This document shows positions 1 through 64,000 of a stretch of 64,000 nucleotides of DNA, piece after piece. The position numbers and the translations under genes were made by a program. The stretch is from the NCBI RefSeq assembly GCF_023566055.1, contig NZ_JALIQP010000003.1, forward strand, positions 62,001 through 126,000, in the 5' to 3' direction. Source of the stretch: Halosolutus amylolyticus (lineage in GTDB: Archaea > Halobacteriota > Halobacteria > Halobacteriales > Natrialbaceae). The stretch's first letter is position 1. Each line of letters begins with the position of its first letter. The notes under the pieces are model-generated. The model saw only the letters and a list, made by a program, of their open reading frames with translations. It had not been told where the DNA came from and did not search any database.

Positions 1-145
1 CTCGGAGGGTGCCGAGGGCCGGGAGTCGGCGGTCGACGACAGCGTGAGCGCGCTGTGTATCTTCAACACGAACCGGAGCCTCCTGGCGCAGCTGTTCGCC
101 ACCCACCCGCCGACCGAGAAGCGGATCGAAAAGCTCCGCAGCTGA
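1..145 (+). CDS. HtpX-like M48 metalloprotease, C-terminal end (partial)
   Basis: Only the last 47 codons are inside the window; the frame is open from base 2 to the TGA at 143-145. The tail contains LFATHPPTEKRIEKL, the typical end of the HtpX/Ste24-type membrane zinc protease family, where the ATHPPTEKRI block follows the membrane and HExxH parts. HtpX proteins act in quality control of membrane proteins. The catalytic region lies outside the window, so the call rests on this tail alone. Confidence 0.75.
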   Translation, partial: SEGAEGRESAVDDSVSALCIFNTNRSLLAQLFATHPPTEKRIEKLRS

Positions 146-354
146 GATCGGCCGCGGTCACGGATTCTCGCGGCTGACCCCGTTTCCCGGTTCCAGTCTC
201 GCGTCCGTGAGCCACCGGACGGTCTGCCCATCCAGGGCGTGTGGACGGTCCCGATCGATCGAACTGTTCTGGGCGATCGAACCCCCCGATCTTCTCCGCG
301 AACCGGGCCAACTCGAGGGAAGCGGTTTTTACGATCGCCCGTCACGGCTAGACT

Positions 355-852
355 ATGACCGAGATTCATCCAGGCCAGCGCGTCGCCGTCCTCGTCGACG
401 CCCAGAACCTCTATCACACGGCCCAGAGCCTCCACAGCCGCAACATCGACTACTCCGCACTGCTCGACAAGGCGGTCCAGGACCGCCAGTTGACGCGTGC
501 GATCGCCTACGTCATCCGGGCCGATTCCCCGGAAGAGGAGAGCTTCTTCGAGGCCCTGGTTGACATCGGCTTCGAGACGAAGATCAAGGACATCAAGACG
601 TTCGCCGACGGTTCGAAGAAGGCCGACTGGGACGTCGGGATGAGCCTCGACGCGGTGACGCTCGCCAACCACGTCGACACGGTCGTGCTCTGTACCGGCG
701 ACGGGGACTTCTCGCGGCTCTGTTCGCACCTGCGCCACGAGGGCGTTCGCGTCGAGGTGATGGCCTTCGAGTCCTCGACCGCGGAGGAACTGATCGCGGA
801 GGCAGAATCCTTCCTCGACCTCGGCGAACGCCACGAAACCTTCCTCCTCTGA
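355..852 (+). CDS. NYN domain protein (LabA/DUF88-type PIN-like ribonuclease)
   Basis: A 165-residue single-domain protein of the NYN family, PIN-like nucleases thought to cut RNA. The acidic positions of the fold are visible: LVDAQNLY near residues 13-20 (Asp15, Asn18), ADWDVGMSLD near 90-99, and TGDGDFSRL near 114-122 with Asp116 and Asp118. Length is normal for the LabA/DUF88 group. The start is preceded by a T-rich TATA-like stretch (GGTTTTTACG) about 30 bases upstream, consistent with a leaderless message. The target RNA is unknown and no partner gene is adjacent. Confidence 0.85.
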   Translation: MTEIHPGQRVAVLVDAQNLYHTAQSLHSRNIDYSALLDKAVQDRQLTRAIAYVIRADSPEEESFFEALVDIGFETKIKDIKTFADGSKKADWDVGMSLDAVTLANHVDTVVLCTGDGDFSRLCSHLRHEGVRVEVMAFESSTAEELIAEAESFLDLGERHETFLL

Positions 853-853
853 G

Positions 854-922
854 ACGGTCTGCTGTACCCGGTGGGACCGCAGTTCGGTCGCGGTTGCACC
901 GGAACTGACCGACAGAAGTCCG
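854..922. repeat. Degenerate copy of palindromic repeat family B
   Basis: Starts two bases after the NYN stop codon, in the convergent gap. It keeps ACGGTCTGCTGTA at the left, GCGGTTGCACCGG in the middle and ACAGAAGTCCG at the right, the landmarks of the better copies at 15004-15086 and 49200-49283. The left inner arm is eroded. Confidence 0.5.
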
Positions 923-941
923 CACGAGCGCCGCTGGATCG

Positions 942-1124
942 CTACTTGTTCGCCGGCCGATCGCCGTTCGCCACGCCGACGAGCAACGCGCCCGCCGAGA
1001 CGACGAGCGTCGCACCCGTCAGCGCATAGACGAGGACGGGCGACTCGACCACGGCTGGCCCGACGAACGTCAGGGAACTCACCACGAGGAGGGCCACCCC
1101 GAGGGAGATCTGCGTGAGATCCAT
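942..1124 (-). CDS. Small membrane protein, two helices
   Basis: A 60-residue protein with two hydrophobic segments (about residues 6-26 and 30-52) joined by a short loop and ending in a polar tail. I do not recognise the family. The start at MDLTQ is chosen over a longer reading because a good TATA box (TATATA, near 1149-1155) lies about 25 bases upstream on this strand, which suits leaderless transcription. The longer N-terminus would be encoded by the promoter itself. Confidence 0.7.
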   Translation of the reverse strand: MDLTQISLGVALLVVSSLTFVGPAVVESPVLVYALTGATLVVSAGALLVGVANGDRPANK

Positions 1125-1308
1125 CTCAGCACCCGAGTACCGGGCCGGCGTATATAACGTTCGTGATGACAGTCCGCCTGTGGGTACTGTCCTCACGATC
1201 GACAGCTGGTCCGGCTACAGTGTGATGGCAGTGCTACCAGTCGTTGACGCGACGATCCCGCCACACGCAGTCGAAGGGCTTTCGACGGCCCGCGCCGAAC
1301 GGGAACCG

Positions 1309-1797
1309 ATGACCGATCCAGCCGACGGGAGCGCGGGTCTGGCCCAGCTCCGGACGATCGCGGACTACCAGTTCGGTGCCGGCGCGGGACGAGCGCTGTT
1401 CCCGCCCGACGAGTCGTTGAGGATCAAGCGGACCTCCTCGGGCCGGCCCCAGCAGGTCCACGGCGTGGACGGTCGGATCGTCTCGTTCGGGATCGACGGC
1501 CGGTTCACGCTCGGCATCGACGGCGGTCGCCGACTGGATGCGGCCCTCGAGGAACCGGCCTACCGCGTCGTCGTCGACGACGAGAGCGAACCCTTCGTCC
1601 GCGACGAGAAGAACGTCTTCGCGAAGTTCGTCGTCGACGCCGGCCCGGAGATCCGGCCGGGCGACGAAGTGGTGGTCACCCACGAGCGCGGCGAGGTGCT
1701 CGCGGTCGGCCGCGCGGAACTCGACGCGGCGGCGATCGCGGACTTCGACACCGGGATGGCCGTGAACGTTCGCGAAGGTGCGCCCGCTGAGCACTGA
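1309..1797 (+). CDS. PUA domain-containing protein
   Basis: A 162-residue protein with an N-terminal region of about 75 residues and a C-terminal PUA-type RNA-binding domain; the segment from about 85 to 155 has the PGDEVVVTHERGEVLAVGRA pattern typical of PUA folds. Family members bind modified or structured RNA. The start MTDPADG was chosen because conserved sequence begins there; upstream codons in the same frame overlap the divergent small gene. It heads the block PUA protein, NAC, TrmI, an association common in halophilic archaea and suggesting a role in tRNA or ribosome function (inference). Confidence 0.8.
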   Translation: MTDPADGSAGLAQLRTIADYQFGAGAGRALFPPDESLRIKRTSSGRPQQVHGVDGRIVSFGIDGRFTLGIDGGRRLDAALEEPAYRVVVDDESEPFVRDEKNVFAKFVVDAGPEIRPGDEVVVTHERGEVLAVGRAELDAAAIADFDTGMAVNVREGAPAEH

Positions 1798-1919
1798 CGG
1801 CGGCGCCTCGGCTGTCCGATTCTATCGGCTCGAAGCGATCGTGAACCCGATGCTCGATCGACCGCGCGCCGCTCTCCCGAAAGACAAAGTAAAAGGCCGC
1901 GGGTGGCGACGTCACGAGT

Positions 1920-2297
1920 ATGTTTGGAGGAGGCGGCGGACTCAATCCGCGCAAGATGGAACAGATGATGGAGCAGATGGGCATCGACGTCGAGGACATC
2001 GACGCCGAGGAGGTCATCATCCGGACCGACGAGTACGACCTCGTGTTTGGGGACGCCGAAGTCACGAAGATGGACGCTCGCGGACAGGAGACCTACCAGG
2101 TCATCGGCTCGCCGGAACAGGTCGAGTCGGGCACGGCCGGCGGCGACGCTGACGCCGGTGGCGACGCCGGGCCGTCGATCCCGGACGAGGACGTCGAACT
2201 CGTCGCCGGTCGCGCCGGCGTCAGCGAGGACGAGGCCCGCGAGGCGCTCGAGGCGAACGACGGCGACCTCGCCGCCGCAGTCGAGTCCCTCGAGTGA
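1920..2297 (+). CDS. Nascent polypeptide-associated complex protein (archaeal NAC)
   Basis: Archaeal NAC binds ribosomes at the exit tunnel as a homodimer and contacts emerging chains. The 125-residue protein shows the [20 protein letters not shown] start typical of the family, a NAC beta-barrel region (about 25-70, with the [14 protein letters not shown] core) and a C-terminal UBA domain (about 88-125, ending [15 protein letters not shown]). An Asp/Gly/Ala linker joins the two. A TATA-like AAGTAAAAGG lies about 30 bases before the ATG. The next gene starts 8 bases downstream, so they are probably cotranscribed. Confidence 0.95.
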
Positions 2298-2304
2298 CCC
2301 ACGC

Positions 2305-3039
2305 GTGAGTCAGCCGGTCCTGCTGGTCCGCGGCGATCGCGAGTACCTCGTCGAACCCGGCACGGAGAAAGGCACCGACCTCGGGGTCCTCGAGATTCCC
2401 GCCGACGTCGACCCCGGCGACACGATCGAGACGCATCTCGGGAACGAGTTCCGGGTACGCCGACTCCGGGGACCGGACCTGTTCCACCACTTCGAGCGGA
2501 CCGGCGCGCCGATGGTCCCGCGCGACGTCGGCCTGGTGATCGGCGAAACCGGCGTCTCGCGGGGCGATCGCATCCTCGACGCGGGGACCGGGACGGGCGT
2601 CCTCGCGGCGTCGATGGCCCGGGCCGGCGCGTCGGTCGTGACCTACGAACAGGATCCCGACTTCGCCGACGTCGCCCGCGAGAACATGGCGCTGGGCGGC
2701 GTCGCCGACGCCGTCGACGTCCGGACCGGCGACGTCACCGACGACGTGGACGACCTCGAGCCCTCGTCGTTCGACGTGGTCACGCTCGACACCGCGGACG
2801 CGCCCGCGATGGTCGCTCGCACGCCCGAGTTGCTCGTCGAGGGCGGGTTCGTCGCGGTCTACAGCCCGTTCGTCGAGTCGACCCGGGAGGTCGCCCGGAC
2901 GGCACGCGAGGCGGGCCTGTCGAACGTCCGGACCCGCGAGACGATCCAGCGGGAGATGGACTTCGACGATCGCGGCTCGCGGCCGTCGACGGCTCCCGTC
3001 GGCCACACGGGCTACCTGACGATCGCCCGGAACGAGTAG
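2305..3039 (+). CDS. trmI: tRNA (adenine-N1)-methyltransferase TrmI
   Basis: A SAM-dependent enzyme that makes m1A in the T loop (position 57/58) of archaeal tRNA. A GTG start follows the NAC stop by 7 bases; the open frame continues upstream, but conserved sequence begins here. N-terminal barrel region about 1-80, then a Rossmann fold: the SAM loop ILDAGTGTGVLA near residues 90-101, a VTYEQDP acidic loop after strand 2, and LDTADAP near 168-174, the family's catalytic motif IV. Length 244 fits archaeal TrmI. The stop TAG directly joins a family A repeat. Confidence 0.93.
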   Translation: MSQPVLLVRGDREYLVEPGTEKGTDLGVLEIPADVDPGDTIETHLGNEFRVRRLRGPDLFHHFERTGAPMVPRDVGLVIGETGVSRGDRILDAGTGTGVLAASMARAGASVVTYEQDPDFADVARENMALGGVADAVDVRTGDVTDDVDDLEPSSFDVVTLDTADAPAMVARTPELLVEGGFVAVYSPFVESTREVARTAREAGLSNVRTRETIQREMDFDDRGSRPSTAPVGHTGYLTIARNE

Positions 3040-3120
3040 AGTAGCAACTGAAACGAGTTACACATTGATCGCAAAGCCGTCCTGCGATCAGGTGTGCAGT
3101 GACGTTCAGTTGCTACTATA
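3037..3120. repeat. Palindromic repeat family A, copy 1
   Basis: About 82 bp with terminal inverted repeats (GAGTAGCAACTGAAACG left, CGTTCAGTTGCTACT right) and an inner inverted pair GATCGCA/TGCGATC, so the whole element can fold as one long interrupted hairpin. The left end overlaps the TAG stop of trmI. It lies in a convergent gap between trmI and the transcription factor S gene. Other copies: 11951-12033, 38619-38701, 40607-40688. Confidence 0.9.
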
Positions 3121-3278
3121 GCCGGCCCCGGCGATCGCACTGCGAACCCGGCTCCGGGCCGCTACGTACCAAACACTGTTGGCACTGTCTCTTTACTGTT
3201 CCCTGTCCAACAGACGAGTGCCGTTCGAGAACGGCACACTGCCATCCAGTCCAGTGACCCTGCCACCAACGGACCCCC

Positions 3279-3362
3279 ATACGGTCTGCTGTAACGACGT
3301 ACCGGCGCAACCGCGATCCCCCCTGCGGTTGCACCGGGACTGGCTCCCAGCAGCCCGTACAG
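3279..3362. repeat. Palindromic repeat family B, copy in the trmI-tfs gap
   Basis: Landmarks in order: ATACGGTCTGCTGTAACG, CCGGCGCAACCGC, GCGGTTGCACCGG, CAGCAGCCCGTAC. The two inner blocks are inverted complements, as are the outer ends, so the element can fold into a stem with an internal loop. Apart from this and the family A copy, I see no gene in the 500-base space 3040-3539. Confidence 0.75.
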
Positions 3363-3539
3363 TGGGTGCGCCGAGTCCCACCAGCCACCCCGTCGTGCCG
3401 CCGGGAGTCGACGCTGGCACCCCGTCACTTCCGGCGATCCACCGTTTTCAGCGTCCGGCGATCCGCGGTCTCGGGCCGATCGGTCGCCCGATCACCCCCG
3501 GGGCGGCCGCTTCGCACGCGATCGGCTTTTCGATCCGAC

Positions 3540-3848
3540 TCAGTTGTCGTCTTCGCGCCACTTGTGCTCGCACTCAGAACAGATGAAAAAGCGCGTCTCG
3601 GACTCGTCGGCCGAGCGGATCTGTTGCATGTACCAGTAGGCCCGATCGTTCCCGCACTCGGGGCAGTGGGCGTCGGTTTCGGGCAGCGACGTCTCCTCCG
3701 AGGACTCGATGATCTCGCTCGCCTCCTGGTCTTCCGTGATCGTGTACTCGGCGGCGTCGCCTTTCGGCTTCGTGAAGCCGCAACTCCCACACTCCCAGAT
3801 GCCGTCCTCCGCTTTCATCATCGAACCGCATTCGTCGCAGAATTCCAT
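3540..3848 (-). CDS. tfs: Transcription factor S (TFIIS/RPB9-like)
   Basis: Archaeal TFS rescues stalled RNA polymerase by stimulating cleavage of the nascent RNA. The 102-residue protein has an N-terminal zinc ribbon (FCDECG near 3-8 and WECGSCG near 18-24), a linker and a C-terminal zinc ribbon (CPECG near 63-67 and FICSECEHKWR near 88-98). The family's catalytic acidic pair appears as SADESE near 78-83. Length and architecture are normal. It is the last gene before the convergent repeat-rich gap. Confidence 0.93.
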   Translation of the reverse strand: MEFCDECGSMMKAEDGIWECGSCGFTKPKGDAAEYTITEDQEASEIIESSEETSLPETDAHCPECGNDRAYWYMQQIRSADESETRFFICSECEHKWREDDN

Positions 3849-3926
3849 CGTTGTCCGGGCTACGTCGGTCGAGCGACTTAAGCGGCCCGTTTGGGTCGTG
3901 CGCGTGGGTCGATCGAAGTCGGGCAG

Positions 3927-5141
3927 TCACGTCGCCGGATCCCCAACCGAACCGACGTCGGTCCGGTCCGTTTCGGACCGGTCTTCCTCCCGCTGGTCGG
4001 CGACGCGATCGGCGAACTCGTCGAGCGTGTGCTCGGATCTGGCGTGGGGGCGCTCGCCCTCCGGGTCGGCCAGGATCGGGAGGATCATCCGGACGAACGT
4101 CACGATGAACAGCATCAGGAACGGCCCGAGGAAGATGCCCGACCAGCCGAACAGCGGGGGACCGAAGAGGTACGCGAACATGACCAGCCCGGTGTCGAGC
4201 AGTCGTCCGGAGAGGTACGGTCGGATGTACGTCCGGACGAGGTTGTCGAACGCGACGATCATGACCGCGAGGAACACCAGCGGGACCCAGAGGAGACGCG
4301 GATCGACGGCGATCGCCTGGACGGAGAGGACAGCGGCGATCGTGGCGTAGACGATCGACCGCCCGACGAGCGGGACGAGCGTAAAGAGGCCGGTGACGAC
4401 GGCGAACAGCACCGCGGAGGGGATCGCGATCCCTGCCGGCGCGGCGAGGTTGAACACCGCGTAGATGAGCGCCGAGAGGATGATGACCGCGAAGATCGTC
4501 ATCGTGTAGCCGAAGTAGACCGAACCCAGTCCGCGATCGACGGCCGAGAGGTACGCCGACGCGAGGCTGTCCTCGCCGAAGACGTTCGCTTCGAACCAGA
4601 CGGCGATGTCGCGGTCGCTGATCAGCAGGAAGAACGCGATCAACAGCGAGATGAACGCGTTGAACAGCACCGCGCCGATCGCACCGACCACGCCGCCGAC
4701 CGTTCCCAGCAGGTTCTGGACGGACGGTTCCTGGACCAGTACCAGCGTCGTGTCGTACACCTCCGAGGGCGTGTTCGGGAGATCCGAGACCGGGACCGGT
4801 AACTGCGTGGCGATCCTGTCGACCGGCACGTTCGAGACCGCCGTCACGAGTTGGCCGAGGGCGACGAGCAGGAGTACTCCGGCCACCAGGACGATCGGGA
4901 CGATGATCAGGAGCAGCGTCAGGGCCGCGACGAGCGTCGGCGAGTCGATGCGCCGTTCGAGTCGCCGGGTGATGGGCCGGGCGACGTAGTAGATGAACAG
5001 TCCGAAGACGAGCCACGGGAGGTACTGGGAGACGGCGAGACCCAGCACGGCCAGCAACGCGGCCCCCAGAATCCACCAGCCGAGATTTTCGCGCGCCGCC
5101 CAGATGCGGACGTTTCGAACCGGCGTCTCGGTTTCATTCAT
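3927..5141 (-). CDS. AI-2E family transporter (membrane permease)
   Basis: A 404-residue protein of the AI-2E/YdiK-PerM family. It has about eight hydrophobic segments: two near the N-terminus (about 20-60), one near 80-110, a loop region to about 145, a cluster from about 150 to 345, and a charged C-terminal tail of about 60 residues. The family's PLVGRSIVYATIA region near 255-270 is present. Substrate is unknown; members range from signal export to Na+/H+ antiport. Start MNETETPV is preferred over a longer reading because a TTAATACC box lies about 30 bases upstream. Confidence 0.85.
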   Translation of the reverse strand: MNETETPVRNVRIWAARENLGWWILGAALLAVLGLAVSQYLPWLVFGLFIYYVARPITRRLERRIDSPTLVAALTLLLIIVPIVLVAGVLLLVALGQLVTAVSNVPVDRIATQLPVPVSDLPNTPSEVYDTTLVLVQEPSVQNLLGTVGGVVGAIGAVLFNAFISLLIAFFLLISDRDIAVWFEANVFGEDSLASAYLSAVDRGLGSVYFGYTMTIFAVIILSALIYAVFNLAAPAGIAIPSAVLFAVVTGLFTLVPLVGRSIVYATIAAVLSVQAIAVDPRLLWVPLVFLAVMIVAFDNLVRTYIRPYLSGRLLDTGLVMFAYLFGPPLFGWSGIFLGPFLMLFIVTFVRMILPILADPEGERPHARSEHTLDEFADRVADQREEDRSETDRTDVGSVGDPAT

Positions 5142-5272
5142 GGGTAATGATACCACACGGAGGGTATTAACGAACGTGTCTGTTCGGGATGAATTACCGG
5201 AATTCGGGCGGTCAGGCGGTGAAAACGCCCGAATCGCGTTGCTCTCTGGCGGTCACGATACCGGATCCGGAG

Positions 5273-5530
5273 TTAGCCCTCACCCTCGGACTGGAACGGT
5301 TCGCCGACCGCCTCGCGGGGTAACACGTTGTTGAGTTCCGACCCGAGGTCGGCGGCCGACTCGAACCGATCGCTGGTGCTCTTCGCGACGAGGTTGCCCA
5401 GATTTCGCTCCCCATCGGCGAGCAACAGCGTGACGTCCGCCAGTTCGTTCGATGCGCCCTCGCGGCTGATGGGGTACTCGAGCGTCTCGAGCGTCGATTC
5501 GATTTCGCTGAGTTTGACTTCTCTCGCCAT
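5273..5530 (-). CDS. DUF5789 family protein
   Basis: An 85-residue acidic protein starting MAREVKLSEIESTLETLEYP, the hallmark opening of a small halobacterial family (DUF5789, related to DUF2795). These appear to be compact helical proteins of unknown function. The start was placed at MAREV because the upstream in-frame codons are not conserved in style and overlap the promoter zone of the divergent transporter gene. It stands alone between a permease gene and a divergent MFS gene. Confidence 0.8.
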   Translation of the reverse strand: MAREVKLSEIESTLETLEYPISREGASNELADVTLLLADGERNLGNLVAKSTSDRFESAADLGSELNNVLPREAVGEPFQSEGEG

Positions 5531-5646
5531 GCACGGCGGTACGCTTGCTGTTGGCTTGTACCCCGCTTCTGCCGGCCCTGACTGTAGGGTGGAGTGACAT
5601 TTCGGTTCGAAACCATAATCGGGATGGATCACGGAGTGGTGACTCG

Positions 5647-6933
5647 ATGCGGGACCTCGCAGGTCGGGTTATCGCCGGGTTCACCGTCGACCGACGAGTG
5701 CTCGCACTGTCGTTCGCCCGGATGGCCGACGGTGTCGGCAACTCGTTTCTGATCATCGTGATCCCGCTGTACGTCGCGAGCGACCTCGTCAGCGGCGCGA
5801 CGTTCGGCCTGGGCGAGTCGATGATCATCGGTGTCATCCTCTCGATCTTCGGCTTTCTCAACAGTTCGTTCCAGCCCCTGACCGGCCGGTTCTCCGATCG
5901 CGTCGGGAAGCGCAAGGCGTTCATCCTCGTCGGGCTCGGGGGGCTCACGATCACCAATCTCGCCTACGTCGTCGCCGAGTCGTACGTCTCGTTGCTGGTC
6001 ATTCGCGGGCTCCAGGGGATCAGCGTCGCGTTCATCATCCCCACGTCGGTCGCGCTGGTCAACGAACTCTCGACGACCGGCGCGCGCGGCGGGAGCATGG
6101 GTGTCTACAACACCTTTCGGCTGGTCGGCTTCGGCGCCGGTCCCGTGGTGGCCGGCGCGGTCGTCAACGCCGGTCCGTACGCGATCGGCGGCCTCTCGAT
6201 CGACGGCTTCGACGCGGCTTTCTACGTCGCCGCGATCACGGCCGCGCTCAGTTCCCTGCTGGTGACGGCGCTCATCACCGATCCCGCCTCGACGCAGGCG
6301 AACGCCGGCGCGGACCTCTCGATCGACGTCTTCGACTCCTCGGGGACCCACCTGTTCGACCCCATCTTCACGCTCGGGGTCGCCTCGCTGTTCATGGCGA
6401 CGGCGATCGCGCTGTTCGCGACGATCCAGCCGCAGGTCAACGCCCGCCTCGATCAGGGTTCGGGCTGGTTCGGCCTCCAGTTCGCGGCGTTCATCTTCGC
6501 CCAGGTCCTGCTCCAGACGCCGATCGGGCGTGCCTGTGACGTGTACGGGCGGCGACCGTTCGTCGTCGGCGGCATGGTCCTGTTGATCCCGACGACGCTC
6601 GTTCAGGGGCTCGTCTGGACCCCGGAGGCGATGTTCGCCGCGCGTCTCTTCCAGGGGATCGCGGGCGCGATGGTGTTCGCACCGGCCCTCGCGCTGGCCG
6701 GCGATCTCGCGGGCGAGGGTGAGTCCGGGTCGAAACTCTCGGTGCTGACGATGGCCTTCGGCTTCGGGATCGCGATCGGCCCGCTCTCCTCGGGCGCGCT
6801 GATCGGCTTCGGCTTCCCGGTCCCGTTCGCGTTCGGGACCCTCCTCGCCGTCCTCGGCGCGATCATGGTCTACACGCAGATCGAGGAGACCCTCGAGACG
6901 ACCGCACCGGTGCCGGTGGTCGGGAACGACTGA
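5647..6933 (+). CDS. MFS transporter
   Basis: A 428-residue permease with the twelve-helix pattern of the major facilitator superfamily. The loop between helices 2 and 3 reads GRFSDRVGKRK (about residues 81-91), the classic motif A, and a weaker version, GRACDVYGRRP, occurs in the second half (about 295-305). The RGLQG block near 122-126 and the matching RLFQG near 338-342 are the paired helix-4/10 signatures of drug:proton antiporters and sugar carriers. Substrate cannot be read from sequence. Start MRDLAGRV chosen because it precedes the first helix directly. Confidence 0.88.
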   Translation: MRDLAGRVIAGFTVDRRVLALSFARMADGVGNSFLIIVIPLYVASDLVSGATFGLGESMIIGVILSIFGFLNSSFQPLTGRFSDRVGKRKAFILVGLGGLTITNLAYVVAESYVSLLVIRGLQGISVAFIIPTSVALVNELSTTGARGGSMGVYNTFRLVGFGAGPVVAGAVVNAGPYAIGGLSIDGFDAAFYVAAITAALSSLLVTALITDPASTQANAGADLSIDVFDSSGTHLFDPIFTLGVASLFMATAIALFATIQPQVNARLDQGSGWFGLQFAAFIFAQVLLQTPIGRACDVYGRRPFVVGGMVLLIPTTLVQGLVWTPEAMFAARLFQGIAGAMVFAPALALAGDLAGEGESGSKLSVLTMAFGFGIAIGPLSSGALIGFGFPVPFAFGTLLAVLGAIMVYTQIEETLETTAPVPVVGND

Positions 6934-7017
6934 TCGCGTGCCCGACGGCGTCGTCCCGGTCGCCCCACCGACGCCGGGACGCAACGCAAAAGTACCGGAT
7001 CCGCATACGCTTCGACG

Positions 7018-7521
7018 ATGACGCTCTCGGAGGAGGCCAGAGATCGGCTGGCCGACGTGGTCGAACTCCAGCCGACGAAGAACTCGGAGCTACAGGAACG
7101 GTGGGGAATGGACAGCGGCAGCGAGGTCCACCACTACCTCGAGAACGAACTGGGCGACTACTACTTCCGGGACGACAACAGCCTGATCCGCGCGACGAGC
7201 GAGGCCGCGGACCTCGTCGACGTCGAACCGGGAATCGAGAGCGACCCCGAGGACGACGGGGTCCCCTCCCGGATCCGCGTCCCCGAACTCCACGCACGGA
7301 TCGTCGCGGTACTGGCCGGCCCCGAGGAGGAGTCGGAAAGCGTCGTCTCGGTCCTGCACAAACTCCGGGACGAGTACGACGTCGATTCCGACGCCGAGGA
7401 CGTCCGATCGGGCCTGCAGAGCCTCCGCCGCAAGGGCGTCGTCGAGGTCGAGTACCGGACCGTCCCCACGTTCCGGCTGGCGGTCGAGCGCGAGGCGCTC
7501 GAGGTCGACGTCTCCGAGTGA
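7018..7521 (+). CDS. DUF5797 family protein (winged-helix-like)
   Basis: A 167-residue acidic protein opening MTLSEEARDRLADVVELQPT, which I recognise as the halobacterial DUF5797 family. The first 65 residues look like a winged helix (KNSELQERWGMDSGSEVHHY as the recognition region), and a second helical block spans about 85-150 with SGLQSLRRKGVVEVEYRTVP, again winged-helix in style. No experimental function is known to me; a DNA-associated role is inference. Confidence 0.75.
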   Translation: MTLSEEARDRLADVVELQPTKNSELQERWGMDSGSEVHHYLENELGDYYFRDDNSLIRATSEAADLVDVEPGIESDPEDDGVPSRIRVPELHARIVAVLAGPEEESESVVSVLHKLRDEYDVDSDAEDVRSGLQSLRRKGVVEVEYRTVPTFRLAVEREALEVDVSE

Positions 7522-7565
7522 ACGTCGCGGACTCTCGTTCTCCTGCCCTGGCGTCCGCGTGCCGG

Positions 7566-8624
7566 CTACTGGCCCGGCCGCCGTCGCCGCCGTCGATCCT
7601 CGAGCAACTGCCGACATCGCGACCCCGGTCCGCCCTCGATCGGCCACCCTCGCGTTCGCCACGCGGGCGGTTCCGGTTCGAACTCGGGACAGGAGCCGGC
7701 ACACGCCGCGGCGGTCTGACAGCCCCCCTGCGCACCGCAGTAGGGCACTAGCTGGTTCCCGGGCCGGGAGCGCAACTCGAAGTGCCGGCAGTCGGGACGC
7801 ATCGTCTCGACGAACGATCGCCATCCCCGCTCGTAGGCCCGTTCGGCGATCGCGAGGCGTTTCGCGGCCTTCGCGTCCCGATCGACGTACTCGAAGCGGG
7901 CGGCGGAGCCGTCCCGCCGGCCGCCCTCGGGCCGCTCTTCGATCCGCGTCCCCGGATCGTCGACGGCGAGCGATCGGGGATACCAGGCGACCTCGGCCGA
8001 CAGCGTCTCCGGATCGAGCACGAGGACGCCGGCCTCGATCGGGAGGTCCTCGAACAGGATCGGCTCGACGCGCTCGTCCGTCCGCCGGGTCGCGACCCAG
8101 ACCTCGTCGGCCAGCCCCATCGCGACGTCGTACTCGAGCTGGCTCCCGAGGACGCGGGCCGCGCTCCTGTCGAGGTCGGGCTTGTTCTCGATCGCGACGA
8201 TCCGCTCGATCCAGTCGGGATAGGGCCACTTCCGGCGGATCTGGATGCGGTTCCCGTCCCGACGGGTCTCGACGATTCCGCGGTCGTCGGCGCGGTGGAT
8301 CGCCTCGCGAACGTATCGCCACGGGTAGCCCGGATGCGGAAGCGCGTCGCGGTAGTAGGCCCACTCGTCGGGTGCGTTCCGGACGACGTGGAGGAGGTCG
8401 CTATCCAGCCGATCGGGGCCGAACCGGGCACGTTGCTCGAGTCCGACGGGATCACATTCGAGAACGATCGTGTCCCACCGCCGCCGTTTCGTCCCGAGTT
8501 GCCGGGCGACGACGATCGGCCCTGTGTCGCGTCCCTCCCCGATCGGCGGCCACGCTCGTTCGACCCACCGGCAGGTGCGCAGTTCGAACGCGAACTCGCT
8601 GTCGGGAGGGGTGGGATCGGTCAC
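7566..8624 (-). CDS. DUF5787 family protein; possible PD-(D/E)XK nuclease with a cysteine cluster
   Basis: A 352-residue protein of a haloarchaeal family of unknown function. Visible parts: WDTIVLEC near residues 50-57, a winged-helix-like middle (about 100-150), VAIENKPDLD near 166-175, then LGSQLEYDVAMGLADEVWVA near 182-201. The D...ExK...QxxxY order is that of PD-(D/E)XK nucleases of the RecB type. The C-terminus carries five cysteines in about 35 residues (DCRHFE, YCGAQGGC, ACAGSC near 283-317), reminiscent of the Fe-S cluster cysteines of Cas4/AddB. Nuclease activity is inference. A low-complexity RRRRRRPGQ tail ends the protein. Confidence 0.7.
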   Translation of the reverse strand: MTDPTPPDSEFAFELRTCRWVERAWPPIGEGRDTGPIVVARQLGTKRRRWDTIVLECDPVGLEQRARFGPDRLDSDLLHVVRNAPDEWAYYRDALPHPGYPWRYVREAIHRADDRGIVETRRDGNRIQIRRKWPYPDWIERIVAIENKPDLDRSAARVLGSQLEYDVAMGLADEVWVATRRTDERVEPILFEDLPIEAGVLVLDPETLSAEVAWYPRSLAVDDPGTRIEERPEGGRRDGSAARFEYVDRDAKAAKRLAIAERAYERGWRSFVETMRPDCRHFELRSRPGNQLVPYCGAQGGCQTAAACAGSCPEFEPEPPAWRTRGWPIEGGPGSRCRQLLEDRRRRRRPGQ

Positions 8625-8729
8625 GGCGCGATCGACGGCGTCCGGTAGGTGATCGACGATAAAGGCCGCTGCGGTTCGATCGACGGTCGATTCGGCAAAA
8701 CGAGTTCCGAGCGTACGCTCCGATCCGGG

Positions 8730-9419
8730 TCAGACGCCGACGGGCTGACCGGCACCGTGCGTGCTGGCACCGCCGTTGCTTTTCTCGAACGCGAGGCCGA
8801 ACATCCGGAAGATCGAGATGTACGCGTAGAAGCTGACGAACGGCACCAGCAGGAGACCGATGACGGTGATGCCGAGGATGAACCCGACGATATTCAGCGC
8901 GACGCCGACGACGAACGGCATCAGGATTGCGACCACGTAGTCGCTGCTGAGCAGGACGGGCTTGAGCGCGTCGAAGTCGAACGCCGCGCCAAGGGTCCCC
9001 TCGCTGGCGAAGTTGGCCAGCGCGGCCGGCACGAGGTAGTAGATCACGAACATGAGCGGGACGATCAGCAGCATCGTCATGAGGCCGACGCCAGCGAGGA
9101 GTCCACCGCCGTCGCCCCCTATGGCGCCGCCGGCACCGATCAACCCGAAGACGACGAACAGGTACGCCACGGTCGGGACCACGGAGTACACGAAGGCGAT
9201 AACCGTCGCTTTCAATCCGTCGACGAAGAGTTCGCCCCACTCGTCGAACTCCGGCGGGTCTTCGGAACCGCCGATCGTCCGTTCGAGGACCCGGACGTAG
9301 TACCCCATGATGAGGAACGCCGGTATCAGCAGAACCGATAGTGCTGTCAGCACGCCACCGATGAGGATTCGTCCGATCCAGTCGCCGCGCATTGGGTACG
9401 AGAGGCTATCTTCTAGCAT
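8730..9419 (-). CDS. DUF4013 domain-containing membrane protein
   Basis: A 229-residue membrane protein with about five or six helices (near 15-45, 65-90, 92-120, 125-140, 165-205). The opening MLEDSLSYPMRGDWIGRILIGG and the ERTIGGSEDPPEFDEWGELF block near 44-64 are characteristic of DUF4013, a family of unknown function common in archaea. The start is supported by a TATA-like AATATACG about 25 bases before the ATG. The Gly-rich stretch near 95-110 links two helices. The 228 bases between it and the next stop at 9648 hold nothing I can identify. Confidence 0.85.
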   Translation of the reverse strand: MLEDSLSYPMRGDWIGRILIGGVLTALSVLLIPAFLIMGYYVRVLERTIGGSEDPPEFDEWGELFVDGLKATVIAFVYSVVPTVAYLFVVFGLIGAGGAIGGDGGGLLAGVGLMTMLLIVPLMFVIYYLVPAALANFASEGTLGAAFDFDALKPVLLSSDYVVAILMPFVVGVALNIVGFILGITVIGLLLVPFVSFYAYISIFRMFGLAFEKSNGGASTHGAGQPVGV

Positions 9420-9647
9420 AATCTTACAGTTCAGTAATCGTATATTCATCGTTTGCTGGTAAATGCTTCGGCCGCCTGGTCGATCGAGTCACGGAATTCG
9501 CGCCGAGGTGAGCGACAGCGGTGTGCCGATCGGGGCGAACCGTGTTCGATACCCGTCGGTAGCGAACGGGTTCTGCGGACGTGGTCGGGGGCCGGCGGCG
9601 TCACGGTCTGCGGGCCGAGACCGTCGAGACGACCGTGCTGGCCGGGC

Positions 9648-10085
9648 TCAGACCTCGTTTTCCTCCTCGAGTTCGTCGAGGAACTCGTGGGCGTCCTCCA
9701 GGATTTCCCGTGGTCCGTCCTGCGTGACGGTGTTTACTGCCTGTTCGTAGTCGCGCCACTGGAGGTCGCGATGTTCGTTGGACAGTTCCGCGCTGGCCTC
9801 GAAGGACTTCGCGACGAAGAGGTGAACGGTTTTGTGGATCGTTTTCCCGTTCGCCTCGAAGACGTAGTCGTAGTCCTTGCGAAAGCCGTCGAGTAGCCGG
9901 AACTGTTCGATACCTGCCTCTTCCTTTACTTCGCGGATCGCCGTCTGTTGTAGCTCTTCATCTCCTTCGACACCGCCCTTGGGAAACTCCCAGTCACCTG
10001 GGCGGCTCTTGAGTAGAAGATACTCGCGCCGGCCCCGCGTATCGCGGAAGAGGATTGCGCCTGCGCTCGTAGCTTCGACTGCCAT
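9648..10085 (-). CDS. Nudix hydrolase, Ap4A hydrolase type
   Basis: A 145-residue Nudix enzyme. The Nudix box runs from GGVEGDEE through REVKEEAGIE (about residues 37-60), matching GX5EX7REUXEEXGU. The preceding EFPKG and the overall size resemble bis(5'-nucleosyl)-tetraphosphatases, which cut dinucleoside polyphosphates. The C-terminus is very acidic. A TATA-like CTCTTAACG lies about 28 bases before the start, and the gene diverges from the S10-like gene. Confidence 0.88.
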   Translation of the reverse strand: MAVEATSAGAILFRDTRGRREYLLLKSRPGDWEFPKGGVEGDEELQQTAIREVKEEAGIEQFRLLDGFRKDYDYVFEANGKTIHKTVHLFVAKSFEASAELSNEHRDLQWRDYEQAVNTVTQDGPREILEDAHEFLDELEEENEV

Positions 10086-10196
10086 TACCCAAAATAACGG
10101 GTGCGTCGTTAAGAGAATATCGGACTGTTCGTCCAGCGGAGACGTATCTCAGCAGGTTTTTACCCGCTGGCCGTAGACGTTCCCACAGCACCAGCC

Positions 10197-10532
10197 ATGA
10201 CCTTCGTCACCCGTCTCACGCTCCAGAGCGGCGATAGAGCCGCCCTCGATGCGATCGTCGACGACATCAAATCGACGGCCGAGCGCAAGGGGGCCGCGCT
10301 GAAAGGGCCCCACTCGCATCCGCCGGAAAAACTCTCGGTTCCCCAGCACGCTCGGCTCCACGGCGACGACGATCGGCGGTTCTCCTCGTGGGACTACACG
10401 GTCTTCACGCGGGAACTCGAGATCCACGGCCACGACAACCTCGCGCGAAACGTCGCCGAACAGAATTTCCCTGACTCGGTCCACATCGAGGCCGAGGTCG
10501 AACAGATCCACGGCGTCGGCCGCGGGAACTGA
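10197..10532 (+). CDS. uS10/mL48 family ribosomal protein paralogue
   Basis: A 111-residue protein resembling ribosomal protein S10: TRLTLQSGDRAALDAIVDDI at residues 5-24, the loop KGPHSHPPEKLSVPQHARL (about 41-59) where S10 has its proline-rich extended loop, and a C-terminal strand YTVFTRELEIHGHD. It is not the canonical rpsJ, which in archaea is coupled to tuf. Haloarchaeal genomes carry this second copy; whether it enters ribosomes is not established as far as I know. TATA-like GGTTTTTACC precedes it by about 35 bases. Confidence 0.82.
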   Translation: MTFVTRLTLQSGDRAALDAIVDDIKSTAERKGAALKGPHSHPPEKLSVPQHARLHGDDDRRFSSWDYTVFTRELEIHGHDNLARNVAEQNFPDSVHIEAEVEQIHGVGRGN

Positions 10533-10596
10533 ACGGGAGAGGCAGACCGGTCTCGGTGCCGATACTTATTGGTGGGCCGCCGATCTCTCTCCGGGT

Positions 10597-11922
10597 ATGA
10601 CCGACTCCGATCTCGTAACCCTTCGCCGTGACCTGCATCGCAAACCGGAACCCGCCTGGCGGGAGTTCTACACGACTGCCCGGATCGTCGAGGAGCTCCA
10701 GTCCCGCGTCGATCTGGACGCTCTCCACGTCGGCCCGGACGCGATCGTCGCCGACCAGCGGATGGGCGTCCCCGACGCCGCGGAACTGGCCGCCTGGCAC
10801 GATCGGGCCCGGGAGGCGGGCGCCGATCCGGACCTGCTGGACGACCTGGAAGGCGGTCACACGGGTGCCGTCGCGGTCGTAGAGCGCGGCGAGGGACCGA
10901 CCGTCGGCCTCCGGGTCGACATCGACGGCCTCCCGCGTCCCGAGAGCGACGACCCCGACCACGCGCCCGCCGCGGCGGGCTTTCGGTCCGAACACGAGGG
11001 AGCGATGCACGCCTGCGGGCACGACGCCCACGCGACGATCGGGATCGGCGTCCTCGAGCGGATCGCCGAGAGTGGTGAGGGACTCGACGGGTCGCGATCC
11101 TCGTCGGAACAGGGTTCCGACGGTGATTTTGCGGGGACGCTGAAGGTGTTCTTCCAGCCGGCCGAGGAGGTCATCGGCGGCGGCAAGTCGATGGCCAAAA
11201 GCGAGCACCTCGCGGACGTCGACTACCTGCTGGCGCTCCACATCGGCCTCGACCACCCCACCGGCGAGATCGTCGCGGGAATCGACGGCTTCCTCGCCGT
11301 GCGCCACCTCGACGCGACGATCACGGGCGAATCGGCCCACGCGGGCGGCCACCCCGAACAGGGACGCAACGCCGTTCAGGCGATGGCGACCGCGGTCGGG
11401 AACCTCTACGGTATCCCCCGGCACAACGACGGCGCGACGCGGGTCAACGCGGGCGTCGTCGAGGCCGGCAGTGCATCGAACGTCATCCCCGAAGAAGCGT
11501 ACATGCAGGTCGAAGTCCGCGGCGAGACGACCGACCTGATGGAGTACATGACCGAAAACGCCGAGCGCGTCCTCCGATCCGCCGCCGAGATGCACGAGTG
11601 TGACGTCGAAACCGAGATCGGCGCGGAAGCGCCGAGCGCGACGAGCGACGAGGAACTGGTATCGATCGTCGCCGACGCGGCCGGACGCGTGGACGGGGTC
11701 GAGAACGTCCTCGAGCGCGATCGACTCGGCGGGAGCGAGGACGCGACCTACCTGATGCGGGAGGTCCAGCAAAACGGCGGCCTGGCCTGCTACGTCGGCG
11801 TCGGCACCGACCATCCCGGCGGCCACCACACCGCGACGTTCGACGTCGACGAGGACAGTATCGGTCACGGGATCGAGACGATCGCCGGCGCGATCGAACG
11901 GATCGCTCGCGATCAGCCGTAA
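10597..11922 (+). CDS. M20 family amidohydrolase
   Basis: A 441-residue metallopeptidase-fold enzyme of the M20D type (AbgA, indole-acetyl-amino-acid hydrolase and aminoacylase relatives). Metal-site motifs: LRVDIDGLPRPE near 108-119, MHACGHDAHATIG near 137-149, FFQPAEEVIGGGK near 184-196 with the catalytic Glu pair, and LALHIG near 211-216. The dimerisation domain contains GESAHAGGHPEQGRNAVQA near 247-265. The long insert around residues 55-95 (VADQRMGVPDAAELA) points to the aminobenzoyl-glutamate-hydrolase-like branch. The substrate is an N-acyl amino acid or peptide, not determinable here. Confidence 0.87.
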   Translation: MTDSDLVTLRRDLHRKPEPAWREFYTTARIVEELQSRVDLDALHVGPDAIVADQRMGVPDAAELAAWHDRAREAGADPDLLDDLEGGHTGAVAVVERGEGPTVGLRVDIDGLPRPESDDPDHAPAAAGFRSEHEGAMHACGHDAHATIGIGVLERIAESGEGLDGSRSSSEQGSDGDFAGTLKVFFQPAEEVIGGGKSMAKSEHLADVDYLLALHIGLDHPTGEIVAGIDGFLAVRHLDATITGESAHAGGHPEQGRNAVQAMATAVGNLYGIPRHNDGATRVNAGVVEAGSASNVIPEEAYMQVEVRGETTDLMEYMTENAERVLRSAAEMHECDVETEIGAEAPSATSDEELVSIVADAAGRVDGVENVLERDRLGGSEDATYLMREVQQNGGLACYVGVGTDHPGGHHTATFDVDEDSIGHGIETIAGAIERIARDQP

Positions 11923-11950
11923 CGTCGAGGCCGCTGCGGTCGGTGCGGAC

Positions 11951-12033
11951 TATAGTAGCGACTGAAACGATTTACACACTGATCGCAACGCTGTCCTGCG
12001 ATCAGGTATGCATTGACTTTTAGTTGCTACTAT
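11951..12033. repeat. Palindromic repeat family A, copy 2
   Basis: Reads TATAGTAGCGACTGAAACGA at the left and ends TTTTAGTTGCTACTAT, with the inner GATCGCA/TGCGATC pair. It lies between the convergent M20 gene and the DUF4397 lipoprotein gene. The right end encodes the last three codons (Ser-Ser-Asn) and the TAA stop of the lipoprotein gene. Confidence 0.9.
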
Positions 12034-12844
12034 GTTCGTCGCCGTGGGCGTCCGAAACGACTTCGAGATCGAACGCCTCGTCGACGGGTGCCGCTCCGGG
12101 TTCGAGGTAGCCGACGGCGAACGCGGAGTAGACGCCGCCGGCCTCCGTGGCGACGTCGAACGTCGCGACGACGTCGCCGTCGTTGCCGTCGGTCGCGGGA
12201 CGCACTTCGAGGGTGTACTCGCCGGCTTCGACCTCGACCGTGGCGGCGTCGCCGAAGGCGGCGTCCTCGAACAGGACCGTCTCGCCGTCGCCGACGGTGA
12301 CGTCGACCGCGGGCGCGTCGGGGGACGCGTGGACGAGTCGGACGCGAGCCATCTCGCCCGGGTCGCTCAGGTCGTCCTCGAACACGGCGACCTCGAACGG
12401 CTGGTTCCCCTCGGCGAGTTCGCCGATCGCGGCGACGGTGACCGCACCCGCCGTCACCTCGAGGTCCTCGTCGAAGACGACTGTATTGGGGTCGCCGGCA
12501 GCCGTGATCATCACGCCGTACGTGCCGGGATCGAGTTCGAGGTAGTCGCTGACGTCCCGGAAGGGAACGTCCTCGAGTACCGGTTCGTCGTCGACGTAGA
12601 CGTCGACGTTCGGCGCGTCCGGCGAGAGGTGCGCGACGCGGACGTGGGCGGGGTCGTCCCCCATCGCTTCGTCGTCGCCCATCTCGTCGTCCGCACCGTC
12701 GTTCATGTCGTCATCCGTGCCGTCGTCCATATCGCCGCCCATTTCGTCGTTGCCGTCGTCGCCGCCGAGACAGCCAGCCACGAGCGCGATACCGGTTCCG
12801 CCCGCGATCGACAGGACACGACGCCTGGAATGCTTGTGAGACAT
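12020..12844 (-). CDS. DUF4397 domain lipoprotein (Tat-exported)
   Basis: A 274-residue secreted protein. The N-terminus has a Tat motif (RRRVLS near residues 6-11) followed by a hydrophobic stretch and a lipobox VAGC near 22-25, so it is probably lipid-anchored outside the cell. A low-complexity Asp/Gly/Met linker (about 28-65) leads to two DUF4397 repeats, each opening ARVRLVHASPDAPAVDV or VRVAHLSPDAPNVDVYVDD (about 68 and 165). DUF4397 is a beta-rich extracellular domain of unknown function. The final codons Ser-Ser-Asn-stop come from the adjoining family A repeat. Confidence 0.88.
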   Translation of the reverse strand: MSHKHSRRRVLSIAGGTGIALVAGCLGGDDGNDEMGGDMDDGTDDDMNDGADDEMGDDEAMGDDPAHVRVAHLSPDAPNVDVYVDDEPVLEDVPFRDVSDYLELDPGTYGVMITAAGDPNTVVFDEDLEVTAGAVTVAAIGELAEGNQPFEVAVFEDDLSDPGEMARVRLVHASPDAPAVDVTVGDGETVLFEDAAFGDAATVEVEAGEYTLEVRPATDGNDGDVVATFDVATEAGGVYSAFAVGYLEPGAAPVDEAFDLEVVSDAHGDEHSSN

Positions 12845-13017
12845 CGTCAGCATTTTGAACAGTAACTCAAATGTGAGATGCCCCTAACAGAGAAGGGGTT
12901 CTTCGATCGAACCCGACAGGTTGCCCGGAAACCCGCGGCTGTGGCCGGCGTTCCGCGAGTCCGATCGGTCCCTCGAACGGCTGTGGACGTGCAGGAGCGC
13001 GGCGAAACCGGTCGCCG

Positions 13018-14421
13018 TCAGTACTTCGGATCGGCGCCGGTCGTCTCGTAGACCGATTCCATCAGATCGTCGCGGCGGCGCTGCCAGCTCTCGAGTGCGC
13101 CCGGGTGGGAGGGGTAGTTCTCGTAGTGTGCCAGCAGTTCGTCGGCGCGGCGTTTCGTCCGGTAGAGGTTCCAGATCGTCCCCCAGTGGCCGCGGCTCTT
13201 GAGCAGGGCCTCGAGTTTGAGCTTCAGGCCGATGTTCGTACTTCCCGAGTACAGCGCCTCGGCGAGTTTGTCGCCCGGCATCGCGGCGAGCAGTCCCATC
13301 AGGTCGTCGACGTCGACGGCCGTCGAGAGGATGTTGTAGACGTCGAGCGCGGCGTAGCGGCCCCCGAAGTGGTCCATCACGCGCTCGTTGTATTCCCAGA
13401 ACGCCGCTTCGCTGTAATCGTCGGTTTCGAGGGCCTCGATCGCCGCCTCGGCGGCGTAGGTTGCGGCGTAGGCGGCGCCGGCGATGCCGCCGCCGGTGGT
13501 CGGGTTCACGTGACCAGCGGCGTCCCCGATGGCCATGTAGCCGGGGTGGACCGCGGAGTCGTACGGCCGGCGGGTGGGCAGTGCGGCCCCGAGTTTGTCC
13601 TCGACCTCCGCGCCGGCGAACTCCGGCCGGTTCTGGAGGTCGCGCTTGAGGTCGTCGACGAGTTCCATCGGCTCCTCGGTCATCTGGAAGCCGAGTCCGG
13701 CGTTGATCTCCGTCTCGGTGCGCGGGAAGTACCAGAGGTAGCCCGCGGCGCGCTCGGTCGGCTTGAACACCAGCGCGTCCGACCACTCGACCGGTTCGTC
13801 GACGTGGACGATCTCCCGGTAGGCCGAACAGAAGTGCGTGTAGTCGACGTTCGTGTCGAACGTCGAGTCCGAGAAGTCGACGTTGTCCTGGAGCACCGAC
13901 AGCGACCCGGCCGCGTCGATCACGACGTCAGCCTCGTACGTGTGGGGGGTGCCCTTGCGAATCGCCTCGACGCCGGTCACCCGTCCGTCGTCGGCCTGAA
14001 CGACGTTCTTGACGACGGTGTCGTAGTGGAACGTTGTTCCGGCGTCGCCCGCACCATCGATGATCCGCCGGCCGTACTCCCAGCGATCGATGACCGCCAG
14101 TTCGCCGGGGACCGGAATCTCGAGGACGGTGTCCTCCTGCGGAATCTCGAACCGCCCGTGATCGACGCCCGTGTTGGTGAACGCGGGTTCGAGCTGTGAC
14201 TTCGGGATCGCCTCGGGGAACGCGTCGGCACCTTTCAACGCGTCCCCGCAGGCGATGTGGCCCGCTTCGGACTCGGATTTGCGTTCGAGGACGACGACGT
14301 CGTATCCCTCGCGTGCGATCGCGGCTGCAGCGTAACATCCTGCAGTCCCGGCCCCCACCACGACGACATCGGGCGAGTGCCGTTCGGGAGTGGCGGTGGC
14401 GGACTGCTCCTGCGTACTCAT
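13018..14421 (-). CDS. Geranylgeranyl reductase family FAD oxidoreductase
   Basis: A 467-residue flavoprotein of the GGR family, which saturates the isoprenoid chains of archaeal lipids or reduces quinone/chlorophyll side chains. FAD-binding VVVVGAGTAGCYAAAAIARE is near residues 18-37, the YLWYFPR motif typical of the substrate channel near 228-234, and the second FAD motif YMAIGDAAGHVNPTTGGGI near 295-313. The start MSTQEQS is used because FAD-binding sequence begins soon after. A divergent ferredoxin-like gene, a plausible electron donor, lies 247 bases away (inference). Confidence 0.85.
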   Translation of the reverse strand: MSTQEQSATATPERHSPDVVVVGAGTAGCYAAAAIAREGYDVVVLERKSESEAGHIACGDALKGADAFPEAIPKSQLEPAFTNTGVDHGRFEIPQEDTVLEIPVPGELAVIDRWEYGRRIIDGAGDAGTTFHYDTVVKNVVQADDGRVTGVEAIRKGTPHTYEADVVIDAAGSLSVLQDNVDFSDSTFDTNVDYTHFCSAYREIVHVDEPVEWSDALVFKPTERAAGYLWYFPRTETEINAGLGFQMTEEPMELVDDLKRDLQNRPEFAGAEVEDKLGAALPTRRPYDSAVHPGYMAIGDAAGHVNPTTGGGIAGAAYAATYAAEAAIEALETDDYSEAAFWEYNERVMDHFGGRYAALDVYNILSTAVDVDDLMGLLAAMPGDKLAEALYSGSTNIGLKLKLEALLKSRGHWGTIWNLYRTKRRADELLAHYENYPSHPGALESWQRRRDDLMESVYETTGADPKY

Positions 14422-14668
14422 ACCAGCAGTGTGCACACCGCGGTAAGAAAACGTTTTATGTGCGATTCGCCCCGAACCGATCGGAGAAAGCCCGCGGCAA
14501 CGGCCCGAACCGGTTCGATCGGCACCTGAATCGTCCGAGGCCGTGCAGTTCCGGTCGAGGCGTCCGGTGGGACGCGCCGTGGTCGGAACCACAGCCGCAA
14601 GTACTGTTGGATCGAGTGCAACAAAATCCTAATAAAGAGTTTTAGTGGGGTCTTTCGTAGCGTCCGGT

Positions 14669-15004
14669 ATGACAGAGTACACGATCGAGTTCGTCGGGAC
14701 CGGCGAATCGATCACGTGCACGGACAAGGAGACCATTCTGAGCCGGTGTCTCGAGGAGGGGATCGCCCAGGAGTACTCCTGCCGGGTCGGCATGTGTCTG
14801 GCCTGTTCCGCCGAAATCGTCGAAGGGGAGGTCGTCCAGCCCGCCGCTCGCGGCCTCACGGAAGCGGAGGCCGAGAACTACGCGCTCACCTGTATGGCGC
14901 GCCCGCAGTCGGACCTGAAACTCGATCGCGGAAAGTACCCGCCGAGCATCGAGGGCGACCTCGAGACCGGCGGCTCGTCGGACGCGGCCGCGGCGGACGA
15001 CTGA
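14669..15004 (+). CDS. 2Fe-2S plant-type ferredoxin
   Basis: A 111-residue electron carrier. The cluster ligands are visible as YSCRVGMCLACSAE (C-x4-C-x2-C, near 37-50) and LTCMARP (near 77-83). It lacks the long acidic N-terminal insertion of the main halobacterial ferredoxin, so it is a minor relative. Start MTEYTIEF was chosen since it opens the first beta strand; an upstream in-frame ATG would add eight poorly conserved residues. It diverges from the GGR-type reductase. The TGA stop abuts a family B repeat. Confidence 0.9.
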   Translation: MTEYTIEFVGTGESITCTDKETILSRCLEEGIAQEYSCRVGMCLACSAEIVEGEVVQPAARGLTEAEAENYALTCMARPQSDLKLDRGKYPPSIEGDLETGGSSDAAAADD

Positions 15005-15086
15005 TACGGACTGCTGTAAGTCATTTCCGGCGCAACCGCAAGATTGGTCGCGGTTGCGCCGGTAAATCGTTACAGCAATCCGTATG
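15004..15086. repeat. Palindromic repeat family B, best copy
   Basis: ATACGGACTGCTGTAA at the left pairs with TTACAGCAATCCGTAT at the right, and inner CCGGCGCAACCGC pairs with GCGGTTGCGCCGG, giving a nearly complete hairpin. It begins on the last base of the ferredoxin stop codon and fills the convergent gap before the rhodanese-MBL gene. A terminator role is plausible but untested. Confidence 0.88.
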
Positions 15087-15104
15087 AACCCGTGAGCAGG
15101 GCGA

Positions 15105-16280
15105 TCAGTCGCCGATCGCACAGTTGTTCGGACCCAGTTCGAGTTCGAACGCCGTCTCTTCGTCGACGTCCTCCAGTCTGAGGTTCACCGCCACGATGCG
15201 CTCGTGGTTGGCCGGCCGTGGCGGGAGGTCGCTCGTCGCGCGGGCGACGAACTCGTCTTCCACTGCCGAGAGCGCGGGGATCCGATCGCGCAGGTCCCCG
15301 AGTCGGTCGGCGAACGGTCCGTCCGCGCGTGCTTCGGCGGCGTCGCCGTAGTGGCCCGGCGCGATCGTCGTCCCGTCCGGCAGGGCCAGCAGTCTCTCCT
15401 GAAGGCTCTCGTACAACTGCCGGGCGGCATCGGCCGCACCGTCGTCGCCGCGCTCTAGGTCCGGCCGCCCGACCCCCTCGAGAAACAGCGTATCGCCGGT
15501 GAACAGGACGTCCGCCAGGCGAACGGAGCACGACTCGGTCGTGTGACCGGGCGTCGTCACGGCGGTCAGCGTGACGTCGCCGACGCGGAGTTCGTCGCCG
15601 TCCGCGACGGTCCTGGTGTCGAACGCGAGGCCACGATCGCGAGCGCCCGCAGGGACGACCGCCGCCGCGTCGGTCCGCGATTCGAGGGTGCGGACGCCGC
15701 TGACGTGATCCGCGTGCACGTGCGTGTCGATCGCGTAGCGCAGGTCCGCGCCCCGGTCCGCGAGGTCGTCGACGTACCGATCGGCGAACGCGCGGAGCGG
15801 GTCGATCACCGCCGCCTCGCCGTCGCTTTCGATCGCGTAGGCGAGACAACCGCTGGACGGGCGATCGTACTGCAGGATCGTCGCGGGCGCGTCGACGTCG
15901 AGTTCGCGGGCGACGTACAGGTCGGCCCAGGCGTCCATTCCGCCGGCGAGGTTGCGCGCGTCGACCTCGGCCGCCCGGAGGAGCGACACGGCGTGAGCGC
16001 TCGCCTCCCCGTGGCCACAGACCGCGACGATCGGTTCCCCGAGGTCGGACACGAGGTCGGTCGCGTTCCCCATCGCTTCGGCCTGGACGAACCGGACGTG
16101 CGGAATCTGGACGGCGTCGACCCCGTCGCCGTCGACGTGCCAGCGCTCGAACTCGTCGCGGTCGCGGACGTCGAGGACGGTCAGGTCGTCGCCCGCTCGC
16201 AACCGCTCGGCCAGCGTCTCGGGAGCGATCGGGGAGGGGTCGTCGATCGATCGTTCGTCGGCCGCGCTCCGATCGGTCAT
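15105..16280 (-). CDS. Rhodanese-MBL fold hydrolase (persulfide dioxygenase-like)
   Basis: A 391-residue two-domain protein. Residues about 20-125 form a rhodanese domain with VLDVRDRDEFERWHVDG and the active-site loop VAVCGHGEAS (Cys near 88). From about 135 on it is a metallo-beta-lactamase fold: THVHADHVSG (near 191-200), TTPGHTTES (near 243-251) and FTGDTLF (near 264-270), the ETHE1/glyoxalase II set of metal ligands. Such fusions handle glutathione- or other thiol-bound persulfides; in haloarchaea the thiol would be gamma-glutamylcysteine (inference). The usual order is MBL first; here the rhodanese leads. Confidence 0.85.
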   Translation of the reverse strand: MTDRSAADERSIDDPSPIAPETLAERLRAGDDLTVLDVRDRDEFERWHVDGDGVDAVQIPHVRFVQAEAMGNATDLVSDLGEPIVAVCGHGEASAHAVSLLRAAEVDARNLAGGMDAWADLYVARELDVDAPATILQYDRPSSGCLAYAIESDGEAAVIDPLRAFADRYVDDLADRGADLRYAIDTHVHADHVSGVRTLESRTDAAAVVPAGARDRGLAFDTRTVADGDELRVGDVTLTAVTTPGHTTESCSVRLADVLFTGDTLFLEGVGRPDLERGDDGAADAARQLYESLQERLLALPDGTTIAPGHYGDAAEARADGPFADRLGDLRDRIPALSAVEDEFVARATSDLPPRPANHERIVAVNLRLEDVDEETAFELELGPNNCAIGD

Positions 16281-16377
16281 GTCTATCGGTACGCGTCCCC
16301 GCCAGTTAACGTCGCGGCCGTCACTCGGCGCGCGGACCGCCACCAACGTTCAACACTGGTGACGTGGTCGTGCCGGT

Positions 16378-17019
16378 ATGGACGCCGCCGACTTCCAGCG
16401 TACGGTCGAGGAGGCGACGACGACCGAACTCGAACGGCTCGGATCGTCGAAACTGCTCGTCGCGCTCACCGATGCGGACCTGACGGAAGAAAGGGTGCTT
16501 CGAACTGCTGCCGACAGCGAACGCGCCGCGATAGAGACCTTCGAAGCCTGGGCCGCCGACGAGGCACACGCCGACGCGCGCGACGCGTTCGCCGCGTTTC
16601 GCGACGCGGAACGCGACCACTACGATCGGGTCGTGGCCCTGCTCGACGGTTCGCACGACGCCGCCGACGCGGACGCTGGCGGGATGCACGACCGCCTTCG
16701 ATCGTTCGAGACGACCGCACCACGTCTCGGCGGCGTCGTCGGCCGATCGCTGGTCGGCGAGCGGACGCACCTGCAGGTCGTGAGCTTCTTCGTCAACGAA
16801 GGCGACGAGCGACGCGCCGACGAGTTCCGGGAGTTGCGAGCCGAGACGTCGGCCCAGGGCGATCGGGCGGCGTCGGTGCTTGAAACCGTCTGCGAGGAGC
16901 GCGAAGACGACGCGTGGGATCGCGCGAGCGAGGCCGCAGCGGACGTCGTCGACGACGCCTACGAGGCGTACGCGGACTCGCTCGACGACCTCGGCATCGA
17001 TCCGAAGCCGATCTGTTGA
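16378..17019 (+). CDS. Rubrerythrin family protein
   Basis: A 213-residue acidic helical protein that I match to the halobacterial rubrerythrin-like family by its opening (MDAADFQRTVEE...RLGSSKLLVAL) and helix layout. Helices around 40-95 and 105-205 form the likely ferritin-like bundle. Classical di-iron ExxH ligands are not clear: ERDHYDRVV near 80-88 offers one Glu/His set, but a full pair is missing to my eye. Peroxidase activity is therefore uncertain. It diverges from the rhodanese-MBL gene. Confidence 0.7.
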   Translation: MDAADFQRTVEEATTTELERLGSSKLLVALTDADLTEERVLRTAADSERAAIETFEAWAADEAHADARDAFAAFRDAERDHYDRVVALLDGSHDAADADAGGMHDRLRSFETTAPRLGGVVGRSLVGERTHLQVVSFFVNEGDERRADEFRELRAETSAQGDRAASVLETVCEEREDDAWDRASEAAADVVDDAYEAYADSLDDLGIDPKPIC

Positions 17020-17131
17020 CTGCGGGGTGCGGCGAATCCGTCCCAGCGGTCGCTATGACGAAGCAAATTTCCGGTGAACGTGCCACAGAACTCCGACTCG
17101 AACCGCCGACGTGCGGCCGTCTCGAGGCCGA

Positions 17132-18295
17132 TCAGTCGACGAAGTCGATGTCGTCGCCCTGCGGTTCCGGCTGGACGGCCTCGCCGTCCGGGCGGCCGTA
17201 GATCTGGGGCGATTCGACGCCCGTGACGACGATCATCGTCCGCATACTGCCCTCGAGCGTCTCGTCGATCGAGGTCCCCCAGATAATCCGCGCGTCGGGG
17301 TCGATCCGGTCGTAGATCTCTTCGACGACGCCCTCGGCCTCCTCGATGGCCATGTCGTTGCCGCCGGTGACGTTGACCAGCGCGGAACTCGCCCCGGAGA
17401 TGTCGACGTCCAGGAGGGGCGATCGCAGGGCGGTCTTGACGGAGTCCTCGGCCTTGGCCTCGGAGTCTGCCTCGCCGAGACCGATCATCGCGACGCCGCC
17501 GCGCTCCATGACGGTCCGGACGTCGGCGAAGTCGAGGTTGACGAGGCCGGGTTTCGTGATCAGTTCCGTGATGCCCTTGACCGAGCGCATCAGCACCTCG
17601 TCGCTGACCTTGAACGCCTGCCGGACGGGGAGTTTGCCGACCGAGTCGAGCAGGCGATCGTTGGGGACGACGATCACGGTGTCGGAGACGTCGCGCAGGC
17701 GCTCGAGACCGGCTTCGGCGTTCGTCCGGCGGACCTCACCTTCGGCGGTGAACGGCGTCGTGACGATCGAGATCGTCAGCGCGCCGGCTTCGCGGGCCGC
17801 CTTGGCGACCACGGGCGCAGAGCCGGTCCCGGTGCCGCCGCCGAGGCCGGCGGTGACGAACACCATGTCCGAGCCGTCGATCGCGTCGTAGATGTCCTGC
17901 TGGCTCTCGAGGGCGGCCTCCTCGCCGACCTGGGGGAGCGACCCGGCGCCGCGGCCGCCGGTCTTGTCCTCGCCCATGAGGATCTTGGTGTCGGCCTCGA
18001 TCTCCACGAGGTGCTGGACGTCGGTGTTGGCGGCGACGAGTTTCGCGCCGTGGATCCCCTCCTCGTGCATGCGGTTGATGGTGTTCCCGCCGGCACCGCC
18101 ACAGCCGACGACGGTGATGTCGGTCTGGAGGTCCTGGAGAACGTCTTTCAGTTCGTCGTCGGTCATCGTCCCCGTGTCTCGGGTACCGTCTGACGCCCCC
18201 TCGGAGGATTCGTGGCCATCCTGTGGCACGCCGCCGGGAGTCTCCCCCGACTCCCCTTCGGCCTCGTCGATGGCGTCGTCGATGATGGAGTCCAT
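17132..18295 (-). CDS. ftsZ1: Cell division protein FtsZ, FtsZ1 type
   Basis: A 387-residue tubulin-superfamily GTPase. The N-terminal tail [15 protein letters not shown] is the mark of haloarchaeal FtsZ1, which with FtsZ2 forms the midcell ring and acts as an assembly scaffold. GTP-binding motifs: [15 protein letters not shown] near 60-74, the tubulin signature [12 protein letters not shown] near 149-160, and the T7 synergy loop NLDFADVR near 249-256. The C-terminal tail ends in DDIDFVD. Upstream is an AT-rich region with GTAATATACC and GGTAATTATG as TATA candidates. Flanking genes are not divisome genes. Confidence 0.95.
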
Positions 18296-18453
18296 TCTTG
18301 ACACTGACTAAAAGATGGAGCATAATTACCTTTCCCCTACACGTCAGCCGCGCGTCTGACACGTAAACGGTATATTACATATCTACAATCGAATGTGAGG
18401 AACGCGAATTACGTCGGCGGGTAAGTCTGAATTAGTGTCTCATTTCCCTTCGA

Positions 18454-19776
18454 TCAGATCGGGAACTCGTGAGTCTGCCGGCTGGAAACTCTCTCAGGAG
18501 TGACCTGTTCGCCGTCGATCGTAACCGACTCGCCCGAGGCGAGCGCGCCGAACTTCGGTCCCTCCGGGACGCCGACCTCGCGAGCGAGCGCCGGGTCGAA
18601 CGCGGTCTCCTCGGCGACGACGGCATCGTCCTCGATCCGTACCGTCTCGTACTTCCGTTCGAGCACCGCCGCCAGCGCTTCGACGATCGCGTCCCGGTCC
18701 TCGATCGCCGGGACGGCCGCCGTCGAACCGACGCGACTGCCCCCGTTCTCGGTCGCGAACGCGACGGTGGTCTCCTCGACGATCGTTCGCACCCGATCGG
18801 GATCGATCGCCTCCGCGGCGTCGACCAGATCTCCGGGGAGGTCGACGACGACGAACGACGACTCGCGTCGCCCGCCGAACCGGACGCCGTCGTCGACGGG
18901 GCCGAGGTCCGTCTCGACCGCCTCGACGAAGGCGAGCGATCGGTCCGCGACCTCGCGGAGCCACGTCTCGCTCACGACGCGGTAGCCGAGGTCCTCGATC
19001 GTCGCCGCGAGGTCGGGGTGGTCGCCGTCGAGTACCGCGATGTCGGCCTCGCTGGCCGCGAAGGCTCGATCGAGCACGTCCCGGTGGCTGGCCGGTCGGC
19101 CCATCGCCTCGAGCGCCCAGTCGGCGGCGACGTGGCCGACGGCCCACGGCGTCTCGCGGACGATCCGGCCGAACCGGGGCGCGTAGTGGTTGCCGCCGAA
19201 GCCGACGACCTGGCGCCGGCGGTGTGGATCGACCCCGCGCAGGTCGAGGATGGCGCGCGCGACGGCCTCGGCACCCGCCGGATCGTCCCACTGTTCGTCG
19301 CCGCTGCCGAGTTCGGCGAACAGCGACGGACACCCCACCGCGGACGGGCCGTGGTGGGTACACTCCATCCCGACGTCGTAGCCGTCGGGAGCGTACTCGT
19401 CGAAGGCCGCGAGGAGGCGATCGAGCGCGTTCGGAGCCGCTTCCGCGAGGGCCTCGTCGTCGCCGCCGAACTCCGCCGGGCCGAAGTTCCCCGTGAAGTG
19501 GCCCGTCAGGAGCCGGCCGGTGTCCCCGGAGTGGCGCGAGGCGAACACCAGCAGGTCGGGTTCGCAGTCGAACGCGTCGGCGGGCGACTCGAGTTCGATG
19601 TGGAGGCCGTCGAACGAGCGGAGTTCGGCACCGTCAGTCCGGTAGTAGGTGCCGCCGCCGTCGGCCGGATCGCGGTCGTCGTCGGTCCGTTCCGTCCAGT
19701 CCGCGCGCTCGCGGAGGTGGTCACAGATGTGGACCGACGCGCGATCGGCGCGGCTTTCGACGATGGCGAGGGTCAT
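18454..19776 (-). CDS. dtdA: D-aminoacyl-tRNA deacylase DtdA
   Basis: DtdA (the archaeal/plant GEK1 type) removes D-amino acids mistakenly attached to tRNA. The 440-residue protein carries VFASRHSGDTG (near 77-87), GMECTHHGP (near 136-144) and VGFGGNHYAPRF (near 190-201), the zinc-dependent core of the family. The region after about 280 is a long C-terminal extension common in halophilic archaea and absent from shorter archaeal homologues. It diverges from the PAS/Bat regulator with about 150 bases between starts. Confidence 0.93.
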   Translation of the reverse strand: MTLAIVESRADRASVHICDHLRERADWTERTDDDRDPADGGGTYYRTDGAELRSFDGLHIELESPADAFDCEPDLLVFASRHSGDTGRLLTGHFTGNFGPAEFGGDDEALAEAAPNALDRLLAAFDEYAPDGYDVGMECTHHGPSAVGCPSLFAELGSGDEQWDDPAGAEAVARAILDLRGVDPHRRRQVVGFGGNHYAPRFGRIVRETPWAVGHVAADWALEAMGRPASHRDVLDRAFAASEADIAVLDGDHPDLAATIEDLGYRVVSETWLREVADRSLAFVEAVETDLGPVDDGVRFGGRRESSFVVVDLPGDLVDAAEAIDPDRVRTIVEETTVAFATENGGSRVGSTAAVPAIEDRDAIVEALAAVLERKYETVRIEDDAVVAEETAFDPALAREVGVPEGPKFGALASGESVTIDGEQVTPERVSSRQTHEFPI

Positions 19777-19928
19777 ACCGGAAGCGGGGGCGGGAGGCCG
19801 TTAACGGAATCGATTCGCCGTTCCCGGAGGTGCGTGAAGGCGCCGCATATTACCATAGGTGGCGCGCGGTAGCCGGTGACGAACTTTTGCATATGGCCGA
19901 ACTAGTGATACGTCCTTCGATACCCAAG

Positions 19929-22289
19929 ATGACCGATACCGATCGGACTGGTGGGCCGGACGAGTTTCCCGTCGAGGCGCGTCGGGTAGCCAATCTGGTA
20001 CCCAACTGTGCGATCTACGTCCTCGATCGGGACGGCTACGTGGCGGTCTGGAGCGAGGCTGCCAGTCGACTCACCGGCTACCCCCAGTCCGACGCCGTCG
20101 GCATCCACTACGAGCAGTTCTTCCCGGACCCGGTACGCGAAGAAGACCGGGCCGAGCAACTGCTCTCCGAGGCGGCCGCGGACGAACAGGTCCGGACCGA
20201 GGGGTGGCGGCGGAAACGCGACGGTTCGTTGTACCGGGCCCGCGAGGTCCTCGCCGTGGTGCGAGACGGGGACTCGGCGGCGGCGAACGGATACGTGGTC
20301 GTCACGCACGACGTGACCGTCGAGCACGAGCAGGCGGACGCGCTTCGCACCGAGAAGGCGGTCGTCGAGAGCATTCTGGACGCGCAGCCGGACATCCTCT
20401 ACGCGTTCGACCGCGACGACACCCTGCTTCACTGGAACGATCGGCTCGAGACGGTGACCGGCTACGATCCCGACGACCTCGCCGACATGGGGCCGCTCGC
20501 GTTCGTCGCCCCGGAGGACCGCGACCGGATCGGGGAGGCGATCGATCGGATCCTCGAGGCGGGCGATCGGGTCGCGCTCGAGGGGACCCTCCTGACTGCG
20601 GCGGGAGAGCGGCTCCCCTACGAGTTCAACAGCGCCCCGATCGTCGACGAGCACGGGACCGTGCTGGGCTTTACCGGCGTCGGCCGGGACGTCAGCGACC
20701 GACGGGCGCGCGAGCGGGAACTCCGCGAGGAGCGGGCGTTCACGGAGAGCGTCTTCGCCGCCCAGCCCGACATCGTCTACGCGTTCGACGCGGACGGAAC
20801 CTTCCGCAAGTGGAACGAGCAGGTGCCGGCCGTCACGGGGTACTCGGACGCGGAACTGGCCGAGATGGAGCCGGACGAGTTCGTCCCCCCGGAGGACCGC
20901 GACCGGATCGGGGAGGCGATCGATCGGATCCTCGAGGCGGGCGAGCAGACCACCGCGGAGGCGGAGCTCCTGACGAAAGACGGCACGCGGATTCCCTACG
21001 AGTTCAGCGGGGCCCGAATGCGCGCCGAGGACGGCACCGTGCTGGGATTCACCGGCGTCGGCCGCGACGTGAGCGATCGAAAGGCACGCGAACGAGAACT
21101 CGAACGGATCGACCAACTCAACGGCGTCATTCGGGCGATCAACGACGAACTCGTCAGTGTCGAGACGCGACGGGAACTGGAGCGGGCGATCGTCGAGGCG
21201 TTCGTCACTGTCGACTCGATCGCCGGGGCGGTCGTCGGCACGTACGACGCCCCGGACGGGTTCGATCCGCGCGTCCAGGCCGGCGGCGACGTGCCGGCGG
21301 ACGCCGGCCTCCTTCCCGAACCCGCCGAGGCGTCGGCGGTCGACCCCGCAGACATCGCCGGGGAACGGGAACGCGTCGCGACGCGTCGCCACCTCCAGGA
21401 GGACCCGATCGACGAGTGGCGGGCCGTCGCCGACGAGGACGGCTACCGCGCCGTCGTGGCGGTCCCGTTCGTCGCAGAACGGCGGCTGGTCGGTATGCTC
21501 GGGCTGTACGCGTCGGTTCCGGACGCGTTCGATGACCGCGAGCGAGAGATCCTCCAGGAGTTCGGCGGCACGATCGGCCACGCGATCAACGCGATGGCAG
21601 TTCGACGCCTCCTCTACGCGGACACCGTCGTCGAACTCGAGTTCGAGGCGACCGATCGCGGGGACGTGTGTATCGACCTCTCCCGGGAGGGCGACTGTCG
21701 GCTCTCGATCGATCACCTGCTCCCGTTGACCGACGAGGTGTTCGTCTACTACCTCACCGCGTCCGGGATCGACGCCGATCGGTTCCGTGATCTCGCGACG
21801 GCACGGCCGGAGATCGGGGAACTGCGCCGGATCGACGGCGACCCGACGGCCCACCGCTGGGAGGTCGAGATCCACGGCTCGACGATTGCGGCCTTTCTCA
21901 CCGAGTACGGTGCGCGGGTTCGCTCCCAGGAGATCGACGGCGGAGTGGCGACCCTGGTCGTCGAGGCGAGCCCCGACACGGCGGTTCGCGAACTCACCGA
22001 CGCCTTCCAGTCGACGTACCCCGAGACGACTCTCGTCGCCAAACGGACCGTCGAACGACCGCTCGACGCGGGCGGCGACTTCGGATCCGCGATCGACCCG
22101 GACCTGACGGAGAAACAGCGGACGGCGCTCGAGGCGGCCTACTACGGCGGCTACTTCGAGTGGCCCAGCCGGCAGAGCGACGCCGGAGACGTCGCCGATC
22201 GGCTCGGCATCGCTCGCCAGACGTTCCACCAGCACCTGCGCGTGGCCGAGGCGAAGCTTCTCGAGGCGTATCTCGAGGACGGGACCTGA
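19929..22289 (+). CDS. PAS-GAF-Bat-type transcriptional regulator with HTH_10
   Basis: A 786-residue haloarchaeal regulator of the bacterio-opsin activator (Bat) family. Order of domains: three PAS domains (about 18-140, 150-265, 275-390, each with the IxAxDxDGxxxxWN-like core and a final GVGRDVSDR block), a GAF domain (about 410-580), the Bat-associated domain (about 590-735), and an HTH_10 DNA-binding domain (ADRLGIARQTFHQHLR near 755-770). PAS2 and PAS3 share a 58-base identical stretch. Sensor ligand and targets are unknown; Bat itself responds to light or oxygen. The start MTDTDRT was chosen as the first ATG compatible with the domain order. Confidence 0.9.
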   Translation: MTDTDRTGGPDEFPVEARRVANLVPNCAIYVLDRDGYVAVWSEAASRLTGYPQSDAVGIHYEQFFPDPVREEDRAEQLLSEAAADEQVRTEGWRRKRDGSLYRAREVLAVVRDGDSAAANGYVVVTHDVTVEHEQADALRTEKAVVESILDAQPDILYAFDRDDTLLHWNDRLETVTGYDPDDLADMGPLAFVAPEDRDRIGEAIDRILEAGDRVALEGTLLTAAGERLPYEFNSAPIVDEHGTVLGFTGVGRDVSDRRARERELREERAFTESVFAAQPDIVYAFDADGTFRKWNEQVPAVTGYSDAELAEMEPDEFVPPEDRDRIGEAIDRILEAGEQTTAEAELLTKDGTRIPYEFSGARMRAEDGTVLGFTGVGRDVSDRKARERELERIDQLNGVIRAINDELVSVETRRELERAIVEAFVTVDSIAGAVVGTYDAPDGFDPRVQAGGDVPADAGLLPEPAEASAVDPADIAGERERVATRRHLQEDPIDEWRAVADEDGYRAVVAVPFVAERRLVGMLGLYASVPDAFDDREREILQEFGGTIGHAINAMAVRRLLYADTVVELEFEATDRGDVCIDLSREGDCRLSIDHLLPLTDEVFVYYLTASGIDADRFRDLATARPEIGELRRIDGDPTAHRWEVEIHGSTIAAFLTEYGARVRSQEIDGGVATLVVEASPDTAVRELTDAFQSTYPETTLVAKRTVERPLDAGGDFGSAIDPDLTEKQRTALEAAYYGGYFEWPSRQSDAGDVADRLGIARQTFHQHLRVAEAKLLEAYLEDGT
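20509..20566 (+). repeat. Direct repeat in PAS2, identical to 20887-20944
   Basis: 58 bases are identical between the second and third PAS domains, coding for PEDRDRIGEAIDRILEAG. Flanking PAS sequence is much more diverged, which suggests local gene conversion or a recent internal duplication. Confidence 0.9.
20887..20944 (+). repeat. Direct repeat in PAS3, partner of 20509-20566
   Basis: Second copy of the 58-base identity inside the same gene, lying 378 bases downstream, exactly 126 codons, so the reading frame is preserved between the copies. Confidence 0.9.
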
Positions 22290-22411
22290 CGGCCGGACCC
22301 GAAACGGCCGCGACGCTCCGTTTTTCGGCGGAGACGACTCGATTTCACAACCAGGTAATACCAGAGCACGCAGGTACACTCCTTTCCCGCATTCGTCGTC
22401 TGGCTCGTGTA

Positions 22412-23707
22412 ATGACAGCACGTTCGACCGAGACTGATCCGACGACCGCCGCGTTCGACGCCCTCTCGTCGTCTCGACGCCGCTATCTTCTCGCCCTTCT
22501 CTGCGATCGAGACGACGCGATGCCGGTCTCGCTGTCGACGCTCGCGACCGACGTCGCGACGCTGGAACACGATCACCCGATCGTGACCGACGAGCAGGCG
22601 CGACGCGCACACGTCCGGCTCGTCCACGTCGACGTGCCGAAACTCGTCGATCTGGGCGTCGTCACTCGCGACGCGGGACGGGCGGACGATGGGTCGAACG
22701 CGACCGAGGACGCGATCGCACTCGCGGACCACCCGATGCTCGAGATGCCGTGGGTCCGGACGCTCCTCGAGACCCCCTCGGGCGCGGTCTGTGACGAGGC
22801 GAGGCTCGATCGGACACTCGAGGCGCTCCGTTCGCCCCGTCGTCGGACCGTCCTCACCGTCATCGCGGGCCAGCGTGGCCCGGTTTCGATCGCCGACCTG
22901 GCAACGCTGGTCGTCGCGACCGAATCGGACGGGAAACGGCTGGTCGACGTCACCGAACCGGAATCGACGACCCTCGAGCAGACGCTCGTCCACGAGCACG
23001 TCCCGGCGCTCGAGGACGCCGGCCTGATTGCCAGGGACGACGATCGCGTCGCGATCGCCGCCGACGCACCGCCGTTCCAGGCCGACTGGATCGCCGAGAG
23101 TCCGATCGGCGACGTGGCCGACCTGGGATCGACGTCGCCGGTGCAGGGCGTGCCGAGTTCGGTTCCGGCTGGGTCCGAGGGGCCTGGAGCGACGCCCGCG
23201 AGCGGACGTTGCTGGACGGTCGAGGGATGTGAGGCGGTGATCGCGAGAGGGAACGAGATCGCCGATCGCGCCACCGACGAACTGTTCGTGACGGTGTCCG
23301 ATCGGGGACGCCTCCAGGATCGGTGTCTCGAACGCTGGAGTGCCGCCGTCGATCGCGGCGTCGACGTCTACGTCGGCTCCAGTTCGGACCGCGTTCGGGA
23401 GATCGTTCGGAGCGCGTCGGACGACATTACCGTCTGTGAGCCGCAGTTCGACTGGCTCAACCTCCCGATCGAGCGGATCCACCCCGGCCGCCTCGTGTTC
23501 GCCGATCGCGAGGCCGCCATGCTGGTCACGATCGACGGCTCAGGAGCCGCCGAGCAAGCGCGGGCGACGGCGATCACCGGGACGGGGACGAACAACGCGC
23601 TGGTCCAGCTCCTCGGCGAACACCTCGGTCCCCGCCTCGATCGGCTCGCGGCCCGCTCCGACGACGTCGACGGGTGCGACGAGCGCGTGACCCCGATTCC
23701 GATGTGA
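22412..23707 (+). CDS. Transcriptional regulator with two DUF7344-type winged helices
   Basis: A 431-residue protein with two similar winged-helix segments: FDALSSSRRRYLLALLCD near 15-32 and LEALRSPRRRTVLTVIAGQ near 133-151, each followed by a VxxxHVPxLxDxGL-like wing (VHVDVPKLVDLGVV and VHEHVPALEDAGLI). This duplicated unit is the halobacterial DUF7344 HTH. The C-terminal 170 residues (RCWTVEGCEAVI onward) resemble the effector-like domain of TrmB/TbsP-type regulators (VTVSDRGRLQDRC, VYVGSSSDRVREI). Ligand and targets are unknown. The ATG at 22412 sits just after an AT-rich spacer. Confidence 0.72.
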   Translation: MTARSTETDPTTAAFDALSSSRRRYLLALLCDRDDAMPVSLSTLATDVATLEHDHPIVTDEQARRAHVRLVHVDVPKLVDLGVVTRDAGRADDGSNATEDAIALADHPMLEMPWVRTLLETPSGAVCDEARLDRTLEALRSPRRRTVLTVIAGQRGPVSIADLATLVVATESDGKRLVDVTEPESTTLEQTLVHEHVPALEDAGLIARDDDRVAIAADAPPFQADWIAESPIGDVADLGSTSPVQGVPSSVPAGSEGPGATPASGRCWTVEGCEAVIARGNEIADRATDELFVTVSDRGRLQDRCLERWSAAVDRGVDVYVGSSSDRVREIVRSASDDITVCEPQFDWLNLPIERIHPGRLVFADREAAMLVTIDGSGAAEQARATAITGTGTNNALVQLLGEHLGPRLDRLAARSDDVDGCDERVTPIPM

Positions 23708-23852
23708 GCGCGGCTGCTGCCCGTTCACCCGCCGGGTTCCGACCATCTGATCAGCACGGAGCGCGGCGAGGACCGGTCTCGAATGTCGCGGACGACGAAC
23801 GTCGGACAAGGTTTATCTTTGTGTGCGTTGCTATCATCTATCGTGATTCTGG

Positions 23853-23966
23853 ATGAGTAGACGGAACTACGAGTGCGAGGAGTGTGCCGAGACAGTGTAT
23901 CCGCACACCTACCGCGCAACCTGTCCGGAGTGTGGAGGATCCCTGCGAACCGGGCAGATCCCGTAG
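23853..23966 (+). CDS. Rubrerythrin-like zinc-ribbon microprotein
   Basis: A 37-residue protein, MSRRNYECEECAETVYP at the start and TCPECGG later: two CxxC knuckles that form one zinc ribbon of rubredoxin/rubrerythrin type. Halobacterial genomes carry many such short proteins, often annotated as rubrerythrin-like domain proteins. It is cysteine-rich in the usual spacing (YECEEC...TCPECG) and has a clean ATG and TAG. An AT-rich stretch (AAGGTTTATCTTTG) about 40 bases upstream is a likely promoter. Confidence 0.8.
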   Translation: MSRRNYECEECAETVYPHTYRATCPECGGSLRTGQIP

Positions 23967-24021
23967 TCGGCAGTGTGTCGCCACGATCGGCGTGACCGGT
24001 CTCGAACTGGTCAGTCGCGGA

Positions 24022-24966
24022 TCAGGGAACCAGCAGGTAGATGAAGGCGATGTAGCCGACGACGAGCCCCGCCCCGTCGAGCCGCGTCAGCCGGCGGCCG
24101 TAGCCCATCATCCCGACCAGCAGGACGGTGAAGGCGACCATGATCGGGAGTTCGAACCGGAGCGTCGGCGCGGCGATCTCGATCGGTGTGATCAGCGCGA
24201 CGATCCCGAGGACGGCGAGGACGTTGTAGATGTTCGAACCGACGACGTTCCCGATCGCGAACGCGGTTTCCCCGCGGAGGGCGCCGACGACGGAGGCCGC
24301 CAGTTCGGGCAGCGACGTCCCCAGTGCGAGGACGGTGAGCCCGATGAACAGGTCGGAGAAACCGAGCGCCGACAGGAGGGTCGTGCCGCCGGAGACGAGC
24401 CACCGGGAGCCGAGCACGAGCGCGACGAGGCCGCCGATCACGAGCGCCACGTCGCGAGCGCCGATTCCGCCGCCCGCATCCGGTTCGTCCATCATCGGTG
24501 CCGGATCGGCGTTCACGGAGTGGAGGAGGTAACCGGTGAACCCGGCGAGGACCAGCAGAAAGATCGTGCCTTCGAGGCGACCGATCGTGCCGTTCGCGCC
24601 GAGACCGACGAGCAAGAGTGCCGCGAAGATCATGAACGGAACGTGGCGACGCATGACGGTCTCGGAGACCGACAGGGGTTTGATGAGGGCGGAGACGCCC
24701 AGCACCAGCCCGATGTTCGCGATGTTCGAGCCGACGACGGCCCCGAGGCCGATATCCGTCGAGACGTCGAGCGCGCCGATGGTCGCGACGAAGAGTTCGG
24801 GCGCCGTGGTGGCGAAGGCGATGACCGTCACGCCGACGGTCGCCGCGCGGAGCCCGAACCCGAGTGCGAGCCGACCCGCGCCGGCGACGAGCAACTCGGC
24901 CCCGCCGTACAGTGCGACGATCCCGGCAAGGAGCAACACTATCGCGAGCGGGATCCCGGAGAGCAT
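24022..24966 (-). CDS. Sodium/calcium exchanger family protein (CaCA)
   Basis: A 314-residue integral membrane protein with ten or so helices in two inverted halves. The paired alpha repeats are clear: TTAPELFVATIGAL followed by GAVVGSNIANIGLVLG (about 53-90) and GTSLPELAASVVGAL followed by GNVVGSNIYNVLAVLG (about 205-250). These G(T/S)xxPE and GSNxxN motifs hold the ion site in YrbG/CaxA-like exchangers. It would exchange Na+ (or K+) for Ca2+ or another cation. It lies alone between a zinc-ribbon gene and the hydrolase gene. Confidence 0.92.
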   Translation of the reverse strand: MLSGIPLAIVLLLAGIVALYGGAELLVAGAGRLALGFGLRAATVGVTVIAFATTAPELFVATIGALDVSTDIGLGAVVGSNIANIGLVLGVSALIKPLSVSETVMRRHVPFMIFAALLLVGLGANGTIGRLEGTIFLLVLAGFTGYLLHSVNADPAPMMDEPDAGGGIGARDVALVIGGLVALVLGSRWLVSGGTTLLSALGFSDLFIGLTVLALGTSLPELAASVVGALRGETAFAIGNVVGSNIYNVLAVLGIVALITPIEIAAPTLRFELPIMVAFTVLLVGMMGYGRRLTRLDGAGLVVGYIAFIYLLVP

Positions 24967-25068
24967 GTGGGCCGCTACTCGCGACCCGGGGATAAGGATC
25001 CCGAAACGGCCCGGCGGCTCAGGGTTCTGGACGTCGATCGGCGGATCGGTTCGTGCTCGGCCGGCCGC

Positions 25069-25947
25069 TCAGAACTGCCGCCGCCGGAGTTCGTCGAGAC
25101 AGTTCTCGCCGTCGAACTCGATCGACGACGGCTTGAAATAGTTACAGTGGCCGTCGACCGAATCCACCGGCACGTCCGTGAAATTCTCGGGTGGGTCGTC
25201 GCTGGTGAACCAGCCACTGCAGTCCGATCCCGAACACCCGATTCCGGCGGTCCACTCCCGGATCGCGTAGATCGTACAGACGATGTCGTCGTTCGCCGAG
25301 TGGTAGTTGTACACGTGACCGGCGTTGTCCCGGATCCCGTCCTCGAACTCCCCACAGACCGCGTCGGGATCGATCGCGCCGCCCAGCAGGGCGACCGAAT
25401 CGATCGTCACGCCGTCCAGGTGGGTCAGTGCGGCCAGGGTCACGCGGGCCCCGAGCGAGTGAGCGACGATCGTGATTGAGTCGTACGCGCTCCCGTTCTC
25501 GTTCAGCCAGGCGGCCAGCGTCGTCCCGGCGTCGTTCGCGCGCCACTTCGCGACGGTCCAGGTCACGTTCGAGTCCCACATCGCGGCTACCGCCGGCCGA
25601 TCGACGCCCTCCTCCGCCAGCCCCTGGACGAGCGCGGTCGCCTGGTTCGCGCCGCTCCCGGCGATGTCCTCCAGCCCCTCGCCGCCGAAGAGGCCGTGGA
25701 CGTAGAGCAACAGGTCGCCCGACCCGGGGATTGCCCCGGACTCGACCGGCGTGTCCCCGGCGACGTCGATCCGTTCGTCTATCGGCTCGGGCCAGTGGGT
25801 CAGGCACCCGCCCGTGACCGACCCCGCTGCGACCGACCCCGACGACGCTACGAGTCCGCCGATCCCGGTCGCCGACGCCGTCGCACCGCGCAGTATCGTC
25901 CGTCTATCGATCGTCTGTTCCCCCGTACTTTCGTCGTTCCCACTCAT
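25069..25947 (-). CDS. Tat-exported alpha/beta hydrolase (DUF726-like)
   Basis: A 292-residue secreted protein. A Tat signal (DRRTILRGATASATG near 13-27) precedes the mature domain. LLLYVHGLFGGEG near 78-90 is the oxyanion region, and VAHSLGAR near 156-163 is a lipase-type nucleophile elbow with the active Ser in AHSLG. Several cysteines (about six in the last 120 residues) may form disulfides outside the cell. Start MSGNDEST is chosen since the 18 in-frame codons upstream overlap a palindrome and promoter. Substrate unknown; esterase or lipase-like activity is inferred. Confidence 0.82.
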   Translation of the reverse strand: MSGNDESTGEQTIDRRTILRGATASATGIGGLVASSGSVAAGSVTGGCLTHWPEPIDERIDVAGDTPVESGAIPGSGDLLLYVHGLFGGEGLEDIAGSGANQATALVQGLAEEGVDRPAVAAMWDSNVTWTVAKWRANDAGTTLAAWLNENGSAYDSITIVAHSLGARVTLAALTHLDGVTIDSVALLGGAIDPDAVCGEFEDGIRDNAGHVYNYHSANDDIVCTIYAIREWTAGIGCSGSDCSGWFTSDDPPENFTDVPVDSVDGHCNYFKPSSIEFDGENCLDELRRRQF

Positions 25948-25956
25948 GGTAGTCAC

Positions 25957-25971
25957 GTGCCACCGTGGCAC
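25957..25971. promoter_or_regulatory. Perfect palindrome at the hydrolase transcription start region
   Basis: GTGCCACCGTGGCAC is a 7-base inverted repeat around one base, 10 bases before the ATG of the Tat hydrolase. An AT-rich TATA candidate (ATTTATATGCC on the minus strand, near 26000-26010) lies about 30 bases further upstream, so the palindrome would sit at or just after the transcription start, a position expected for a repressor operator. The binding protein is unknown. Confidence 0.5.
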
Positions 25972-26128
25972 ACTGTAACAGTAATCAATAAACACTGGCA
26001 TATAAATTTCTATGAAGAATATAGTTGAACCAAGTTTCCGTTTCTAGCTATTCGTCCCGATCGCCACGCCGGGACGTGACGAAGTCACATTCGTTATGTC
26101 CCTGCCGACGCGTGGGTTCCGTATGGCT

Positions 26129-26932
26129 ATGGACGTGTACGGGTTGCTGGGCAACCCGGTCGGTCACTCGCTGTCGCCGCCGATGCACGAGGCGGCCTAC
26201 GACGAACGTGGACTTGACGCGCGCTACGTCACCTTCGAACCCGATCGGGACGCGATCGAGGCCGCGATCGACGGTGCCGAGGCGCTCGGCGTCGCGGGGC
26301 TGAACGTGACGATTCCGTTCAAACAGGACGTCCTCGATCGCGTCGTGGCGGACGACCTGGCGCGGCGAATCGGGGCGGTCAACACGATCGACTTCTCGGG
26401 CGACGGGCCGCCGACGGGGCACAACACCGACGCGGAGGGGGCCATGCGCGCGCTCCGGGACCACGACGTCGCGGTCGACGGCGCGGACGCGGTCGTGGTC
26501 GGGGCCGGGGGTGCCGGGCGGGCGATCGCGTTCGGCCTCGCCGACGCGGGCGCGACCGTGGCGATCGCGAACCGGACCGAATCGACGGCACACGATCTCG
26601 CGGCCGAGGTATCCGGGGCGACGGGGCACGGTCTCGGCGCGCTCGCCGACCTGCTCGCGGACGCCGACGTGGCGATCAACGCCACCAGCGTCGGCATGGA
26701 GGAAGACGCGACGCCGATCCCGGCCGAAGCGCTGCACGGCGATCTGGCCGTGATGGACGCCGTCTACCGGCCGCTCGAGACGCGACTGCTTCGGGACGCC
26801 GCGGCGGTCGGGGCGACGACCGTCGACGGCGCCTGGATGTTGCTCTACCAGGGCGTGGAAGCGTTCGAACTGTGGACAGGTCTGGACGCGCCGGTCGACG
26901 CGATGAACGCGGCGTTGCGGTCACGGCTGTGA
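26129..26932 (+). CDS. aroE: Shikimate dehydrogenase
   Basis: Reduces 3-dehydroshikimate to shikimate with NADPH in the pathway to chorismate. The 267-residue protein opens [21 protein letters not shown] with the shikimate-binding SLSP block, has [10 protein letters not shown] near 63-72 (catalytic Lys69), NTDAEGA near 100-106, and the NADP loop [13 protein letters not shown] near 121-133 followed by [19 protein letters not shown] near the end is the family's closing helix. An alternative start lies two codons upstream. Chorismate consumers (pabB/pabA) lie about 1 kb downstream. Confidence 0.94.
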
Positions 26933-27011
26933 CTCCCGACTCACCCGCCCGATCGGCCTGACCGTCCCGTATCAGCCGAATTTAAGTGCTGGTGCCGACT
27001 ATATCGGGATA

Positions 27012-27719
27012 ATGGCAATCCTCCAAAAGCTGAAGTCGCTGCTGGGGTTCGACGACTCGGGTCAGGAGCGAGGGTCTGCACGCGAGGTCGGCGTGACGGT
27101 CGAACGAGAGGGGAGCGAGCCGGACGACGATCGGTCGACCGGGACCGACGTCGCACCGGCACCCTCGTCCGCGACCGACACGGCCGCCGAGGCCGACGAA
27201 CCCGACGAGACGGCGGACGAACCGGCGGCCGACGAACCCGACGAATCCGAGTCGCCTGCGGCCGAAACGACTGCCGCGGGCGCGACCGACTCGATCGTCG
27301 AGCCGACCGACGACCCCGACGAGGCGGCCGAACCGGCCGAAGCGGCCGGTCCGACCGAGACCGACGCGGCGCCGACCGCCGAGAAGACGCCCGACGAAGG
27401 GGTCGAGTCGACGGCCACGGGCGACGAACCGACCGTAGACGACGAGGAACCCGAGGCCGATGAAGAGGCCGTGGAAGCCGACGAGGGCGACGCCGAGGCC
27501 GGCGAACCGGAGCCGGCGGACGAGTCCGAACCCGACGACGAGGGCGAACCGGTCGACGTGATCAAGGGAATCGGCCCCGCCTACGCGGATCGGCTCGCGG
27601 ACGCCGGCGTCGAAACCGTCGCCGACCTCGCGGCCGCCGACGCGGCCGACCTCGAGACCGAGACCGACATCTCCGAGACGCGGATCCAGGGCTGGATCGA
27701 CAGGGCCGAAGTCAGATAG
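27012..27719 (+). CDS. Acidic-linker protein with C-terminal helix-hairpin-helix domain
   Basis: A 235-residue protein in three parts: a short basic/hydrophobic head (MAILQKLKSLLGFDD), a very long low-complexity Glu/Asp/Ala/Pro linker (about 20-180), and a helix-hairpin-helix domain (about 180-235; VIKGIGPAYADRLADAGVET). HhH domains of this type bind DNA without sequence preference. The head resembles a membrane- or partner-tethering helix. The function is unknown; halobacterial genomes have many HhH proteins built on this plan. Confidence 0.78.
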   Translation: MAILQKLKSLLGFDDSGQERGSAREVGVTVEREGSEPDDDRSTGTDVAPAPSSATDTAAEADEPDETADEPAADEPDESESPAAETTAAGATDSIVEPTDDPDEAAEPAEAAGPTETDAAPTAEKTPDEGVESTATGDEPTVDDEEPEADEEAVEADEGDAEAGEPEPADESEPDDEGEPVDVIKGIGPAYADRLADAGVETVADLAAADAADLETETDISETRIQGWIDRAEVR

Positions 27720-27821
27720 CGCTCGCCCGATCGTTCGACCCCCGACCGACCACCCGCTGATCGCCGGATTTTCGTCTCCGAAATCGCAAGAAGATTAGTC
27801 ACCCGGCCCTTCTCCGGACAC

Positions 27822-29492
27822 ATGAGCGATCCGCGGGTCGTCACCACGCTCGACGCGTTTCGCGCCGTCGTTCGGGAGCGCAACGTCGCCGACGAGTCGA
27901 CGACTCGCAGCGGACTCCGGGTCCCGATCGAGGTCCGGGTCACCGTCCCCGATCCGTTTCTCGCCTACCGCCGGGCCCGATCGGACGGCGGGGGTGCGTT
28001 CCTCGAGACGACCGGCGGCCAGCCCGGCTGGGGGTACTTCGGCGTCGACCCGGTCGATCGGCTCACCGTCGGCCCAGATGCAGTACCGCGAACCGCCGGC
28101 GACGAGTCGCCGACGCTGGCCGCCCTGGAGGGACTCCTCGACGGCGATCGGCTCGCCCGCGGCGACTGCGACGTGCCCTATCCCTGCGGGGCGGTGGGCT
28201 GGCTCTCGTACGACGTCGCCCGCGAACTGGAGTCGCTTCCCGAATCCGCCGTCGACGATCGAAGCCTCCCGCGGCTCGAGGTGGCCGTCTTCGATCGGCT
28301 GGCGGCCTGGGAGGGACCGACGGGCGGCGACGCGACGCTGCGGATAACGGCCTGTCCGCGTGTCGATGCGAGCCCCGACGACGGGGCCACGGCGGACGAC
28401 GCCGGCGACGGAACTGCGGCCGACGAGGACGCCATCGCCGCTATCTACGATCGCGGCCGGGAGCGTGCGCTCGCTCTCGCGCGAGCCGTCGTCGACGGCG
28501 ATCCGGCGATCGGCGAGCCACCGGTCGCAACCCGGGAAGCGACGTTCGAGAGCGACTGCGGGCGGACGGCGTTCGCCGACCGGGTCCGGCGGGCGAAGGC
28601 GTACGTCCGGGACGGTGACACCTTCCAGGCGAACGTCTCCCAGCGGTTGACCGCGCCCGCCGCGGTCCACCCGGTCGCCGCCTACGACGCCGTGCGGCGT
28701 GTGAACCCGGCACCCTACTCCTGTCTGCTCGAGTTCCGGGCGGTCGACCTGGTGAGCGCGAGTCCGGAACTACTGCTCGAGTGCGAGGAGCGACGCTTCG
28801 CGGCGTCCCCGGGCGGATGGCGAGAGCGCGACGGCGGCTTCGTCCGGACGGAGCCGATCGCGGGCACCCGTCCGCGCGGGGCGACCCCCGAGGCGGACGC
28901 CGAACTCGAGGCCGACCTCCGAACCGACGAGAAGGAGCGCGCGGAACACGCGATGCTGGTCGATCTCGAGCGAAACGATCTCGGGAAGGTCTGTGAGTAC
29001 GGCTCCGTTGCGGTCGAGGAGTACCGCCGGATCGATCGCTACGCCGAAGTCATGCATCTCGTCTCGAACGTCACGGGGCGACTCCGGCCGGACGAAACGC
29101 TCGCCGATGCGATCGCGGCGGTGTTTCCCGGCGGGACGATCACCGGGGCCCCGAAGCCGCGGACGATGGAGATCATCGACGAACTCGAGGCGACCCGTCG
29201 CGGCCCGTACACGGGAAGCGTCGGGATCTTCGGCTTCGACGGTCGTGCGACGCTGAACATCGTCATTCGGACGCTCGTCCGCCAGGCCGACGAGTACCAC
29301 CTCCGGGTCGGTGCGGGGATCGTCCACGACTCCGATCCCGATCGGGAGTACGACGAGACCCTCGACAAGGCCCGCGCGCTGATCACGGCCGTCGACGAGG
29401 CGCTGGGCGAGCGGGCCGAACTGGAACTCGAGGCCGTCGGCGAATCGGAACCGGAGCAGGCCGGCGAAGACGGGGGCGAGTCCGGTGACTGA
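27822..29492 (+). CDS. pabB: Aminodeoxychorismate synthase component I
   Basis: Converts chorismate with ammonia from PabA to 4-amino-4-deoxychorismate for p-aminobenzoate and folate. The 556-residue protein has the chorismate-binding C-terminal half: [12 protein letters not shown] near 265-276, SPELLLECE near 312-320, [10 protein letters not shown] near 345-354, [20 protein letters not shown] near 368-387 and [11 protein letters not shown] near 434-444. It could be mistaken for anthranilate synthase TrpE; the trailing PabA and a class IV aminotransferase in one operon favour PabB. The C-terminus overlaps pabA by 8 bases. Confidence 0.87.
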
Positions 29493-30192
29493 CGCCCCGA
29501 CTCGAATCCTCGTGGTCGACAACTACGACTCGTTCGTCTACAACCTCGTCCAGTACGTCGGCGAGATCGCCGACGAGGTGATCGTCCGACGCAACGACGC
29601 GATCGACCTCGCGGATCTCGCGGCGATCGACCCGACGGGGATCGTCGTCTCGCCGGGACCGGGGACGCCCGCGGCGGCCGGGATCTCGATCCCGCTGTTC
29701 GCCGAGACCGAGTATCCGATTCTCGGGGTGTGTCTCGGCCACCAGGCCCTGTGTGCGGCACACGGCGCGCCGGTCGTCCACGCGCCCGAGGTGGTCCACG
29801 GGAAGCCCTCGGCGGTCAGCCACGACGGTGAGGGGATCTTCGCGGATCTGCCGGCGGAGTTCCAGGTCGGCCGCTACCACTCGCTCGCGATCGAGCGGGC
29901 CGACCTGCCGCCCTCGCTCGTCGAGACGGCGCAGACGACCGACGAGCGCGGGGTGCTGATGGCGGTTCGACACCGAGAGAAGCCCCACGTGGGGGTCCAG
30001 TTCCACCCCGAGAGCATCCTCACGCGGACCCACGACGAGGGATGCGACGCGGACGTGAGCGGAACCGCGGATGGGGACGGTGACCCGGCCGGGAACGGCA
30101 TCTCGCTCGCGATCGGCAAACGACTGATCGGGAACTTCTGCGAACTGGCCGCCGACCACCAGCGGCGACGGCCGGAGGGAGAGCGACGATGA
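29485..30192 (+). CDS. pabA: Aminodeoxychorismate synthase component II (glutamine amidotransferase)
   Basis: Supplies ammonia from glutamine to PabB. The class I amidotransferase triad is visible: nucleophile Cys in [11 protein letters not shown] (near 75-85), and HPES near the end (about 174-177). The [12 protein letters not shown] opening (12-23) is the PabA/TrpG signature. A Gly/Asp-rich insert (about 180-205) before the C-terminal helix is a halophile feature. Start and stop overlaps with pabB and pabC (8 and 4 bases) mark one operon with translational coupling. Confidence 0.92.
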
Positions 30193-31070
30193 CCGAGAGC
30201 GATCCCCTCCTGTACCACGTCGACGGCGATCTCGTGCCCGCGAGCGAGGCGACAGTCAGCGTCGACGATCGGGGCTTTCGCTACGGCGACGCCGCCTTCG
30301 AGACCTGCCGGGCCTACGGCGGGACGATCTTCGCGTGGGACGCCCACGCCGATCGGCTCGCCCGGACCTGCGAGGCGCTGTCGCTCGATCACGGACTCTC
30401 GGCCGACGACCTGCGCGCGCGGATCGACGAGACCCTCGCGGCGAACGGGCTGGAAGACGCGTACGTTCGACTCTCGATCACCCGGGGGATCCAGCCCGGC
30501 AAACTCGACCCACGGCCCGAGGTCGACCCGACGGTCGTGATCTACGTCACGCCGCTCCCCCGCGGCGGCACCGCGGGCGAGTCGGTCTGGGACGAACCGG
30601 CAACGGTCCGGACCGTCGAGACGCGCCGGATCCCCGACGCGGCGATCCCGGCGGCCGCAAAGACGCACAACTACCTGAACGGGATCCTCGCGCGGGCCGA
30701 ACTCCGCGGGACCGACGCGGACGAGGCCCTCGTCCGTGATCTCGACGGGAACGTGGCGGAAGGGGCCACGAGCAACCTCTGGTTCGTTCGCGAGGGAACG
30801 CTCCACACACCGACGACGGACGGCCCCGTCCTGCCGGGGATCACCCGTGCGATCGTCCGGGAACTGGCCGCCGAGGCCGGGATTCCGGTTCAAGAAGGGG
30901 CCTACGCAGTCGCGGACGTGCGCGCGGCCGACGAGGCCTTCCTCACGAACCGTACCTGGGAGCTACGGCCGATCGCGTCCCTCGACGGGGGCGCGATCGG
31001 CGGCGGCCCCGTCACCGATCGGCTGTCGCGGCTGTACGACGAGCGCGTCGAGCGGACGTGTTACGAGTGA
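30189..31070 (+). CDS. pabC: Class IV aminotransferase-fold enzyme, probable aminodeoxychorismate lyase
   Basis: A 293-residue PLP enzyme of the branched-chain aminotransferase/4-amino-4-deoxychorismate lyase family. RGFRYGDAAFETCRAYGG (near 28-45) is the family opening, the PLP lysine is in AKTHNYLNGILAR (about 157-169), and EGATSNLWFV (near 191-200) and LPGITRAIVREL follow. In this operon the role is release of p-aminobenzoate with loss of pyruvate. A broad aminotransferase role cannot be excluded by sequence alone. The ATG overlaps the pabA stop (ATGA). Confidence 0.88.
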   Translation: MTESDPLLYHVDGDLVPASEATVSVDDRGFRYGDAAFETCRAYGGTIFAWDAHADRLARTCEALSLDHGLSADDLRARIDETLAANGLEDAYVRLSITRGIQPGKLDPRPEVDPTVVIYVTPLPRGGTAGESVWDEPATVRTVETRRIPDAAIPAAAKTHNYLNGILARAELRGTDADEALVRDLDGNVAEGATSNLWFVREGTLHTPTTDGPVLPGITRAIVRELAAEAGIPVQEGAYAVADVRAADEAFLTNRTWELRPIASLDGGAIGGGPVTDRLSRLYDERVERTCYE

Positions 31071-31159
31071 TCGCGGCCTGCGGCCGTCGTACGCGCGATC
31101 GGCGGCCGGTCCGGCCGCCACTCCCGTACCGTTAAGGTCCCGTACGCCCCTCGTCCCGT

Positions 31160-31354
31160 ATGCCCAGTCCGACGTTCTGGAGCGCGTTTCGGCTCCTCGG
31201 CGGCGTCTTGCTCGTCCTCAGCGGCCCGTACGTCTTCGTCGTTGCGGGAAGCCGGCTCTTCGGAGTGCTCTGCGTGATCCTGGGGCTCGTCTGGATCGTC
31301 AGGGAGGGGCCACGACTGTACCGGACGCTTCGATCGGAGCCCGGGTCCCCGTAG
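31160..31354 (+). CDS. Small membrane protein, two helices
   Basis: A 64-residue protein with two hydrophobic spans (about 8-30 and 33-48) and a basic C-terminal end (REGPRLYRTLRSE). No family recognised. A clean ATG, haloarchaeal codon use and a TTAAGG box about 28 bases upstream (CCGTTAAGGTC) support it. Confidence 0.65.
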   Translation: MPSPTFWSAFRLLGGVLLVLSGPYVFVVAGSRLFGVLCVILGLVWIVREGPRLYRTLRSEPGSP

Positions 31355-31460
31355 GTCGAAATCGTGCCGATCGCAACACCGGCTGGCCGCCGATCGATCG
31401 GTCCATTTCTGGGGTGCCGCCTCCAACAGGTTCAAGCGGCACACCGTCCGATTTCGGGCC

Positions 31461-32843
31461 GTGTTCTCCGGAGAACGACGACGGCTGTTCGACGTCTGGC
31501 GGCGGGTGTTCGACCTCTCGTGGCCGGTGATGGTCGAGCAGTTCCTCCGGACGCTGATGCGGACGACGGACGTCGTCGTCACGGGGCTGTTCTCGCCCGC
31601 AGCGGTCGCCGCCGTCGGCCTCGCCGACCTGTACGCCCGATTGCCGCTTCGCATCGGGCTCGGTCTCGGTAGCGGGGTGATCGCCCTCTCGAGCCAGGAT
31701 ACGGGCAGCGGCGCGACCGCGAACCGGGACGAGGCGATCACGCAGGCGATCCTGATCGGCGCGGTCGCCGGGCTCCCGTTCGTCCTGTTCGGCGTTCTCT
31801 TCGGCCGGTGGGCGATCGCGATCCTGGGGGCCGAGACGGACGTCGCCCGCATGGGCGGGCTCTACCTCGCGGTCATCTTCGCGACCAGCCCGGCCAGACA
31901 CGTCACGCTCGTCGCCGCGCGATCGATCCAGGGGGCCGGCGACACGCGGACGCCGATGTACGTCAACGGCGTCTCGAACACGCTCAACATCGTCGGGACG
32001 CTGGTCCTCGGGTTGGGGCTCGGTCCGGCCCCGCGACTCCACATCCTCGGCGTCGGCATCGCGACCGCGTTCGGCAACGTCTTCTCCGCGGTCGTGCTCG
32101 CCGGTGCGATCTGGGGACCGTGGACGCCCGCCGGGTTCGTCCGGCCGCGCCAGTGGACGATCACCAGGCAGTTGCTCGCGATCAGCGCCCCGCGGATCGC
32201 CGAGGGGCTGGTGACGACGGCGATCGAGTTCCCGTTCAACTCGATCCTGCTGGTCTTCGGGACGGAGGTCAACGCCGGCTACCAGATCGGCAGGCGCGTC
32301 TACCAGCAACTTACCGGCCCGCTGTCGCGGGGGTATCGCACCGGGACGAGCATCGTCGTCGGCCAGACGCTCGGCGACGGCGACCCGGCGGGGGCGCGGT
32401 ACGACGGCTGGGCCGCGGCCGCACTCGGGGTCCTAACAGTCGGTTCGCTCGGCGTCGTCCTCTTCGTCGGTGCCGAGCCGCTCGTCTCCCTCTTCACCGA
32501 CGATCCGGAGACGCTGTCCGCCGCGGCCGGCTTCGCTCGCGCCTACGCGCTCGCGGCACCGGTCACCGCGCTGTACATCGTTCTCGCGGGCGCGCTCACG
32601 AGCGGGAGCGACACGCGGACGCCGTTCGTCGCCCGGGTCACGGGCATGTTCGTCGGGATGCTCGGCGTCTCGGCCGTGGGCGGCATCGCGCTCGGCTACG
32701 GCGTGCCGGCGGTGTACGCGTCGATCGTCGTCTACTACGTCTGGGCCACGTGCTACGTCGTCCTCGGCTACTACCGGGGTGGCTGGGTCGACCGTACGCA
32801 GGCGATGATGGACGAGCGCGGCAGTACGCCCGGCGAGGACTGA
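31461..32843 (+). CDS. MATE family efflux transporter
   Basis: A 460-residue twelve-helix multidrug and toxin extrusion protein. The first repeat opens LSWPVMVEQFLRTLMRTTDVVVTG and the second MATE half begins near 235 (LLAISAPRIAEGLVTTAIEF), which is the expected internal two-fold layout. R-S-I-Q-G-A-G-D-T-R-T-P near 154-165 and a matching AGALTSGSDTRTPF near 375-388 are the paired conserved loops. It starts at GTG after an oligo-purine stretch. Drug or metabolite export with Na+ or H+ exchange is the family role; the substrate is unknown. Confidence 0.9.
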   Translation: MFSGERRRLFDVWRRVFDLSWPVMVEQFLRTLMRTTDVVVTGLFSPAAVAAVGLADLYARLPLRIGLGLGSGVIALSSQDTGSGATANRDEAITQAILIGAVAGLPFVLFGVLFGRWAIAILGAETDVARMGGLYLAVIFATSPARHVTLVAARSIQGAGDTRTPMYVNGVSNTLNIVGTLVLGLGLGPAPRLHILGVGIATAFGNVFSAVVLAGAIWGPWTPAGFVRPRQWTITRQLLAISAPRIAEGLVTTAIEFPFNSILLVFGTEVNAGYQIGRRVYQQLTGPLSRGYRTGTSIVVGQTLGDGDPAGARYDGWAAAALGVLTVGSLGVVLFVGAEPLVSLFTDDPETLSAAAGFARAYALAAPVTALYIVLAGALTSGSDTRTPFVARVTGMFVGMLGVSAVGGIALGYGVPAVYASIVVYYVWATCYVVLGYYRGGWVDRTQAMMDERGSTPGED

Positions 32844-32881
32844 CGGAGGGAAACGTCGGGACCGTCCGACTGGGCCCCGCG

Positions 32882-33985
32882 TCAGTCCCTGGACTCGGGT
32901 GCCGATCGGAGTCCCTCGCTCGAATCGGTGGGGACGTCGAGCAGTTCCAGGTCCGTCCCCGCGAGGTCGAGCGCGAAATCGGTGCCCAGTGCGGTCGCCG
33001 GGGTCTGGAATCCCTTCGGGACGCGGCCCTCGCCGTCGAGGACCCGCTCGGCCGCGCTCACCGCGGATTCGGCCGTCAGCGCGTAGGGGTTCGGCGTCCC
33101 CAGTCGGCCGCGGGCGGTCCGCCCGGTCTCCGTGTCCCGGACCTCGCCCCAGACCACTGCGGTGTCGGTCGCCAGGTCCCGTTCGCTCGGGCCGTCGACG
33201 GCGGCGTCGATCGCCCACTCGAGGGCTCGCTCGATCGGCCGCCGATCGACCAGCCAGCCGAGCGCGGTCGCCAGTCCCAGCGCCCGTCTCGCGGCGGGCG
33301 GGACGGCGACGTACACCGCGATCGACTCGACGCCGGTGCTGTGCGCTGCGGTGACGACGTCGCCCCATGGAGCCGTGACGGCGGGTTCGGGACCGTCTCC
33401 GAAGTCGATCTCGCGGGTCCGGAACGCCGCCGGAACCTCGACGAGGCGGCCGTTTCGACGGACGACGCCGTTCCCGAGCAGGTCGAGGATCGTCCGGGCC
33501 GTTCCGCGGGAAACGGAGACGGAGCCGCTGATCGCCAGCGTGAGTTCGTCGGCCGCCGGCACCTGGTCGTGGAGGACGGCGGCCAGACAGTCCGAGGGGA
33601 CGACGTCGAAGCCGACGCCGGGCAGGACCGTGATCCCCGCCTCGCGGGCGTCCGCGTCGTGCTGGCGGAGCCGTTCGAACACGGGGAACTCGCCGGTGAT
33701 GTCGAGGTAGTCCGTCCCGGTGGCGAGACAGGCCTCGAGCAGCGGATCGGCCGTCTCGGCGAACGGGCCCGCGCAGTTCAACACCGCGTCGAAGCTGTCG
33801 ATCCTGGCGGCGACGTCGCCAGCGAGGTCGAAGGTCCGGGCCTCGACGCCGAGTTCGTCGGCCTGTCGGCGTACCTGCCGTCCGTCCCGACCGGCGACGA
33901 CGGGCGACCCTCCTCGTGCGACGGCTTCGCGCGCTACCAGCCGACCGGTGTAGCCGTACGACCCGTAGACGAGGAGGGAGTCCAT
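32882..33985 (-). CDS. Saccharopine dehydrogenase family protein
   Basis: A 367-residue NAD(P)-dependent protein resembling saccharopine reductases and mycobacterial trans-acting enoyl reductases. The N-terminus LVYGSYGYTGRLVAREAVARG is the Rossmann loop, and GPFAETADPLLEACLATGTDYLDITGE (about 74-100) is the family core, with PGVGFDVVPSDC near 122-133. Substrate is unknown; lipid or amino-acid metabolism are both possible. The start codon is followed upstream by an AT-rich gap separating it from the RAMP operon. Confidence 0.83.
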   Translation of the reverse strand: MDSLLVYGSYGYTGRLVAREAVARGGSPVVAGRDGRQVRRQADELGVEARTFDLAGDVAARIDSFDAVLNCAGPFAETADPLLEACLATGTDYLDITGEFPVFERLRQHDADAREAGITVLPGVGFDVVPSDCLAAVLHDQVPAADELTLAISGSVSVSRGTARTILDLLGNGVVRRNGRLVEVPAAFRTREIDFGDGPEPAVTAPWGDVVTAAHSTGVESIAVYVAVPPAARRALGLATALGWLVDRRPIERALEWAIDAAVDGPSERDLATDTAVVWGEVRDTETGRTARGRLGTPNPYALTAESAVSAAERVLDGEGRVPKGFQTPATALGTDFALDLAGTDLELLDVPTDSSEGLRSAPESRD

Positions 33986-34094
33986 AGCTGGCGTTGGTCG
34001 CTGGGGATGTTAACAGTTGTTGGTAATGTGATTTACTTTATTCAGTCTGACCGACCTGGACACTGTGGAATCCTTGCCGGTCATTGTTCGTTTG

Positions 34095-35081
34095 TCAGTG
34101 CTCCGACTTCGGCTTTTCTATCTGTTTCTTGATATTAGTTCCATCTGGAATGACTGGCTTCACTCGAAGCTCTCCGAAGCCGTACTTCGAGTGGTTCCCG
34201 ACGCGGGTGAGGCCGGACATTGCAGTCTCTACCGGGCGGTCGCCGTCGTAGCCGACGACCACGCCGTGATCGACGGTCTCCAACTCGTAGACATCTCCGC
34301 CCTCGATGACCTTCTCCAGCCGCTTCCGGAGTTGCGCTTCGTCGTCTACGCTCCACCACCAGGGGACGTCCACGTTGTTCGCCTTCGGGTACTCCGACCG
34401 GAGGACGAACGGTGTCACGAGTTCGAGGATGAACTCCTCGCCGTCTTCGAGACGCGAGTAGTCCAGCGACTCCAAGTCAACGACCTGCGTGTCTATCAGC
34501 GTGGTCGTCCCGTAGCCGTAGTTCCGTTTACCGCCGAACTGGTGGCCGTCAAGCGGGTGGTCGGCGTTCACCGACCACCTATTCCGTGGCGGCGAGGCCG
34601 CCACGCTGTCCTCACCGAGAGGCAGAACGTCCGGGTTATCGGCGTGCAAGTAGGCGTTCACGTACCAGCGCGTGGTCTGCTGTTGTTTCCGAGCGTCGTC
34701 GGGCCGGCCCATGATCGTCTCGTGAGCCAGCGCGGGCATTCCGCTCTGGAACCGGATGTCGTGGGCGTTCAGCCCGTCGCGGGGTCGGGTATCGAGTAGC
34801 CACGGATTGTCGGGGCACCGGAAGAGGAACAGGTCGTCGTAGCTCTCCACGTCGGGAAGCGACGACCCCATGTACGGGCGAATTCCGCTCTGTGAGTGCT
34901 CTTCGGGGAACGTTCCAAACTGACCGGGGACGAACATCCCGTGACTGGCGTTGATATGCCGGTGGACGTCATGCTCCAGCTGCATCCCGAGCGCGTGGTA
35001 GATCGCGTTCCCCGAGACGTAGTACGGGTGGCCGAGGTAGTCCATGTCGAGTTCCCAATGAATCTGCTGGATGCGGGTCAC
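34095..35081 (-). CDS. RAMP-fold protein of an HRAMP-type derived CRISPR system (Cas5/Cas6-like)
   Basis: A 328-residue protein, last in a three-gene operon. It has two glycine-rich loops of the RAMP type: GGKRNYGYG near 183-191 and GNHSKYGFG near 295-303, the second just before a final strand (ELRVKPV) as in Cas6/Cas5 proteins. The N-terminal strand (QIHWELDMDYLGHPYYVSGN) and helix fit a ferredoxin-like fold. The GTG start overlaps the previous stop by 4 bases (GTGA). Assignment as the diverged Cas5 of HRAMP is inference from order and motifs; a Cas6-like role is the alternative. Base composition is lower in GC than flanking genes. Confidence 0.7.
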   Translation of the reverse strand: MTRIQQIHWELDMDYLGHPYYVSGNAIYHALGMQLEHDVHRHINASHGMFVPGQFGTFPEEHSQSGIRPYMGSSLPDVESYDDLFLFRCPDNPWLLDTRPRDGLNAHDIRFQSGMPALAHETIMGRPDDARKQQQTTRWYVNAYLHADNPDVLPLGEDSVAASPPRNRWSVNADHPLDGHQFGGKRNYGYGTTTLIDTQVVDLESLDYSRLEDGEEFILELVTPFVLRSEYPKANNVDVPWWWSVDDEAQLRKRLEKVIEGGDVYELETVDHGVVVGYDGDRPVETAMSGLTRVGNHSKYGFGELRVKPVIPDGTNIKKQIEKPKSEH

Positions 35082-35860
35082 GCGTTCTCCCTTCGGGTTT
35101 CGAGATCCTCGATGTACTGGAGCGCGGTGCTCCAACTCCAGATTCGCCGGAGGTTCGCGTCGAGTACCATGTCGTGCTTGTCGTGGTTGACATCGAGCGG
35201 GTGTTCGGTGAGGCGCTTCCACGCCGACGCCCACGACCGCCACGGGCGGCTTCCAAGGCGCGCCCACGGGTTCCAGTCCCCGCTCTCGTCGATTCGAAGC
35301 GCGAAGCGGTCGCCCGCGTAGACCGTCCGGTGAGGCACGACCTCCTCGGTGTCGTCCACGACCAGGAGGAGATCGGCGAACTCGTGACCGACGCGGTAGT
35401 TGTCCAAGAGCGCCGCCACGAGCAGCGTGTGGTACTTCAGGCTGGTGTACGGGTAGTAGATGCTCTCGTTGAAGCCGCTCGCAACGTCCGACGTGAGCCA
35501 CGCCCGATGCATCGCCTCGGGGTCGGAGCCCGTCAGCAGGTCGGTGATGGCCTCAGAGAGACGCGGGCGTGAGAGCTCCTCGGAGTCGTAGTGAGAGGTG
35601 CCCGTCAGCAGCGAGAGCCGGTAGTGCGTCTCGTGGTTATCCACTGTCTGTTCGGGCTTCCCGTTGGGCCGTGAGAGCGCCGACGCGTCGCCGTCCGCGC
35701 CGTGCGGGACGGTCCGGTTCACCGGGACGCCGTGAAAGGTGTCCGGGGCGTAGTCATGCGTCTCGCCATTGAGCTTGTGGGCGTCGTGGCGGTAGGCCGC
35801 GACCATCACGTCCTGGCCGCCGTCGCTCTGGAAGTCGCTGAGGGTGACGTTCTCGCCCAT
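35078..35860 (-). CDS. Uncharacterised middle protein of the HRAMP-type operon
   Basis: A 260-residue protein I cannot assign to a known fold. It has no transmembrane segment, no zinc knuckle and no nuclease motif that I can see. The second half is helical and Trp-rich (about 195-250, with RPWRSWASAWKRL and RRIWSWSTALQYIEDL), and a LLLVVDDTEEVV beta segment lies near 164-175. It starts directly after the Cas7-like stop codon and overlaps the next gene by 4 bases, so all three are translated from one message. Position and size fit the conserved uncharacterised component of HRAMP systems. Confidence 0.65.
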   Translation of the reverse strand: MGENVTLSDFQSDGGQDVMVAAYRHDAHKLNGETHDYAPDTFHGVPVNRTVPHGADGDASALSRPNGKPEQTVDNHETHYRLSLLTGTSHYDSEELSRPRLSEAITDLLTGSDPEAMHRAWLTSDVASGFNESIYYPYTSLKYHTLLVAALLDNYRVGHEFADLLLVVDDTEEVVPHRTVYAGDRFALRIDESGDWNPWARLGSRPWRSWASAWKRLTEHPLDVNHDKHDMVLDANLRRIWSWSTALQYIEDLETRRENA

Positions 35861-36724
35861 CTACGGCCCCTCCGCGATGCGCTCTTCCAGCGCCTCCACG
35901 AACACCGGACGGTACTCCTTGGCCCACTGTTCGTCTTTCTCGCCCATCTTGTTCGTGTTGCCCTTCCCGCGGTCGAAGACGCGCTTCAGTTCGCGCTCTT
36001 CGTACAGCGGATTGATGAAGTGGCAATCGACGATCCCCGCGCCGAAGTTGCGAGCACCACCGAGCTGGTGCATGAAGTCCGTCTGGTGCCCATCCAGGAA
36101 GTCGATCCCCTCCGCGAGCAGACCGATGAACTCGGGCTTCGTCTCCCGGAGTGAGAGATGCCAGCAGCCGTCCAGATTCGCCACGGCGTCGATTTCTGCG
36201 TTCCGAAGCGGTTCGCGGTTATCTTCACGATTCCGAGAAACGACGTTCCGGTTGAGCCGGCGGTAGTGGCCTTCGGCCTGTCCGCGCGTGTAGTCCACGC
36301 TGGAGCGGACGGGGTTAAATTTGATCGGGCGACGCATCACCTTTCCCGGCTGGTTGCCGAAGCCACCGAAGAGGTCGAAGACCACACATCCGTCATTCTC
36401 TTTTGGGTCATCGACGCACGCACCCTTCTCGTGGTAGCCGTCATCGAGATCACGCTCGTAGACGCCGTCTTTCATGAAGTTCGCGTTGGACTCGCCGGGG
36501 TGGCAGGCGGTGCCGTCGTACTCGTGGACAACGCGCTCCATCCCATGGCGAAGCCACCCAGAAAGAGGAAACGCCGGAATGATCCCGCCGATCTGGTTTT
36601 GTGGATCGGTGTCCTCGTAGTTACCGTTCGAGGCGTGGTGTCTGTCAGTCATGATGCTGTCACCGACTACCAGTAAGTCGGTCTGGATTCGCACGAATAC
36701 GTCGCAATCGATGTCTTCAATCAT
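35861..36724 (-). CDS. Cas7-like RAMP protein of an HRAMP-type derived CRISPR system
   Basis: A 287-residue protein, first in the operon. RAMP hallmarks: IPAFPLSGWLRHGMERV near 49-65 (compare the IPGSSLKGxxR helix of Csm3/Cmr4), LFGGFG near 118-123, RSSVDYTRGQAEGHYRR near 140-156 (the RxxxDRxTGxA-like segment), and the glycine-rich loop LGGARNFGAG near 221-230. These follow in the order seen in Cas7 backbone proteins. Asp38 and Asp40 fall where Csm3 carries its RNA-cleaving Asp, but conservation cannot be judged. A TATA box (TTTAAA, 36753-36758) about 30 bases before the ATG supports this start. Confidence 0.75.
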   Translation of the reverse strand: MIEDIDCDVFVRIQTDLLVVGDSIMTDRHHASNGNYEDTDPQNQIGGIIPAFPLSGWLRHGMERVVHEYDGTACHPGESNANFMKDGVYERDLDDGYHEKGACVDDPKENDGCVVFDLFGGFGNQPGKVMRRPIKFNPVRSSVDYTRGQAEGHYRRLNRNVVSRNREDNREPLRNAEIDAVANLDGCWHLSLRETKPEFIGLLAEGIDFLDGHQTDFMHQLGGARNFGAGIVDCHFINPLYEERELKRVFDRGKGNTNKMGEKDEQWAKEYRPVFVEALEERIAEGP

Positions 36725-37157
36725 GGTGGCCCAGTTTCGTGACCTGATCACGTTTAAAGGTCAGCGAGTATCGAGTGCGTTCTTCAGGGCGGAGCGAAAC
36801 GGCGCGGAGGTGCTGGCAGAAAAGTTCCGTAGTAGATGGGGGGTAGAGACCTCATGTCGAGTAATCAAGAATCGGTTTCTGCCACAGTCGGGTTCGAGTC
36901 AGATTGAACACCGGCTGTTCCTGTTCGGCTACGCGGTGCTGCTGTACAACATGTGGACGGTGGCGAACGCGATTGGTGCCGACCGGGACGACGATCACGA
37001 CCTCAGCGAGGACGGGAAATACTGGAAGACGGTCGTGTTCCTGAGTAACATGATTGATGACCCGGCGTCACTCGAAATTGGGGAAGTTCCCGAGGGAGAG
37101 TTATCAGAATTCATCGAGATGATTCAGAGCGATTTTTACTTGAAGTTCAGCGTCTGA
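36723..37157 (+). pseudogene. IS4-type transposase, C-terminal remnant
   Basis: A 144-residue remnant of a DDE transposase. The IS4 YREK signature is recognisable as FRSRWGVETSCRVIK (Phe for Tyr, then R-x3-E-x6-K), holding the third catalytic residue, followed by HRLFLFGYAVLLYNMW, the helix typical of halobacterial IS4-like elements. The first two catalytic Asp residues and about two thirds of the protein are missing, and no terminal inverted repeats are visible. It begins at a CATG shared with the divergent Cas7-like start. It records an insertion and deletion next to the RAMP operon. Confidence 0.78.
36753..36758 (-). promoter_or_regulatory. TATA box of the RAMP operon
   Basis: CCTTTAAACG on the minus strand, centred about 31 bases before the Cas7-like ATG, which predicts a nearly leaderless transcript. 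Between it and the ATG is an imperfect palindrome, CGTGATCAGGTCACG (36736-36750). No other promoter is visible between the three genes. Confidence 0.55.
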
Positions 37158-37304
37158 AAGAGTTCGTTTCCACTCACCCCTCGAGCTGAATAACATCACC
37201 TACATTGCCAACTACTGTTAAAGGGTCGGCAGACGAGCGGCCCCGACACGGGACGGTCCGGCGTACCGAAATGTTCACCACGGGTGGCGCGTAATCGAGG
37301 GCCG

Positions 37305-37724
37305 ATGGCGGCCACAGACCGGATCACATCGCTTTCGGACGTTCCCGACTCCTCCACGTTTTGCTTTCGCGTCCGGAACGGGAACGACGACGAACGGGAG
37401 GCGATCCTCGTCAGGGATGGCACCGACGACGTCGCGTGCTGGCTCAACTACTGCCAGCACTTCACACACATCAATCTGGACAAGGGATCGGGCGCACCGA
37501 TGCGCGACGGCGAGATCGTCTGTGCCAACCACGGGGCGTACTTCGACGCCGACTCCGGACAGTGTACCTTCGGCCCGTGTGAAGGCGCGTATCTCACGGC
37601 GATCGACGTCGCCGTCGACGACGGCGTCGTCTACCTGACCGACGAGGCTTACGAGTTCGTCGGACCTGGCCCGATCGAAACCGACGACGCCGATCGCACC
37701 TCGACGTCGAACGTCGAATTTTGA
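37305..37724 (+). CDS. Rieske [2Fe-2S] protein
   Basis: A 139-residue soluble Rieske domain protein. The cluster motifs are CQHF near 46-49 (C-x-H) and CANHGAYFD near 72-80 (C-x2-H), with the usual spacing for a ferredoxin-like Rieske rather than a bc1 subunit. No membrane anchor is present. It probably passes electrons to an oxygenase or reductase, but none is adjacent. A GTG seven codons upstream is an alternative start. Confidence 0.88.
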   Translation: MAATDRITSLSDVPDSSTFCFRVRNGNDDEREAILVRDGTDDVACWLNYCQHFTHINLDKGSGAPMRDGEIVCANHGAYFDADSGQCTFGPCEGAYLTAIDVAVDDGVVYLTDEAYEFVGPGPIETDDADRTSTSNVEF

Positions 37725-37727
37725 GGC

Positions 37728-38090
37728 CTACCGAACGGCGGCCGGGGAGACGAGGTCGCGTTCCTGATCGTACTCGAGCAGGCCGGCGTCGACCAGTCGC
37801 GGGAGGTGGTCGTGATACAGCGAGATGTAGACGTCGGCGACCTCCTCGGCGGAGAGTTCCCGTACCTTCCGGCCGGTTTCCCGGACGGCGACCTCCTCGG
37901 CGGCGTCGGGGAGGGTGAGCTCCTCGCCGTAGGTGGCCATCACCTCGAGCAGCAGGCGACGACGACGGCTGGCGAGGAGCGAGAAGGCGTCGTCGACTGC
38001 GTCTGGCGACGTCTCCTGCGTATCGAGCCAGTCGAGGACCGAGAGCACGAGATCGACACAGTCGGACTCGGGATGGGACGAGGCAGTCAT
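37728..38090 (-). CDS. DUF7344-type winged-helix regulator
   Basis: A 120-residue single-domain protein: DAFSLLASRRRRLLLEVMATY (about 35-55) and YHDHLPRLVDAGLLEYDQE (about 91-109) form the winged helix typical of this halobacterial family, including the HLPxLxxxGL wing. It may bind DNA near its own promoter. The stop lies only 3 bases from the convergent Rieske stop. The longer open frame upstream is rejected because it runs into the neighbouring gene. Confidence 0.8.
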   Translation of the reverse strand: MTASSHPESDCVDLVLSVLDWLDTQETSPDAVDDAFSLLASRRRRLLLEVMATYGEELTLPDAAEEVAVRETGRKVRELSAEEVADVYISLYHDHLPRLVDAGLLEYDQERDLVSPAAVR

Positions 38091-38302
38091 TCGTATTCTC
38101 CCCGGGAGTCGTGGGCGACCGTGGCTTGAGACGAGACGTGGCCGGTGGGACGAGATGCGGTCGCCGATCGCTCGCGGGTTCGTATCGGGTTCTCGACTCG
38201 CCGGTAAATATGCGTGTCGAATCGGGTTGAGATCCGCCCGGACCACCAGCGATACGAGTCGGTCGGGACCGGGACTGTCGGCGTTCGGACCGCGAGTGGC
38301 CG

Positions 38303-38593
38303 TCACTCGATCGTCAGCGTCGGTTCGTCGACGCTCTCGCTCTTGCAGTCGGGACACCGCGAGGGGCGGTTCAGCAGGTCGTCGAAGTCGTCGAAGCCAC
38401 ACTCGCGGCAGGCCGGCGGGGCGACGAGGAACTGCTCGTCGGTCCCCTCGATCGATCGGGCGACGTGTTCGACGTGGTCGAGCACCGCCTGTGGCGTCAG
38501 ATCGAGCCGCGCGGCCAGTTCGTTCGGCGTCGCCGGCTCGGCACGGAGGGCGTCGGCGAGTCGCTGTCGGGTCGTTTCGTCGGCCTCGCGCAT
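38303..38593 (-). CDS. HTH and zinc-ribbon regulator
   Basis: A 96-residue protein: an N-terminal winged helix (RQRLADALRAEPATPNELAA, then a recognition helix TPQAVLDHVEHV near 33-44) and a C-terminal zinc ribbon with CRECGF and CPDCKS pairs (near 62 and 80). This plan is common among small halobacterial regulators of unknown targets. A family A repeat lies just upstream of its start (38619-38701), between it and the divergent nucleotidyltransferase gene. Confidence 0.8.
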   Translation of the reverse strand: MREADETTRQRLADALRAEPATPNELAARLDLTPQAVLDHVEHVARSIEGTDEQFLVAPPACRECGFDDFDDLLNRPSRCPDCKSESVDEPTLTIE

Positions 38594-38618
38594 ACACGAG
38601 TGTTTCGCTACTGGGTGT

Positions 38619-38701
38619 TATAGTAGCAACTGAAACGATGCACACACTGATCGCGACGCCGTCCTGCGAGCAGGTGTGCAGTGACTTTCAGTTGTTACTA
38701 T
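38619..38701. repeat. Palindromic repeat family A, copy 3
   Basis: TATAGTAGCAACTGAAACGA at the left, TTTCAGTTGTTACTAT at the right, inner GATCGCG/TGCGAGC less perfect. Unlike the other copies it is in a divergent promoter region (regulator to the left, nucleotidyltransferase to the right), so a purely terminator role does not explain it. Confidence 0.88.
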
Positions 38702-38817
38702 CGCTCTTCGGCAGTCACCGGCGACGGAACGTGAGCCCGTCGGCACTCACGGCCACCCGGCGCGTGGCGACTCGAGAAAGGGTAAGTGACTTACATCCAG
38801 CGGGTGAATCGAGGCGC

Positions 38818-39792
38818 ATGAAGGCCGTCGTTCTTGCTGGCGGATACGCGACGCGAATGTGGCCGATCACGAAACATCGGCCCAAGATGTTCCTCCCGAT
38901 CGGCGACTCGACCGTCGTCGATCGCATCTTCGCCGAACTCGAGGCCGACGAGCGGATCGACGAGGTCTACGTGAGCACGAACGAGCGGTTCGCGCCCGAT
39001 TTCGAGGCCCACCTCGCCGACAGCGAGTTCGCAAAACCGCAGCTCTCGATCGAAGAGACGACCGCGGAAGACGACAAGTTCGGCGTCGTCGGCGCGCTCG
39101 CCCAGTTGATCGATCGCGAGAACGTCGACGACGACCTGCTGGTGATCGCCGGCGACAACCTGATCAGTTTCGACGTCGCCGACTTCCTCGACGACTTCGA
39201 GGCGAACGCCGCACCGACGCTCGCCGCCTACGACGTCGGCTCCCGCGAGAAGGCAAAATCGTACGGCCTCGTCGAACTCGAGGACGATCGCGTCGTCGAC
39301 TTCCAGGAGAAGCCCGACGACCCGAACAGCACGCTCGTCTCGATCGCCTGTTACGCGTTCCCCCGGGAGTCCCTCGACCTCCTCCCGACCTACCTCGAGG
39401 AGGGGAATAACCCCGACGAGCCAGGCTGGTTCGTCCAGTGGCTCCAGGACCGGGAGCCGACCTACGCCTACACCTTCGAGGGCGCGTGGTTCGACATCGG
39501 CACCCCCGAGAGCTACCTCGACGCCGTCGCGTGGCAACTGGACGGCGAGTCGCTCGTCGACGACTCCGCATCTCTCGAGGACGCCACGATCGGCGACAAC
39601 GTCCACGTGATGGACGAGGTCACCCTGGAGAACACGAACCTCGACCACGCGGTGATCTTCCCCGGGGCGACGGTCCGCAACGCCGACATCCGCCGCTCGA
39701 TCATCGACGAGGGGACCCACCTCGAGGACCTCGACCTCGCGGGGGCGCTGATCGGGGCCCACACGACGATCACGAACGGCTCGCCCCGGTGA
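38818..39792 (+). CDS. Sugar-phosphate nucleotidyltransferase
   Basis: A 324-residue enzyme of the glucose-1-phosphate thymidylyl/uridylyl transferase family, activating sugars for surface glycans or N-glycosylation. MKAVVLAGGYATRMWPITKHRPK is the nucleotide-binding opening (LAGGxxTRxxPxT...PK), VIAGDNLISFD near 110-120 holds the metal-binding Asp, and GAWFDIGTPESYLDA near 221-235 is the family's sugar-site motif. A left-handed beta-helix tail (ATIGDNVHVMDEVTLENTN) follows. No glycan cluster is adjacent. Confidence 0.9.
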   Translation: MKAVVLAGGYATRMWPITKHRPKMFLPIGDSTVVDRIFAELEADERIDEVYVSTNERFAPDFEAHLADSEFAKPQLSIEETTAEDDKFGVVGALAQLIDRENVDDDLLVIAGDNLISFDVADFLDDFEANAAPTLAAYDVGSREKAKSYGLVELEDDRVVDFQEKPDDPNSTLVSIACYAFPRESLDLLPTYLEEGNNPDEPGWFVQWLQDREPTYAYTFEGAWFDIGTPESYLDAVAWQLDGESLVDDSASLEDATIGDNVHVMDEVTLENTNLDHAVIFPGATVRNADIRRSIIDEGTHLEDLDLAGALIGAHTTITNGSPR

Positions 39793-39898
39793 CGCCGCGC
39801 CTGCACACCGGGTCCGAGCCGCGGTATCGATCGCCGCGCCCGGTCCCGGGCGGCAGTACAGCTTTATATCTCCCGTGTGATGGCTGGAACAGTCGGCT

Positions 39899-40621
39899 AT
39901 GACGACCCCACAGGCGGTCCTCGATCGATACGCGGACGGGACGCCCGTCCGGGCCCTCGCCGACGCGTACCGATCGCTCGATCGGTGGACCGGCTCCGAC
40001 CCGCTATTACTGGTCGCGGAAGCCGCTGCCTCGACGACCGGCCAGCGCTTCGTCGGCGGGATCGTGCCGAGCGTCGAACGGTTTCGCGACGCGTTCGTCG
40101 AAACGGATCGCGTGACTCGCTTCGCCGACCTCGCCGCGATCGACCTCGCCGACGACGACCTCGTCGCGGCGTTCGGGGCACAGCGCAAGCGCCACGTCCT
40201 CCTCGAGACCGCGTCGGTCCTCGCCGATCGGCCCGAAGACGACGACCTCGCGGCGTTGCAGGCCTGGGCGGCGACCGCGGACCACTACCGCTACGAGGCG
40301 GACCCGATCGGCTCCATCTCCGGCGTCGGCCCCGCGACGTTCCAGTACCTCAGACAGCTCGCGGGCGTCGACACGGTCCGGCCGGATCCGGAACTTCGCC
40401 ACCTCGTCGACGCCCTCGCCGACGACCTCCCGTCCGCACCGCTCTCGACCGCGACGGCGCTGCACACGATCGCCGCCGGCGAGTGGCTCGCGTACCGGAC
40501 GCACTACAGCCCGCTCGAGATCGATCGGATCGCGTGGTGGACGTTCACCGAACCGGACGACCGCGAGGCGGTGCTCGAGGCCAGCGGTGTCGCCCTCCCG
40601 TCACCCTATAGTAGCAACTGA
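39899..40621 (+). CDS. HhH-GPD-like protein of unknown function
   Basis: A 240-residue protein. The segment ISGVGPATFQYLRQLAGVDT (about 140-159) followed by VRPDPELRH resembles the helix-hairpin-helix and Asp of HhH-GPD DNA glycosylases, but the rest does not match a standard glycosylase and lacks a visible Fe-S cluster. A role in DNA repair is inference. The last codons Ser-Ser-Asn and the TGA are encoded by the left end of a family A repeat, so the native C-terminus may have been altered by repeat insertion. Confidence 0.65.
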   Translation: MTTPQAVLDRYADGTPVRALADAYRSLDRWTGSDPLLLVAEAAASTTGQRFVGGIVPSVERFRDAFVETDRVTRFADLAAIDLADDDLVAAFGAQRKRHVLLETASVLADRPEDDDLAALQAWAATADHYRYEADPIGSISGVGPATFQYLRQLAGVDTVRPDPELRHLVDALADDLPSAPLSTATALHTIAAGEWLAYRTHYSPLEIDRIAWWTFTEPDDREAVLEASGVALPSPYSSN

Positions 40622-40688
40622 AAGTCAATGACACCTGATCGCAGGACAGCGTTGCGACCAGTGTGTAACTCGTTTCAGTTGCTACTCT
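40607..40688. repeat. Palindromic repeat family A, copy 4 (inverted orientation)
   Basis: TATAGTAGCAACTGAAAGTC at the left, CGTTTCAGTTGCTACTCTA at the right; the inner pair GATCGCA/TGCGACC is partly eroded. In reverse complement it aligns end to end with copy 1. It sits between two convergent reading frames, and both of their stop codons lie in its ends (TGA 40619-40621, and TAG on the minus strand at 40687-40689). Confidence 0.9.
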
Positions 40689-40917
40689 AGATCGCGGTCA
40701 GTTCCTGCGCTCGATCGAGCCCAGTTTCCATCTCCGTCTTCGCCGTCTCCAGCTGTTCGACGACCTCGTTCGGTAGCTCCATCCGATCGGCGAGTTCGAG
40801 CAGCGTCTCGACTTTCGTGATCTCGAGGCGCTCGATCGCTCGCGCCAGTTCGGCCTCGACGAGGATCGTCGATCGGTCGGGAGAACGGGCTGGTCCGGTC
40901 GACCGGCCGGAATCCAC
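40687..40917 (-). CDS. Small helical protein of unknown function
   Basis: A 76-residue reading frame from a GTG at 40917. The second half (LARAIERLEITKVETLLELA and MELPNEVVEQLETAKTEMET) is strongly helical with haloarchaeal codon use; the first 17 residues are poorly structured and the true start may be further in. It begins right after the stop of the stray dph6 tail and ends at the repeat copy 4. I do not recognise the family. Confidence 0.5.
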   Translation of the reverse strand: MDSGRSTGPARSPDRSTILVEAELARAIERLEITKVETLLELADRMELPNEVVEQLETAKTEMETGLDRAQELTAI

Positions 40918-41031
40918 TCACCCCAGCTTCGCGTCCGTGATCCGGATCGTCCCCCGGGTCCCCTCCCACTCGGGTTCGTACTCGAGATCGATCGCCCGAT
41001 CCATGTGCGGGCCGTCGACGACCAGCGTCTC
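40918..41031 (-). pseudogene. Duplicated dph6 3' end (fragment)
   Basis: Codes for the last 37 residues of diphthine-ammonia ligase (ETLVVDGPHMDRAIDLEY, then ...GTRGTIRITDAKLG and a TGA), nearly identical to the end of the intact gene at 41166-41280 but with three substitutions (Ile for Val, Lys for Arg, Gly for Glu). Nothing upstream of ETLVV is present. It is a leftover second 3' end, not a gene. Confidence 0.85.
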
Positions 41032-41040
41032 AGAACCACC

Positions 41041-41084
41041 TTTTTTGCGCTCGGGTCGGCGAAGCCGACCACTCCCGCAAAAAA
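41041..41084. terminator. Strong symmetric hairpin with T and A tracts
   Basis: TTTTTTGCG (41041-41049) pairs perfectly with CGCAAAAAA (41076-41084), and within it GGTCGGC (41054-41060) pairs with GCCGACC (41064-41070) around GAA. T-runs flank it on both strands, so it can act as a terminator in both directions. It lies between the two dph6 3' ends. Confidence 0.6.
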
Positions 41085-41118
41085 TCTGGACCAAAAAACG
41101 CCGCTCGATCGCGTCACT

Positions 41119-41135
41119 GCGGCGCTTTGCGCCGC
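41119..41135. terminator. Short GC hairpin downstream of dph6
   Basis: GCGGCGC TTT GCGCCGC is a perfect 7-base inverted repeat, 31 bases after the dph6 stop codon in the direction of transcription. There is no T-tract directly after it, so terminator function is less certain than for 41041-41084. Confidence 0.4.
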
Positions 41136-41165
41136 ATGCTCGCTCACTCGCGGTACGACAGCTGG

Positions 41166-41891
41166 TCACTCCAGCCGAGCGTCCGTCACCCGAATCGTCC
41201 CCCGCGTTCCCTCCCACTCGGGTTCGTACTCGAGATCGATCGCCCGATCCATGTGCGGGCCGTCGACGACCAGCGTCTCGAACTCGCCGCCTTCCCCCAG
41301 GATGTGGACGCCGTACTCCTCGTTGAGCCGTTCGAGGTCGGCGAGCGCCTCGCGATCGAGTCGCCGGCCGAGCCACGACTCGTCGAGCCCGTGGGCGGCG
41401 ACCCGGATGATCCGGATGTCGAACCCCGCGTCGAGCATCGCGTCGGCGAGTTCTCGGGGATCCTCCTGCCAGAGGGGCGCGAAGAGGTCACAGCCGAGCC
41501 GATCGCACATGGCCTCGATCCGGTTCGTCTGGTACTCGCTCTCGACGGCCCCTGCGGTGACGCCGGCGATGCCGCCCGCGAGGTCGTCGTCGAGGGCCGC
41601 GAGCGCCGCCTCCAGGGGCTCGAGTTCGTCGTCGCCCTGGGCGCTCGCGTCGATCGTCGACTCGGCGTCGAAGTCGTCGGGTTCGACGTCGACCAGCGGA
41701 ATGCCGATGCTCTCGGCCGCCAGCCCGGCCAGGTCGGTCGCCGGGACGTGGTACATGTAGGAGTCACCGGTCGGGTGGACGGTGACGAGTCGCCGAACGT
41801 CGAGCCCCCGTTCGAGCGCCCGGTACAGCGCCCACGCGGAGTCCTTGCCGCCCGAGAAGAGACTGACCCACGCGCCGTCTGTCTCGCTCAT
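41166..41891 (-). CDS. dph6: Diphthine-ammonia ligase
   Basis: Last step of diphthamide synthesis on elongation factor 2: amidation of diphthine with ATP and ammonium. The 241-residue protein has the ATP pyrophosphatase loop SLFSGGKDSAWAL (near 10-22), EYQTNRIEAMCDRLG (about 119-133), FAPLWQEDP, and GEGGEFETLVVDGPHM near 199-214, all typical of the archaeal Dph6/MJ0570 family. Length is normal. The 3' end is duplicated downstream at 40918-41031. Confidence 0.93.
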   Translation of the reverse strand: MSETDGAWVSLFSGGKDSAWALYRALERGLDVRRLVTVHPTGDSYMYHVPATDLAGLAAESIGIPLVDVEPDDFDAESTIDASAQGDDELEPLEAALAALDDDLAGGIAGVTAGAVESEYQTNRIEAMCDRLGCDLFAPLWQEDPRELADAMLDAGFDIRIIRVAAHGLDESWLGRRLDREALADLERLNEEYGVHILGEGGEFETLVVDGPHMDRAIDLEYEPEWEGTRGTIRVTDARLE

Positions 41892-41942
41892 GGTGGTGAC
41901 TGGGGGCTCAGTGATAAAGGAGTGCCGAGTCGGGCCGGCGCG

Positions 41943-43241
41943 TCACTCCTCTCGGCCATCCGGCCGATCGGCGTCGGTACCGGTGTTCGCGTCCTGCCGA
42001 TCGGATTCGGGGTCGTCGTCGCGAGTCGCGGTGTTGGCCGGCGGGCGCGTCGGGTAGTCGGCCGTCGGACCGCCATCGGTGAGTTCGGAGCCGGCCTCGC
42101 CGCCGTCGGTCACCTCGCCGCTCTCGACGGTTCGGCTGAAGTGCGACGCGACCTGCGCGCCGACGAGACTCACCGCGATCGCGGTGACGACGAACAGCGC
42201 CAGCCGCTCGCCCGCAGTCACCGTGAAACTGTCGACCGAGAGCACGCCCTGCTCGATCGCCGGGACGACGAGCGGTTCGATCACGCCCTGGTCTTCGAGG
42301 AAGTACGCGGAGAAGCCCCGGACCACCAGTCCGACGGCGACGACGATGAACGGGAGGTTGAGGTACGAACTCCGGATCGGTTCGTCGTCGATGATCTCGT
42401 CGAGCAGGCGACCGGCGCTCGCGGTGAGGGCGGCCATCGCGAGCCACGGGACGCTGTCGAAGGCGAACTGCATCGCGGGGATCAGGACGCCCGGCCGGTT
42501 CTCGAGGCCCGAAACGGCGAGTCCGCCGGCGAACAGGCCCATGAGCGTCAGCCCGGCGGCGACGACGTAGGTGACGACCGACACCTGACCGGAGTACAGC
42601 GATTCGCGGACCTGGTGGGCGAGCCCGGTCAGGATCTCGTCGACGTTGAATCCCTTGTAGAGCAAGAAGAGCCCGATGACAGTGGTGATCGCGGCCGCGC
42701 CCTCGGCGGGACCGGCAAAGGCCGCGAGCATCGGGAACACCAGTAGCGTCAGCCCGATCGGCACGAGCACGGTCTGGCGCAGTTCCTCGTCCGCGAGGAA
42801 CTGCTTGAGCAGGTAGTAGGTCGACTCGATGTCGCGCGCCTGCCGGACGACCACCCGATCGACCGAATCGACCTGGACGCGGCTCTCGACGATCGGCACC
42901 AGGCGCTCGTCGTCCGCGCTGTCGATGACGACGATGGCGGAGTCGGGGTCGTGGTCGTCGATGAGGTCGTCGAGCTGGCGTGCGACGGCCCGATCGGCCG
43001 AGACCATCGACTCCCGGTCACCGGAGACGACGGCGACGACGACCTCCTCGTCCTCGTCGCGGAGGCTCTGGGCGACCCGGAGCGTCTCGAGCAGGGTGTT
43101 GACCCCCGAATCTTCCGGATCCGCGAGGCCGACGTCGGTCACGAGCGCGCGGACTGCCTCCCAGCCGACGACGGGCGACCGGAGACCGGTCTTGCGCCCG
43201 ACGTCGTCGGTCCGGTCGAGACAGACGACCAGCGTTGTCAC
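41943..43241 (-). CDS. DUF373 family membrane protein
   Basis: A 432-residue archaeal family of unknown function. N-terminal cytoplasmic part (about 1-125) starts VTTLVVCLDRTDDVGRKTG and contains a Rossmann-like EEVVVAVVSGDRE; the rest is a membrane domain of about seven helices (about 130-370), then an acidic disordered tail. The GTG start at 43241 is preferred over an upstream ATG because DUF373 proteins open with this TTLVVCxDRTDD motif and a TATA box GGTTTTATC lies about 27 bases upstream. Confidence 0.88.
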   Translation of the reverse strand: MTTLVVCLDRTDDVGRKTGLRSPVVGWEAVRALVTDVGLADPEDSGVNTLLETLRVAQSLRDEDEEVVVAVVSGDRESMVSADRAVARQLDDLIDDHDPDSAIVVIDSADDERLVPIVESRVQVDSVDRVVVRQARDIESTYYLLKQFLADEELRQTVLVPIGLTLLVFPMLAAFAGPAEGAAAITTVIGLFLLYKGFNVDEILTGLAHQVRESLYSGQVSVVTYVVAAGLTLMGLFAGGLAVSGLENRPGVLIPAMQFAFDSVPWLAMAALTASAGRLLDEIIDDEPIRSSYLNLPFIVVAVGLVVRGFSAYFLEDQGVIEPLVVPAIEQGVLSVDSFTVTAGERLALFVVTAIAVSLVGAQVASHFSRTVESGEVTDGGEAGSELTDGGPTADYPTRPPANTATRDDDPESDRQDANTGTDADRPDGREE

Positions 43242-43349
43242 GATAGGCGTTCCATTCTGTGCAACGATAAAACCACTTACTCGTTCACCCGTCCGCGCCC
43301 GATCGGCGTCTCCCCCGCCGGTCACGGTCGAGGGCCCGTTCGGAGTCGG

Positions 43350-44366
43350 TCAGGTGCGCAGACGGAACTCGCGATCGCGTTCGTCACCCAGCACGGCACC
43401 GGAGATTCCCGCACCGAGCGCGTACGCGACGCCGCGGGCACCGGCCCCGACGCGGGCCATCAGCGGCCGTTCGGGTTCGAACTCCTCGACGGTCACCTCG
43501 TCGGTGTCGAGCCGATCGGCCAGTTCGCTCTCGAGGTCTCGACGGGTGCCGAGATGGTCGACCAGCCCCATCTCGGCGGCGGTCTCGCCGAGGTAGATTC
43601 GGGCTTCCGTCTCGCGGATCTCTTCGGGATCGAGTTCGCGGCCGTCGCTGACTCGTTCGACGAACGTCTCGTAGTAGTCGTCGATCAACCCCTGCAGGTA
43701 CGCGCGCTCGTCCTCGTCCATCTCCTTGAGCGCGGTCCCGGCGTCCTTGTACTCGCCCGCGGCGAACCGCTCGTAGGAGAGGCCCACCTTCTCGGCGAGG
43801 TCGCTCGCGTTGACCCGCGAGCCGATGACGCCGATCGAGCCCACGATGCTCGCGTCGCGGGCCCAGAGTTCGTCACAGCCGCTCGCGATCCAGTAGCCGC
43901 CGCTGGCACAGACGTCGGTCGTGTAGGCGATCGTCGGCCCGTCGAACCGCTCGGCGGCGAGTTTGATGTCGTCGCTGGGGACGACCTCGCCCCCCGGCGT
44001 GTTGAGCTTCAGCAACAGCGCCCGTGCGTTCTCGTCCTCGTCGGCTCGATCGATCTGCTCGACGATGTCGTCTGCCGGCGTCGCCCGCGGGCTCGACGGA
44101 AGCGGCCCACTGCCGCCGTCGCGGGTGATCGGCCCCTCGACGGCGACCTCGGCGACGTCGTACCCCGGGAACTCCGAGTCGGCGATCGACCCCGCGATCC
44201 GGAGGCCGATCCCGACGACGACGAGCGCGGCGATGACCCCGAAGAGGTCCGCGAGCGTCGCCGGGTAGGCCACGAAGAGGGCGAACCCGATCACGGCGAA
44301 CGCGACGCCGCCGGCGAGTACGATCACCAGCCTGCCGATTCCCTCGCTACTGACCACTGGAGACAC
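43350..44366 (-). CDS. Signal peptide peptidase SppA-type S49 protease
   Basis: A 338-residue membrane-anchored serine protease that degrades cleaved signal peptides or membrane proteins. Two N-terminal helices (about 10-55) anchor it. The S49 domain has LLLKLNTPGGEVVPSDD near 117-133, ASGGYWIASGCDELWA near 157-172 with the nucleophile Ser of the SGGY block, and GSIGVIG near 180-186; the catalytic Lys would be in YKDAGTALKEM near 206-216. A GTG start at 44366 is used; no ATG precedes the first helix in frame. Confidence 0.88.
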   Translation of the reverse strand: MSPVVSSEGIGRLVIVLAGGVAFAVIGFALFVAYPATLADLFGVIAALVVVGIGLRIAGSIADSEFPGYDVAEVAVEGPITRDGGSGPLPSSPRATPADDIVEQIDRADEDENARALLLKLNTPGGEVVPSDDIKLAAERFDGPTIAYTTDVCASGGYWIASGCDELWARDASIVGSIGVIGSRVNASDLAEKVGLSYERFAAGEYKDAGTALKEMDEDERAYLQGLIDDYYETFVERVSDGRELDPEEIRETEARIYLGETAAEMGLVDHLGTRRDLESELADRLDTDEVTVEEFEPERPLMARVGAGARGVAYALGAGISGAVLGDERDREFRLRT

Positions 44367-44446
44367 CTCGGTGCATACCGGTGGCTGGGGGTGCGGTCCC
44401 GTTAAGTCTTGCCGGTCCGAGAACGGCGTAGCGGTCGATCGACGAC

Positions 44447-45745
44447 CTACAGCGACGCGTCGGTTTCGACAGCGTCCTGTTCGTCGCGGATCGGATCGTC
44501 CCCACCGGCCGCCTCGGCCGATCGGGAATCGCCGGTCAGCCGCGGCCGCGCGTACCCGTCCCACCAGTCCCGGGCGACGTTCAGCCCGTCCCTGAGGAAC
44601 GGGCGCGGATCGTCGGCGACGGCGTAGTCGAACCGCGGTTCGCGAACGATGGAGGTCGCGACCTCGCGGAGTGCGGGTCCGAACGCGGGGCGCTCGACCG
44701 TCGGGTACTCCTCAGCGAGGATGCTGTGCAGGTAGCTCACCTCGCCCCGGAGCAGGTGGCCGCCGACCCCGACCGCGTAGGTCGGCCCCGGCTCGATCGG
44801 TTCGTCCATCGCCATCCGCCAGTAGTAGTACGGGAAATCGGCCCCGACGCGGACCGAGAAGGGAAGCGACGACCAGAACCGGGGATTGATCTCCATCAGC
44901 TTGAATTCGTCCGTCTCGGGATCGCGCAGGAACTCGACCATCGCGAGGCCGTGCCACTCGAGTTCGTCGAGCAAGGACCGGCCGGCGTCCTCGAGTTCGG
45001 GAATCGAGACCGACTCCCGGTACGCGCTCGGCCCGCCGCAGTACTCCCAGCCGCGGTGCTGGCAGTGCTGGAACGTCGCGACCGGCTCACCGTGGTCGTA
45101 GAGGGCGAAGAAGCCGTACTCCCGCGAGTCGGGGACCAGTTCCTGGACGAGCGGCTCGTGGCCGTGCCGTTCGATACTGGCGGCGACCTCCGGCGGACTC
45201 CCGGGCGTCCGGTAGACCGTCGACCCGATCTCGCAGTCGGCCTCCGGGCCGAGATACTCGGGTGCGGCGACCGTGTACCGCGGTTTGACGATCGTCTCGC
45301 GCTCCCAGTCGGTCCATTCCGACAGCAACGTGGTCTCGGGGGTCGCCACGCCCGCCGCCTCCGCGGCCGCGAAGAGGTCGACGCGGTCCTGGACCTGCCG
45401 GAGGGTGTCGAACGTCGGCCACGGCGTTGCGACGACATCGGCGAACGCCGCCCTGTTCGCCGCGAGGACGTAGATGTCCTCTTCGCGAACCGGGATGATC
45501 GTCCGGACGTCGGACCGCTCCGCGATCGAGAACAGCGCCTCGCCGTACGCGGACAGATCCGCCGCGGGATCGGGTAACTGGACGAACTCGTCGCAGTATC
45601 TCGAGGCGGCAGCCGGTGTCGTCGCGCGCTCCGATCCGACGATCGTCCCGACCCCGCGCGGACGCAGCGAGCGCAGGCAGGCGACCGTGCTCGGGGCGTC
45701 GATCCCCGGCACGAGGACGCTCGCGTCGTCCCTCTCTCCGTACAT
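44447..45745 (-). CDS. ATP-grasp carboxylate-amine ligase-like protein
   Basis: A 432-residue ATP-grasp protein. The first 95 residues are a PreATP-grasp Rossmann part (GTIVGSERATTPAAASRY). ATP-grasp segments include ETIVKPRY near 149-156, HEPLVQELVPDSREYGFFALYD near 195-216 and FKLMEINPRFWSS near 280-292 (the ExNxR metal loop). Family members ligate an amino group to a carboxylate; substrate is unknown. A clear TATA (CTTATAATAA) about 33 bases upstream supports the ATG. No partner biosynthesis genes are adjacent. Confidence 0.82.
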   Translation of the reverse strand: MYGERDDASVLVPGIDAPSTVACLRSLRPRGVGTIVGSERATTPAAASRYCDEFVQLPDPAADLSAYGEALFSIAERSDVRTIIPVREEDIYVLAANRAAFADVVATPWPTFDTLRQVQDRVDLFAAAEAAGVATPETTLLSEWTDWERETIVKPRYTVAAPEYLGPEADCEIGSTVYRTPGSPPEVAASIERHGHEPLVQELVPDSREYGFFALYDHGEPVATFQHCQHRGWEYCGGPSAYRESVSIPELEDAGRSLLDELEWHGLAMVEFLRDPETDEFKLMEINPRFWSSLPFSVRVGADFPYYYWRMAMDEPIEPGPTYAVGVGGHLLRGEVSYLHSILAEEYPTVERPAFGPALREVATSIVREPRFDYAVADDPRPFLRDGLNVARDWWDGYARPRLTGDSRSAEAAGGDDPIRDEQDAVETDASL

Positions 45746-45775
45746 GGTCGATGAAAACGAGTCCGAGGATATTAT

Positions 45776-46096
45776 TATAAGTAGACTAACTCGCGTCGGC
45801 CCGCTGGCGGCCGATTCCGGCGCGAACGCAGTGCGGTAGGAACGGACTACGGGCGGCGGAACGGAGCCCGTTCCCGCCGCGCGTCACAGCTCGTGACGAC
45901 GATAGCAAACCGTCGCCAGCCGCCGTTTCGTTCGGCTCTGTCGCCGTGTAGGCTCGCGATACGATCGCGGACACGGGTCGAAACGGGTGGGGAAGCGTCG
46001 CGAAAGCGACGAGCCAGTTCGAAGGCGCCGACGATTCACGATGCGGTCGCTCACGAGGGAAGCGAAAACGGCAGAGACACAGGTGGACGAACCGAG
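45776..46096. other. Intergenic stretch without a recognised gene
   Basis: About 320 bases between the divergent-facing promoter of the ATP-grasp gene and the stop of the coiled-coil gene. It holds the TATA region of the ATP-grasp gene (TTATAATAATATCC on the minus strand, near 45768-45781). I see no conserved reading frame, repeat of family A or B, or RNA gene. Confidence 0.5.
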
Positions 46097-46978
46097 CTAG
46101 AGCAGTCCCGTCTTCTGGAGTTTCATCAGGTCCTCGGTGTCGAGGGTTTCGCCTTCCTTGAACTTCTGATAGATCTCCTCGGCCTCTTCTTTGGCCTCCT
46201 CTTTCTTCTTGTCGCGCTCGGACTTGCGCTCCTCTTCTTCCTTCTTGTCCAGTTCGCGCAGGCGCTTCTGGACGCGCACGAAGTCCTCGTGGTGCTGGTC
46301 GGCGGCCTCCTGGGCCTCCACGAACTTCTCGTGCATCTCGTCGGCCTCGTCACGGATGTCGTCGGCCTCGCGGTAGGCCTCGATCATCTGGTTGTGATGT
46401 TCCTGGGCCTTGTCCGCGAGTTCCGTGACTTTCTGGTGGTGCTGGGAGGCTTCCGATCGGACTTCCTCGGCTTCCTCGACGAGTTCTTCCAGGTCCTCGT
46501 TCTGATCGAGCTTCTGCTTGCGCTCCTCGTACTCCTCGCGCTTGGACTCGATCTTCTCGATGAGCTCTTTCTCCTCTTCACTGGAGAGGACCTCGGTCTG
46601 CTGTTTGAACTCGAGCTGCTCGATTTCCTCCTCGAGTTCTTCCAGGTCCTTGCCCTCGTTGAGCTCCATGTCCGATTTGAGCTCTTCGACGCGGTCGAAC
46701 AGCTCGTTGGCCTCGGCGTTGAGCTCGTTGCGCTTTTCCTTGTGTTCCTGGACGTCCTCGTTGAGCTCGTCGCGTTTCTCGCGGTGCTCCTGGGCTTCGT
46801 CGACCTTTTCGCGAGTCTTCGCGTTGAGCTCGTCGCGTTTGGACGCCCGCTCGGACGCCATCTGGTTCAGTTCGTTTCGCCGGTCTCGGAGTTGACCGGC
46901 CATCTTGATGAGCTGTCCTTTCGATTTGTTTTCGAGGTCGTCTTCTGTCAGTTCGATGTTTTTCGATTCGTCTACCAT
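46097..46978 (-). CDS. Long coiled-coil protein
   Basis: A 293-residue protein almost entirely of heptad-pattern coiled coil from about residue 15 to 275 (LIKMAGQLRDRRNELNQMAS, EELEEEIEQLEFKQQTEVLS and similar). It matches an archaeal family of highly charged coiled-coil proteins (COG1340-like) that has sometimes been mislabelled as phosphoserine phosphatase; no phosphatase motif is present here. A structural or scaffold role is inferred. It has unusually high Lys and Glu for this genome, in keeping with the coiled-coil content. Confidence 0.85.
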   Translation of the reverse strand: MVDESKNIELTEDDLENKSKGQLIKMAGQLRDRRNELNQMASERASKRDELNAKTREKVDEAQEHREKRDELNEDVQEHKEKRNELNAEANELFDRVEELKSDMELNEGKDLEELEEEIEQLEFKQQTEVLSSEEEKELIEKIESKREEYEERKQKLDQNEDLEELVEEAEEVRSEASQHHQKVTELADKAQEHHNQMIEAYREADDIRDEADEMHEKFVEAQEAADQHHEDFVRVQKRLRELDKKEEEERKSERDKKKEEAKEEAEEIYQKFKEGETLDTEDLMKLQKTGLL

Positions 46979-47249
46979 GTGTTAGTCAAACCTCTGTGCC
47001 ATACCCGCACCGGGGCAGTGGCCGCCCGTCGCCGTCGAGAACCCGACCCGTCGGTCGAGCGGATTCCGTCGGGAGACGTGTGGCCGTGTAAAGCGACCGC
47101 TTACGATCTGCGAAACCTCGGTGAATAAGATTTCCTGTCATCGATCGTCGAGCGATACGCGCCCCGGTGGCGTTCTGGTACTGCCAACTACTGTCGCCTG
47201 TAATTTAAATGTACCGGTCACGAAACCCGTGAAAACCGTTAGCAGGGGT
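46979..47249. other. Intergenic stretch without a recognised gene
   Basis: Space between the start of the coiled-coil gene and the hairpin after the GH2 gene. An AT-rich TAATTTAAATG near 47200-47210 could be a promoter, and CCAACTACTGT near 47188 also occurs at about 37208. No reading frame convinces me. Confidence 0.4.
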
Positions 47250-47288
47250 CCCGTTCTCCCGTGTTGGACTGTACCAAGGCAGAACGGG
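47250..47288 (-). terminator. Nested hairpin after the GH2-like gene
   Basis: CCCGTTCT (47250-47257) pairs with AGAACGGG (47281-47288); inside it TTGG (47264-47267) pairs with CCAA (47274-47277) around ACTGTA. It begins 3 bases beyond the stop codon of the upstream minus-strand gene, so a terminator or 3' stability element is likely. On the plus strand a CTTATAAAC TATA-like box follows at once. Confidence 0.45.
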
Positions 47289-47291
47289 TGC

Positions 47292-49154
47292 TTATAAACT
47301 GTATCGGTTACGGACCGTTCGATCGGCCGTCGACACCTCGAGGTCGATCCGATCGGCGTCGGCCGGAATCCTCGCCGTTCCCGCACTCGCGGTTTCGAGC
47401 GGGCCGACGCTGACGGACGTCTCGCCGGTCTCGGTCCCGGCGCGCCAGCCGACGGTGGGTTCGAGGTCGTCGGTCGTGTCGTTACAGAGGGTGATGCCGA
47501 CGCTGCCGGGTTCCGGCGGCCCGTCGAGGACGGCCTGGACGGGTTCGAACGACAGCGCGATCGCCTCGTAGGCCGCTTTCGGCTCGCCGTCCTGGGCCAG
47601 GACGCCCATCCCGCCACCCGGCGTCGGGTCGCGAAGCGTCGCCGCGGTGAGGACGCCACAGCCCCGGCGGCGCAGTGCCTCGGTCACGGTCTTCAGCGTC
47701 CGGGTCTGGTAGCGCTGGGAGTCCTCGACGTCGTTCGGCCGCCGGGCGGGAGCGGCCCGATCGAGCCCCGGCACCGTCTCGGGGTCGACGTCCGCGGTCA
47801 GCGAACCGGCCCCGAAACCGGTGACGATCGATCCGAACGACGGGTACCGATCGAGGAGCCAGTCCACGTCCGCGGGCGCGAGGTACTGCCAGCCCGGCGC
47901 GAGGTGGGCGGCGTCGGGATCGGTCCCCGGCGCGCCCGTGACGGGGACGACCGGCCGATCGTCCGGGAAGTCGTCGGCGATCGTTCTCGCCGCGTCGTGG
48001 TCGACCGCCGTCTGCCACACCCGGTACCGGAGTCGAAGCTTCGCGAGGAACCCCGTCCCGAGGGGGTCGGCGAACGGGTCCGTCGGCCGGTCCTGGACGC
48101 CGTACATCGCGAGACTCGGGTGGTGGCCGTACTCCCCCGCGAGCGTCGTCGCGAGCGTCGTCCCGCGGTCGACGTCGAGGTCGGGGCCGATCGCCGGGAG
48201 GTCCTGCCAGACGAGGAGTCCGGCCTCGTCGGCGGCCCGGTAGAACTCCCGCGGCGGAACGTGTGCGCGGGGGCGAACGATCGTCGCGTTCGCCTCGACC
48301 GCCCGCTCGACGTCGGTCTCCGGATCGCCGCCGGGGAGTCGCGTGAAGCCGCGGGCGGGGACCCGGGTCCCGTTGACGACCAGGCCGTCGTCGTCGCGCT
48401 CAACGTGACAGAACCCGACCGTCTCCTCGACGGCGTCCCCGCCGAGTTTCGCGCGCACGGTGTACCGTCGCTGGGGGCCGTGTCCGCGCGGCCACCACAG
48501 CGACGGGTCGCGAACCTCGATCGTCTTCGAGACGGTCACGCGCTCGCCGGCGGCCGCCGTGACCGGCGTGCGCTCCATCGAGGCGCCGCCGCGGAACCCC
48601 TCGGGGCGGACCGAGAACGTGACGGCGTCGTCGAGCGCCGCACCGGCGTCTATCTCGAGGTCGACCTCGATCGCGGCCCCGTCACCGTCCAGCCGCGGCG
48701 TCGCGTCGAGTCGTCGGCAGAACGTCCGGGGTCGGGATTCGACGGTCACGTCCCACCAGATCCCGGGCATCGCCGTCTCGGCCGGAACCTCGTCGGTGCC
48801 GTAGATCCCGTCGAACGACGACGGCGGTTCGCAGACGACGAGCAGTTCGTTCTCGGCGTCCGGCTCGAACTCGAACCGCGCCGGGACGAAGTGCGGTTCG
48901 TGTTCGCCCAGTTCGGTCCCGTTCATCCAGACCCGCGTCCGACCGTACGTCCCGCGAAGTTCCAGGAGCGCCCGTTCGATATCTCGCTCGCGCGGATCCG
49001 GGACGGTCGCCCGGTACGCGATCGTTCCGTCGTCTCGATCGGCGGCGAACGCGCCGGACCGGCCGGGAACGGTGACCGGCTGCCACTCGTCAACGGTGGG
49101 CGACCCGTCGGCTCCGATCGATTCGACGACCCCGCCCGTCCACCCGTCAGTCAT
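47292..49154 (-). CDS. Glycoside hydrolase family 2-like protein
   Basis: A 620-residue protein with the GH2/beta-mannosidase architecture: jelly-roll sugar-binding domain (about 30-150, ELRGTYGRTRVWMNGTELGEH), immunoglobulin-like domain (about 150-255) and a TIM barrel (about 260-520) with VNGTRVPARGFTRLPG and AGLLVWQDLPAIG. At the acid/base position, where active enzymes have (G/S)xxNE, it reads HPSLAMYGVQDRP, so Gln-Asp replaces Asn-Glu. Activity may be altered or lost. A TATA-like TTTTTACCC lies 25 bases before the ATG at 49154. No signal peptide: cytoplasmic. Confidence 0.75.
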   Translation of the reverse strand: MTDGWTGGVVESIGADGSPTVDEWQPVTVPGRSGAFAADRDDGTIAYRATVPDPRERDIERALLELRGTYGRTRVWMNGTELGEHEPHFVPARFEFEPDAENELLVVCEPPSSFDGIYGTDEVPAETAMPGIWWDVTVESRPRTFCRRLDATPRLDGDGAAIEVDLEIDAGAALDDAVTFSVRPEGFRGGASMERTPVTAAAGERVTVSKTIEVRDPSLWWPRGHGPQRRYTVRAKLGGDAVEETVGFCHVERDDDGLVVNGTRVPARGFTRLPGGDPETDVERAVEANATIVRPRAHVPPREFYRAADEAGLLVWQDLPAIGPDLDVDRGTTLATTLAGEYGHHPSLAMYGVQDRPTDPFADPLGTGFLAKLRLRYRVWQTAVDHDAARTIADDFPDDRPVVPVTGAPGTDPDAAHLAPGWQYLAPADVDWLLDRYPSFGSIVTGFGAGSLTADVDPETVPGLDRAAPARRPNDVEDSQRYQTRTLKTVTEALRRRGCGVLTAATLRDPTPGGGMGVLAQDGEPKAAYEAIALSFEPVQAVLDGPPEPGSVGITLCNDTTDDLEPTVGWRAGTETGETSVSVGPLETASAGTARIPADADRIDLEVSTADRTVRNRYSL

Positions 49155-49199
49155 TATCACGGTAGAGTGAACCGGGGGTAAAAATCACTTCCGACGTTT

Positions 49200-49283
49200 C
49201 ATACGGATTGCTGTACCGATGTACCGGCACAACCCCCGCCCGGATCGCGGTTGCGCCGGAAATGACGTACAGTAAACCGTATC
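49200..49283. repeat. Palindromic repeat family B, copy upstream of the GH2-like gene
   Basis: ATACGGATTGCTGTACCG at the left and GTACAGTAAACCGTAT at the right, with CCGGCACAACC and GCGGTTGCGCCGG inside. It lies between the start of the GH2-like gene and the stop of cetZ, so it is in the 3' region of cetZ. Confidence 0.85.
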
Positions 49284-49292
49284 ACCCCGGAT

Positions 49293-50375
49293 CTAGAACA
49301 GGTTCTCGAGCCGATCGTCCGCGAACGCCTCGGCGTGATCGGTGTCGTCGCGCTCCTGGGCGCGTTTCGCCTCTTTGGCGCGCTCCATGAACCGTTCGAT
49401 CCGATCGGAGCGTTCGGCCCCGCCCAGCAGGACGAGCGCTCCGAGTCGATCGCTCTCGAGCGGGAAGTCGCCGCCACGGACCTGCATGCTCTCGGTCTCG
49501 TCCTCGAGCCACTTGCGGGATTTTTCGACGCCCTTGCGGGGAATGCGGTCGGGATCGCCGGCGACGACCAGCAGCGCCGAGTCGGCCGTCGTCGCGTCCG
49601 GCAGGCTGGTCCCGGTCAGCAGGGCCTGTCGCGCGACGGTCATCACCGTGTTGATGTTCTCCGCGCTCTCCTCGGCGGCGACCGCGCTGGCGTAGCCGAG
49701 CGTCGCCACGCCGCCCGATCGGAGGGTGTTGATCACTTCGCTCGAGTCGACCACGCTTTCGCCGACGCCCTCGACCGCCTCGCCGGAGGCGAACAGCAGG
49801 CCGACCCGGCGGGCGATCTTCTCGTTGATCGTCTCGAAGGCTCCTTCGACGCTCTCGCCCTGCTCGTGCCAGGCGTCGTTGTCGATCAGGAGCGTCGCGT
49901 CGGCCTCGCGGAGGAGCGTCTTCAGCGATCGGCCGGCGTTGGCCTGGTAGAGCGAGCCCTCGTTGCGGCCGGGGAGGACGCCCAGCGCGTAGACGGGAAC
50001 GTCGTAGACCCGCTGGAGGTGGTGGACGAGGACGGGCGCGCCGCCGCTACCGGTGCCGCCGCCGAGGCCGGCGACGACGAAGATCGCCTCGGCTTTCGAG
50101 GTGACGCGGCCGTCGAGCGCGCCGAGGACCTGCTCGATGTCGGACTGCATGATCTCGGTGCCGAGTTCGTTGTCGCCGCCGACGCCGTGGCCGTTGACGC
50201 GATCGGCACCGATCAGTTCCGTGTCCGCAAACTCGAGCGATTCGAGGTCCGGTTCCGCGGAGTTGATGGCCAGCGCTCCCTGGACGGCCCCGAAGCCCAT
50301 TTCCGCGTCGAACCGGGTGAGCCGTTCGGTGACCTTCCCACCGGCCTGTCCAACCCCAATCAGGGCGACTTTCAT
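49293..50375 (-). CDS. cetZ: CetZ tubulin-like protein
   Basis: A 360-residue archaeal tubulin-superfamily GTPase. CetZ proteins control cell shape and motility rather than division. It opens MKVALIGVGQAGGKVTERLT (GTP loop 1 with the QAGGK form typical of CetZ), has the tubulin signature GLGGGTGSGGAP near 107-118, and LLIDNDAWHEQGES near 170-183. The C-terminal tail is short and charged. Which CetZ subgroup it belongs to cannot be fixed here. Start placed at MKVAL, the family's usual first residue, three codons inside the longest frame. Confidence 0.92.
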   Translation of the reverse strand: MKVALIGVGQAGGKVTERLTRFDAEMGFGAVQGALAINSAEPDLESLEFADTELIGADRVNGHGVGGDNELGTEIMQSDIEQVLGALDGRVTSKAEAIFVVAGLGGGTGSGGAPVLVHHLQRVYDVPVYALGVLPGRNEGSLYQANAGRSLKTLLREADATLLIDNDAWHEQGESVEGAFETINEKIARRVGLLFASGEAVEGVGESVVDSSEVINTLRSGGVATLGYASAVAAEESAENINTVMTVARQALLTGTSLPDATTADSALLVVAGDPDRIPRKGVEKSRKWLEDETESMQVRGGDFPLESDRLGALVLLGGAERSDRIERFMERAKEAKRAQERDDTDHAEAFADDRLENLF

Positions 50376-50532
50376 ATCGGCCAATACGTGGGAGCCCTGT
50401 TGAACGTTTGGGGTTCGTCCCTGTCCGGCCAGCCCCTGACCCCGAACTTCGGCAGGGAACAGGACAATGGCTCGGTGGATGGGACACGGAACAATGACAA
50501 TTCACTTGGGCCCGCCCGCACTCACGTCGGGT

Positions 50533-50958
50533 ATGTTCTACGAACAGCGGATGTCCGTCCCGGACTCGCCCGCGGCCCTCCGAAACGAGTACGATCGCGA
50601 CCTCGCGGCAGTCGTCGAGGAGCGCGGCGTCGACGCCGTCGCCGACGAAACCGACGTCGATCGCGACCAGCTCGAAACGCTGGCCGAGGGCGACTCGCCG
50701 GCCCTCACACTCGAGGAGGCGGCCCGGATCCAGTCGCTCGCCGAGGGCGAACCCGACGCCGACACGATCGAGACGATGGCCACCGAGCACCTGCTACTGG
50801 GAATGTCGACCGCGGTGCTCGACGTGGACGCCGTCGAGAGCCGCCTCGCGATCGAGATGGACGCCAAGGAGATTCAACAGAAGATCGAACGGCGCGCGCC
50901 GATGTCCTTCGAGGAGTTCGTCCACGTTCAGTACGTGATCGCCGACGGCGCCCCCTGA
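50533..50958 (+). CDS. DUF5791 family protein
   Basis: A 141-residue acidic protein beginning MFYEQRMSVPDSPAALRNEY, which I recognise as halobacterial DUF5791. A HTH-like part (about 22-70, VADETDVDRDQLETLAEGD) is followed by a helical C-terminal half ending EEFVHVQYVIADGA. Function unknown. It diverges from cetZ. An alternative start at MSVPDSP lies six codons inside. Confidence 0.78.
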   Translation: MFYEQRMSVPDSPAALRNEYDRDLAAVVEERGVDAVADETDVDRDQLETLAEGDSPALTLEEAARIQSLAEGEPDADTIETMATEHLLLGMSTAVLDVDAVESRLAIEMDAKEIQQKIERRAPMSFEEFVHVQYVIADGAP

Positions 50959-50995
50959 GCCGATCGCCGGCCACTTTGCCGTCGCGGCGTCGATC

Positions 50996-51217
50996 CTACC
51001 GATACACGTTCTCTTCTCGCTTCCGGAACTCCCGGAGCGCGAGGCGTGCGCGACGGCGCGAGATGAAGCCGAAGCCGACGGCCGGACACGTCTCGTCCGG
51101 ACACTCCCAGCGGTAGGTACCCGTCGACGGATCCCGCCGGACCCTGGTCGCTCGATCGCATCGTGGACAGTCCCAGCCCCACCGGACGTCGCCCGGTTCG
51201 CGGTTCGATCGCGACAT
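50996..51217 (-). CDS. Small zinc-ribbon protein
   Basis: A 73-residue basic protein: WGWDCPRCDRATRVRR and WECPDETCPAVGFGF give four cysteines in two pairs (C-x2-C and C-x4-C), followed by a helix rich in Arg (SRRRARLALREFRKREEN). The basic tail suggests nucleic-acid binding (inference). Start MSRSNREPG is the first ATG giving a compact domain; the longer frame upstream overlaps the next promoter. Confidence 0.72.
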   Translation of the reverse strand: MSRSNREPGDVRWGWDCPRCDRATRVRRDPSTGTYRWECPDETCPAVGFGFISRRRARLALREFRKREENVYR

Positions 51218-51351
51218 GTACTCTGTTCCGGCGTTAGCCGCACCGATTGAGTATCTTCTGATCCCGCCTCCGCGTCGTCCCCGGGCGAGCCTCGTCCCGG
51301 TCACGATGCCGCGAGCGGTGTGATTATTGTCGTCCGCACGCGAGAACCGGT

Positions 51352-52290
51352 ATGCAGGTCGCAATCCTTGGCTGTGGCTACGTCGGGCTCGAACTCGGCC
51401 GCCAGCTCGCCGACCGGGGCCACGAGGTCGTCGGCGTCCGCCGGTCGGCCGACGGGGTCGAGGAAATCGGGAACGCGGGCTTCGAGGGGGTTCGAGCGGA
51501 CGTCACCGATCCGAACGACCTCGCGGCGGTTCCAGACGTCGACGCGATCGTCTTCGCCGCCAGCAGCGGCGGCCGCGGTGCCGAAGCGGCCCGCGAGGTG
51601 TACGTCGAGGGACTGGAGACGGCGATCGAGGCCTTCGGCGAGCGCGACGACCCGCCGGAACGGCTGGTCTACACCTCCTCGACGGGGGTCCACGGCGACC
51701 ACGACGGGGACTGGGTGGACGAGGAGACGCCGATCGAGCCGACCACCGACAAGACCGCGGTACTCGCCGAGGCCGAGCGAATCGCGCTCGAACGGCCCCC
51801 GGAGTACGGGTTCGACGGCACCGTGGCGCGCTACGCCGGCCTCTACGGCCCCGATCGGTACCGCCTCGAGCGCTACCTCGAGGGGCCGGTCACGGAAGGG
51901 TACCTGAACATGGTTCACCGGGACGACGCCGCCGGCGCGGTTCGCTACCTGCTCGAAGAGAACCTCGCTCGCGGCGAGGTCGTCCAGGTCGTCGACGACG
52001 AACCCGTCGACAAGTGGGAGTTCGCCGACTGGCTGGCCGACGAATGCCACAATCGGACTGCGTCCGACAGGCAGCCGGAACGCTCGCGTTCCGGCGACGG
52101 GACCCATCGACCGCCGAAGCGAACCAAAGCCGAGCGACTCGAGGCCGACGACCTCTCGGAAGCCGCGCGGCGACGGATCCTGACGAGCAAGCGCTGTGCC
52201 AACGAGAAACTTCGCGACCTGGGCTACGAGTTCGCGTACCCGACGTTCCGCGAGGGCTACCGCGACGCGATCGAGAGCTACTGCGAGTGA
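51352..52290 (+). CDS. NAD-dependent epimerase/dehydratase family protein
   Basis: A 312-residue extended short-chain dehydrogenase. MQVAILGCGYVGLELGRQLADRG is the nucleotide-binding start (GxGxxG), RLVYTSSTGVHGDHDGDWVDE (near 104-124) the strand with the catalytic Ser/Thr, and the family Tyr lies further on in VARYAGLYGPDRYRL. The GxGYVG start resembles YeeZ-like proteins and nucleoside-diphosphate-sugar epimerases. The C-terminal part (FREGYRDAIESY) is typical. Substrate unknown. Confidence 0.83.
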   Translation: MQVAILGCGYVGLELGRQLADRGHEVVGVRRSADGVEEIGNAGFEGVRADVTDPNDLAAVPDVDAIVFAASSGGRGAEAAREVYVEGLETAIEAFGERDDPPERLVYTSSTGVHGDHDGDWVDEETPIEPTTDKTAVLAEAERIALERPPEYGFDGTVARYAGLYGPDRYRLERYLEGPVTEGYLNMVHRDDAAGAVRYLLEENLARGEVVQVVDDEPVDKWEFADWLADECHNRTASDRQPERSRSGDGTHRPPKRTKAERLEADDLSEAARRRILTSKRCANEKLRDLGYEFAYPTFREGYRDAIESYCE

Positions 52291-52408
52291 TCGTCCGCAG
52301 ATCGGGCGAACGAGCCGCGGAGACGGCCGATAACCGCGATCCGCCGCAACCGACTGGAACCCCGTTCGTGAGGGGAAATTTCATGGGGGTTCAATTTGAT
52401 TGTCCGAT

Positions 52409-53596
52409 ATGGGTTCCCGGAGCGTCCCCCCGAGCGCCGCATCCGGGGCGGACGTGTTAGTAATCGAGTCTGTCTCCGACTGGGCACAGTCGCTCGATCC
52501 GCTCGTTCTCTCGTTGCTCGTCCTCGCTGTGGTCGGACTCGGACTCGGCGGCTGGTGGGTCGTCCGCTGGTTCCGCCGTCCGCCGGGCGTGCGGCTCCAG
52601 CGAGTACTCGACTCCCACGACGACGTGGCGATCCTGATGCACCCCAATCCCGATCCGGACGCGATGTCGTGTGCGATGGGGGTCGCCGCGATCGCGGAGA
52701 CGGTCGACACCGACACGACGCTGCAGTTCCCCGGCGAGATCCGCCACCAGGAGAACCGCGCGTTCCGGACCGTCCTCGGCCTCGACCTGGACCGGGTCGA
52801 GTCGGGGTCGGACCTGGCCGCCGACGCGGTCGTCCTGGTCGATCACAACACGCCGCGTGGGTTCACGGGCGCGCAGATGATCGAACCGATCGCCGTGGTC
52901 GACCACCATCCGGGAAACGGTGCCGGCACGAAGTTTACCGACGTCCGGACCGAGTACGGCGCGGCGTCGACGATCCTCGTCGAGTACGTCGAGGCGATCG
53001 GCGGGACGACGGACGACGAGGACGAGGACGGGCCGCCGATCTCGCCGGAACTCGCGACGGGCCTGCTCTACGGCATCCAGTCCGATACGAACCACCTGAC
53101 GAACGGCTGTTCGCGCGCCGAGTTCGAGGCCGCCGCGTACCTCTACGACGCCATCGACGAGGACCTGCTCGAACGGATCGCCAACCCGCAGGTCAGCGAC
53201 GACGTGTTGCAGATCAAGGCGACGGCAATCACCGAGAAACGCGTCGAGGGGCCGTTTGCGGTCTGTGACGTCGGGGAGATCGGCAACGTCGACGCGATCC
53301 CCCAGGCGGCGGACGAACTCATGCACCTGGAGGGCGTGACGGCCGTCGTCGTCTACGGCCAGCACGACGGAACCCTCCACCTCTCCGGCCGATCGCGGGA
53401 CGATCGGGTCCACATGGGCGAGACGCTCCGCCACGCCGTCAGCGACATTCCGATGGCCAACGCGGGCGGGCACGCCCGCATGGGCGGCGGCCAGATCTCG
53501 ATCGATCACATGGAAGGGATCGGCCCCTCCGACGGAATCAGCAAACCGGAGTTCGAGGAACGGCTCTTTTCGGCGCTGTCGGGCGAACGATCGTAG
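52409..53596 (+). CDS. DHH family phosphoesterase with N-terminal membrane helix
   Basis: A 395-residue protein with one or two N-terminal hydrophobic segments (about 28-52), then a DHH domain: ILMHPNPDPDAMSCAMG near 78-94, VVLVDHNTPRG near 142-152, VVDHHPGNG near 165-173 (the DHH motif) and LLYGIQSDTNHLTNG near 226-240. A DHHA1-type C-terminus contains GGHARMGGGQISI near 357-369. RecJ/NrnA-like or c-di-AMP phosphodiesterase activity is possible. Membrane attachment favours a signalling or nano-RNA role (inference). Ends 9 bases from the convergent kinase gene. Confidence 0.85.
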   Translation: MGSRSVPPSAASGADVLVIESVSDWAQSLDPLVLSLLVLAVVGLGLGGWWVVRWFRRPPGVRLQRVLDSHDDVAILMHPNPDPDAMSCAMGVAAIAETVDTDTTLQFPGEIRHQENRAFRTVLGLDLDRVESGSDLAADAVVLVDHNTPRGFTGAQMIEPIAVVDHHPGNGAGTKFTDVRTEYGAASTILVEYVEAIGGTTDDEDEDGPPISPELATGLLYGIQSDTNHLTNGCSRAEFEAAAYLYDAIDEDLLERIANPQVSDDVLQIKATAITEKRVEGPFAVCDVGEIGNVDAIPQAADELMHLEGVTAVVVYGQHDGTLHLSGRSRDDRVHMGETLRHAVSDIPMANAGGHARMGGGQISIDHMEGIGPSDGISKPEFEERLFSALSGERS

Positions 53597-53605
53597 CGAT
53601 CGTTC

Positions 53606-54622
53606 TCATCGGTGGTCTCGCAACCGCGCGTCCAGCGCTTCGCTATCGGCCGTCTCGGCGCTCTCGACGAACGCCGCGGCACAGGCGTTCCCGAGCGACA
53701 GCGCGGCCTCCCACGGCCAATCTCGCGCCAGCGCGCAGGCGAGCGCGCCGGAGAACCGGTCTCCCGCGCCGAGCGTGAGCGTCGGGTCGCCGGTCTCGAG
53801 CATCGCGACCGAAATCGTGTCCGACGGGGTGGCCGCGATCGCGTCGTCCGCGCCGTGGTAGACGACGGCGGAGATCCCGAGCGCGGATCGCACCGCTTCG
53901 GCGTGGTCGGTCGTCGGTTCGCCGGGGACACCGGCGACGGCCGCGACGGTCTCGTACTCGGTCCGGTTGACGCTCAGGGCGACGTCGATCGACGACTCGG
54001 CGCGAGCCAGCGCGTCGAGGAGGGTCTCGAGGTCGGCGTCCACGACCAGTTCGATCGCGCCGGGATCGACCACGACGGGCACGCCGTCGGCGCTCTCGGC
54101 CAGTCGATCGAGGACGCCGGTGAGGCCGCGATAGATGGCCCAGTTCGTACAGCAGAGGGCGTCCGCGGCCGCGATCCGGTCCCAGTCGACGACCGCGGTG
54201 AGGTCGTCGACGTTCCAGTCGGGCGGCTGGCTCGATCGCTCGGGAAAGAGAACCTCCTCGCCGTCGAACGCGAAGACGTGGATCGCCGCGGGCGGTCCCA
54301 TCGAGTGGGTCTCGAAGGGCAGATCCGCGAGCACCTCGTGATCGAGGTGGCCGACGACCGTCGCGTCGTCGCCCAGCGCGTGGACCTGCGTCGCGGCGTT
54401 GACCGCTTGCCCGCCGGGACGGACGTCGACCAGTTCGATCGGGAACGTCTCGCCGTCGCCCGCACGGAGGTGGCGGCCGAGCGCGGCGGGTGATTCGACC
54501 CGATCGCCGCCGGCCCCCGTGACCCGGTAGCAGTAGTCGACGCTCCCGTCGGGAAGCGTGACGATCTGCTTCGACTCCTCGGCAATGGACGAGAGCCGAT
54601 CGCGCAGACGTGCGTAGCTCAC
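53606..54622 (-). CDS. PfkB family sugar kinase
   Basis: A 338-residue carbohydrate or nucleoside kinase of the ribokinase family. VRPGGQAVNAATQVHALGDDATVVG (about 67-91) is the PfkB signature 1 region, and TLTLGAGDRFSGALACALA near 284-302 is signature 2 with the catalytic Asp. Substrate not determinable. The GTG at 54622 was chosen over one three codons upstream because a TCTTTTACC TATA lies about 25 bases before it. Confidence 0.85.
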   Translation of the reverse strand: MSYARLRDRLSSIAEESKQIVTLPDGSVDYCYRVTGAGGDRVESPAALGRHLRAGDGETFPIELVDVRPGGQAVNAATQVHALGDDATVVGHLDHEVLADLPFETHSMGPPAAIHVFAFDGEEVLFPERSSQPPDWNVDDLTAVVDWDRIAAADALCCTNWAIYRGLTGVLDRLAESADGVPVVVDPGAIELVVDADLETLLDALARAESSIDVALSVNRTEYETVAAVAGVPGEPTTDHAEAVRSALGISAVVYHGADDAIAATPSDTISVAMLETGDPTLTLGAGDRFSGALACALARDWPWEAALSLGNACAAAFVESAETADSEALDARLRDHR

Positions 54623-54739
54623 GCCCGACACTGCGACGCTGTGGGGTAAAAGAGTGCACCCGACTCTGCCGGAGCGTCGCGGGTGCGAGAGGCTTACGGG
54701 GCCGGTCGCACCGGAACGGGTCGACGAGGACGATCCGTC

Positions 54740-54910
54740 TCAGCGGATCTCCTTCCACTCCGCGGCGCAGTCGGGGCAGATCCGGACCGTCTTGATCTCG
54801 TCCGGGTCGTTCTCGGTCTTCAGGGGCTTCTCGCACTCGCCACAGACGAGTCGATCGTACGTGTCCTTCTCGAGTTCGCCGTCACGGAGTGCCTTCCGGA
54901 CTGATTTCAT
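54740..54910 (-). CDS. HVO_0758-type zinc-finger microprotein
   Basis: A 56-residue protein opening MKSVRKALRDGELEKDTYDR with CGEC and CPDC pairs (near 28-31 and 48-51), closely matching the haloarchaeal HVO_0758 family. The Haloferax member binds one zinc ion and has been linked to biofilm formation and swarming (from memory of published work). Very well conserved size. The frame upstream of MKSVRK is rejected as it overlaps the divergent promoter. Confidence 0.9.
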   Translation of the reverse strand: MKSVRKALRDGELEKDTYDRLVCGECEKPLKTENDPDEIKTVRICPDCAAEWKEIR

Positions 54911-55068
54911 GTTGCCGACGTACGCAGGTAGGGGAGAAAAAGACCGGGGCTTTCTCGAAGGCCGTGGCGTGGCCGTCCCGTCAGCCACACGTCGGACGAT
55001 TCTGGCGCGAGCGATCACCGTTCGCCGGAGTCGTGGCCGTTTTACCGGTTCGGCCGAATACCCTACCG

Positions 55069-56202
55069 ATGGAGTACGTCCAGGAGCGGATCGCGACGCT
55101 CCACGATTTCGGTACCGGAGGAAGCGTCGCGACCGGTGACGCGCTCGCGGGGGCCGTCAGGGACGCGGCGGTCGTCGTCCCGATGACCGATCGCGAACTC
55201 GAGAGTCCGGCCGCCGCGCGCGTGCTGGGCGAACTCGAACGCCTCGATCCCGCCGCCGTGATCGTCCCCGTCCGTTCCGCTCCCGATCGGATCGGTCCCT
55301 TCCGCGAGTGGCTCGCGTCCTTCGGACTCCCGATCGAGGTGCTGTGGTGCAACGCGCCCGCGGTCGATACCCTCCTGGACGAGGCCGGGTTGGCGGGCGA
55401 GTTGGGGAAAGGCCGGGACGTCTGGCTCGCGCTCGGCCCCGCCGCGGACGTCGGCGAGTACGTGGTCGTCCACGACGCCGACGCCCGCAGCTACGAGGCC
55501 GAGCACGTCCGCCGCCTGCTCGCTCCCCTGACGATGGACGTCGCCTTCTCGAAAGGATACTACGCGCGCGTCGAGGAGGGCAGGCTCTACGGCAGGCTCT
55601 TCCGCCTGTTCTACGAACCCCTGGTCCGGACGCTCTCCGGGGCCCACGACGCGGCGATCCTCGACTATCTCGGCTCGTTCCGCTACGCGCTCGCCGGCGA
55701 GTTCGCCGCCACCGCCGACCTCGCTCGCCGACTCCGATCGCCCCGAACGTGGGGGCTAGAGGTCGGCACGCTCGGCGACGCCTTCGCACACGCCGGCTTC
55801 GCGGGTACCGCGCAGGTCGACCTCGGCCGCCACGTCCACGACCACCGCGCGGTCGCCGGCGAGGCCGGTCTGGAGGGAATGAGCCGCGACGTCGCGACCA
55901 CCCTCCTGCGGGTGATCGAGGAACACGGCGTCGCGCCCGACTACGACACCCTCCCCGGTCGGTACCGGAACGTCGGCGAGCGACTGATCGATCAGTACGC
56001 GGCCGACGCGGCGTTCAACGGCCTCTCGTACGATCGAGCCGGCGAACGCGACCAACTGGCCCGCTACGCCGAGTCGATCGTCCCGCCGGGACCCGATCGT
56101 CGGCTGCCGTCGTGGCGCGAGGCCCCCTTCGCACCGGGGGACGTTCGCGCGGCGGCACAACCGTGGGTCGGCGGCCGAATCGGCTCCAGCGCGGACGACT
56201 GA
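55069..56202 (+). CDS. Glycosyltransferase, glucosyl-3-phosphoglycerate synthase-like
   Basis: A 377-residue GT family 2/81-type enzyme. VVHDADARSYEAEHVRRLLAPL near 134-155 contains the DxD metal motif of the fold; FSKGYYARVEEGRLYGRLFRLFYEP near 163-187 and WGLEVGTLGD near 226-235 are typical of GpgS/mannosyl-3-phosphoglycerate synthases. Product would be glucosyl(or mannosyl)-3-phosphoglycerate, a compatible-solute precursor (inference). The TATA-like GTTTTACC lies about 28 bases before the ATG. The stop is followed at once by the hairpin 56203-56222. Confidence 0.75.
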   Translation: MEYVQERIATLHDFGTGGSVATGDALAGAVRDAAVVVPMTDRELESPAAARVLGELERLDPAAVIVPVRSAPDRIGPFREWLASFGLPIEVLWCNAPAVDTLLDEAGLAGELGKGRDVWLALGPAADVGEYVVVHDADARSYEAEHVRRLLAPLTMDVAFSKGYYARVEEGRLYGRLFRLFYEPLVRTLSGAHDAAILDYLGSFRYALAGEFAATADLARRLRSPRTWGLEVGTLGDAFAHAGFAGTAQVDLGRHVHDHRAVAGEAGLEGMSRDVATTLLRVIEEHGVAPDYDTLPGRYRNVGERLIDQYAADAAFNGLSYDRAGERDQLARYAESIVPPGPDRRLPSWREAPFAPGDVRAAAQPWVGGRIGSSADD

Positions 56203-56222
56203 TACGGACAGTAGTCCGTATT
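56203..56222. terminator. Perfect short hairpin, probable remnant of repeat family B
   Basis: ATACGGAC AGTA GTCCGTAT is an 8-base perfect inverted repeat beginning on the last bases around the stop codon of the glycosyltransferase gene. ATACGGAC is the outer arm of family B repeats, so this looks like a copy that lost its middle. Confidence 0.5.
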
Positions 56223-56277
56223 GGCGCCGGGCGACGCGCTCACAGTCTTTATCAAATCACCACCCGTTGTGCCTCCT

Positions 56278-56790
56278 ATGGACGCCACCGCCGACGAACT
56301 CGCCGGCGTGGTCGACCTCTTCGGCGGGTTGACCCGCGCGGAACTCGAACGCGCACTCGCGGAGGCCGCCTTCCGGGCCGACGGCCAGTCCGTCGACGAG
56401 GCCGCCCTCGCGGACGCGATCGATCGGGGCGTCGAGACCTTCGCCCTCGTCCGGTACGAGCGGGACGGCGACGGCGGCGGCCCCTCGGCCGAGAGCGCTG
56501 GCGACGAGGACACAGGGCCGCTGCTGGTCGCGGGACCGACGGCGTTTCCGACGGTTCCGGAGCACGCCGAAGACGTCCCCCACATCCTCGACGTCGAGCC
56601 GCGACGGCTCGATCGCGAGGCCCTCGGGGACCGGACGCGATCGCGGTTCGCCGACGCGGTCGATCGAGCGATCGAGGCGGGCGACGACGACCGAATCGAG
56701 CACCTGATCGACGTCAGCTACGATATCGAAGCGTGGGCGCCGATCGACGTGGCCGACGACCGACGGCGGCTGGAAGCGGCTCTCGAGTGA
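56278..56790 (+). CDS. Conserved halobacterial protein (DUF7109-like)
   Basis: A 170-residue acidic protein with no recognised catalytic motif. It has two helical regions (about 1-50 and 125-170) around a variable Gly/Glu-rich loop (about 65-85). Similar proteins are often placed next to the CoA-type Nudix gene, and I believe they are catalogued as DUF7109, though I am not certain of the number. The ATG at 56278 follows a TTTATC TATA-like box by about 30 bases. The next gene starts 4 bases after its stop. Confidence 0.68.
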   Translation: MDATADELAGVVDLFGGLTRAELERALAEAAFRADGQSVDEAALADAIDRGVETFALVRYERDGDGGGPSAESAGDEDTGPLLVAGPTAFPTVPEHAEDVPHILDVEPRRLDREALGDRTRSRFADAVDRAIEAGDDDRIEHLIDVSYDIEAWAPIDVADDRRRLEAALE

Positions 56791-56794
56791 TCGC

Positions 56795-57388
56795 ATGCCA
56801 GGACCGACACTGACCCTCGATCCCGTCGCGAACCACGAACCGCGAGAGATCGACGACCAGGAGTACGACGCGGCCGTCCTCGCGCCGATCATCGAACGCG
56901 ACGGGGAACACCACCTGCTGTTCACCCGTCGGGCCGACCACCTCGGCGAGCACCCAGGGCAGATGAGTTTCCCCGGCGGCGGTGCCGAACCCGTCGACGA
57001 GACGATCCTCGAGACGGCGCTCCGGGAGGCCAACGAGGAGATCGGGCTCGAGGCCGCCGAGGCCGAGGTCGTCGGCCAGCTAGACGACATCCGGACGATC
57101 ACGGAGTACACCGTCACGCCGTTCGTGGCCCACGTTCAGGACCGGGAGTACGTCCGCGACGATCGGGAAGTCGCCGAGATCGTCGTCCTGCCGCTCTCGG
57201 GCCTGCTCGATCCGGACAATTACGAGTATGAGCGCCGGGACCACCCCTACTACGGCGACATCGTCATCCACTACTTCCACGTCGACGGCTACACCGTCTG
57301 GGGGGCGACCGGCCGCATCCTCGTCCAGTTGCTCGAACTGGCGACCGACTTCGAAGCGCCGGAACGCGTCGATCGATCGACGTTGTAA
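56795..57388 (+). CDS. Nudix CoA pyrophosphatase-like
   Basis: A 197-residue Nudix hydrolase of the NudL/CoAse branch. MSFPGGGAEPVDETILETAL then REANEEIGL (near 49-78) is the Nudix box with the extended GGG AEPxDxxxxxTALRE pattern, and LFTRRADHLGEHPGQMSFPGG upstream matches the UPF0035 (CoA pyrophosphatase) motif LLTxRxxxLxxHxGQxxFPGG. It cleaves CoA or its derivatives to phosphopantetheine and 3',5'-ADP. Coupled to the preceding gene. Confidence 0.9.
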   Translation: MPGPTLTLDPVANHEPREIDDQEYDAAVLAPIIERDGEHHLLFTRRADHLGEHPGQMSFPGGGAEPVDETILETALREANEEIGLEAAEAEVVGQLDDIRTITEYTVTPFVAHVQDREYVRDDREVAEIVVLPLSGLLDPDNYEYERRDHPYYGDIVIHYFHVDGYTVWGATGRILVQLLELATDFEAPERVDRSTL

Positions 57389-57453
57389 TCGACTGGCACT
57401 GTCGAAATCCATAGAGACCGACAGAAGGTTCGTGCTGAACACAGAGGATGTAT

Positions 57454-57906
57454 CTATCGACTCTCCACACTATAAGAATCAGATTGAGTCCCCTGAAAAT
57501 GGGTCAGTCCACGACCAAGAAGGTATCCAAGGATACCTATGGGTGCCCCATACAGGAAGCCCCCTTCCAGGACAAGTTGTGTGTATTCAAGGAGAGTTGG
57601 GTCCCTCGCGAAGGCGAGATTCCCGCTCAGGAAAAATCCCATTAGCGGAGCGGCAACAAGTACGACGCTGATAATCACCCCATTGTACAGATACGAACTT
57701 ATTGCGGCGACAATCAGCAAAATCAGCATGAAGAAGACCAGATTGTAGCCTCTCCCGAGCCGTTTATTGAGTGCGTCACCAAGACCACCAGTGAATGTCA
57801 GAAGAACATACAAGCCAACCAGCAGGCCAAGAGAGACTGCCAGTAATTTGCCGGCTCTTGTTTCCGACGTTCCAATGAGGACGGTCCTGACACGGTGGTT
57901 CGTCAT
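57454..57906 (-). CDS. AT-rich membrane protein of unknown function
   Basis: A 150-residue membrane protein with four hydrophobic segments (about 18-42, 56-80, 80-102 and 118-136), and short polar ends. No family recognised. Codon use and base composition differ sharply from the neighbours (many AAx and TTx codons, AT-rich flanks), which suggests recent acquisition. MTNHRVRT start follows a TTTAAGGTTAAC promoter-like stretch about 25 bases upstream. Confidence 0.65.
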   Translation of the reverse strand: MTNHRVRTVLIGTSETRAGKLLAVSLGLLVGLYVLLTFTGGLGDALNKRLGRGYNLVFFMLILLIVAAISSYLYNGVIISVVLVAAPLMGFFLSGNLAFARDPTLLEYTQLVLEGGFLYGAPIGILGYLLGRGLTHFQGTQSDSYSVESR

Positions 57907-58281
57907 AGTATTCCTTTCTATTATGTTAACCTTAAACATGCCCTATACGCAAAAAGTTGTTTGACCGATTCGCGCTCTGTATTCAGCAAGGCTTCTAAAA
58001 CCTGTAACCGCTTGAGAATTCCATCAGAGCCGATCGACCAGTTCCGAACCGAACGCAACGAGTCCGTCGACCGGTGGCGACAGGGGTAATCTCGATGACG
58101 ATGTATCGCTCTCAGTCGAATCCAGAACCGGCCCCTCCTCGATTACCCCGTCGAGTTCTGCACGGAGCGTTACCCTTTTGCGCGCTGGCCTCTCAGCAGG
58201 CCTATGGTCGCACAGACGATGGATCGAGTTCCGCACCGACTGTGAACGCTTGCAGTTACTCGTTCTGAGTGGTGAGTATCG
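57907..58281. other. Intergenic space with an AT-rich half and no recognised gene
   Basis: Holds the promoter of the AT-rich membrane protein (near 57915-57950) and about 330 bases with no convincing gene. A long frame on the minus strand crosses it, but that frame is the shadow of the two downstream genes. GC rises back to the chromosomal level after about 58030. Confidence 0.45.
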
Positions 58282-59064
58282 ATGTTGACAGCCTCGAGTA
58301 CCGTCGCCCGCGTCGGCCTGGACGCGATCGCGCTCAAGCCGACCGAGTGTAACGTCTCGGCGGCCGCGTCGCTCCCGATCGAGACGATCGCGATCGACTA
58401 CGAGGGCCGCGAGCACCTGCCGGACCCGGACGCGCTCGAGACGCTCGCCGCCGAGGCCGAGGTCCGGGTCACGACGCCGGTCCGGGCCGACGGCTTCGAC
58501 CCGCTCGGCGACGCGTCGCTGGTCGCGGACCTGCCCGACTCGATCGGGCGCGTGCTGGTAGCCGGCCACCCGGCCTACCTCACCGACGCGGAACGATCGC
58601 GGGCGGTCGCGCCGCGCCTCGGACGCGCCATCGAGGCCGACCCGGACGCGTGGGTCGGCACCGAGAGCGTCGAACGGATCGCCATGGCGACCGGCGGGAC
58701 CCAGTACGACCTGCTCTCGCGGACGACCGATCGGGAACTCCGGGCGCTCCGGGCGGCCGGCTTCGACGGCGAGGTCGCGGTCTACGCGCCGACGGTGCTG
58801 ACCGACGACGACGACGCCGTCCTCGACGCCGTCGGGGACTACGTCGCGCGACGGCAGTCGGTCGCGGCCGCGCTCCCCGACGGCGCGGCGACCGATGCGA
58901 ACGCGAGCGGTCGCGCACGGGAGGTCCTGTCGAAGGCGGCCCGGGACTACGCGCTGGTCGGGACCGAAGCCGCGGTCCGCGAACAGACCGACGCGCTCCG
59001 TGAGGCCGGGGCGACGACGATCGTCGGCTATCCGGCCCGGGGACTCGACTCGCTTCGGTCCTGA
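58282..59064 (+). CDS. Conserved halobacterial protein, luciferase-like fold suspected
   Basis: A 260-residue protein. TTIVGYPARGLDSL at the end and the VYAPTVLTDDDDAVLDAV segment (about 173-190) resemble the closing parts of F420-dependent luciferase-like oxidoreductases, but the catalytic middle does not clearly match. I believe it belongs to DUF7388; the number is from memory. It precedes the creatininase-family gene by 66 bases in the same direction, so cotranscription is likely. Function unknown. Confidence 0.6.
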   Translation: MLTASSTVARVGLDAIALKPTECNVSAAASLPIETIAIDYEGREHLPDPDALETLAAEAEVRVTTPVRADGFDPLGDASLVADLPDSIGRVLVAGHPAYLTDAERSRAVAPRLGRAIEADPDAWVGTESVERIAMATGGTQYDLLSRTTDRELRALRAAGFDGEVAVYAPTVLTDDDDAVLDAVGDYVARRQSVAAALPDGAATDANASGRAREVLSKAARDYALVGTEAAVREQTDALREAGATTIVGYPARGLDSLRS

Positions 59065-59130
59065 CCCCGAATTATCGAATTCGATCGCCAGTCCCGTGAA
59101 CATAAGAGCCTCCGGCATCCACAGGAGGGC

Positions 59131-59895
59131 ATGACACTGCTCGCCGAACGCACGACGGCGACGGCCGCCGACGAACTCGAGGGGGCCGACGTCGGCGTGC
59201 TCCCCGTCGGCAGTACCGAACAGCACGGGCCAGCGCTGGCGCTCGGGATGGATCACCTGGCCGCGGAGGCGTTCGCCCGATCGGCGATCGATCGCGAGGA
59301 TAGCGTCGTTCTTCCCACGATCCCCGTGGGCGTCAGCGCCCACCACCGCCAGTTCGACGGGACGCTGTACGTCTCCCCGGAGACGTTCGAACGCTACGTC
59401 ACGGAGACGATCGCGAGCCTCGCCGAGCACGGCGTCCGGAAGGTCGTGGTCGTCAACGGCCACGGCGGGAATACGGGCGCACTGCGACGGGCCGCGCGAA
59501 CCCTGCGCGACGATCGAACGGCCTTCGCGCCGCCGTGGAACTGGTGGGACAGCGTCGAGGACGTCGCCGACGACCTGTTCGACGAGGCGGGCGGCCACGC
59601 GGACGCGATGGAATCGAGCCTGCTCTGGCACCTGCACGCGGACCTGGTCGATGCGGACGAACTGGCGGCCGCCGAGGACGGCGCGAGCGACGGCTGGGGC
59701 GAGTCCGTCCACGGGGCCGCGCTCGGCTTCGACACGATCGACTTCTCCGAGAGCGGCGCGGTCGGCCGTCCGACGCAGGCCGACCCCGAGAAGGGGGCGC
59801 AGGTGTTCGAGGCCGCTCGCGACCAGTTGCACGCGTTGCTCGACTGGCTCGCGGACCGACCGATCGACGACTGCTGGCCGCGTGATCACGAATGA
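59131..59895 (+). CDS. Creatininase family amidohydrolase (ArfB-like)
   Basis: A 254-residue metal-dependent hydrolase. GSTEQHGPALALGMDHLA near 28-45 (Glu-His...Asp) and VVVNGHGGNTGALRRA near 106-121, then HADAMESSLLWHL near 151-163, are the metal ligands and active site of the creatininase fold. In archaea the family includes ArfB, the formylamide hydrolase shared by riboflavin and F420 biosynthesis, so ArfB is the best guess; creatinine or other amide hydrolysis is the alternative. It overlaps the next gene by 4 bases. Confidence 0.8.
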   Translation: MTLLAERTTATAADELEGADVGVLPVGSTEQHGPALALGMDHLAAEAFARSAIDREDSVVLPTIPVGVSAHHRQFDGTLYVSPETFERYVTETIASLAEHGVRKVVVVNGHGGNTGALRRAARTLRDDRTAFAPPWNWWDSVEDVADDLFDEAGGHADAMESSLLWHLHADLVDADELAAAEDGASDGWGESVHGAALGFDTIDFSESGAVGRPTQADPEKGAQVFEAARDQLHALLDWLADRPIDDCWPRDHE

Positions 59896-61073
59896 CCGAC
59901 GAACAACCCGAACTCGCGGTCGGTGCGGACGCGTTCACGCAGGCGGGGGCCGGACTCGAGGTGGCCGTCGTCGGCGGCGGTGCCGTCGGCGCGACGGCGG
60001 CCTACGACCTCGCGCGCGAGGGGACGGACGTCACGCTGTACGATCGTGGCCCGATCGCGAGCGGCGCGAGCGGCCGGGCGGCGGGCGTCTGTTACGACGC
60101 CTTCGCCGACCCGCTCGACGCCGATATCGCGGGCGACGCGATCGAGCGCTTTCGGGCCCTCTCTGGCGACGACACCTTCCCGTTCGCCGAGTGTCCCTAC
60201 GTCTGGCTGGCCCGCGAGGGCGACGCCGAGCGGGCCGACGCGATCCGCGAGCAGGTCCGTCAGATGCAAGCACAGGGTATCGTCGCGCTGGAGGCCGGGC
60301 CGGACGACCTCGCCGAGCGGTTTCCCGCAATCGAGACCGACGACGTCGAGGTCGCCGGAATCGCGGGTGCGGCGGGCTACACGGACCCCGCGGCGTACAC
60401 GGCGTGTCTCGCCGCCGCGGCGAACGGGGCCGGTGCGGCGCTCGAGACGGAGACGCCGGTCACGGTTCGAACCGATCCGCCCCGCGTCGTCCGCGAGGAC
60501 GAGTCCGTCCACGAGGTCGACGCGGTGCTCGTGACCGCCGGCGCGCGATCGAAGTCGCTGCTCGCCGACGCGGGCTACGCCATCGCGATGAAACCCTACC
60601 GCGTCCAGGCGCTGGTCGCCGAGGCGGATCTCGCGGAACCGATGGTGTTCGACGCGACCGAGGACTTTTACTTGCGGCCCCATCCCGACGGCCTGCTCGC
60701 GGGCGACGGGACGGAGCGGGTCGAGGCCGACCCCGACGCCTACGATCGCGACGCGAACCCGGGCTTTGCGGACGCACTCGTCGATCGCGTCGCGGGACGG
60801 CTTTCCGACGTCGCGATCGACGTCGATCGATCGTGGGCGGGACTCTGCACCGCGACGCCGGACCGCGACCCGCTGGTCGGCGAACTCGACGACGGACTGT
60901 ACGTCGCGACCGGCTTCCAGGGCCACGGCTTCATGCGCGCGCCGGCGATCGGTGAGCGAATCGCGAGCGAGATTCTCGGTGAGGACGGGATCGATCGCTT
61001 CGACCCGACGCGGTTCGACGGCGACGAGTCGTTCGAGATCGAAGCGGGAATGACGATCGAGTCGGACGGGTAG
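59892..61073 (+). CDS. FAD-dependent oxidoreductase (DAO family)
   Basis: A 393-residue flavoprotein of the D-amino-acid/glycine/sarcosine oxidase family. VAVVGGGAVGATAAYDLARE near 24-43 is the FAD loop, with SGASGRAAGVCYDAF near 57-71, and DGLYVATGFQGHGFMRAPAIG near 335-355 is the typical closing motif of DAO proteins. Substrate is an amine or N-methyl amino acid (inference). The ATGA overlap couples it to the creatininase-family gene. Confidence 0.87.
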   Translation: MTDEQPELAVGADAFTQAGAGLEVAVVGGGAVGATAAYDLAREGTDVTLYDRGPIASGASGRAAGVCYDAFADPLDADIAGDAIERFRALSGDDTFPFAECPYVWLAREGDAERADAIREQVRQMQAQGIVALEAGPDDLAERFPAIETDDVEVAGIAGAAGYTDPAAYTACLAAAANGAGAALETETPVTVRTDPPRVVREDESVHEVDAVLVTAGARSKSLLADAGYAIAMKPYRVQALVAEADLAEPMVFDATEDFYLRPHPDGLLAGDGTERVEADPDAYDRDANPGFADALVDRVAGRLSDVAIDVDRSWAGLCTATPDRDPLVGELDDGLYVATGFQGHGFMRAPAIGERIASEILGEDGIDRFDPTRFDGDESFEIEAGMTIESDG

Positions 61074-61105
61074 CCCCGCTCGTTCCGCGACTCACGGGAC
61101 CGCCG

Positions 61106-61567
61106 CTAGTCGTCGACGGTGACTTCCGTCGTCCCGGAGTCGGCGTCGTCGGTCGTCGCTGTGGCGTCGTCGGTATCGTCGGCGTCGATCGCCGATCGCT
61201 TCGGGATCTCGATACTGAGCGTACCGGTTTCGGAGAGCCTGGCGGTGCCGGCGTCGGGGTCGACGACCGCGTCGTCGGGTAGTTCGGCCTCGCCGTCGAG
61301 GGCCGTCCCGCGGCCGGGGAACCGCATCTCGTAGCCCTCGTGGAACTGGCGGAAGCGGTCGATCCGGGTCCGGACCGTGCCCGAGAGGTACCGGACCTGG
61401 ACGTCGTCGGGTTCGGCACCGGGGGCGTCGAAGACGACGAGGTAGGTTGTCTCGTTCTCGAGGACGTCGACGGGGAGCGAGCGCTGGTTCTGGAGGTGGG
61501 CGTTCGCGCGGCCGATCTGCCGGTAGATCGCGTTCCCGACGGACGTGCTGAGGTCTTTGAGACTCAC
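61106..61567 (-). CDS. Hsp20/alpha-crystallin family small heat shock protein
   Basis: A 153-residue chaperone. The crystallin core runs from about residue 30 (LPVDVLENETTYLVVFDAPG, then VQVRYLSGTVRTRI) to about 125 (GTLSIEIPKRS, with the I-x-I-like IEI tail), followed by a Thr/Asp-rich C-terminal extension. It binds unfolding proteins without ATP. The GTG start overlaps the stop of a 25-codon leader frame (GTGA), so its translation is probably coupled to that frame. Confidence 0.88.
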   Translation of the reverse strand: MSLKDLSTSVGNAIYRQIGRANAHLQNQRSLPVDVLENETTYLVVFDAPGAEPDDVQVRYLSGTVRTRIDRFRQFHEGYEMRFPGRGTALDGEAELPDDAVVDPDAGTARLSETGTLSIEIPKRSAIDADDTDDATATTDDADSGTTEVTVDD

Positions 61568-61641
61568 GGCACGTCACCCCACGGAAGCGGCGTGTCGCTG
61601 GCGGGGACCTGGCCAGGATGCTGGCGGAGCGTAACAGACAT
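61564..61641 (-). CDS. Leader ORF upstream of hsp20 (25 codons)
   Basis: Codes for MSVTLRQHPGQV plus 13 more residues ending WGDVP and TGA; the TGA shares bases with the hsp20 GTG start. The arrangement is that of a translationally coupled leader peptide, or of a longer hsp20 5' extension that lost its frame. A palindrome with promoter-like AATAAG overlaps its upstream region (61674-61690). Whether it is translated is unproven. Confidence 0.4.
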   Translation of the reverse strand: MSVTLRQHPGQVPASDTPLPWGDVP

Positions 61642-61673
61642 GTCCGGACGAATCGTTACGTTCGGCACGTTCT

Positions 61674-61690
61674 TATTGCTTTTGGCAATA
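61674..61690. promoter_or_regulatory. Palindrome TATTGC-N5-GCAATA upstream of the hsp20 leader
   Basis: Perfect 6-base inverted repeat with a TTTTG centre, 33-49 bases before the leader ATG and overlapping the likely TATA/BRE position on the minus strand. Operator for a heat-shock regulator is the leading guess. It also lies next to a T-run on the minus strand (61691-61700) that would end the upstream DUF7559 transcript. Confidence 0.5.
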
Positions 61691-61700
61691 GAAAAAGAAA
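61691..61700 (-). terminator. Oligo-T terminator after the DUF7559 gene
   Basis: On the minus strand the sequence reads TTTCTTTTTC, about 40 bases after the DUF7559 stop. Archaeal terminators are commonly simple T-tracts of this kind. Confidence 0.45.
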
Positions 61701-61738
61701 CATCTGACGACCGAGGCGCCGTCGACGCGCCAGTCCCA

Positions 61739-61897
61739 TCATAGTTCGACGGGTTCCAGGCAGTCGGTCCCGCCACACACCGGACAGGAGAGGTCGGACA
61801 CCTCGAGGTCGTCCGGGACGTCGTAGGTGTAGTGGTTCTCGAACAGGTCCAGAAAGCAATCATCGGCGGTACAGACGATTTCCTCGGTCGGTGGCAT
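61739..61897 (-). CDS. DUF7559 family small zinc-binding protein
   Basis: A 52-residue protein starting MPPTEEIVCTADDC, with DLFENHYTYDVP and a CPVCGG near the end; two cysteine pairs suggest zinc binding. The FENHYTYD block is the mark of a halobacterial family I know as DUF7559. Start placed at MPPTE rather than nine codons earlier because the family opens there. Function unknown. Confidence 0.75.
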   Translation of the reverse strand: MPPTEEIVCTADDCFLDLFENHYTYDVPDDLEVSDLSCPVCGGTDCLEPVEL

Positions 61898-62074
61898 GTC
61901 CGTTGCTAGCGGTAGCAGGCTCATTAACGCGGTGGTAGCGGCACGCGCCGAGACGAGCGGTATCTGCGCTCGATCGGGCGCTCTCGCGGTTCTCCCGCTC
62001 GGCCCGGACGGCCCCGATCGATCTCCGTCCCGCGTGTAGTCACCGTTTTACCACTCGAGGCGCTACGCGGGGAC

Positions 62075-63808
62075 ATGACCGACCCCGAACGTCTCTCCGT
62101 GACGATCGTCGACGGCTACGTCGACGAACCCGCACACTTCGGGGTACCGCCGTACATCTCGACCTACCCGCGGTACGCGGCGGGTGCGCTCGTCGACGCG
62201 GGCGTCCCCCGCGAGCGGATCACGTACCACACGATCGACGGCCTACGCGACGAACCCGATCGGTGGCGCGACGTCGACGAGGCCGACCTCATGATCTACC
62301 TGGGCGGGATGACCGTGCCGGGCAAGTACGTCGGCGGTACGCCCGCAGAGCCGGACGAAGTGCGAAAGCTCGCCTGGACGGCGAACGGGACGAGCCTGAT
62401 GGGTGGCCCCGTCAAGTTCGGCGTCGGCGACGAGAACGCCGGCGCGACCGAGACCGAACGCCAGGACCTGGACTTCGACTTCGTCGCCAAGGGCGACGTC
62501 GAGGCCGCCGTCTTCGATCTCGTCGAGAGCGGCCTCGAGGGGTTCAACAACCGGATGCGCGACGTCGACGAGGTGTCGCGATGGGCCCGGGACGGTGCCT
62601 TCATCGTCGAGCACCATCCAAACCATCCCGACCACCTCATCGCCGAACTCGAGACCTCCCGGGGCTGTGCGTATCGCTGTTCGTTCTGTACCGAACCCCT
62701 CTACGGCAACCCCTCGTTCCGGCCGCCGCCGACGGTCGTGGGCGAGGTCGACGCCCTCTCGGACCACGGCGTCAAACACTTCCGGATCGGCCGCCAGGCC
62801 AACATCCTGGCCTACGGCGGCGACGGCGAAGCGCCGAACCCGGACGCCCTCCGGCAACTCTACGGCGGCATCCGCGAGGTCGCACCGGACCTCGAGACGC
62901 TCCACCTGGACAACATGAACCCCATCACGATCGTCGAGTGGCCCGAGGCGAGCCGGGAGGGGATCCGGATCATCGCCGAGCACAACACGCCCGGCGACAC
63001 GGCCGCGTTCGGGCTGGAGTCCGCGGATCCGGTGGTCCAGGAGGAGAACAACCTGAACGTCACCGCCGAGGAGTGTTTCGAGGCAGTCCGGATCGTCAAC
63101 GAGGAAGCGGGCTGGCGACCCGGTGAGGATCCCGCCGACGCGCCCACGTTCGGTCCGGACGCCCCGCGACGGCTCCCGAAACTCCTGCCGGGGATCAACC
63201 TCCTGCACGGCCTCAAGGGGGAACGCGAGGAGACCTACGAGCGCAACCGCGAGTTCCTCCAGCGCGTCTACGACGAGGGCTACATGCTCCGCCGGATCAA
63301 CATCCGGCAGGTGATGGCCTTCGACGGCACCGACATGAGCGACACGGGGGCCCAGATCGCCAACGAGCACAAACAGCTGTTCAAGCGCTACAAGACCCAG
63401 ATCCGCGAGGAGATCGACCAGCCGATGCTCGAACGGGTCGCCCCACCTGGAACGGTCCTCCCCGACGTCCACCTCGAGTATCACCAGGACGGGCGGACCT
63501 TCGGCCGCCAGCTCGGCACCTATCCGTTGCTGGTCGGCATCCCCGGCGAGCGCGACCTCGGACGCATCGTCGACGTCGCGGTCGTCGATCACGGCTACCG
63601 ATCGGTCACCGCCGTCCCCTACCCGCTCGACCTCAACGACGCCTCGATGGACGAACTCACCGCCATCCCTGGCGTCGGCGACAGCACCGCCGGCGACATC
63701 GTCGTCAACCGCCCCTACGAGTCCGTTCTCGAGGCCGACCTCGGCACGGAGTTCGATCTCACGCAGTTCGTGACGACCCGGCCGATCGAGCGAGAGCGCG
63801 CGGAGTGA
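62075..63808 (+). CDS. Radical SAM protein with B12-binding-like and HhH domains
   Basis: A 577-residue enzyme. N-terminal part (about 1-185) resembles the cobalamin-binding-like domain of the family (YISTYPRYAAGALVDAGV, LMIYLGGMTVPGKYVGG). The radical SAM cluster motif is CAYRCSFC near 197-204 (C-x3-C-x2-C). The barrel continues to about 430 with FGLESADPVVQEENNLNV, then a TRAM/HhH-like tail with LNDASMDELTAIPGVGDSTA near 526-545, a nucleic-acid-binding hairpin. Archaeal members are uncharacterised; an RNA or tRNA modification role fits the fusion (inference). Confidence 0.82.
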   Translation: MTDPERLSVTIVDGYVDEPAHFGVPPYISTYPRYAAGALVDAGVPRERITYHTIDGLRDEPDRWRDVDEADLMIYLGGMTVPGKYVGGTPAEPDEVRKLAWTANGTSLMGGPVKFGVGDENAGATETERQDLDFDFVAKGDVEAAVFDLVESGLEGFNNRMRDVDEVSRWARDGAFIVEHHPNHPDHLIAELETSRGCAYRCSFCTEPLYGNPSFRPPPTVVGEVDALSDHGVKHFRIGRQANILAYGGDGEAPNPDALRQLYGGIREVAPDLETLHLDNMNPITIVEWPEASREGIRIIAEHNTPGDTAAFGLESADPVVQEENNLNVTAEECFEAVRIVNEEAGWRPGEDPADAPTFGPDAPRRLPKLLPGINLLHGLKGEREETYERNREFLQRVYDEGYMLRRINIRQVMAFDGTDMSDTGAQIANEHKQLFKRYKTQIREEIDQPMLERVAPPGTVLPDVHLEYHQDGRTFGRQLGTYPLLVGIPGERDLGRIVDVAVVDHGYRSVTAVPYPLDLNDASMDELTAIPGVGDSTAGDIVVNRPYESVLEADLGTEFDLTQFVTTRPIERERAE

Positions 63809-64000
63809 GTGTGCCGACCGAGCGTGCGCCGGGAGCCGTTCGTACCGTGGGCTGACGGGCCCGCCCTGTGCCGATACTGGTTCCCGCTGGTCGGGCGCGC
63901 GGACCCGATCGATCACGCGGTGAATCTGTCGTTCCCGTGGCAAGAATTGCGCTCGATCGGCCTAATCGGACGCTACTTGCGGCTATTTGCCGTCGAATGT
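63809..64000. other. Window end without a recognised gene
   Basis: About 190 bases after the radical SAM stop codon. No repeat of family A or B and no start of a convincing reading frame is visible before the window ends. Confidence 0.4.

Follow-up and report, generated by a model that had tools for sequence, protein, structure and literature searches.

In Cas4 nucleases, the ligands of the metal cluster are one N-terminal and three C-terminal cysteines, and motif IV of the RecB series has the form QxxxY. Proline directly after a cysteine is common in Fe-S proteins. A role as structure- or damage-directed endonuclease was proposed for MmcB and has been shown for NucS. In the parts of the respective sources available to us, Cas4 proteins are characterized by four conserved cysteines and an Fe-S module (PMC5704561), MmcB is described as an endonuclease of the PD-(D/E)XK type with a link to the repair of crosslinks (PMC9578287), and the PD-(D/E)XK core is defined with a motif order exemplified by E9, D33, E46-x-K48 and D61 of Hjc, a core into which insertions of whole domains do occur (PMC1913061).

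The DNA analyzed here is a 64-kb stretch of the Halosolutus amylolyticus genome (hereafter the window). Its list of open reading frames includes an intact frame of 352 amino acids with a GTG start (7566..8624, minus strand), which the Pfam search assigned to DUF5787 (PF19100; E 2.1e-122, 408.6 bits at a curated cut-off of 25) and which represents type A of two paralogous types. NCBIfam and PADLOC gave no matches for the protein, sequence searches of solved structures yielded no relative, and sequence-profile comparison and the Pfam search did not link DUF5787 to any known nuclease family. A full-text literature search for DUF5787 and PF19100, with most subscription papers outside its scope, retrieved no paper, and broader searches, judged from titles and the beginnings of abstracts, retrieved none describing the family. 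The term 'DUF' is also absent from the available part of a 2020 review on replication and repair in Haloferax volcanii. The most plausible reading of DUF5787 is that of a new PD-(D/E)XK nuclease family with a housekeeping role.

The predicted nuclease core and its inserted winged helix

AlphaFold models were obtained for the window protein from 133 aligned family members (pLDDT 90.0, pTM 0.90) and for paralogue B from its own alignment of 52 sequences (pLDDT 87.8, pTM 0.85). Both models have a core of the topology alpha-beta-beta-[winged helix]-beta-alpha-beta. In the A model, this core is composed of helix 1 (residues 10-24; 8553..8597, minus strand, as for all features of this gene), which contains E14 and C18, the segment of strands 1 and 2 (residues 37-57, with strands 37-44 and 49-57; 8454..8516), which contains R41, Q42, R48 and, in strand 2, the motif II residue D51, strand 3 (139-147) with E146-x-K148 as motif III at its end (residues 139-148; 8181..8210), helix 2 (153-169; 8118..8168) with Q162 and D166 at the place of motif IV, and strand 4 (174-180; 8085..8105) with T179. 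The same elements are present in B. The order of E, D, ExK and an acid or Gln in helix 2 is the same as that given for Hjc in the available part of PMC1913061. Between strands 2 and 3, residues 71-136 (8217..8414) form a winged helix-turn-helix, for which the structure comparison with VIA listed MarR (3bpv) with Z 8.6 over 63 residues at an rmsd of 2.3. The position of this winged helix between the strand carrying the Asp and the strand carrying the ExK motif is confirmed in the models.

Conservation was counted in an alignment of 196 family members, 112 of type A and 84 of type B, which are unique sequences and not independent events; A_L085 (frame problem) and the truncated A_L086 and B_L156 were left out. 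E10, E14, E22, R41, Q42, R48, D51, E146, P149, Q162, D166, T179, E261, G267 and R269 are, among others, invariant in all 196 sequences, and the catalytic residues are likewise invariant in the 133-row family alignment. K148 is present in 195 sequences. The single exception is a K148N replacement (VAIENNPDLG) in L278, the B copy of genome G017. Only 35 of the 352 positions are conserved to at least 98%, and by our arithmetic the chance of four random positions all falling into this set is approximately 8e-5. The conservation of the motifs thus exceeds chance. For the motif I acid in helix 1, E10, E14 and E22 are all candidates. The window protein contains the motifs as WDTIVLEC (D51), AIENKPD (E146 and K148) and LGSQLEYD (Q162), from which the preliminary description had derived the order D, ExK and QxxxY of RecB-type nucleases. 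This order holds for D51, ExK and Q162, but not for the complete QxxxY motif: no more than 42 of the 112 A sequences have the tyrosine at position 165, in B it does not rank among the leading residues there, and the conserved pair in helix 2 is Q162/D166.

Foldseek found no match with E below 0.1 among solved structures for either model, and its best rows were mostly winged-helix proteins or unrelated. With VIA, the A model matched 3dnx (Z 10.9 over 139 of 146 residues), PaqCI (9.2) and the XisH-type protein 2okf (8.7), and the B model matched 3dnx (11.4), PaqCI (8.2 and 8.0), VC1899 (7.4), Can2 (7.3), Card1 (7.1), NucS (7.0) and EndoMS (7.0). The top eight rows for B are all PD-(D/E)XK-type proteins, and by our count this type makes up 15 of the 50 rows obtained with B and 6 of the 50 obtained with A; the remaining rows are mostly winged-helix proteins that align to residues 71-136 of A. 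Since Z values of 7-8 can be background according to the tool's own note, only 3dnx and PaqCI, and for A also 2okf, exceed background, and all of these matches compare residue ranges and not superposed catalytic residues. Among viral structures, the weak matches included a DNA repair protein resembling MmcB and proteins annotated as restriction endonucleases. Taken together, the convergence of two models on one superfamily with intact motifs is strong evidence for the predicted fold. The nuclease fold and the winged helix in the middle of the protein, both anticipated in the preliminary description, were thereby borne out, and the prediction gave the fold expected for PD-(D/E)XK proteins and not a different one.

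The C-terminal cysteine module

Downstream of the core, a conserved helix (residues 249-266, AERAYxxGWR; 7827..7880), with E261, G267 and R269 in or close to it, precedes a module with the spacing C279-X16-C296-X11-C308-X3-C312 (7689..7790), which is modeled as a beta hairpin (strands 282-287 and 291-296) and a short helix. The cysteine cluster of five residues from which a Cas4-like centre had been proposed is present in the window protein (C279, C296, C302, C308 and C312), and four of its members are near-invariant in the family (C279 in 196, C296 and C308 in 195 and C312 in 194 of 196 sequences), so that the family alignment supported the conservation of these four as well as of Glu-x-Lys. 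The fifth, C302, is variable, with a count of 45/112 in A and 0/84 in B. A_L083 lacks C296 and C308 through a deletion, C312 is missing in two B sequences of one genus that both retain C18, and the cysteine end of B_L154 is irregular and was scored as complete in the alignment. C18 in the first helix is a further conserved cysteine that had escaped the preliminary description. It is found in 189 of 196 sequences, with seven losses to Ser or Ala distributed over six genera, and all seven sequences without C18 retain the four C-terminal cysteines. C312 is directly followed by proline in 70 of the 112 A sequences and in 56 of the 84 sequences of type B. Judged from the sequence pattern, the four cysteines could equally hold zinc or an Fe-S cluster.

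A nuclease of the Cas4/AddB/Dna2 type, in which C18 and three C-terminal cysteines would hold a 4Fe-4S cluster that clamps the core, with a winged helix as addition, would account for the near-invariance of the C-terminal cysteines, for the frequent occurrence of C18 before motif II and of proline after C312, and for 4ic1 (SSO0001), which we take to be a Cas4, in the Foldseek list of B, although only with E 1.0 and a probability of 0.06. Against it stand the seven sequences that dispense with C18 and keep the C-terminal cysteines, and the lack of a conserved QxxxY. In addition, Pfam detected no match to Cas4 (PF01930) in the window protein or in family members, the Cas4 profile had no match in the window's own genome, and no Cas4 chain was among the VIA matches listed for either model. 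In hhalign comparisons with alignments of 30 haloarchaeal Cas4 and 30 NucS proteins and with five control families, DUF5787 reached probabilities of 0.3% and 0.1% against Cas4 and of 0.1% and 0.5% against NucS, which is no better than against unrelated neighbours. The control family DUF5797 scored above both (8.8% and 6.3%), probably due to DUF5797 being itself winged-helix-like. On profile and motif evidence we rejected membership of DUF5787 in Cas4/RecB, although a relation at the level of the fold may exist. The special relation to Cas4 suggested in the preliminary description was not supported, and we regard an Fe-S nuclease of this type as highly improbable.

The cysteine module also resembles DUF7140 (PF23601), the C-terminal domain of a different haloarchaeal protein that is annotated without function and for which our literature search found no paper naming it. 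The C-terminal pattern CxxFxx...PYC... and the cysteine spacing and sequence are similar. Weak DUF7140 matches were found in 18 of 133 DUF5787 members (best E 0.0013), and the window protein scored 14.2 bits, below the cut-off of 27. In hhalign, DUF7140 reached 92% against the A module and 11% against the B module, and a methionyl-tRNA synthetase control reached 73% against the A module. Because this zinc-knuckle control scored so high and the B module so low, the resemblance may reflect convergent cysteine spacing. DUF7140 itself was found in 57 of 59 genomes of the class (L305 and others). As a separate observation, many frames in class genomes align with the Cas4 profile solely over its C-terminal part, where the cysteines lie (approximately positions 100-158, E 1e-3 to 1e-7), and these partial matches possibly represent another Cas4-like family of haloarchaea.

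Distribution, paralogues and genomic neighbourhood

Of the 292 class genomes in the sample, 289 contain DUF5787, among them that of Haloferax volcanii, which served as control genome. Nearly all positive genomes contain at least two matches (exceptions G162, G184 and G205), and some third matches represent one gene split in two. The three genomes without the family, of about 1.9-2.3 Mb each, lack both paralogues. A search with the B sequence matched 144 of 145 genomes. In the window's own genome, B lies on contig 2 (1079187-1080155; L002:1453-2472, minus strand), shares 37% identity with A, agrees with it in catalytic residues and cysteines and lies in a conserved neighbourhood distinct from that of A. 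In a tree of the 196 sequences, A and B are reciprocally monophyletic, with mean identities of 64% among A sequences, 57% among B sequences and 32% for comparisons of A with B. As A and B form two clean groups, the duplication is older than the radiation of the sampled members.

When 392 genomes of the phylum were searched with the family profile, 89 matched, 80 within the class and nine with weak matches outside (E 1.6e-4 to 0.01), and we found no convincing family member outside the class in this set. Seven of the nine were searched again, and their matches are confined to a stretch of the profile that starts at position 230 and ends between 301 and 322. We discarded the matches outside the class as noise from the cysteine pattern; visual inspection of two of them showed both to be zinc-knuckle methionyl-tRNA synthetases. 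Among 72,556 plasmid records, a single one carries the family, an 828-kb replicon of Natronorubrum bangense, and no member was found in the phage records and confirmed viral contigs searched. The chromosome and the 828-kb plasmid record of N. bangense carry DUF5787 copies with identical scores and start (L048 and L049), a pair that could stem from either a duplication or an assembly effect.

The neighbourhood was compared for 56 A loci, the window included, and for 20 chosen B loci; for B, a count gives the number of further loci that contain a relative of the gene in question. Upstream of A on the same strand, a NUDIX hydrolase gene (9648..10085, minus strand; PF00293, with all NCBIfam scores below cut-off) recurs in 42 of 56 loci. 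The gap to A is at most 151 bp in 25 of these 42, with two negative values arising from over-long start choices, and the two genes are likely co-transcribed where they are close. A DUF4013 gene is located upstream of A in 13 loci and lies between the NUDIX gene and A in the window. Downstream, a DUF5797 gene (7018..7521, plus strand; PF19110) is convergent with A in 46 of 56 loci; at the profile level, DUF5797 faintly resembles DUF5787 in a winged-helix-like manner. An S10-like gene is found upstream of A in 37 of 56 loci. The ribosomal S10-domain protein of the window (10197-10532, plus strand) scores 51.4 bits against the NCBI uS10 cut-off of 96.25 and is perhaps an S10 paralogue rather than a ribosomal protein. 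In 11 of 20 loci, B is close to a cluster of genes for aIF2-gamma, a PIN-domain protein and RpoE; in 12 of 20, genes for a metallo-beta-lactamase-fold protein and an AAA ATPase lie nearby. These neighbourhoods read as housekeeping and not as defence, and they favour neither DNA nor RNA as substrate. Elsewhere in the window, the G+C content falls to 0.60-0.63 at 34001-38000 and the AT skew to -0.285 at 46001-48000. Searches of the 64-kb window for tRNAs and Rfam families found none.

Possible function and comparison with known systems

Considered as a whole, DUF5787 is quite probably an active PD-(D/E)XK nuclease that incorporates a winged helix and has a metal centre of structural function. 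D51 and E146, probably together with E14, would hold Mg2+, and K148 would activate the water molecule that cuts the phosphodiester bond, while the winged helix would grip duplex nucleic acid beside the cut site. The four cysteines would bind one metal centre, zinc or 4Fe-4S, and thereby stiffen or clamp the C-terminal part. The weakest step in this interpretation is the biological role, for which we tentatively propose housekeeping genome maintenance by a structure- or damage-directed endonuclease rather than defence, a proposal that may well need revision. A housekeeping role is suggested because DUF5787 is a chromosomal core gene with two ancient paralogues that hardly ever occurs in the searched sets of plasmids, phages and viral contigs, and maintenance of DNA is suggested partly because MmcB, the type to which we assign the best fold match 3dnx, is linked to crosslink repair and NucS shares the fold.

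The main rival to this proposal keeps the fold and the chemistry and replaces the substrate by RNA (tRNA, rRNA or mRNA), with a role in RNA processing or quality control. The genes for aIF2-gamma, PIN-domain protein, RpoE and the beta-lactamase-fold protein near B and the S10-like gene upstream of A would fit such a role, and Can2 and Card1, which are among the fold relatives, cut RNA as well. However, neighbourhood alone is weak evidence, duplex DNA is the usual ligand of winged helices, and the best fold matches are presumably DNA enzymes, so that we consider an RNA substrate unlikely, if still worth keeping in mind. The winged helix of the model and the K148N replacement in one B member could also be accommodated by a DNA-binding regulator or scaffold that retained the nuclease fold but does not cut. 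The near-complete conservation of D51, E146, K148 and Q162 across two ancient paralogues would be hard to explain without catalysis, making a non-cutting protein very improbable. If, in contrast, A and B were subunits of one heteromeric nuclease with one active site each, the presence of at least two matches in nearly all family genomes, the joint absence of both in the three negative genomes and the reciprocal monophyly of A and B would be expected, but A and B reside in different, separately conserved neighbourhoods, and we regard a heteromer as rather unlikely. Quite improbable is a haloarchaea-specific A/B pair that combines the winged helix in the core with a redox- or metal-sensing Fe-S module into a joint core enzyme for repair or quality control, possibly switched off when the metal is lost.

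Returning to the reading as a housekeeping nuclease, two nuclease-like paralogues with intact active sites are present in nearly every sampled genome of the class and carry no label other than DUF. The near-universal presence of both versions indicates a probably important task, and if the proteins are active, they would be core enzymes that are absent from accounts of haloarchaeal genome maintenance. With a winged helix between motifs II and III and a four-cysteine tail, the proteins would also represent a separate architecture within the PD-(D/E)XK fold. H. volcanii, which carries DUF5787, offers a tractable host for testing.

Among described systems, 3dnx (SPO1766), which we take to be an MmcB-type protein and whose PDB title states only 'unknown function', is the top fold match of both paralogues, over 139 residues in each case (rmsd 3.5 for A and 5.7 for B). 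With 146 residues it is too short to contain the winged helix insert and the C-terminal cysteine module, and the Pfam search gave no sequence match linking DUF5787 to 3dnx or MmcB. NucS/EndoMS (PF01939) shares the PD-(D/E)XK core, with Z 7.0 for B against both 2vld and 5gke (NucS residues 126-233 and 130-240), and likewise occurs in the majority of the haloarchaeal genomes tested (35 of 39), but DUF5787 has no PF01939 match and differs from NucS by the very low hhalign probabilities given above. The Type IIS restriction enzyme PaqCI is similar in fold (VIA Z 9.2 for A and 8.2 for B), whereas DUF5787 is a core chromosomal family without a PADLOC match. Cas4 (PF01930) also combines a nuclease core with a cysteine module, and four conserved cysteines are named as its hallmark in the available part of PMC5704561. 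In contrast to Cas4, DUF5787 shows no sequence similarity to it, lacks QxxxY, has all four cysteines at the C-terminus with C18 being dispensable, and carries an inserted winged helix, and none of the named genes around A is a cas gene. By analogy, DUF5787 may resemble Cas4 in being a nuclease stiffened by a metal centre, but it is not a Cas4.

What the first reader, a model, noticed from the sequence alone, without database searches (positions are those of the whole stretch)
34095..36724. HRAMP-type derived CRISPR operon: Cas7-like, unknown, Cas5/Cas6-like, with no array
Three tightly coupled genes (junctions of 0 bases and a 4-base GTGA overlap) run from one TATA box. The first product has Cas7/Csm3-like blocks in order (IPAFPLSGWLRHGMERV, LFGGFG, RSSVDYTRGQA, LGGARNFGAG). 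The last has two glycine-rich RAMP loops (GGKRNYGYG, GNHSKYGFG). The middle one is unrecognised. No cas1, cas2, cas3, cas10 or array occurs anywhere in 64 kb. This is the make-up reported for haloarchaeal HRAMP (Makarova and colleagues, 2019, from memory), proposed to be an RNA-guided defence using alternative nucleases. Its guide source and mechanism remain unknown to me.
Basis: partly seen in the sequence, partly recalled or inferred. Interest (0 to 1): 0.88.

Follow-up and report, generated by a model that had tools for sequence, protein, structure and literature searches.

The report
Jumping gene carrying mini CRISPR complex
In salt-loving archaea a stripped-down, array-less CRISPR complex of three proteins (Cas7-like, a dwarf Cas10-like and Cas5-like) travels inside a jumping gene with intact ends, which shows how it spreads and makes it testable whether it is defence cargo or helps the jumping gene itself.

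Summary
The three-gene operon is real and matches HRAMP, but two things were missed. (1) The "unrecognised" middle protein is a dwarf Cas10. Its AlphaFold model (pLDDT 85.6) hits only Cas10/Csm1/Cmr2 among its 29 best Foldseek matches and in all 50 listed VIA entries (Z up to 13.1). HD residues H25 D26 H28 K29 H35 D56 are invariant in 46 of 46 relatives, and GGDD is absent in all. (2) The operon sits in a transposon, 34014-37217. Full elements elsewhere carry an ISH3-like transposase (~610 aa), small genes and the cas trio. Twelve of 17 elements chosen on end sequence alone have identical 4-bp duplications. A sister clade is not in a transposon; 16 of 17 members carry an RNase-H-fold exonuclease gene and 16 of 17 an HNH gene. 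None of 33 transposon-clade loci searched does at the element. The host has no cas1. Best reading: a mini type III effector carried as mobile cargo, probably defensive. The RNA guide is unproven. CAST-like targeting is not excluded, but little supports it. A conserved leader RNA proved not HRAMP-specific.

The parts
34010..34013 (.). Target-site duplication, copy 1 (TTAA)
   Evidence: single TTAA at the empty site in congener G001 (L135)
34014..34042 (.). Terminal inverted repeat next to the Cas5-like gene: CAGTTGTTGGTAATGTGATTTACTTTATT
   Evidence: ends sharply at the same base in about 25 loci with unrelated flanks
34095..35081 (-). P3, Cas5-like (Csm4/Cmr3-like) RAMP protein, 328 aa, GTG start
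   Evidence: PADLOC Cmr3 E 3.3e-4; 3 of 4 weak PDB hits are Csm4; Csm4 profile E 0.004 over the Gly-rich loop
35078..35860 (-). P2, reduced Cas10-like protein, 260 aa; HD motif conserved, no GGDD
   Evidence: (Foldseek E 1.6e-2, prob 0.97; VIA Z 13.1; all top entries Cas10)
35861..36724 (-). P1, Cas7-like RAMP protein, 287 aa
   Evidence: Foldseek E 1e-5; top matches all Cas7-family
36753..36758 (-). TATA-like promoter element TTTAAA, predicted (near-)leaderless transcript
   Evidence: sequence; segment shared with elements L032, L036, L207-L209
36791..37157 (+). C-terminal remnant of the ISH3-like DDE transposase (keeps the catalytic-E block RWGVETSCR); N-terminal part and small genes deleted
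   Evidence: G000:C3:98813-99115; 89% identity to the left end of full element L031
37189..37217 (.). Terminal inverted repeat next to the transposase remnant: AATAACATCACCTACATTGCCAACTACTG
37218..37221 (.). Target-site duplication, copy 2 (TTAA)
34014..37217 (.). Whole element: internally deleted, non-autonomous HRAMP transposon, 3204 bp

Best explanation
The operon encodes a miniature type III-like effector: Cas7-like backbone, Cas5-like end subunit, and a dwarf Cas10 that keeps an HD nuclease motif but has lost the cyclic-oligoadenylate palm motif. It is carried as cargo of a DDE transposon of haloarchaea (long ISH3-like transposase, 29-bp ends CAGTTGTTGGTAAT..., 4-bp NTAN duplications). 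The copy here is an internal-deletion derivative that lost most of the transposase and the small leader genes but keeps the trio, its promoter and both ends. Shown by computation: the Cas7 and Cas10 folds, the transposon ends, duplication and empty site, purifying selection on the trio, and absence of cas1 in the host. Inferred: the trio assembles on an RNA (source unknown) and acts against foreign nucleic acid, with cutting by the HD domain; mobility explains its patchy, repeatedly transferred distribution.
For: Transposon: conserved inverted ends. Of 17 elements whose two ends were picked on sequence alone, 12 have identical 4-bp duplications (window, L031, L036, L038, L040, L051, L052, L063, L205, L207, L208, L209), against about 0.55% chance each. 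The empty site with a single TTAA is in G001. The ~610-aa transposase sits next to the trio in nearly every locus where a close relative of it was found. Cas folds. Cargo rather than transposition factor: the trio is intact in 22 loci with enough upstream DNA, of which only 7 keep a full transposase. Four distantly related transposase lineages carry the same core clade, and modules recombine (L037/L121: transposase 91%, core 67-82%). Related transposons move without it (L125, L131). Larger elements also carry an AAA-TPR (STAND-like) gene and, in one whose duplications differ at one base, DUF4238. dN/dS mostly 0.05-0.3.
Against: No bound RNA, activity or complex is shown. The trio lacks the HNH and RNase-H-fold nucleases of its sister clade (0 of 33 transposon-clade loci against 16 of 17 for each gene), which is also what loss of interference would look like. 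Only P2's HD motif remains as a nuclease, and its activity is inferred. The PADLOC hits for the extra cargo are weak. P1's model is of moderate confidence (pLDDT 70), and P3 was not modelled.
Confidence: 0.6

Rival explanations
1. CAST-like: the Cas7/Cas10/Cas5 core chooses or licenses insertion sites for the ISH3-like transposase with an RNA guide, which would be the first such system outside Tn7-, Mu- and telomeric-transposon families and the first from type III.
For: Dedicated nucleases are present in the free clade and absent in the transposon clade. The trio always lies 84-141 nt from one transposon end. Known CASTs are typically interference-defective CRISPR modules inside transposons (PMC11656645).
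Against: No match between 150-nt target flanks and the element above background in any of 11 insertions. Targets share only NTAN. Related transposases work without the trio. Transposase and core recombine. The HD motif is intact in 46 of 46. No TniQ- or TnsC-like partner was seen among the small genes.
Confidence: 0.12
2. The trio serves the element itself: it limits copy number, destroys rival or resident copies, or blocks host silencing, using transcripts of the element as guide.
For: The trio is tied to the element end and kept in deletion derivatives. Hosts often hold several copies or fragments, e.g. 11 matches in G129.
Against: Genomes tolerate several related copies. No element-derived guide was found. 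A sister clade outside any recognised transposon keeps the same trio with nucleases.
Confidence: 0.12
3. Relic: the copy in this window is a decaying, non-functional passenger of an old insertion.
For: Transposase, small genes and leader RNA are deleted here. Many copies elsewhere are broken.
Against: All three ORFs are intact with a good promoter. dN/dS for the trio against its nearest relatives is 0.06-0.32. The host's second, nuclease-bearing HRAMP copy (G000:C1) shows the system is kept in this genome.
Confidence: 0.12

Closest known systems
HRAMP (haloarchaeal RAMP; Makarova and colleagues 2019; summaries in PMC8730458, PMC12669027)
   Same: Diverged Cas7 and Cas5 homologs plus a conserved third protein, no array, haloarchaea, type III-like
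   Different: Here the third protein is identified as a reduced Cas10; this lineage is carried by an ISH3-like transposon and lacks the associated nucleases. The 2019 paper could not be read, so I cannot say what it reports on these points.
Sister HRAMP clade without a recognised transposon (L065-L081, incl. a second copy in this genome)
   Same: Homologous trio (P1 ~57%, P2 ~50%, P3 ~45% identity)
   Different: Carries an RNase-H-fold exonuclease-like gene and an HNH gene (16 of 17 each); no transposon end next to P3; wider gene spacing
Type III CRISPR-Cas (Csm/Cmr)
   Same: Cas10 / Cas5 (Csm4, Cmr3) / Cas7 (Csm3) set; HD motif in Cas10
   Different: Cas10 is ~260 aa, no GGDD, no array found, no cas1 in this host; no Cas6 or Cas11 was recognised
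CRISPR-associated transposons (CASTs: Tn7-, Mu-like, telomeric)
   Same: Class 1 effector genes without adaptation module inside a transposon
   Different: Transposase is a single ISH3-like DDE protein; no guide-target match found; HD motif intact; related transposons move without the Cas genes
ISH3-family insertion sequences
   Same: DDE transposase domain matches NF033541 (E 1e-23 to 1e-38) and PF01609
   Different: About 610 aa, below the curated ISH3 cut-off; the elements carry cargo of several kb

Membership tests
HRAMP | Cas7-like RAMP protein | tested here: met
   P1, Foldseek E 1.1e-5, top 50 all Cas7-family
HRAMP | Cas5-like RAMP protein | tested here: met
   P3: PADLOC Cmr3 E 3.3e-4, Csm4 profile E 0.004; moderate, no structure model
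HRAMP | Additional conserved uncharacterised protein | tested here: met
   P2, conserved in 46 loci; here identified as a reduced Cas10
HRAMP | Associated nucleases ('typically' HNH or PD-(D/E)xK, PMC12669027) | tested here: not met
   No nuclease gene in the window element; 0 of 33 transposon-clade loci have the HNH or RNase-H-fold genes of the sister clade at the element. The source says 'typically', so I call this a nuclease-less lineage with an HRAMP core rather than a standard HRAMP
HRAMP | Sequence identity to the published HRAMP proteins | not testable with these tools
   2019 paper not held
Type III CRISPR-Cas | Cas10 fold | tested here: met
   P2 model, VIA Z 13.1 to Csm1 4uw2_A, 235 residues, 3.8 A; the sequence profile comparison alone is not significant
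Type III CRISPR-Cas | Cas10 GGDD cyclase motif | tested here: not met
   absent in 46 of 46
Type III CRISPR-Cas | CRISPR array and adaptation genes | tested here: not met
   no cas1 and no I-B-type repeat in the genome; arrays with other repeats not scanned
CAST | Cas effector genes inside a transposon with defined ends | tested here: met
   ends, duplication, empty site
CAST | Insertion at a guide-matched target | tested here: inconclusive
   11 insertions, no flank-element match above background; guides encoded elsewhere not excluded
CAST | Tn7-, Mu- or telomeric-type transposition machinery | tested here: not met
   single ISH3-like DDE transposase
ISH3 insertion sequences | NCBIfam ISH3 transposase model over its cut-off | tested here: not met
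   82-131 bits against a cut-off of 225; distant relative only

The most novel reading that the evidence does not exclude
A type III-derived, array-less Cas7/Cas10/Cas5 complex has been co-opted by an archaeal ISH3-like transposon to steer or license its transposition: an RNA-dependent transposition system unrelated to Tn7 and Mu.
Probability: 0.12. Interest if true: 0.95.

Novelty: new variant of a known kind. Interest (0 to 1): 0.74.

Why it matters
HRAMP has been a puzzle: Cas proteins with no array and, in its third protein, an unknown. Showing that the third protein is a dwarf Cas10 makes HRAMP a complete minimal type III effector in outline, so its guide can be sought by pull-down of one named complex. 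Showing that one lineage rides a transposon with defined ends, while its sister lineage holds HNH and RNase-H-fold nuclease genes, gives a natural comparison for asking whether the core works without them, and gives a ready vehicle (element, ends, duplication rule, empty site) for a transposition assay in haloarchaea. If the core affects transposition it would be a fourth transposon type associated with Cas effectors; if not, it is a mobile defence module whose spread is now explained.

Tried and rejected
1) Guide RNA inside the element. A conserved ~82-nt three-way-junction RNA precedes the small genes in most full elements and in the sister clade. A genome search found it as the 5' leader of many unrelated small-ORF operons of haloarchaea, so it is a leader, not an HRAMP guide; it is deleted in the window. 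2) The conserved sequence downstream of P3 as a CRISPR-like repeat or terminator: it is the transposon end. 3) TnpB as partner: a TnpB-like C-terminus precedes P1 in three loci (L045, L047, L048), too few to matter. 4) Target-site guide: flanks against element, no excess. 5) crRNAs borrowed from the host: cas1 occurs in 27 of 52 genomes with P3 and 36 of 147 without (p 0.0005), so they co-occur, but 25 of 52, including this host, have no cas1. 6) Sequence-only searches for P1-P3 in PDB gave nothing significant, and Pfam nothing for P1 and P3. 7) Phages and viral contigs: no relative. 8) Profile comparison of P2 with archaeal Csm1 is not significant alone, though it aligns the motif 'PYTSLKYHTLLVAALL' to Cas10 'PDISLYDHLKTTAAIA'.

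Full report
OBSERVATION. P1 relatives were found in 34 loci of haloarchaea by one protein scan, and P3 in 52 of 199 related genomes. Pairwise dN/dS is mostly 0.05-0.14 for P1, 0.1-0.3 for P2 and 0.05-0.2 for P3 among close copies, so these are real genes under purifying selection.

WHAT THE PROTEINS ARE. P1: AlphaFold model with moderate confidence (pLDDT 70); 80 Foldseek hits have E<=0.001, and the top 50 are all Cas7-family chains (types VII, III, IV, I-D; best E 1e-5; VIA Z up to 10.5). The first 29 Foldseek hits are all Cas10/Csm1/Cmr2 (best E 0.016, probability 0.97), and all 50 entries listed by VIA are Cas10, best Z 13.1 over 235 residues at 3.8 A. Residues that fit the HD motif of Cas10 (H25 D26 H28 K29 H35 D56) are invariant in all 46 relatives, and no GGD/GGDD occurs in any. 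The E-value alone is modest and the sequence profile comparison is not significant, so the case rests on fold plus motifs plus the operon partners. P3: Cmr3 in PADLOC at E 3.3e-4, Csm4 chains as three of four weak PDB profile hits, and an archaeal Csm4 profile at E 0.004 over the glycine-rich loop. The set is therefore Cas7 + reduced Cas10 + Cas5: a miniature type III effector in outline. I found nothing to support a Cas6 in P3.

THE TRANSPOSON. DNA alignment of relatives showed that homology stops at one base downstream of P3 (about 34010) in loci with unrelated flanks. The stop is a transposon end: (AATAAAG..AATC..ATT..)AACAACTG followed by NTAN. Its inverted copy lies beyond a transposase remnant on the other side of the operon. 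In the window the element is 34014-37217 with TTAA at 34010-34013 and 37218-37221. In the congener G001 the two flanks are contiguous with a single TTAA. Of 17 elements in which both ends were chosen on sequence alone, 12 have identical 4-bp duplications: window TTAA, L031 TTAC, L036 ATAT, L038 ATAA, L040 ATAT, L051 TTAA, L052 TTAT, L063 ATAG, L205 ATAT, L207 ATAA, L208 TTAA, L209 ATAT. Five do not (L032, L122, L126, L132, L206; L126 and L206 by one base). Three more (L043, L121, L134) match, but their left end was accepted with the help of the match. Chance is about 0.55% per element.

FULL ELEMENTS. Complete copies (L031, L037, L040, L052, L115, L121) hold a divergent ~610-aa DDE transposase, small genes of unknown function, then P1-P2-P3 and the end 84-141 nt after the P3 stop. 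The transposase passes Pfam DDE_Tnp_1 and is a distant ISH3 relative (E 1e-23 to 1e-38, below the curated cut-off). Close relatives of this transposase in 293 genomes lie almost always beside the trio. More distant ones do not, and at least two of these (L125, L131) have related ends CAGTYCTCGGTAAT with 4-bp duplications and no HRAMP genes. Two larger elements on Halobacterium plasmids also carry an AAA-TPR gene, and one of them DUF4238; the second of these has duplications that differ at one base. The window copy is an internal-deletion derivative: its left 427 bp match full elements and its right part starts about 96 bp before P1. The two plasmid records whose gene tables I opened call the trio 'hypothetical protein'; the other annotated plasmid hits for P1 read the same or carry no annotation.

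TWO LINEAGES. A tree of the concatenated trio splits into two groups with 100% SH-aLRT support. One (L065-L081, including a second copy in this genome at G000:C1) has no transposon end within 300 nt of P3 in any of 17 loci, and carries an RNase-H-fold exonuclease-like gene in 16 and an HNH gene in 16 of 17. The other is the transposon lineage: none of 33 loci searched has either nuclease gene at the element; L037's hits belong to a second, nuclease-type copy 6-8 kb away. L057 and L059, without recognisable ends, branch first in the transposon lineage. Capture by the transposon and absence of the nuclease genes therefore go together on one branch; the order of events is not shown.

MECHANISM. 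Shown: Cas7 and Cas10 folds, transposon anatomy, an empty site, selection, no cas1 in the host. Inferred: assembly into a complex, binding of an RNA, cleavage by the HD domain, a defensive role. I prefer mobile cargo for these reasons: the trio survives loss of the transposase (22 intact trios, 7 with full transposase; the sample was found through P1, so this is biased towards intact trios); several transposase lineages carry one core lineage and modules recombine; relatives of the transposase move without it; and other defence-like cargo can share the element. Against a CAST-like role: the 150-nt flanks of 11 insertions match nothing in their element above background, and sites share only NTAN. 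This test does not exclude guides encoded elsewhere.

GUIDE. A conserved structured RNA upstream of the small genes looked like a guide, but it is the leader of many other small-ORF operons (47 of 199 genomes), and the window lacks it. The guide remains unknown. cas1 co-occurs with HRAMP in 27 of 52 genomes, so borrowed crRNAs are possible in some hosts but not, by this evidence, here.

COMPARISON. Published summaries describe HRAMP as Cas5 and Cas7 homologs with uncharacterised proteins and nucleases, array-less, derived from type III (PMC8730458; PMC12669027). CASTs known there involve Tn7-like, Mu-like and telomeric transposons, with type I, IV and V effectors (PMC12669027; PMC11656645). 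In the papers held I found no report of HRAMP inside a transposon or of Cas10 in HRAMP; the original 2019 paper could not be read, so novelty on these two points is likely but not certain.

Noticed in passing
L031:8321-8402; R1 hits in 47 of 199 genomes: A conserved ~82-nt three-way-junction RNA, with no Rfam match in the loci scanned, ends at the ATG of small-ORF operons in haloarchaea; one strand of its outer stem can pair either with the 5' strand or with the bases before the ATG, like a switch.
   Followed up: partly
G000:C1:643776-646651 (L065): The same genome holds a second, nuclease-bearing HRAMP copy outside a recognisable transposon.
   Followed up: yes
L205:6454-17386 and L206:1127-16228: Halobacterium plasmid elements carry HRAMP together with an AAA-TPR gene and, in L206, DUF4238, all between one pair of transposon ends (the L206 duplications differ at one base).
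   Followed up: partly
L131:8947-15450 and L125:7832-12606: Related transposons with ends CAGTYCTCGGTAAT and 4-bp duplications carry no HRAMP genes; L131 has other cargo. They suggest a wider family of cargo-carrying archaeal transposons.
   Followed up: partly
L037 (copies at 10001-12653 and 18056-20861): A transposon-type and a nuclease-type HRAMP lie within about 6 kb of each other on opposite strands.
   Followed up: no
G129: Eleven matches to P3, nearly all short fragments, are scattered over one 2.7-Mb genome, as if many old insertions were decaying.
   Followed up: no
L045, L047, L048 upstream of P1: A TnpB-like C-terminus with zinc-ribbon motif runs directly into P1.
   Followed up: no
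L121 and L037: Transposases 91% identical but cas cores 67-82% identical: modules have been exchanged between elements.
   Followed up: no
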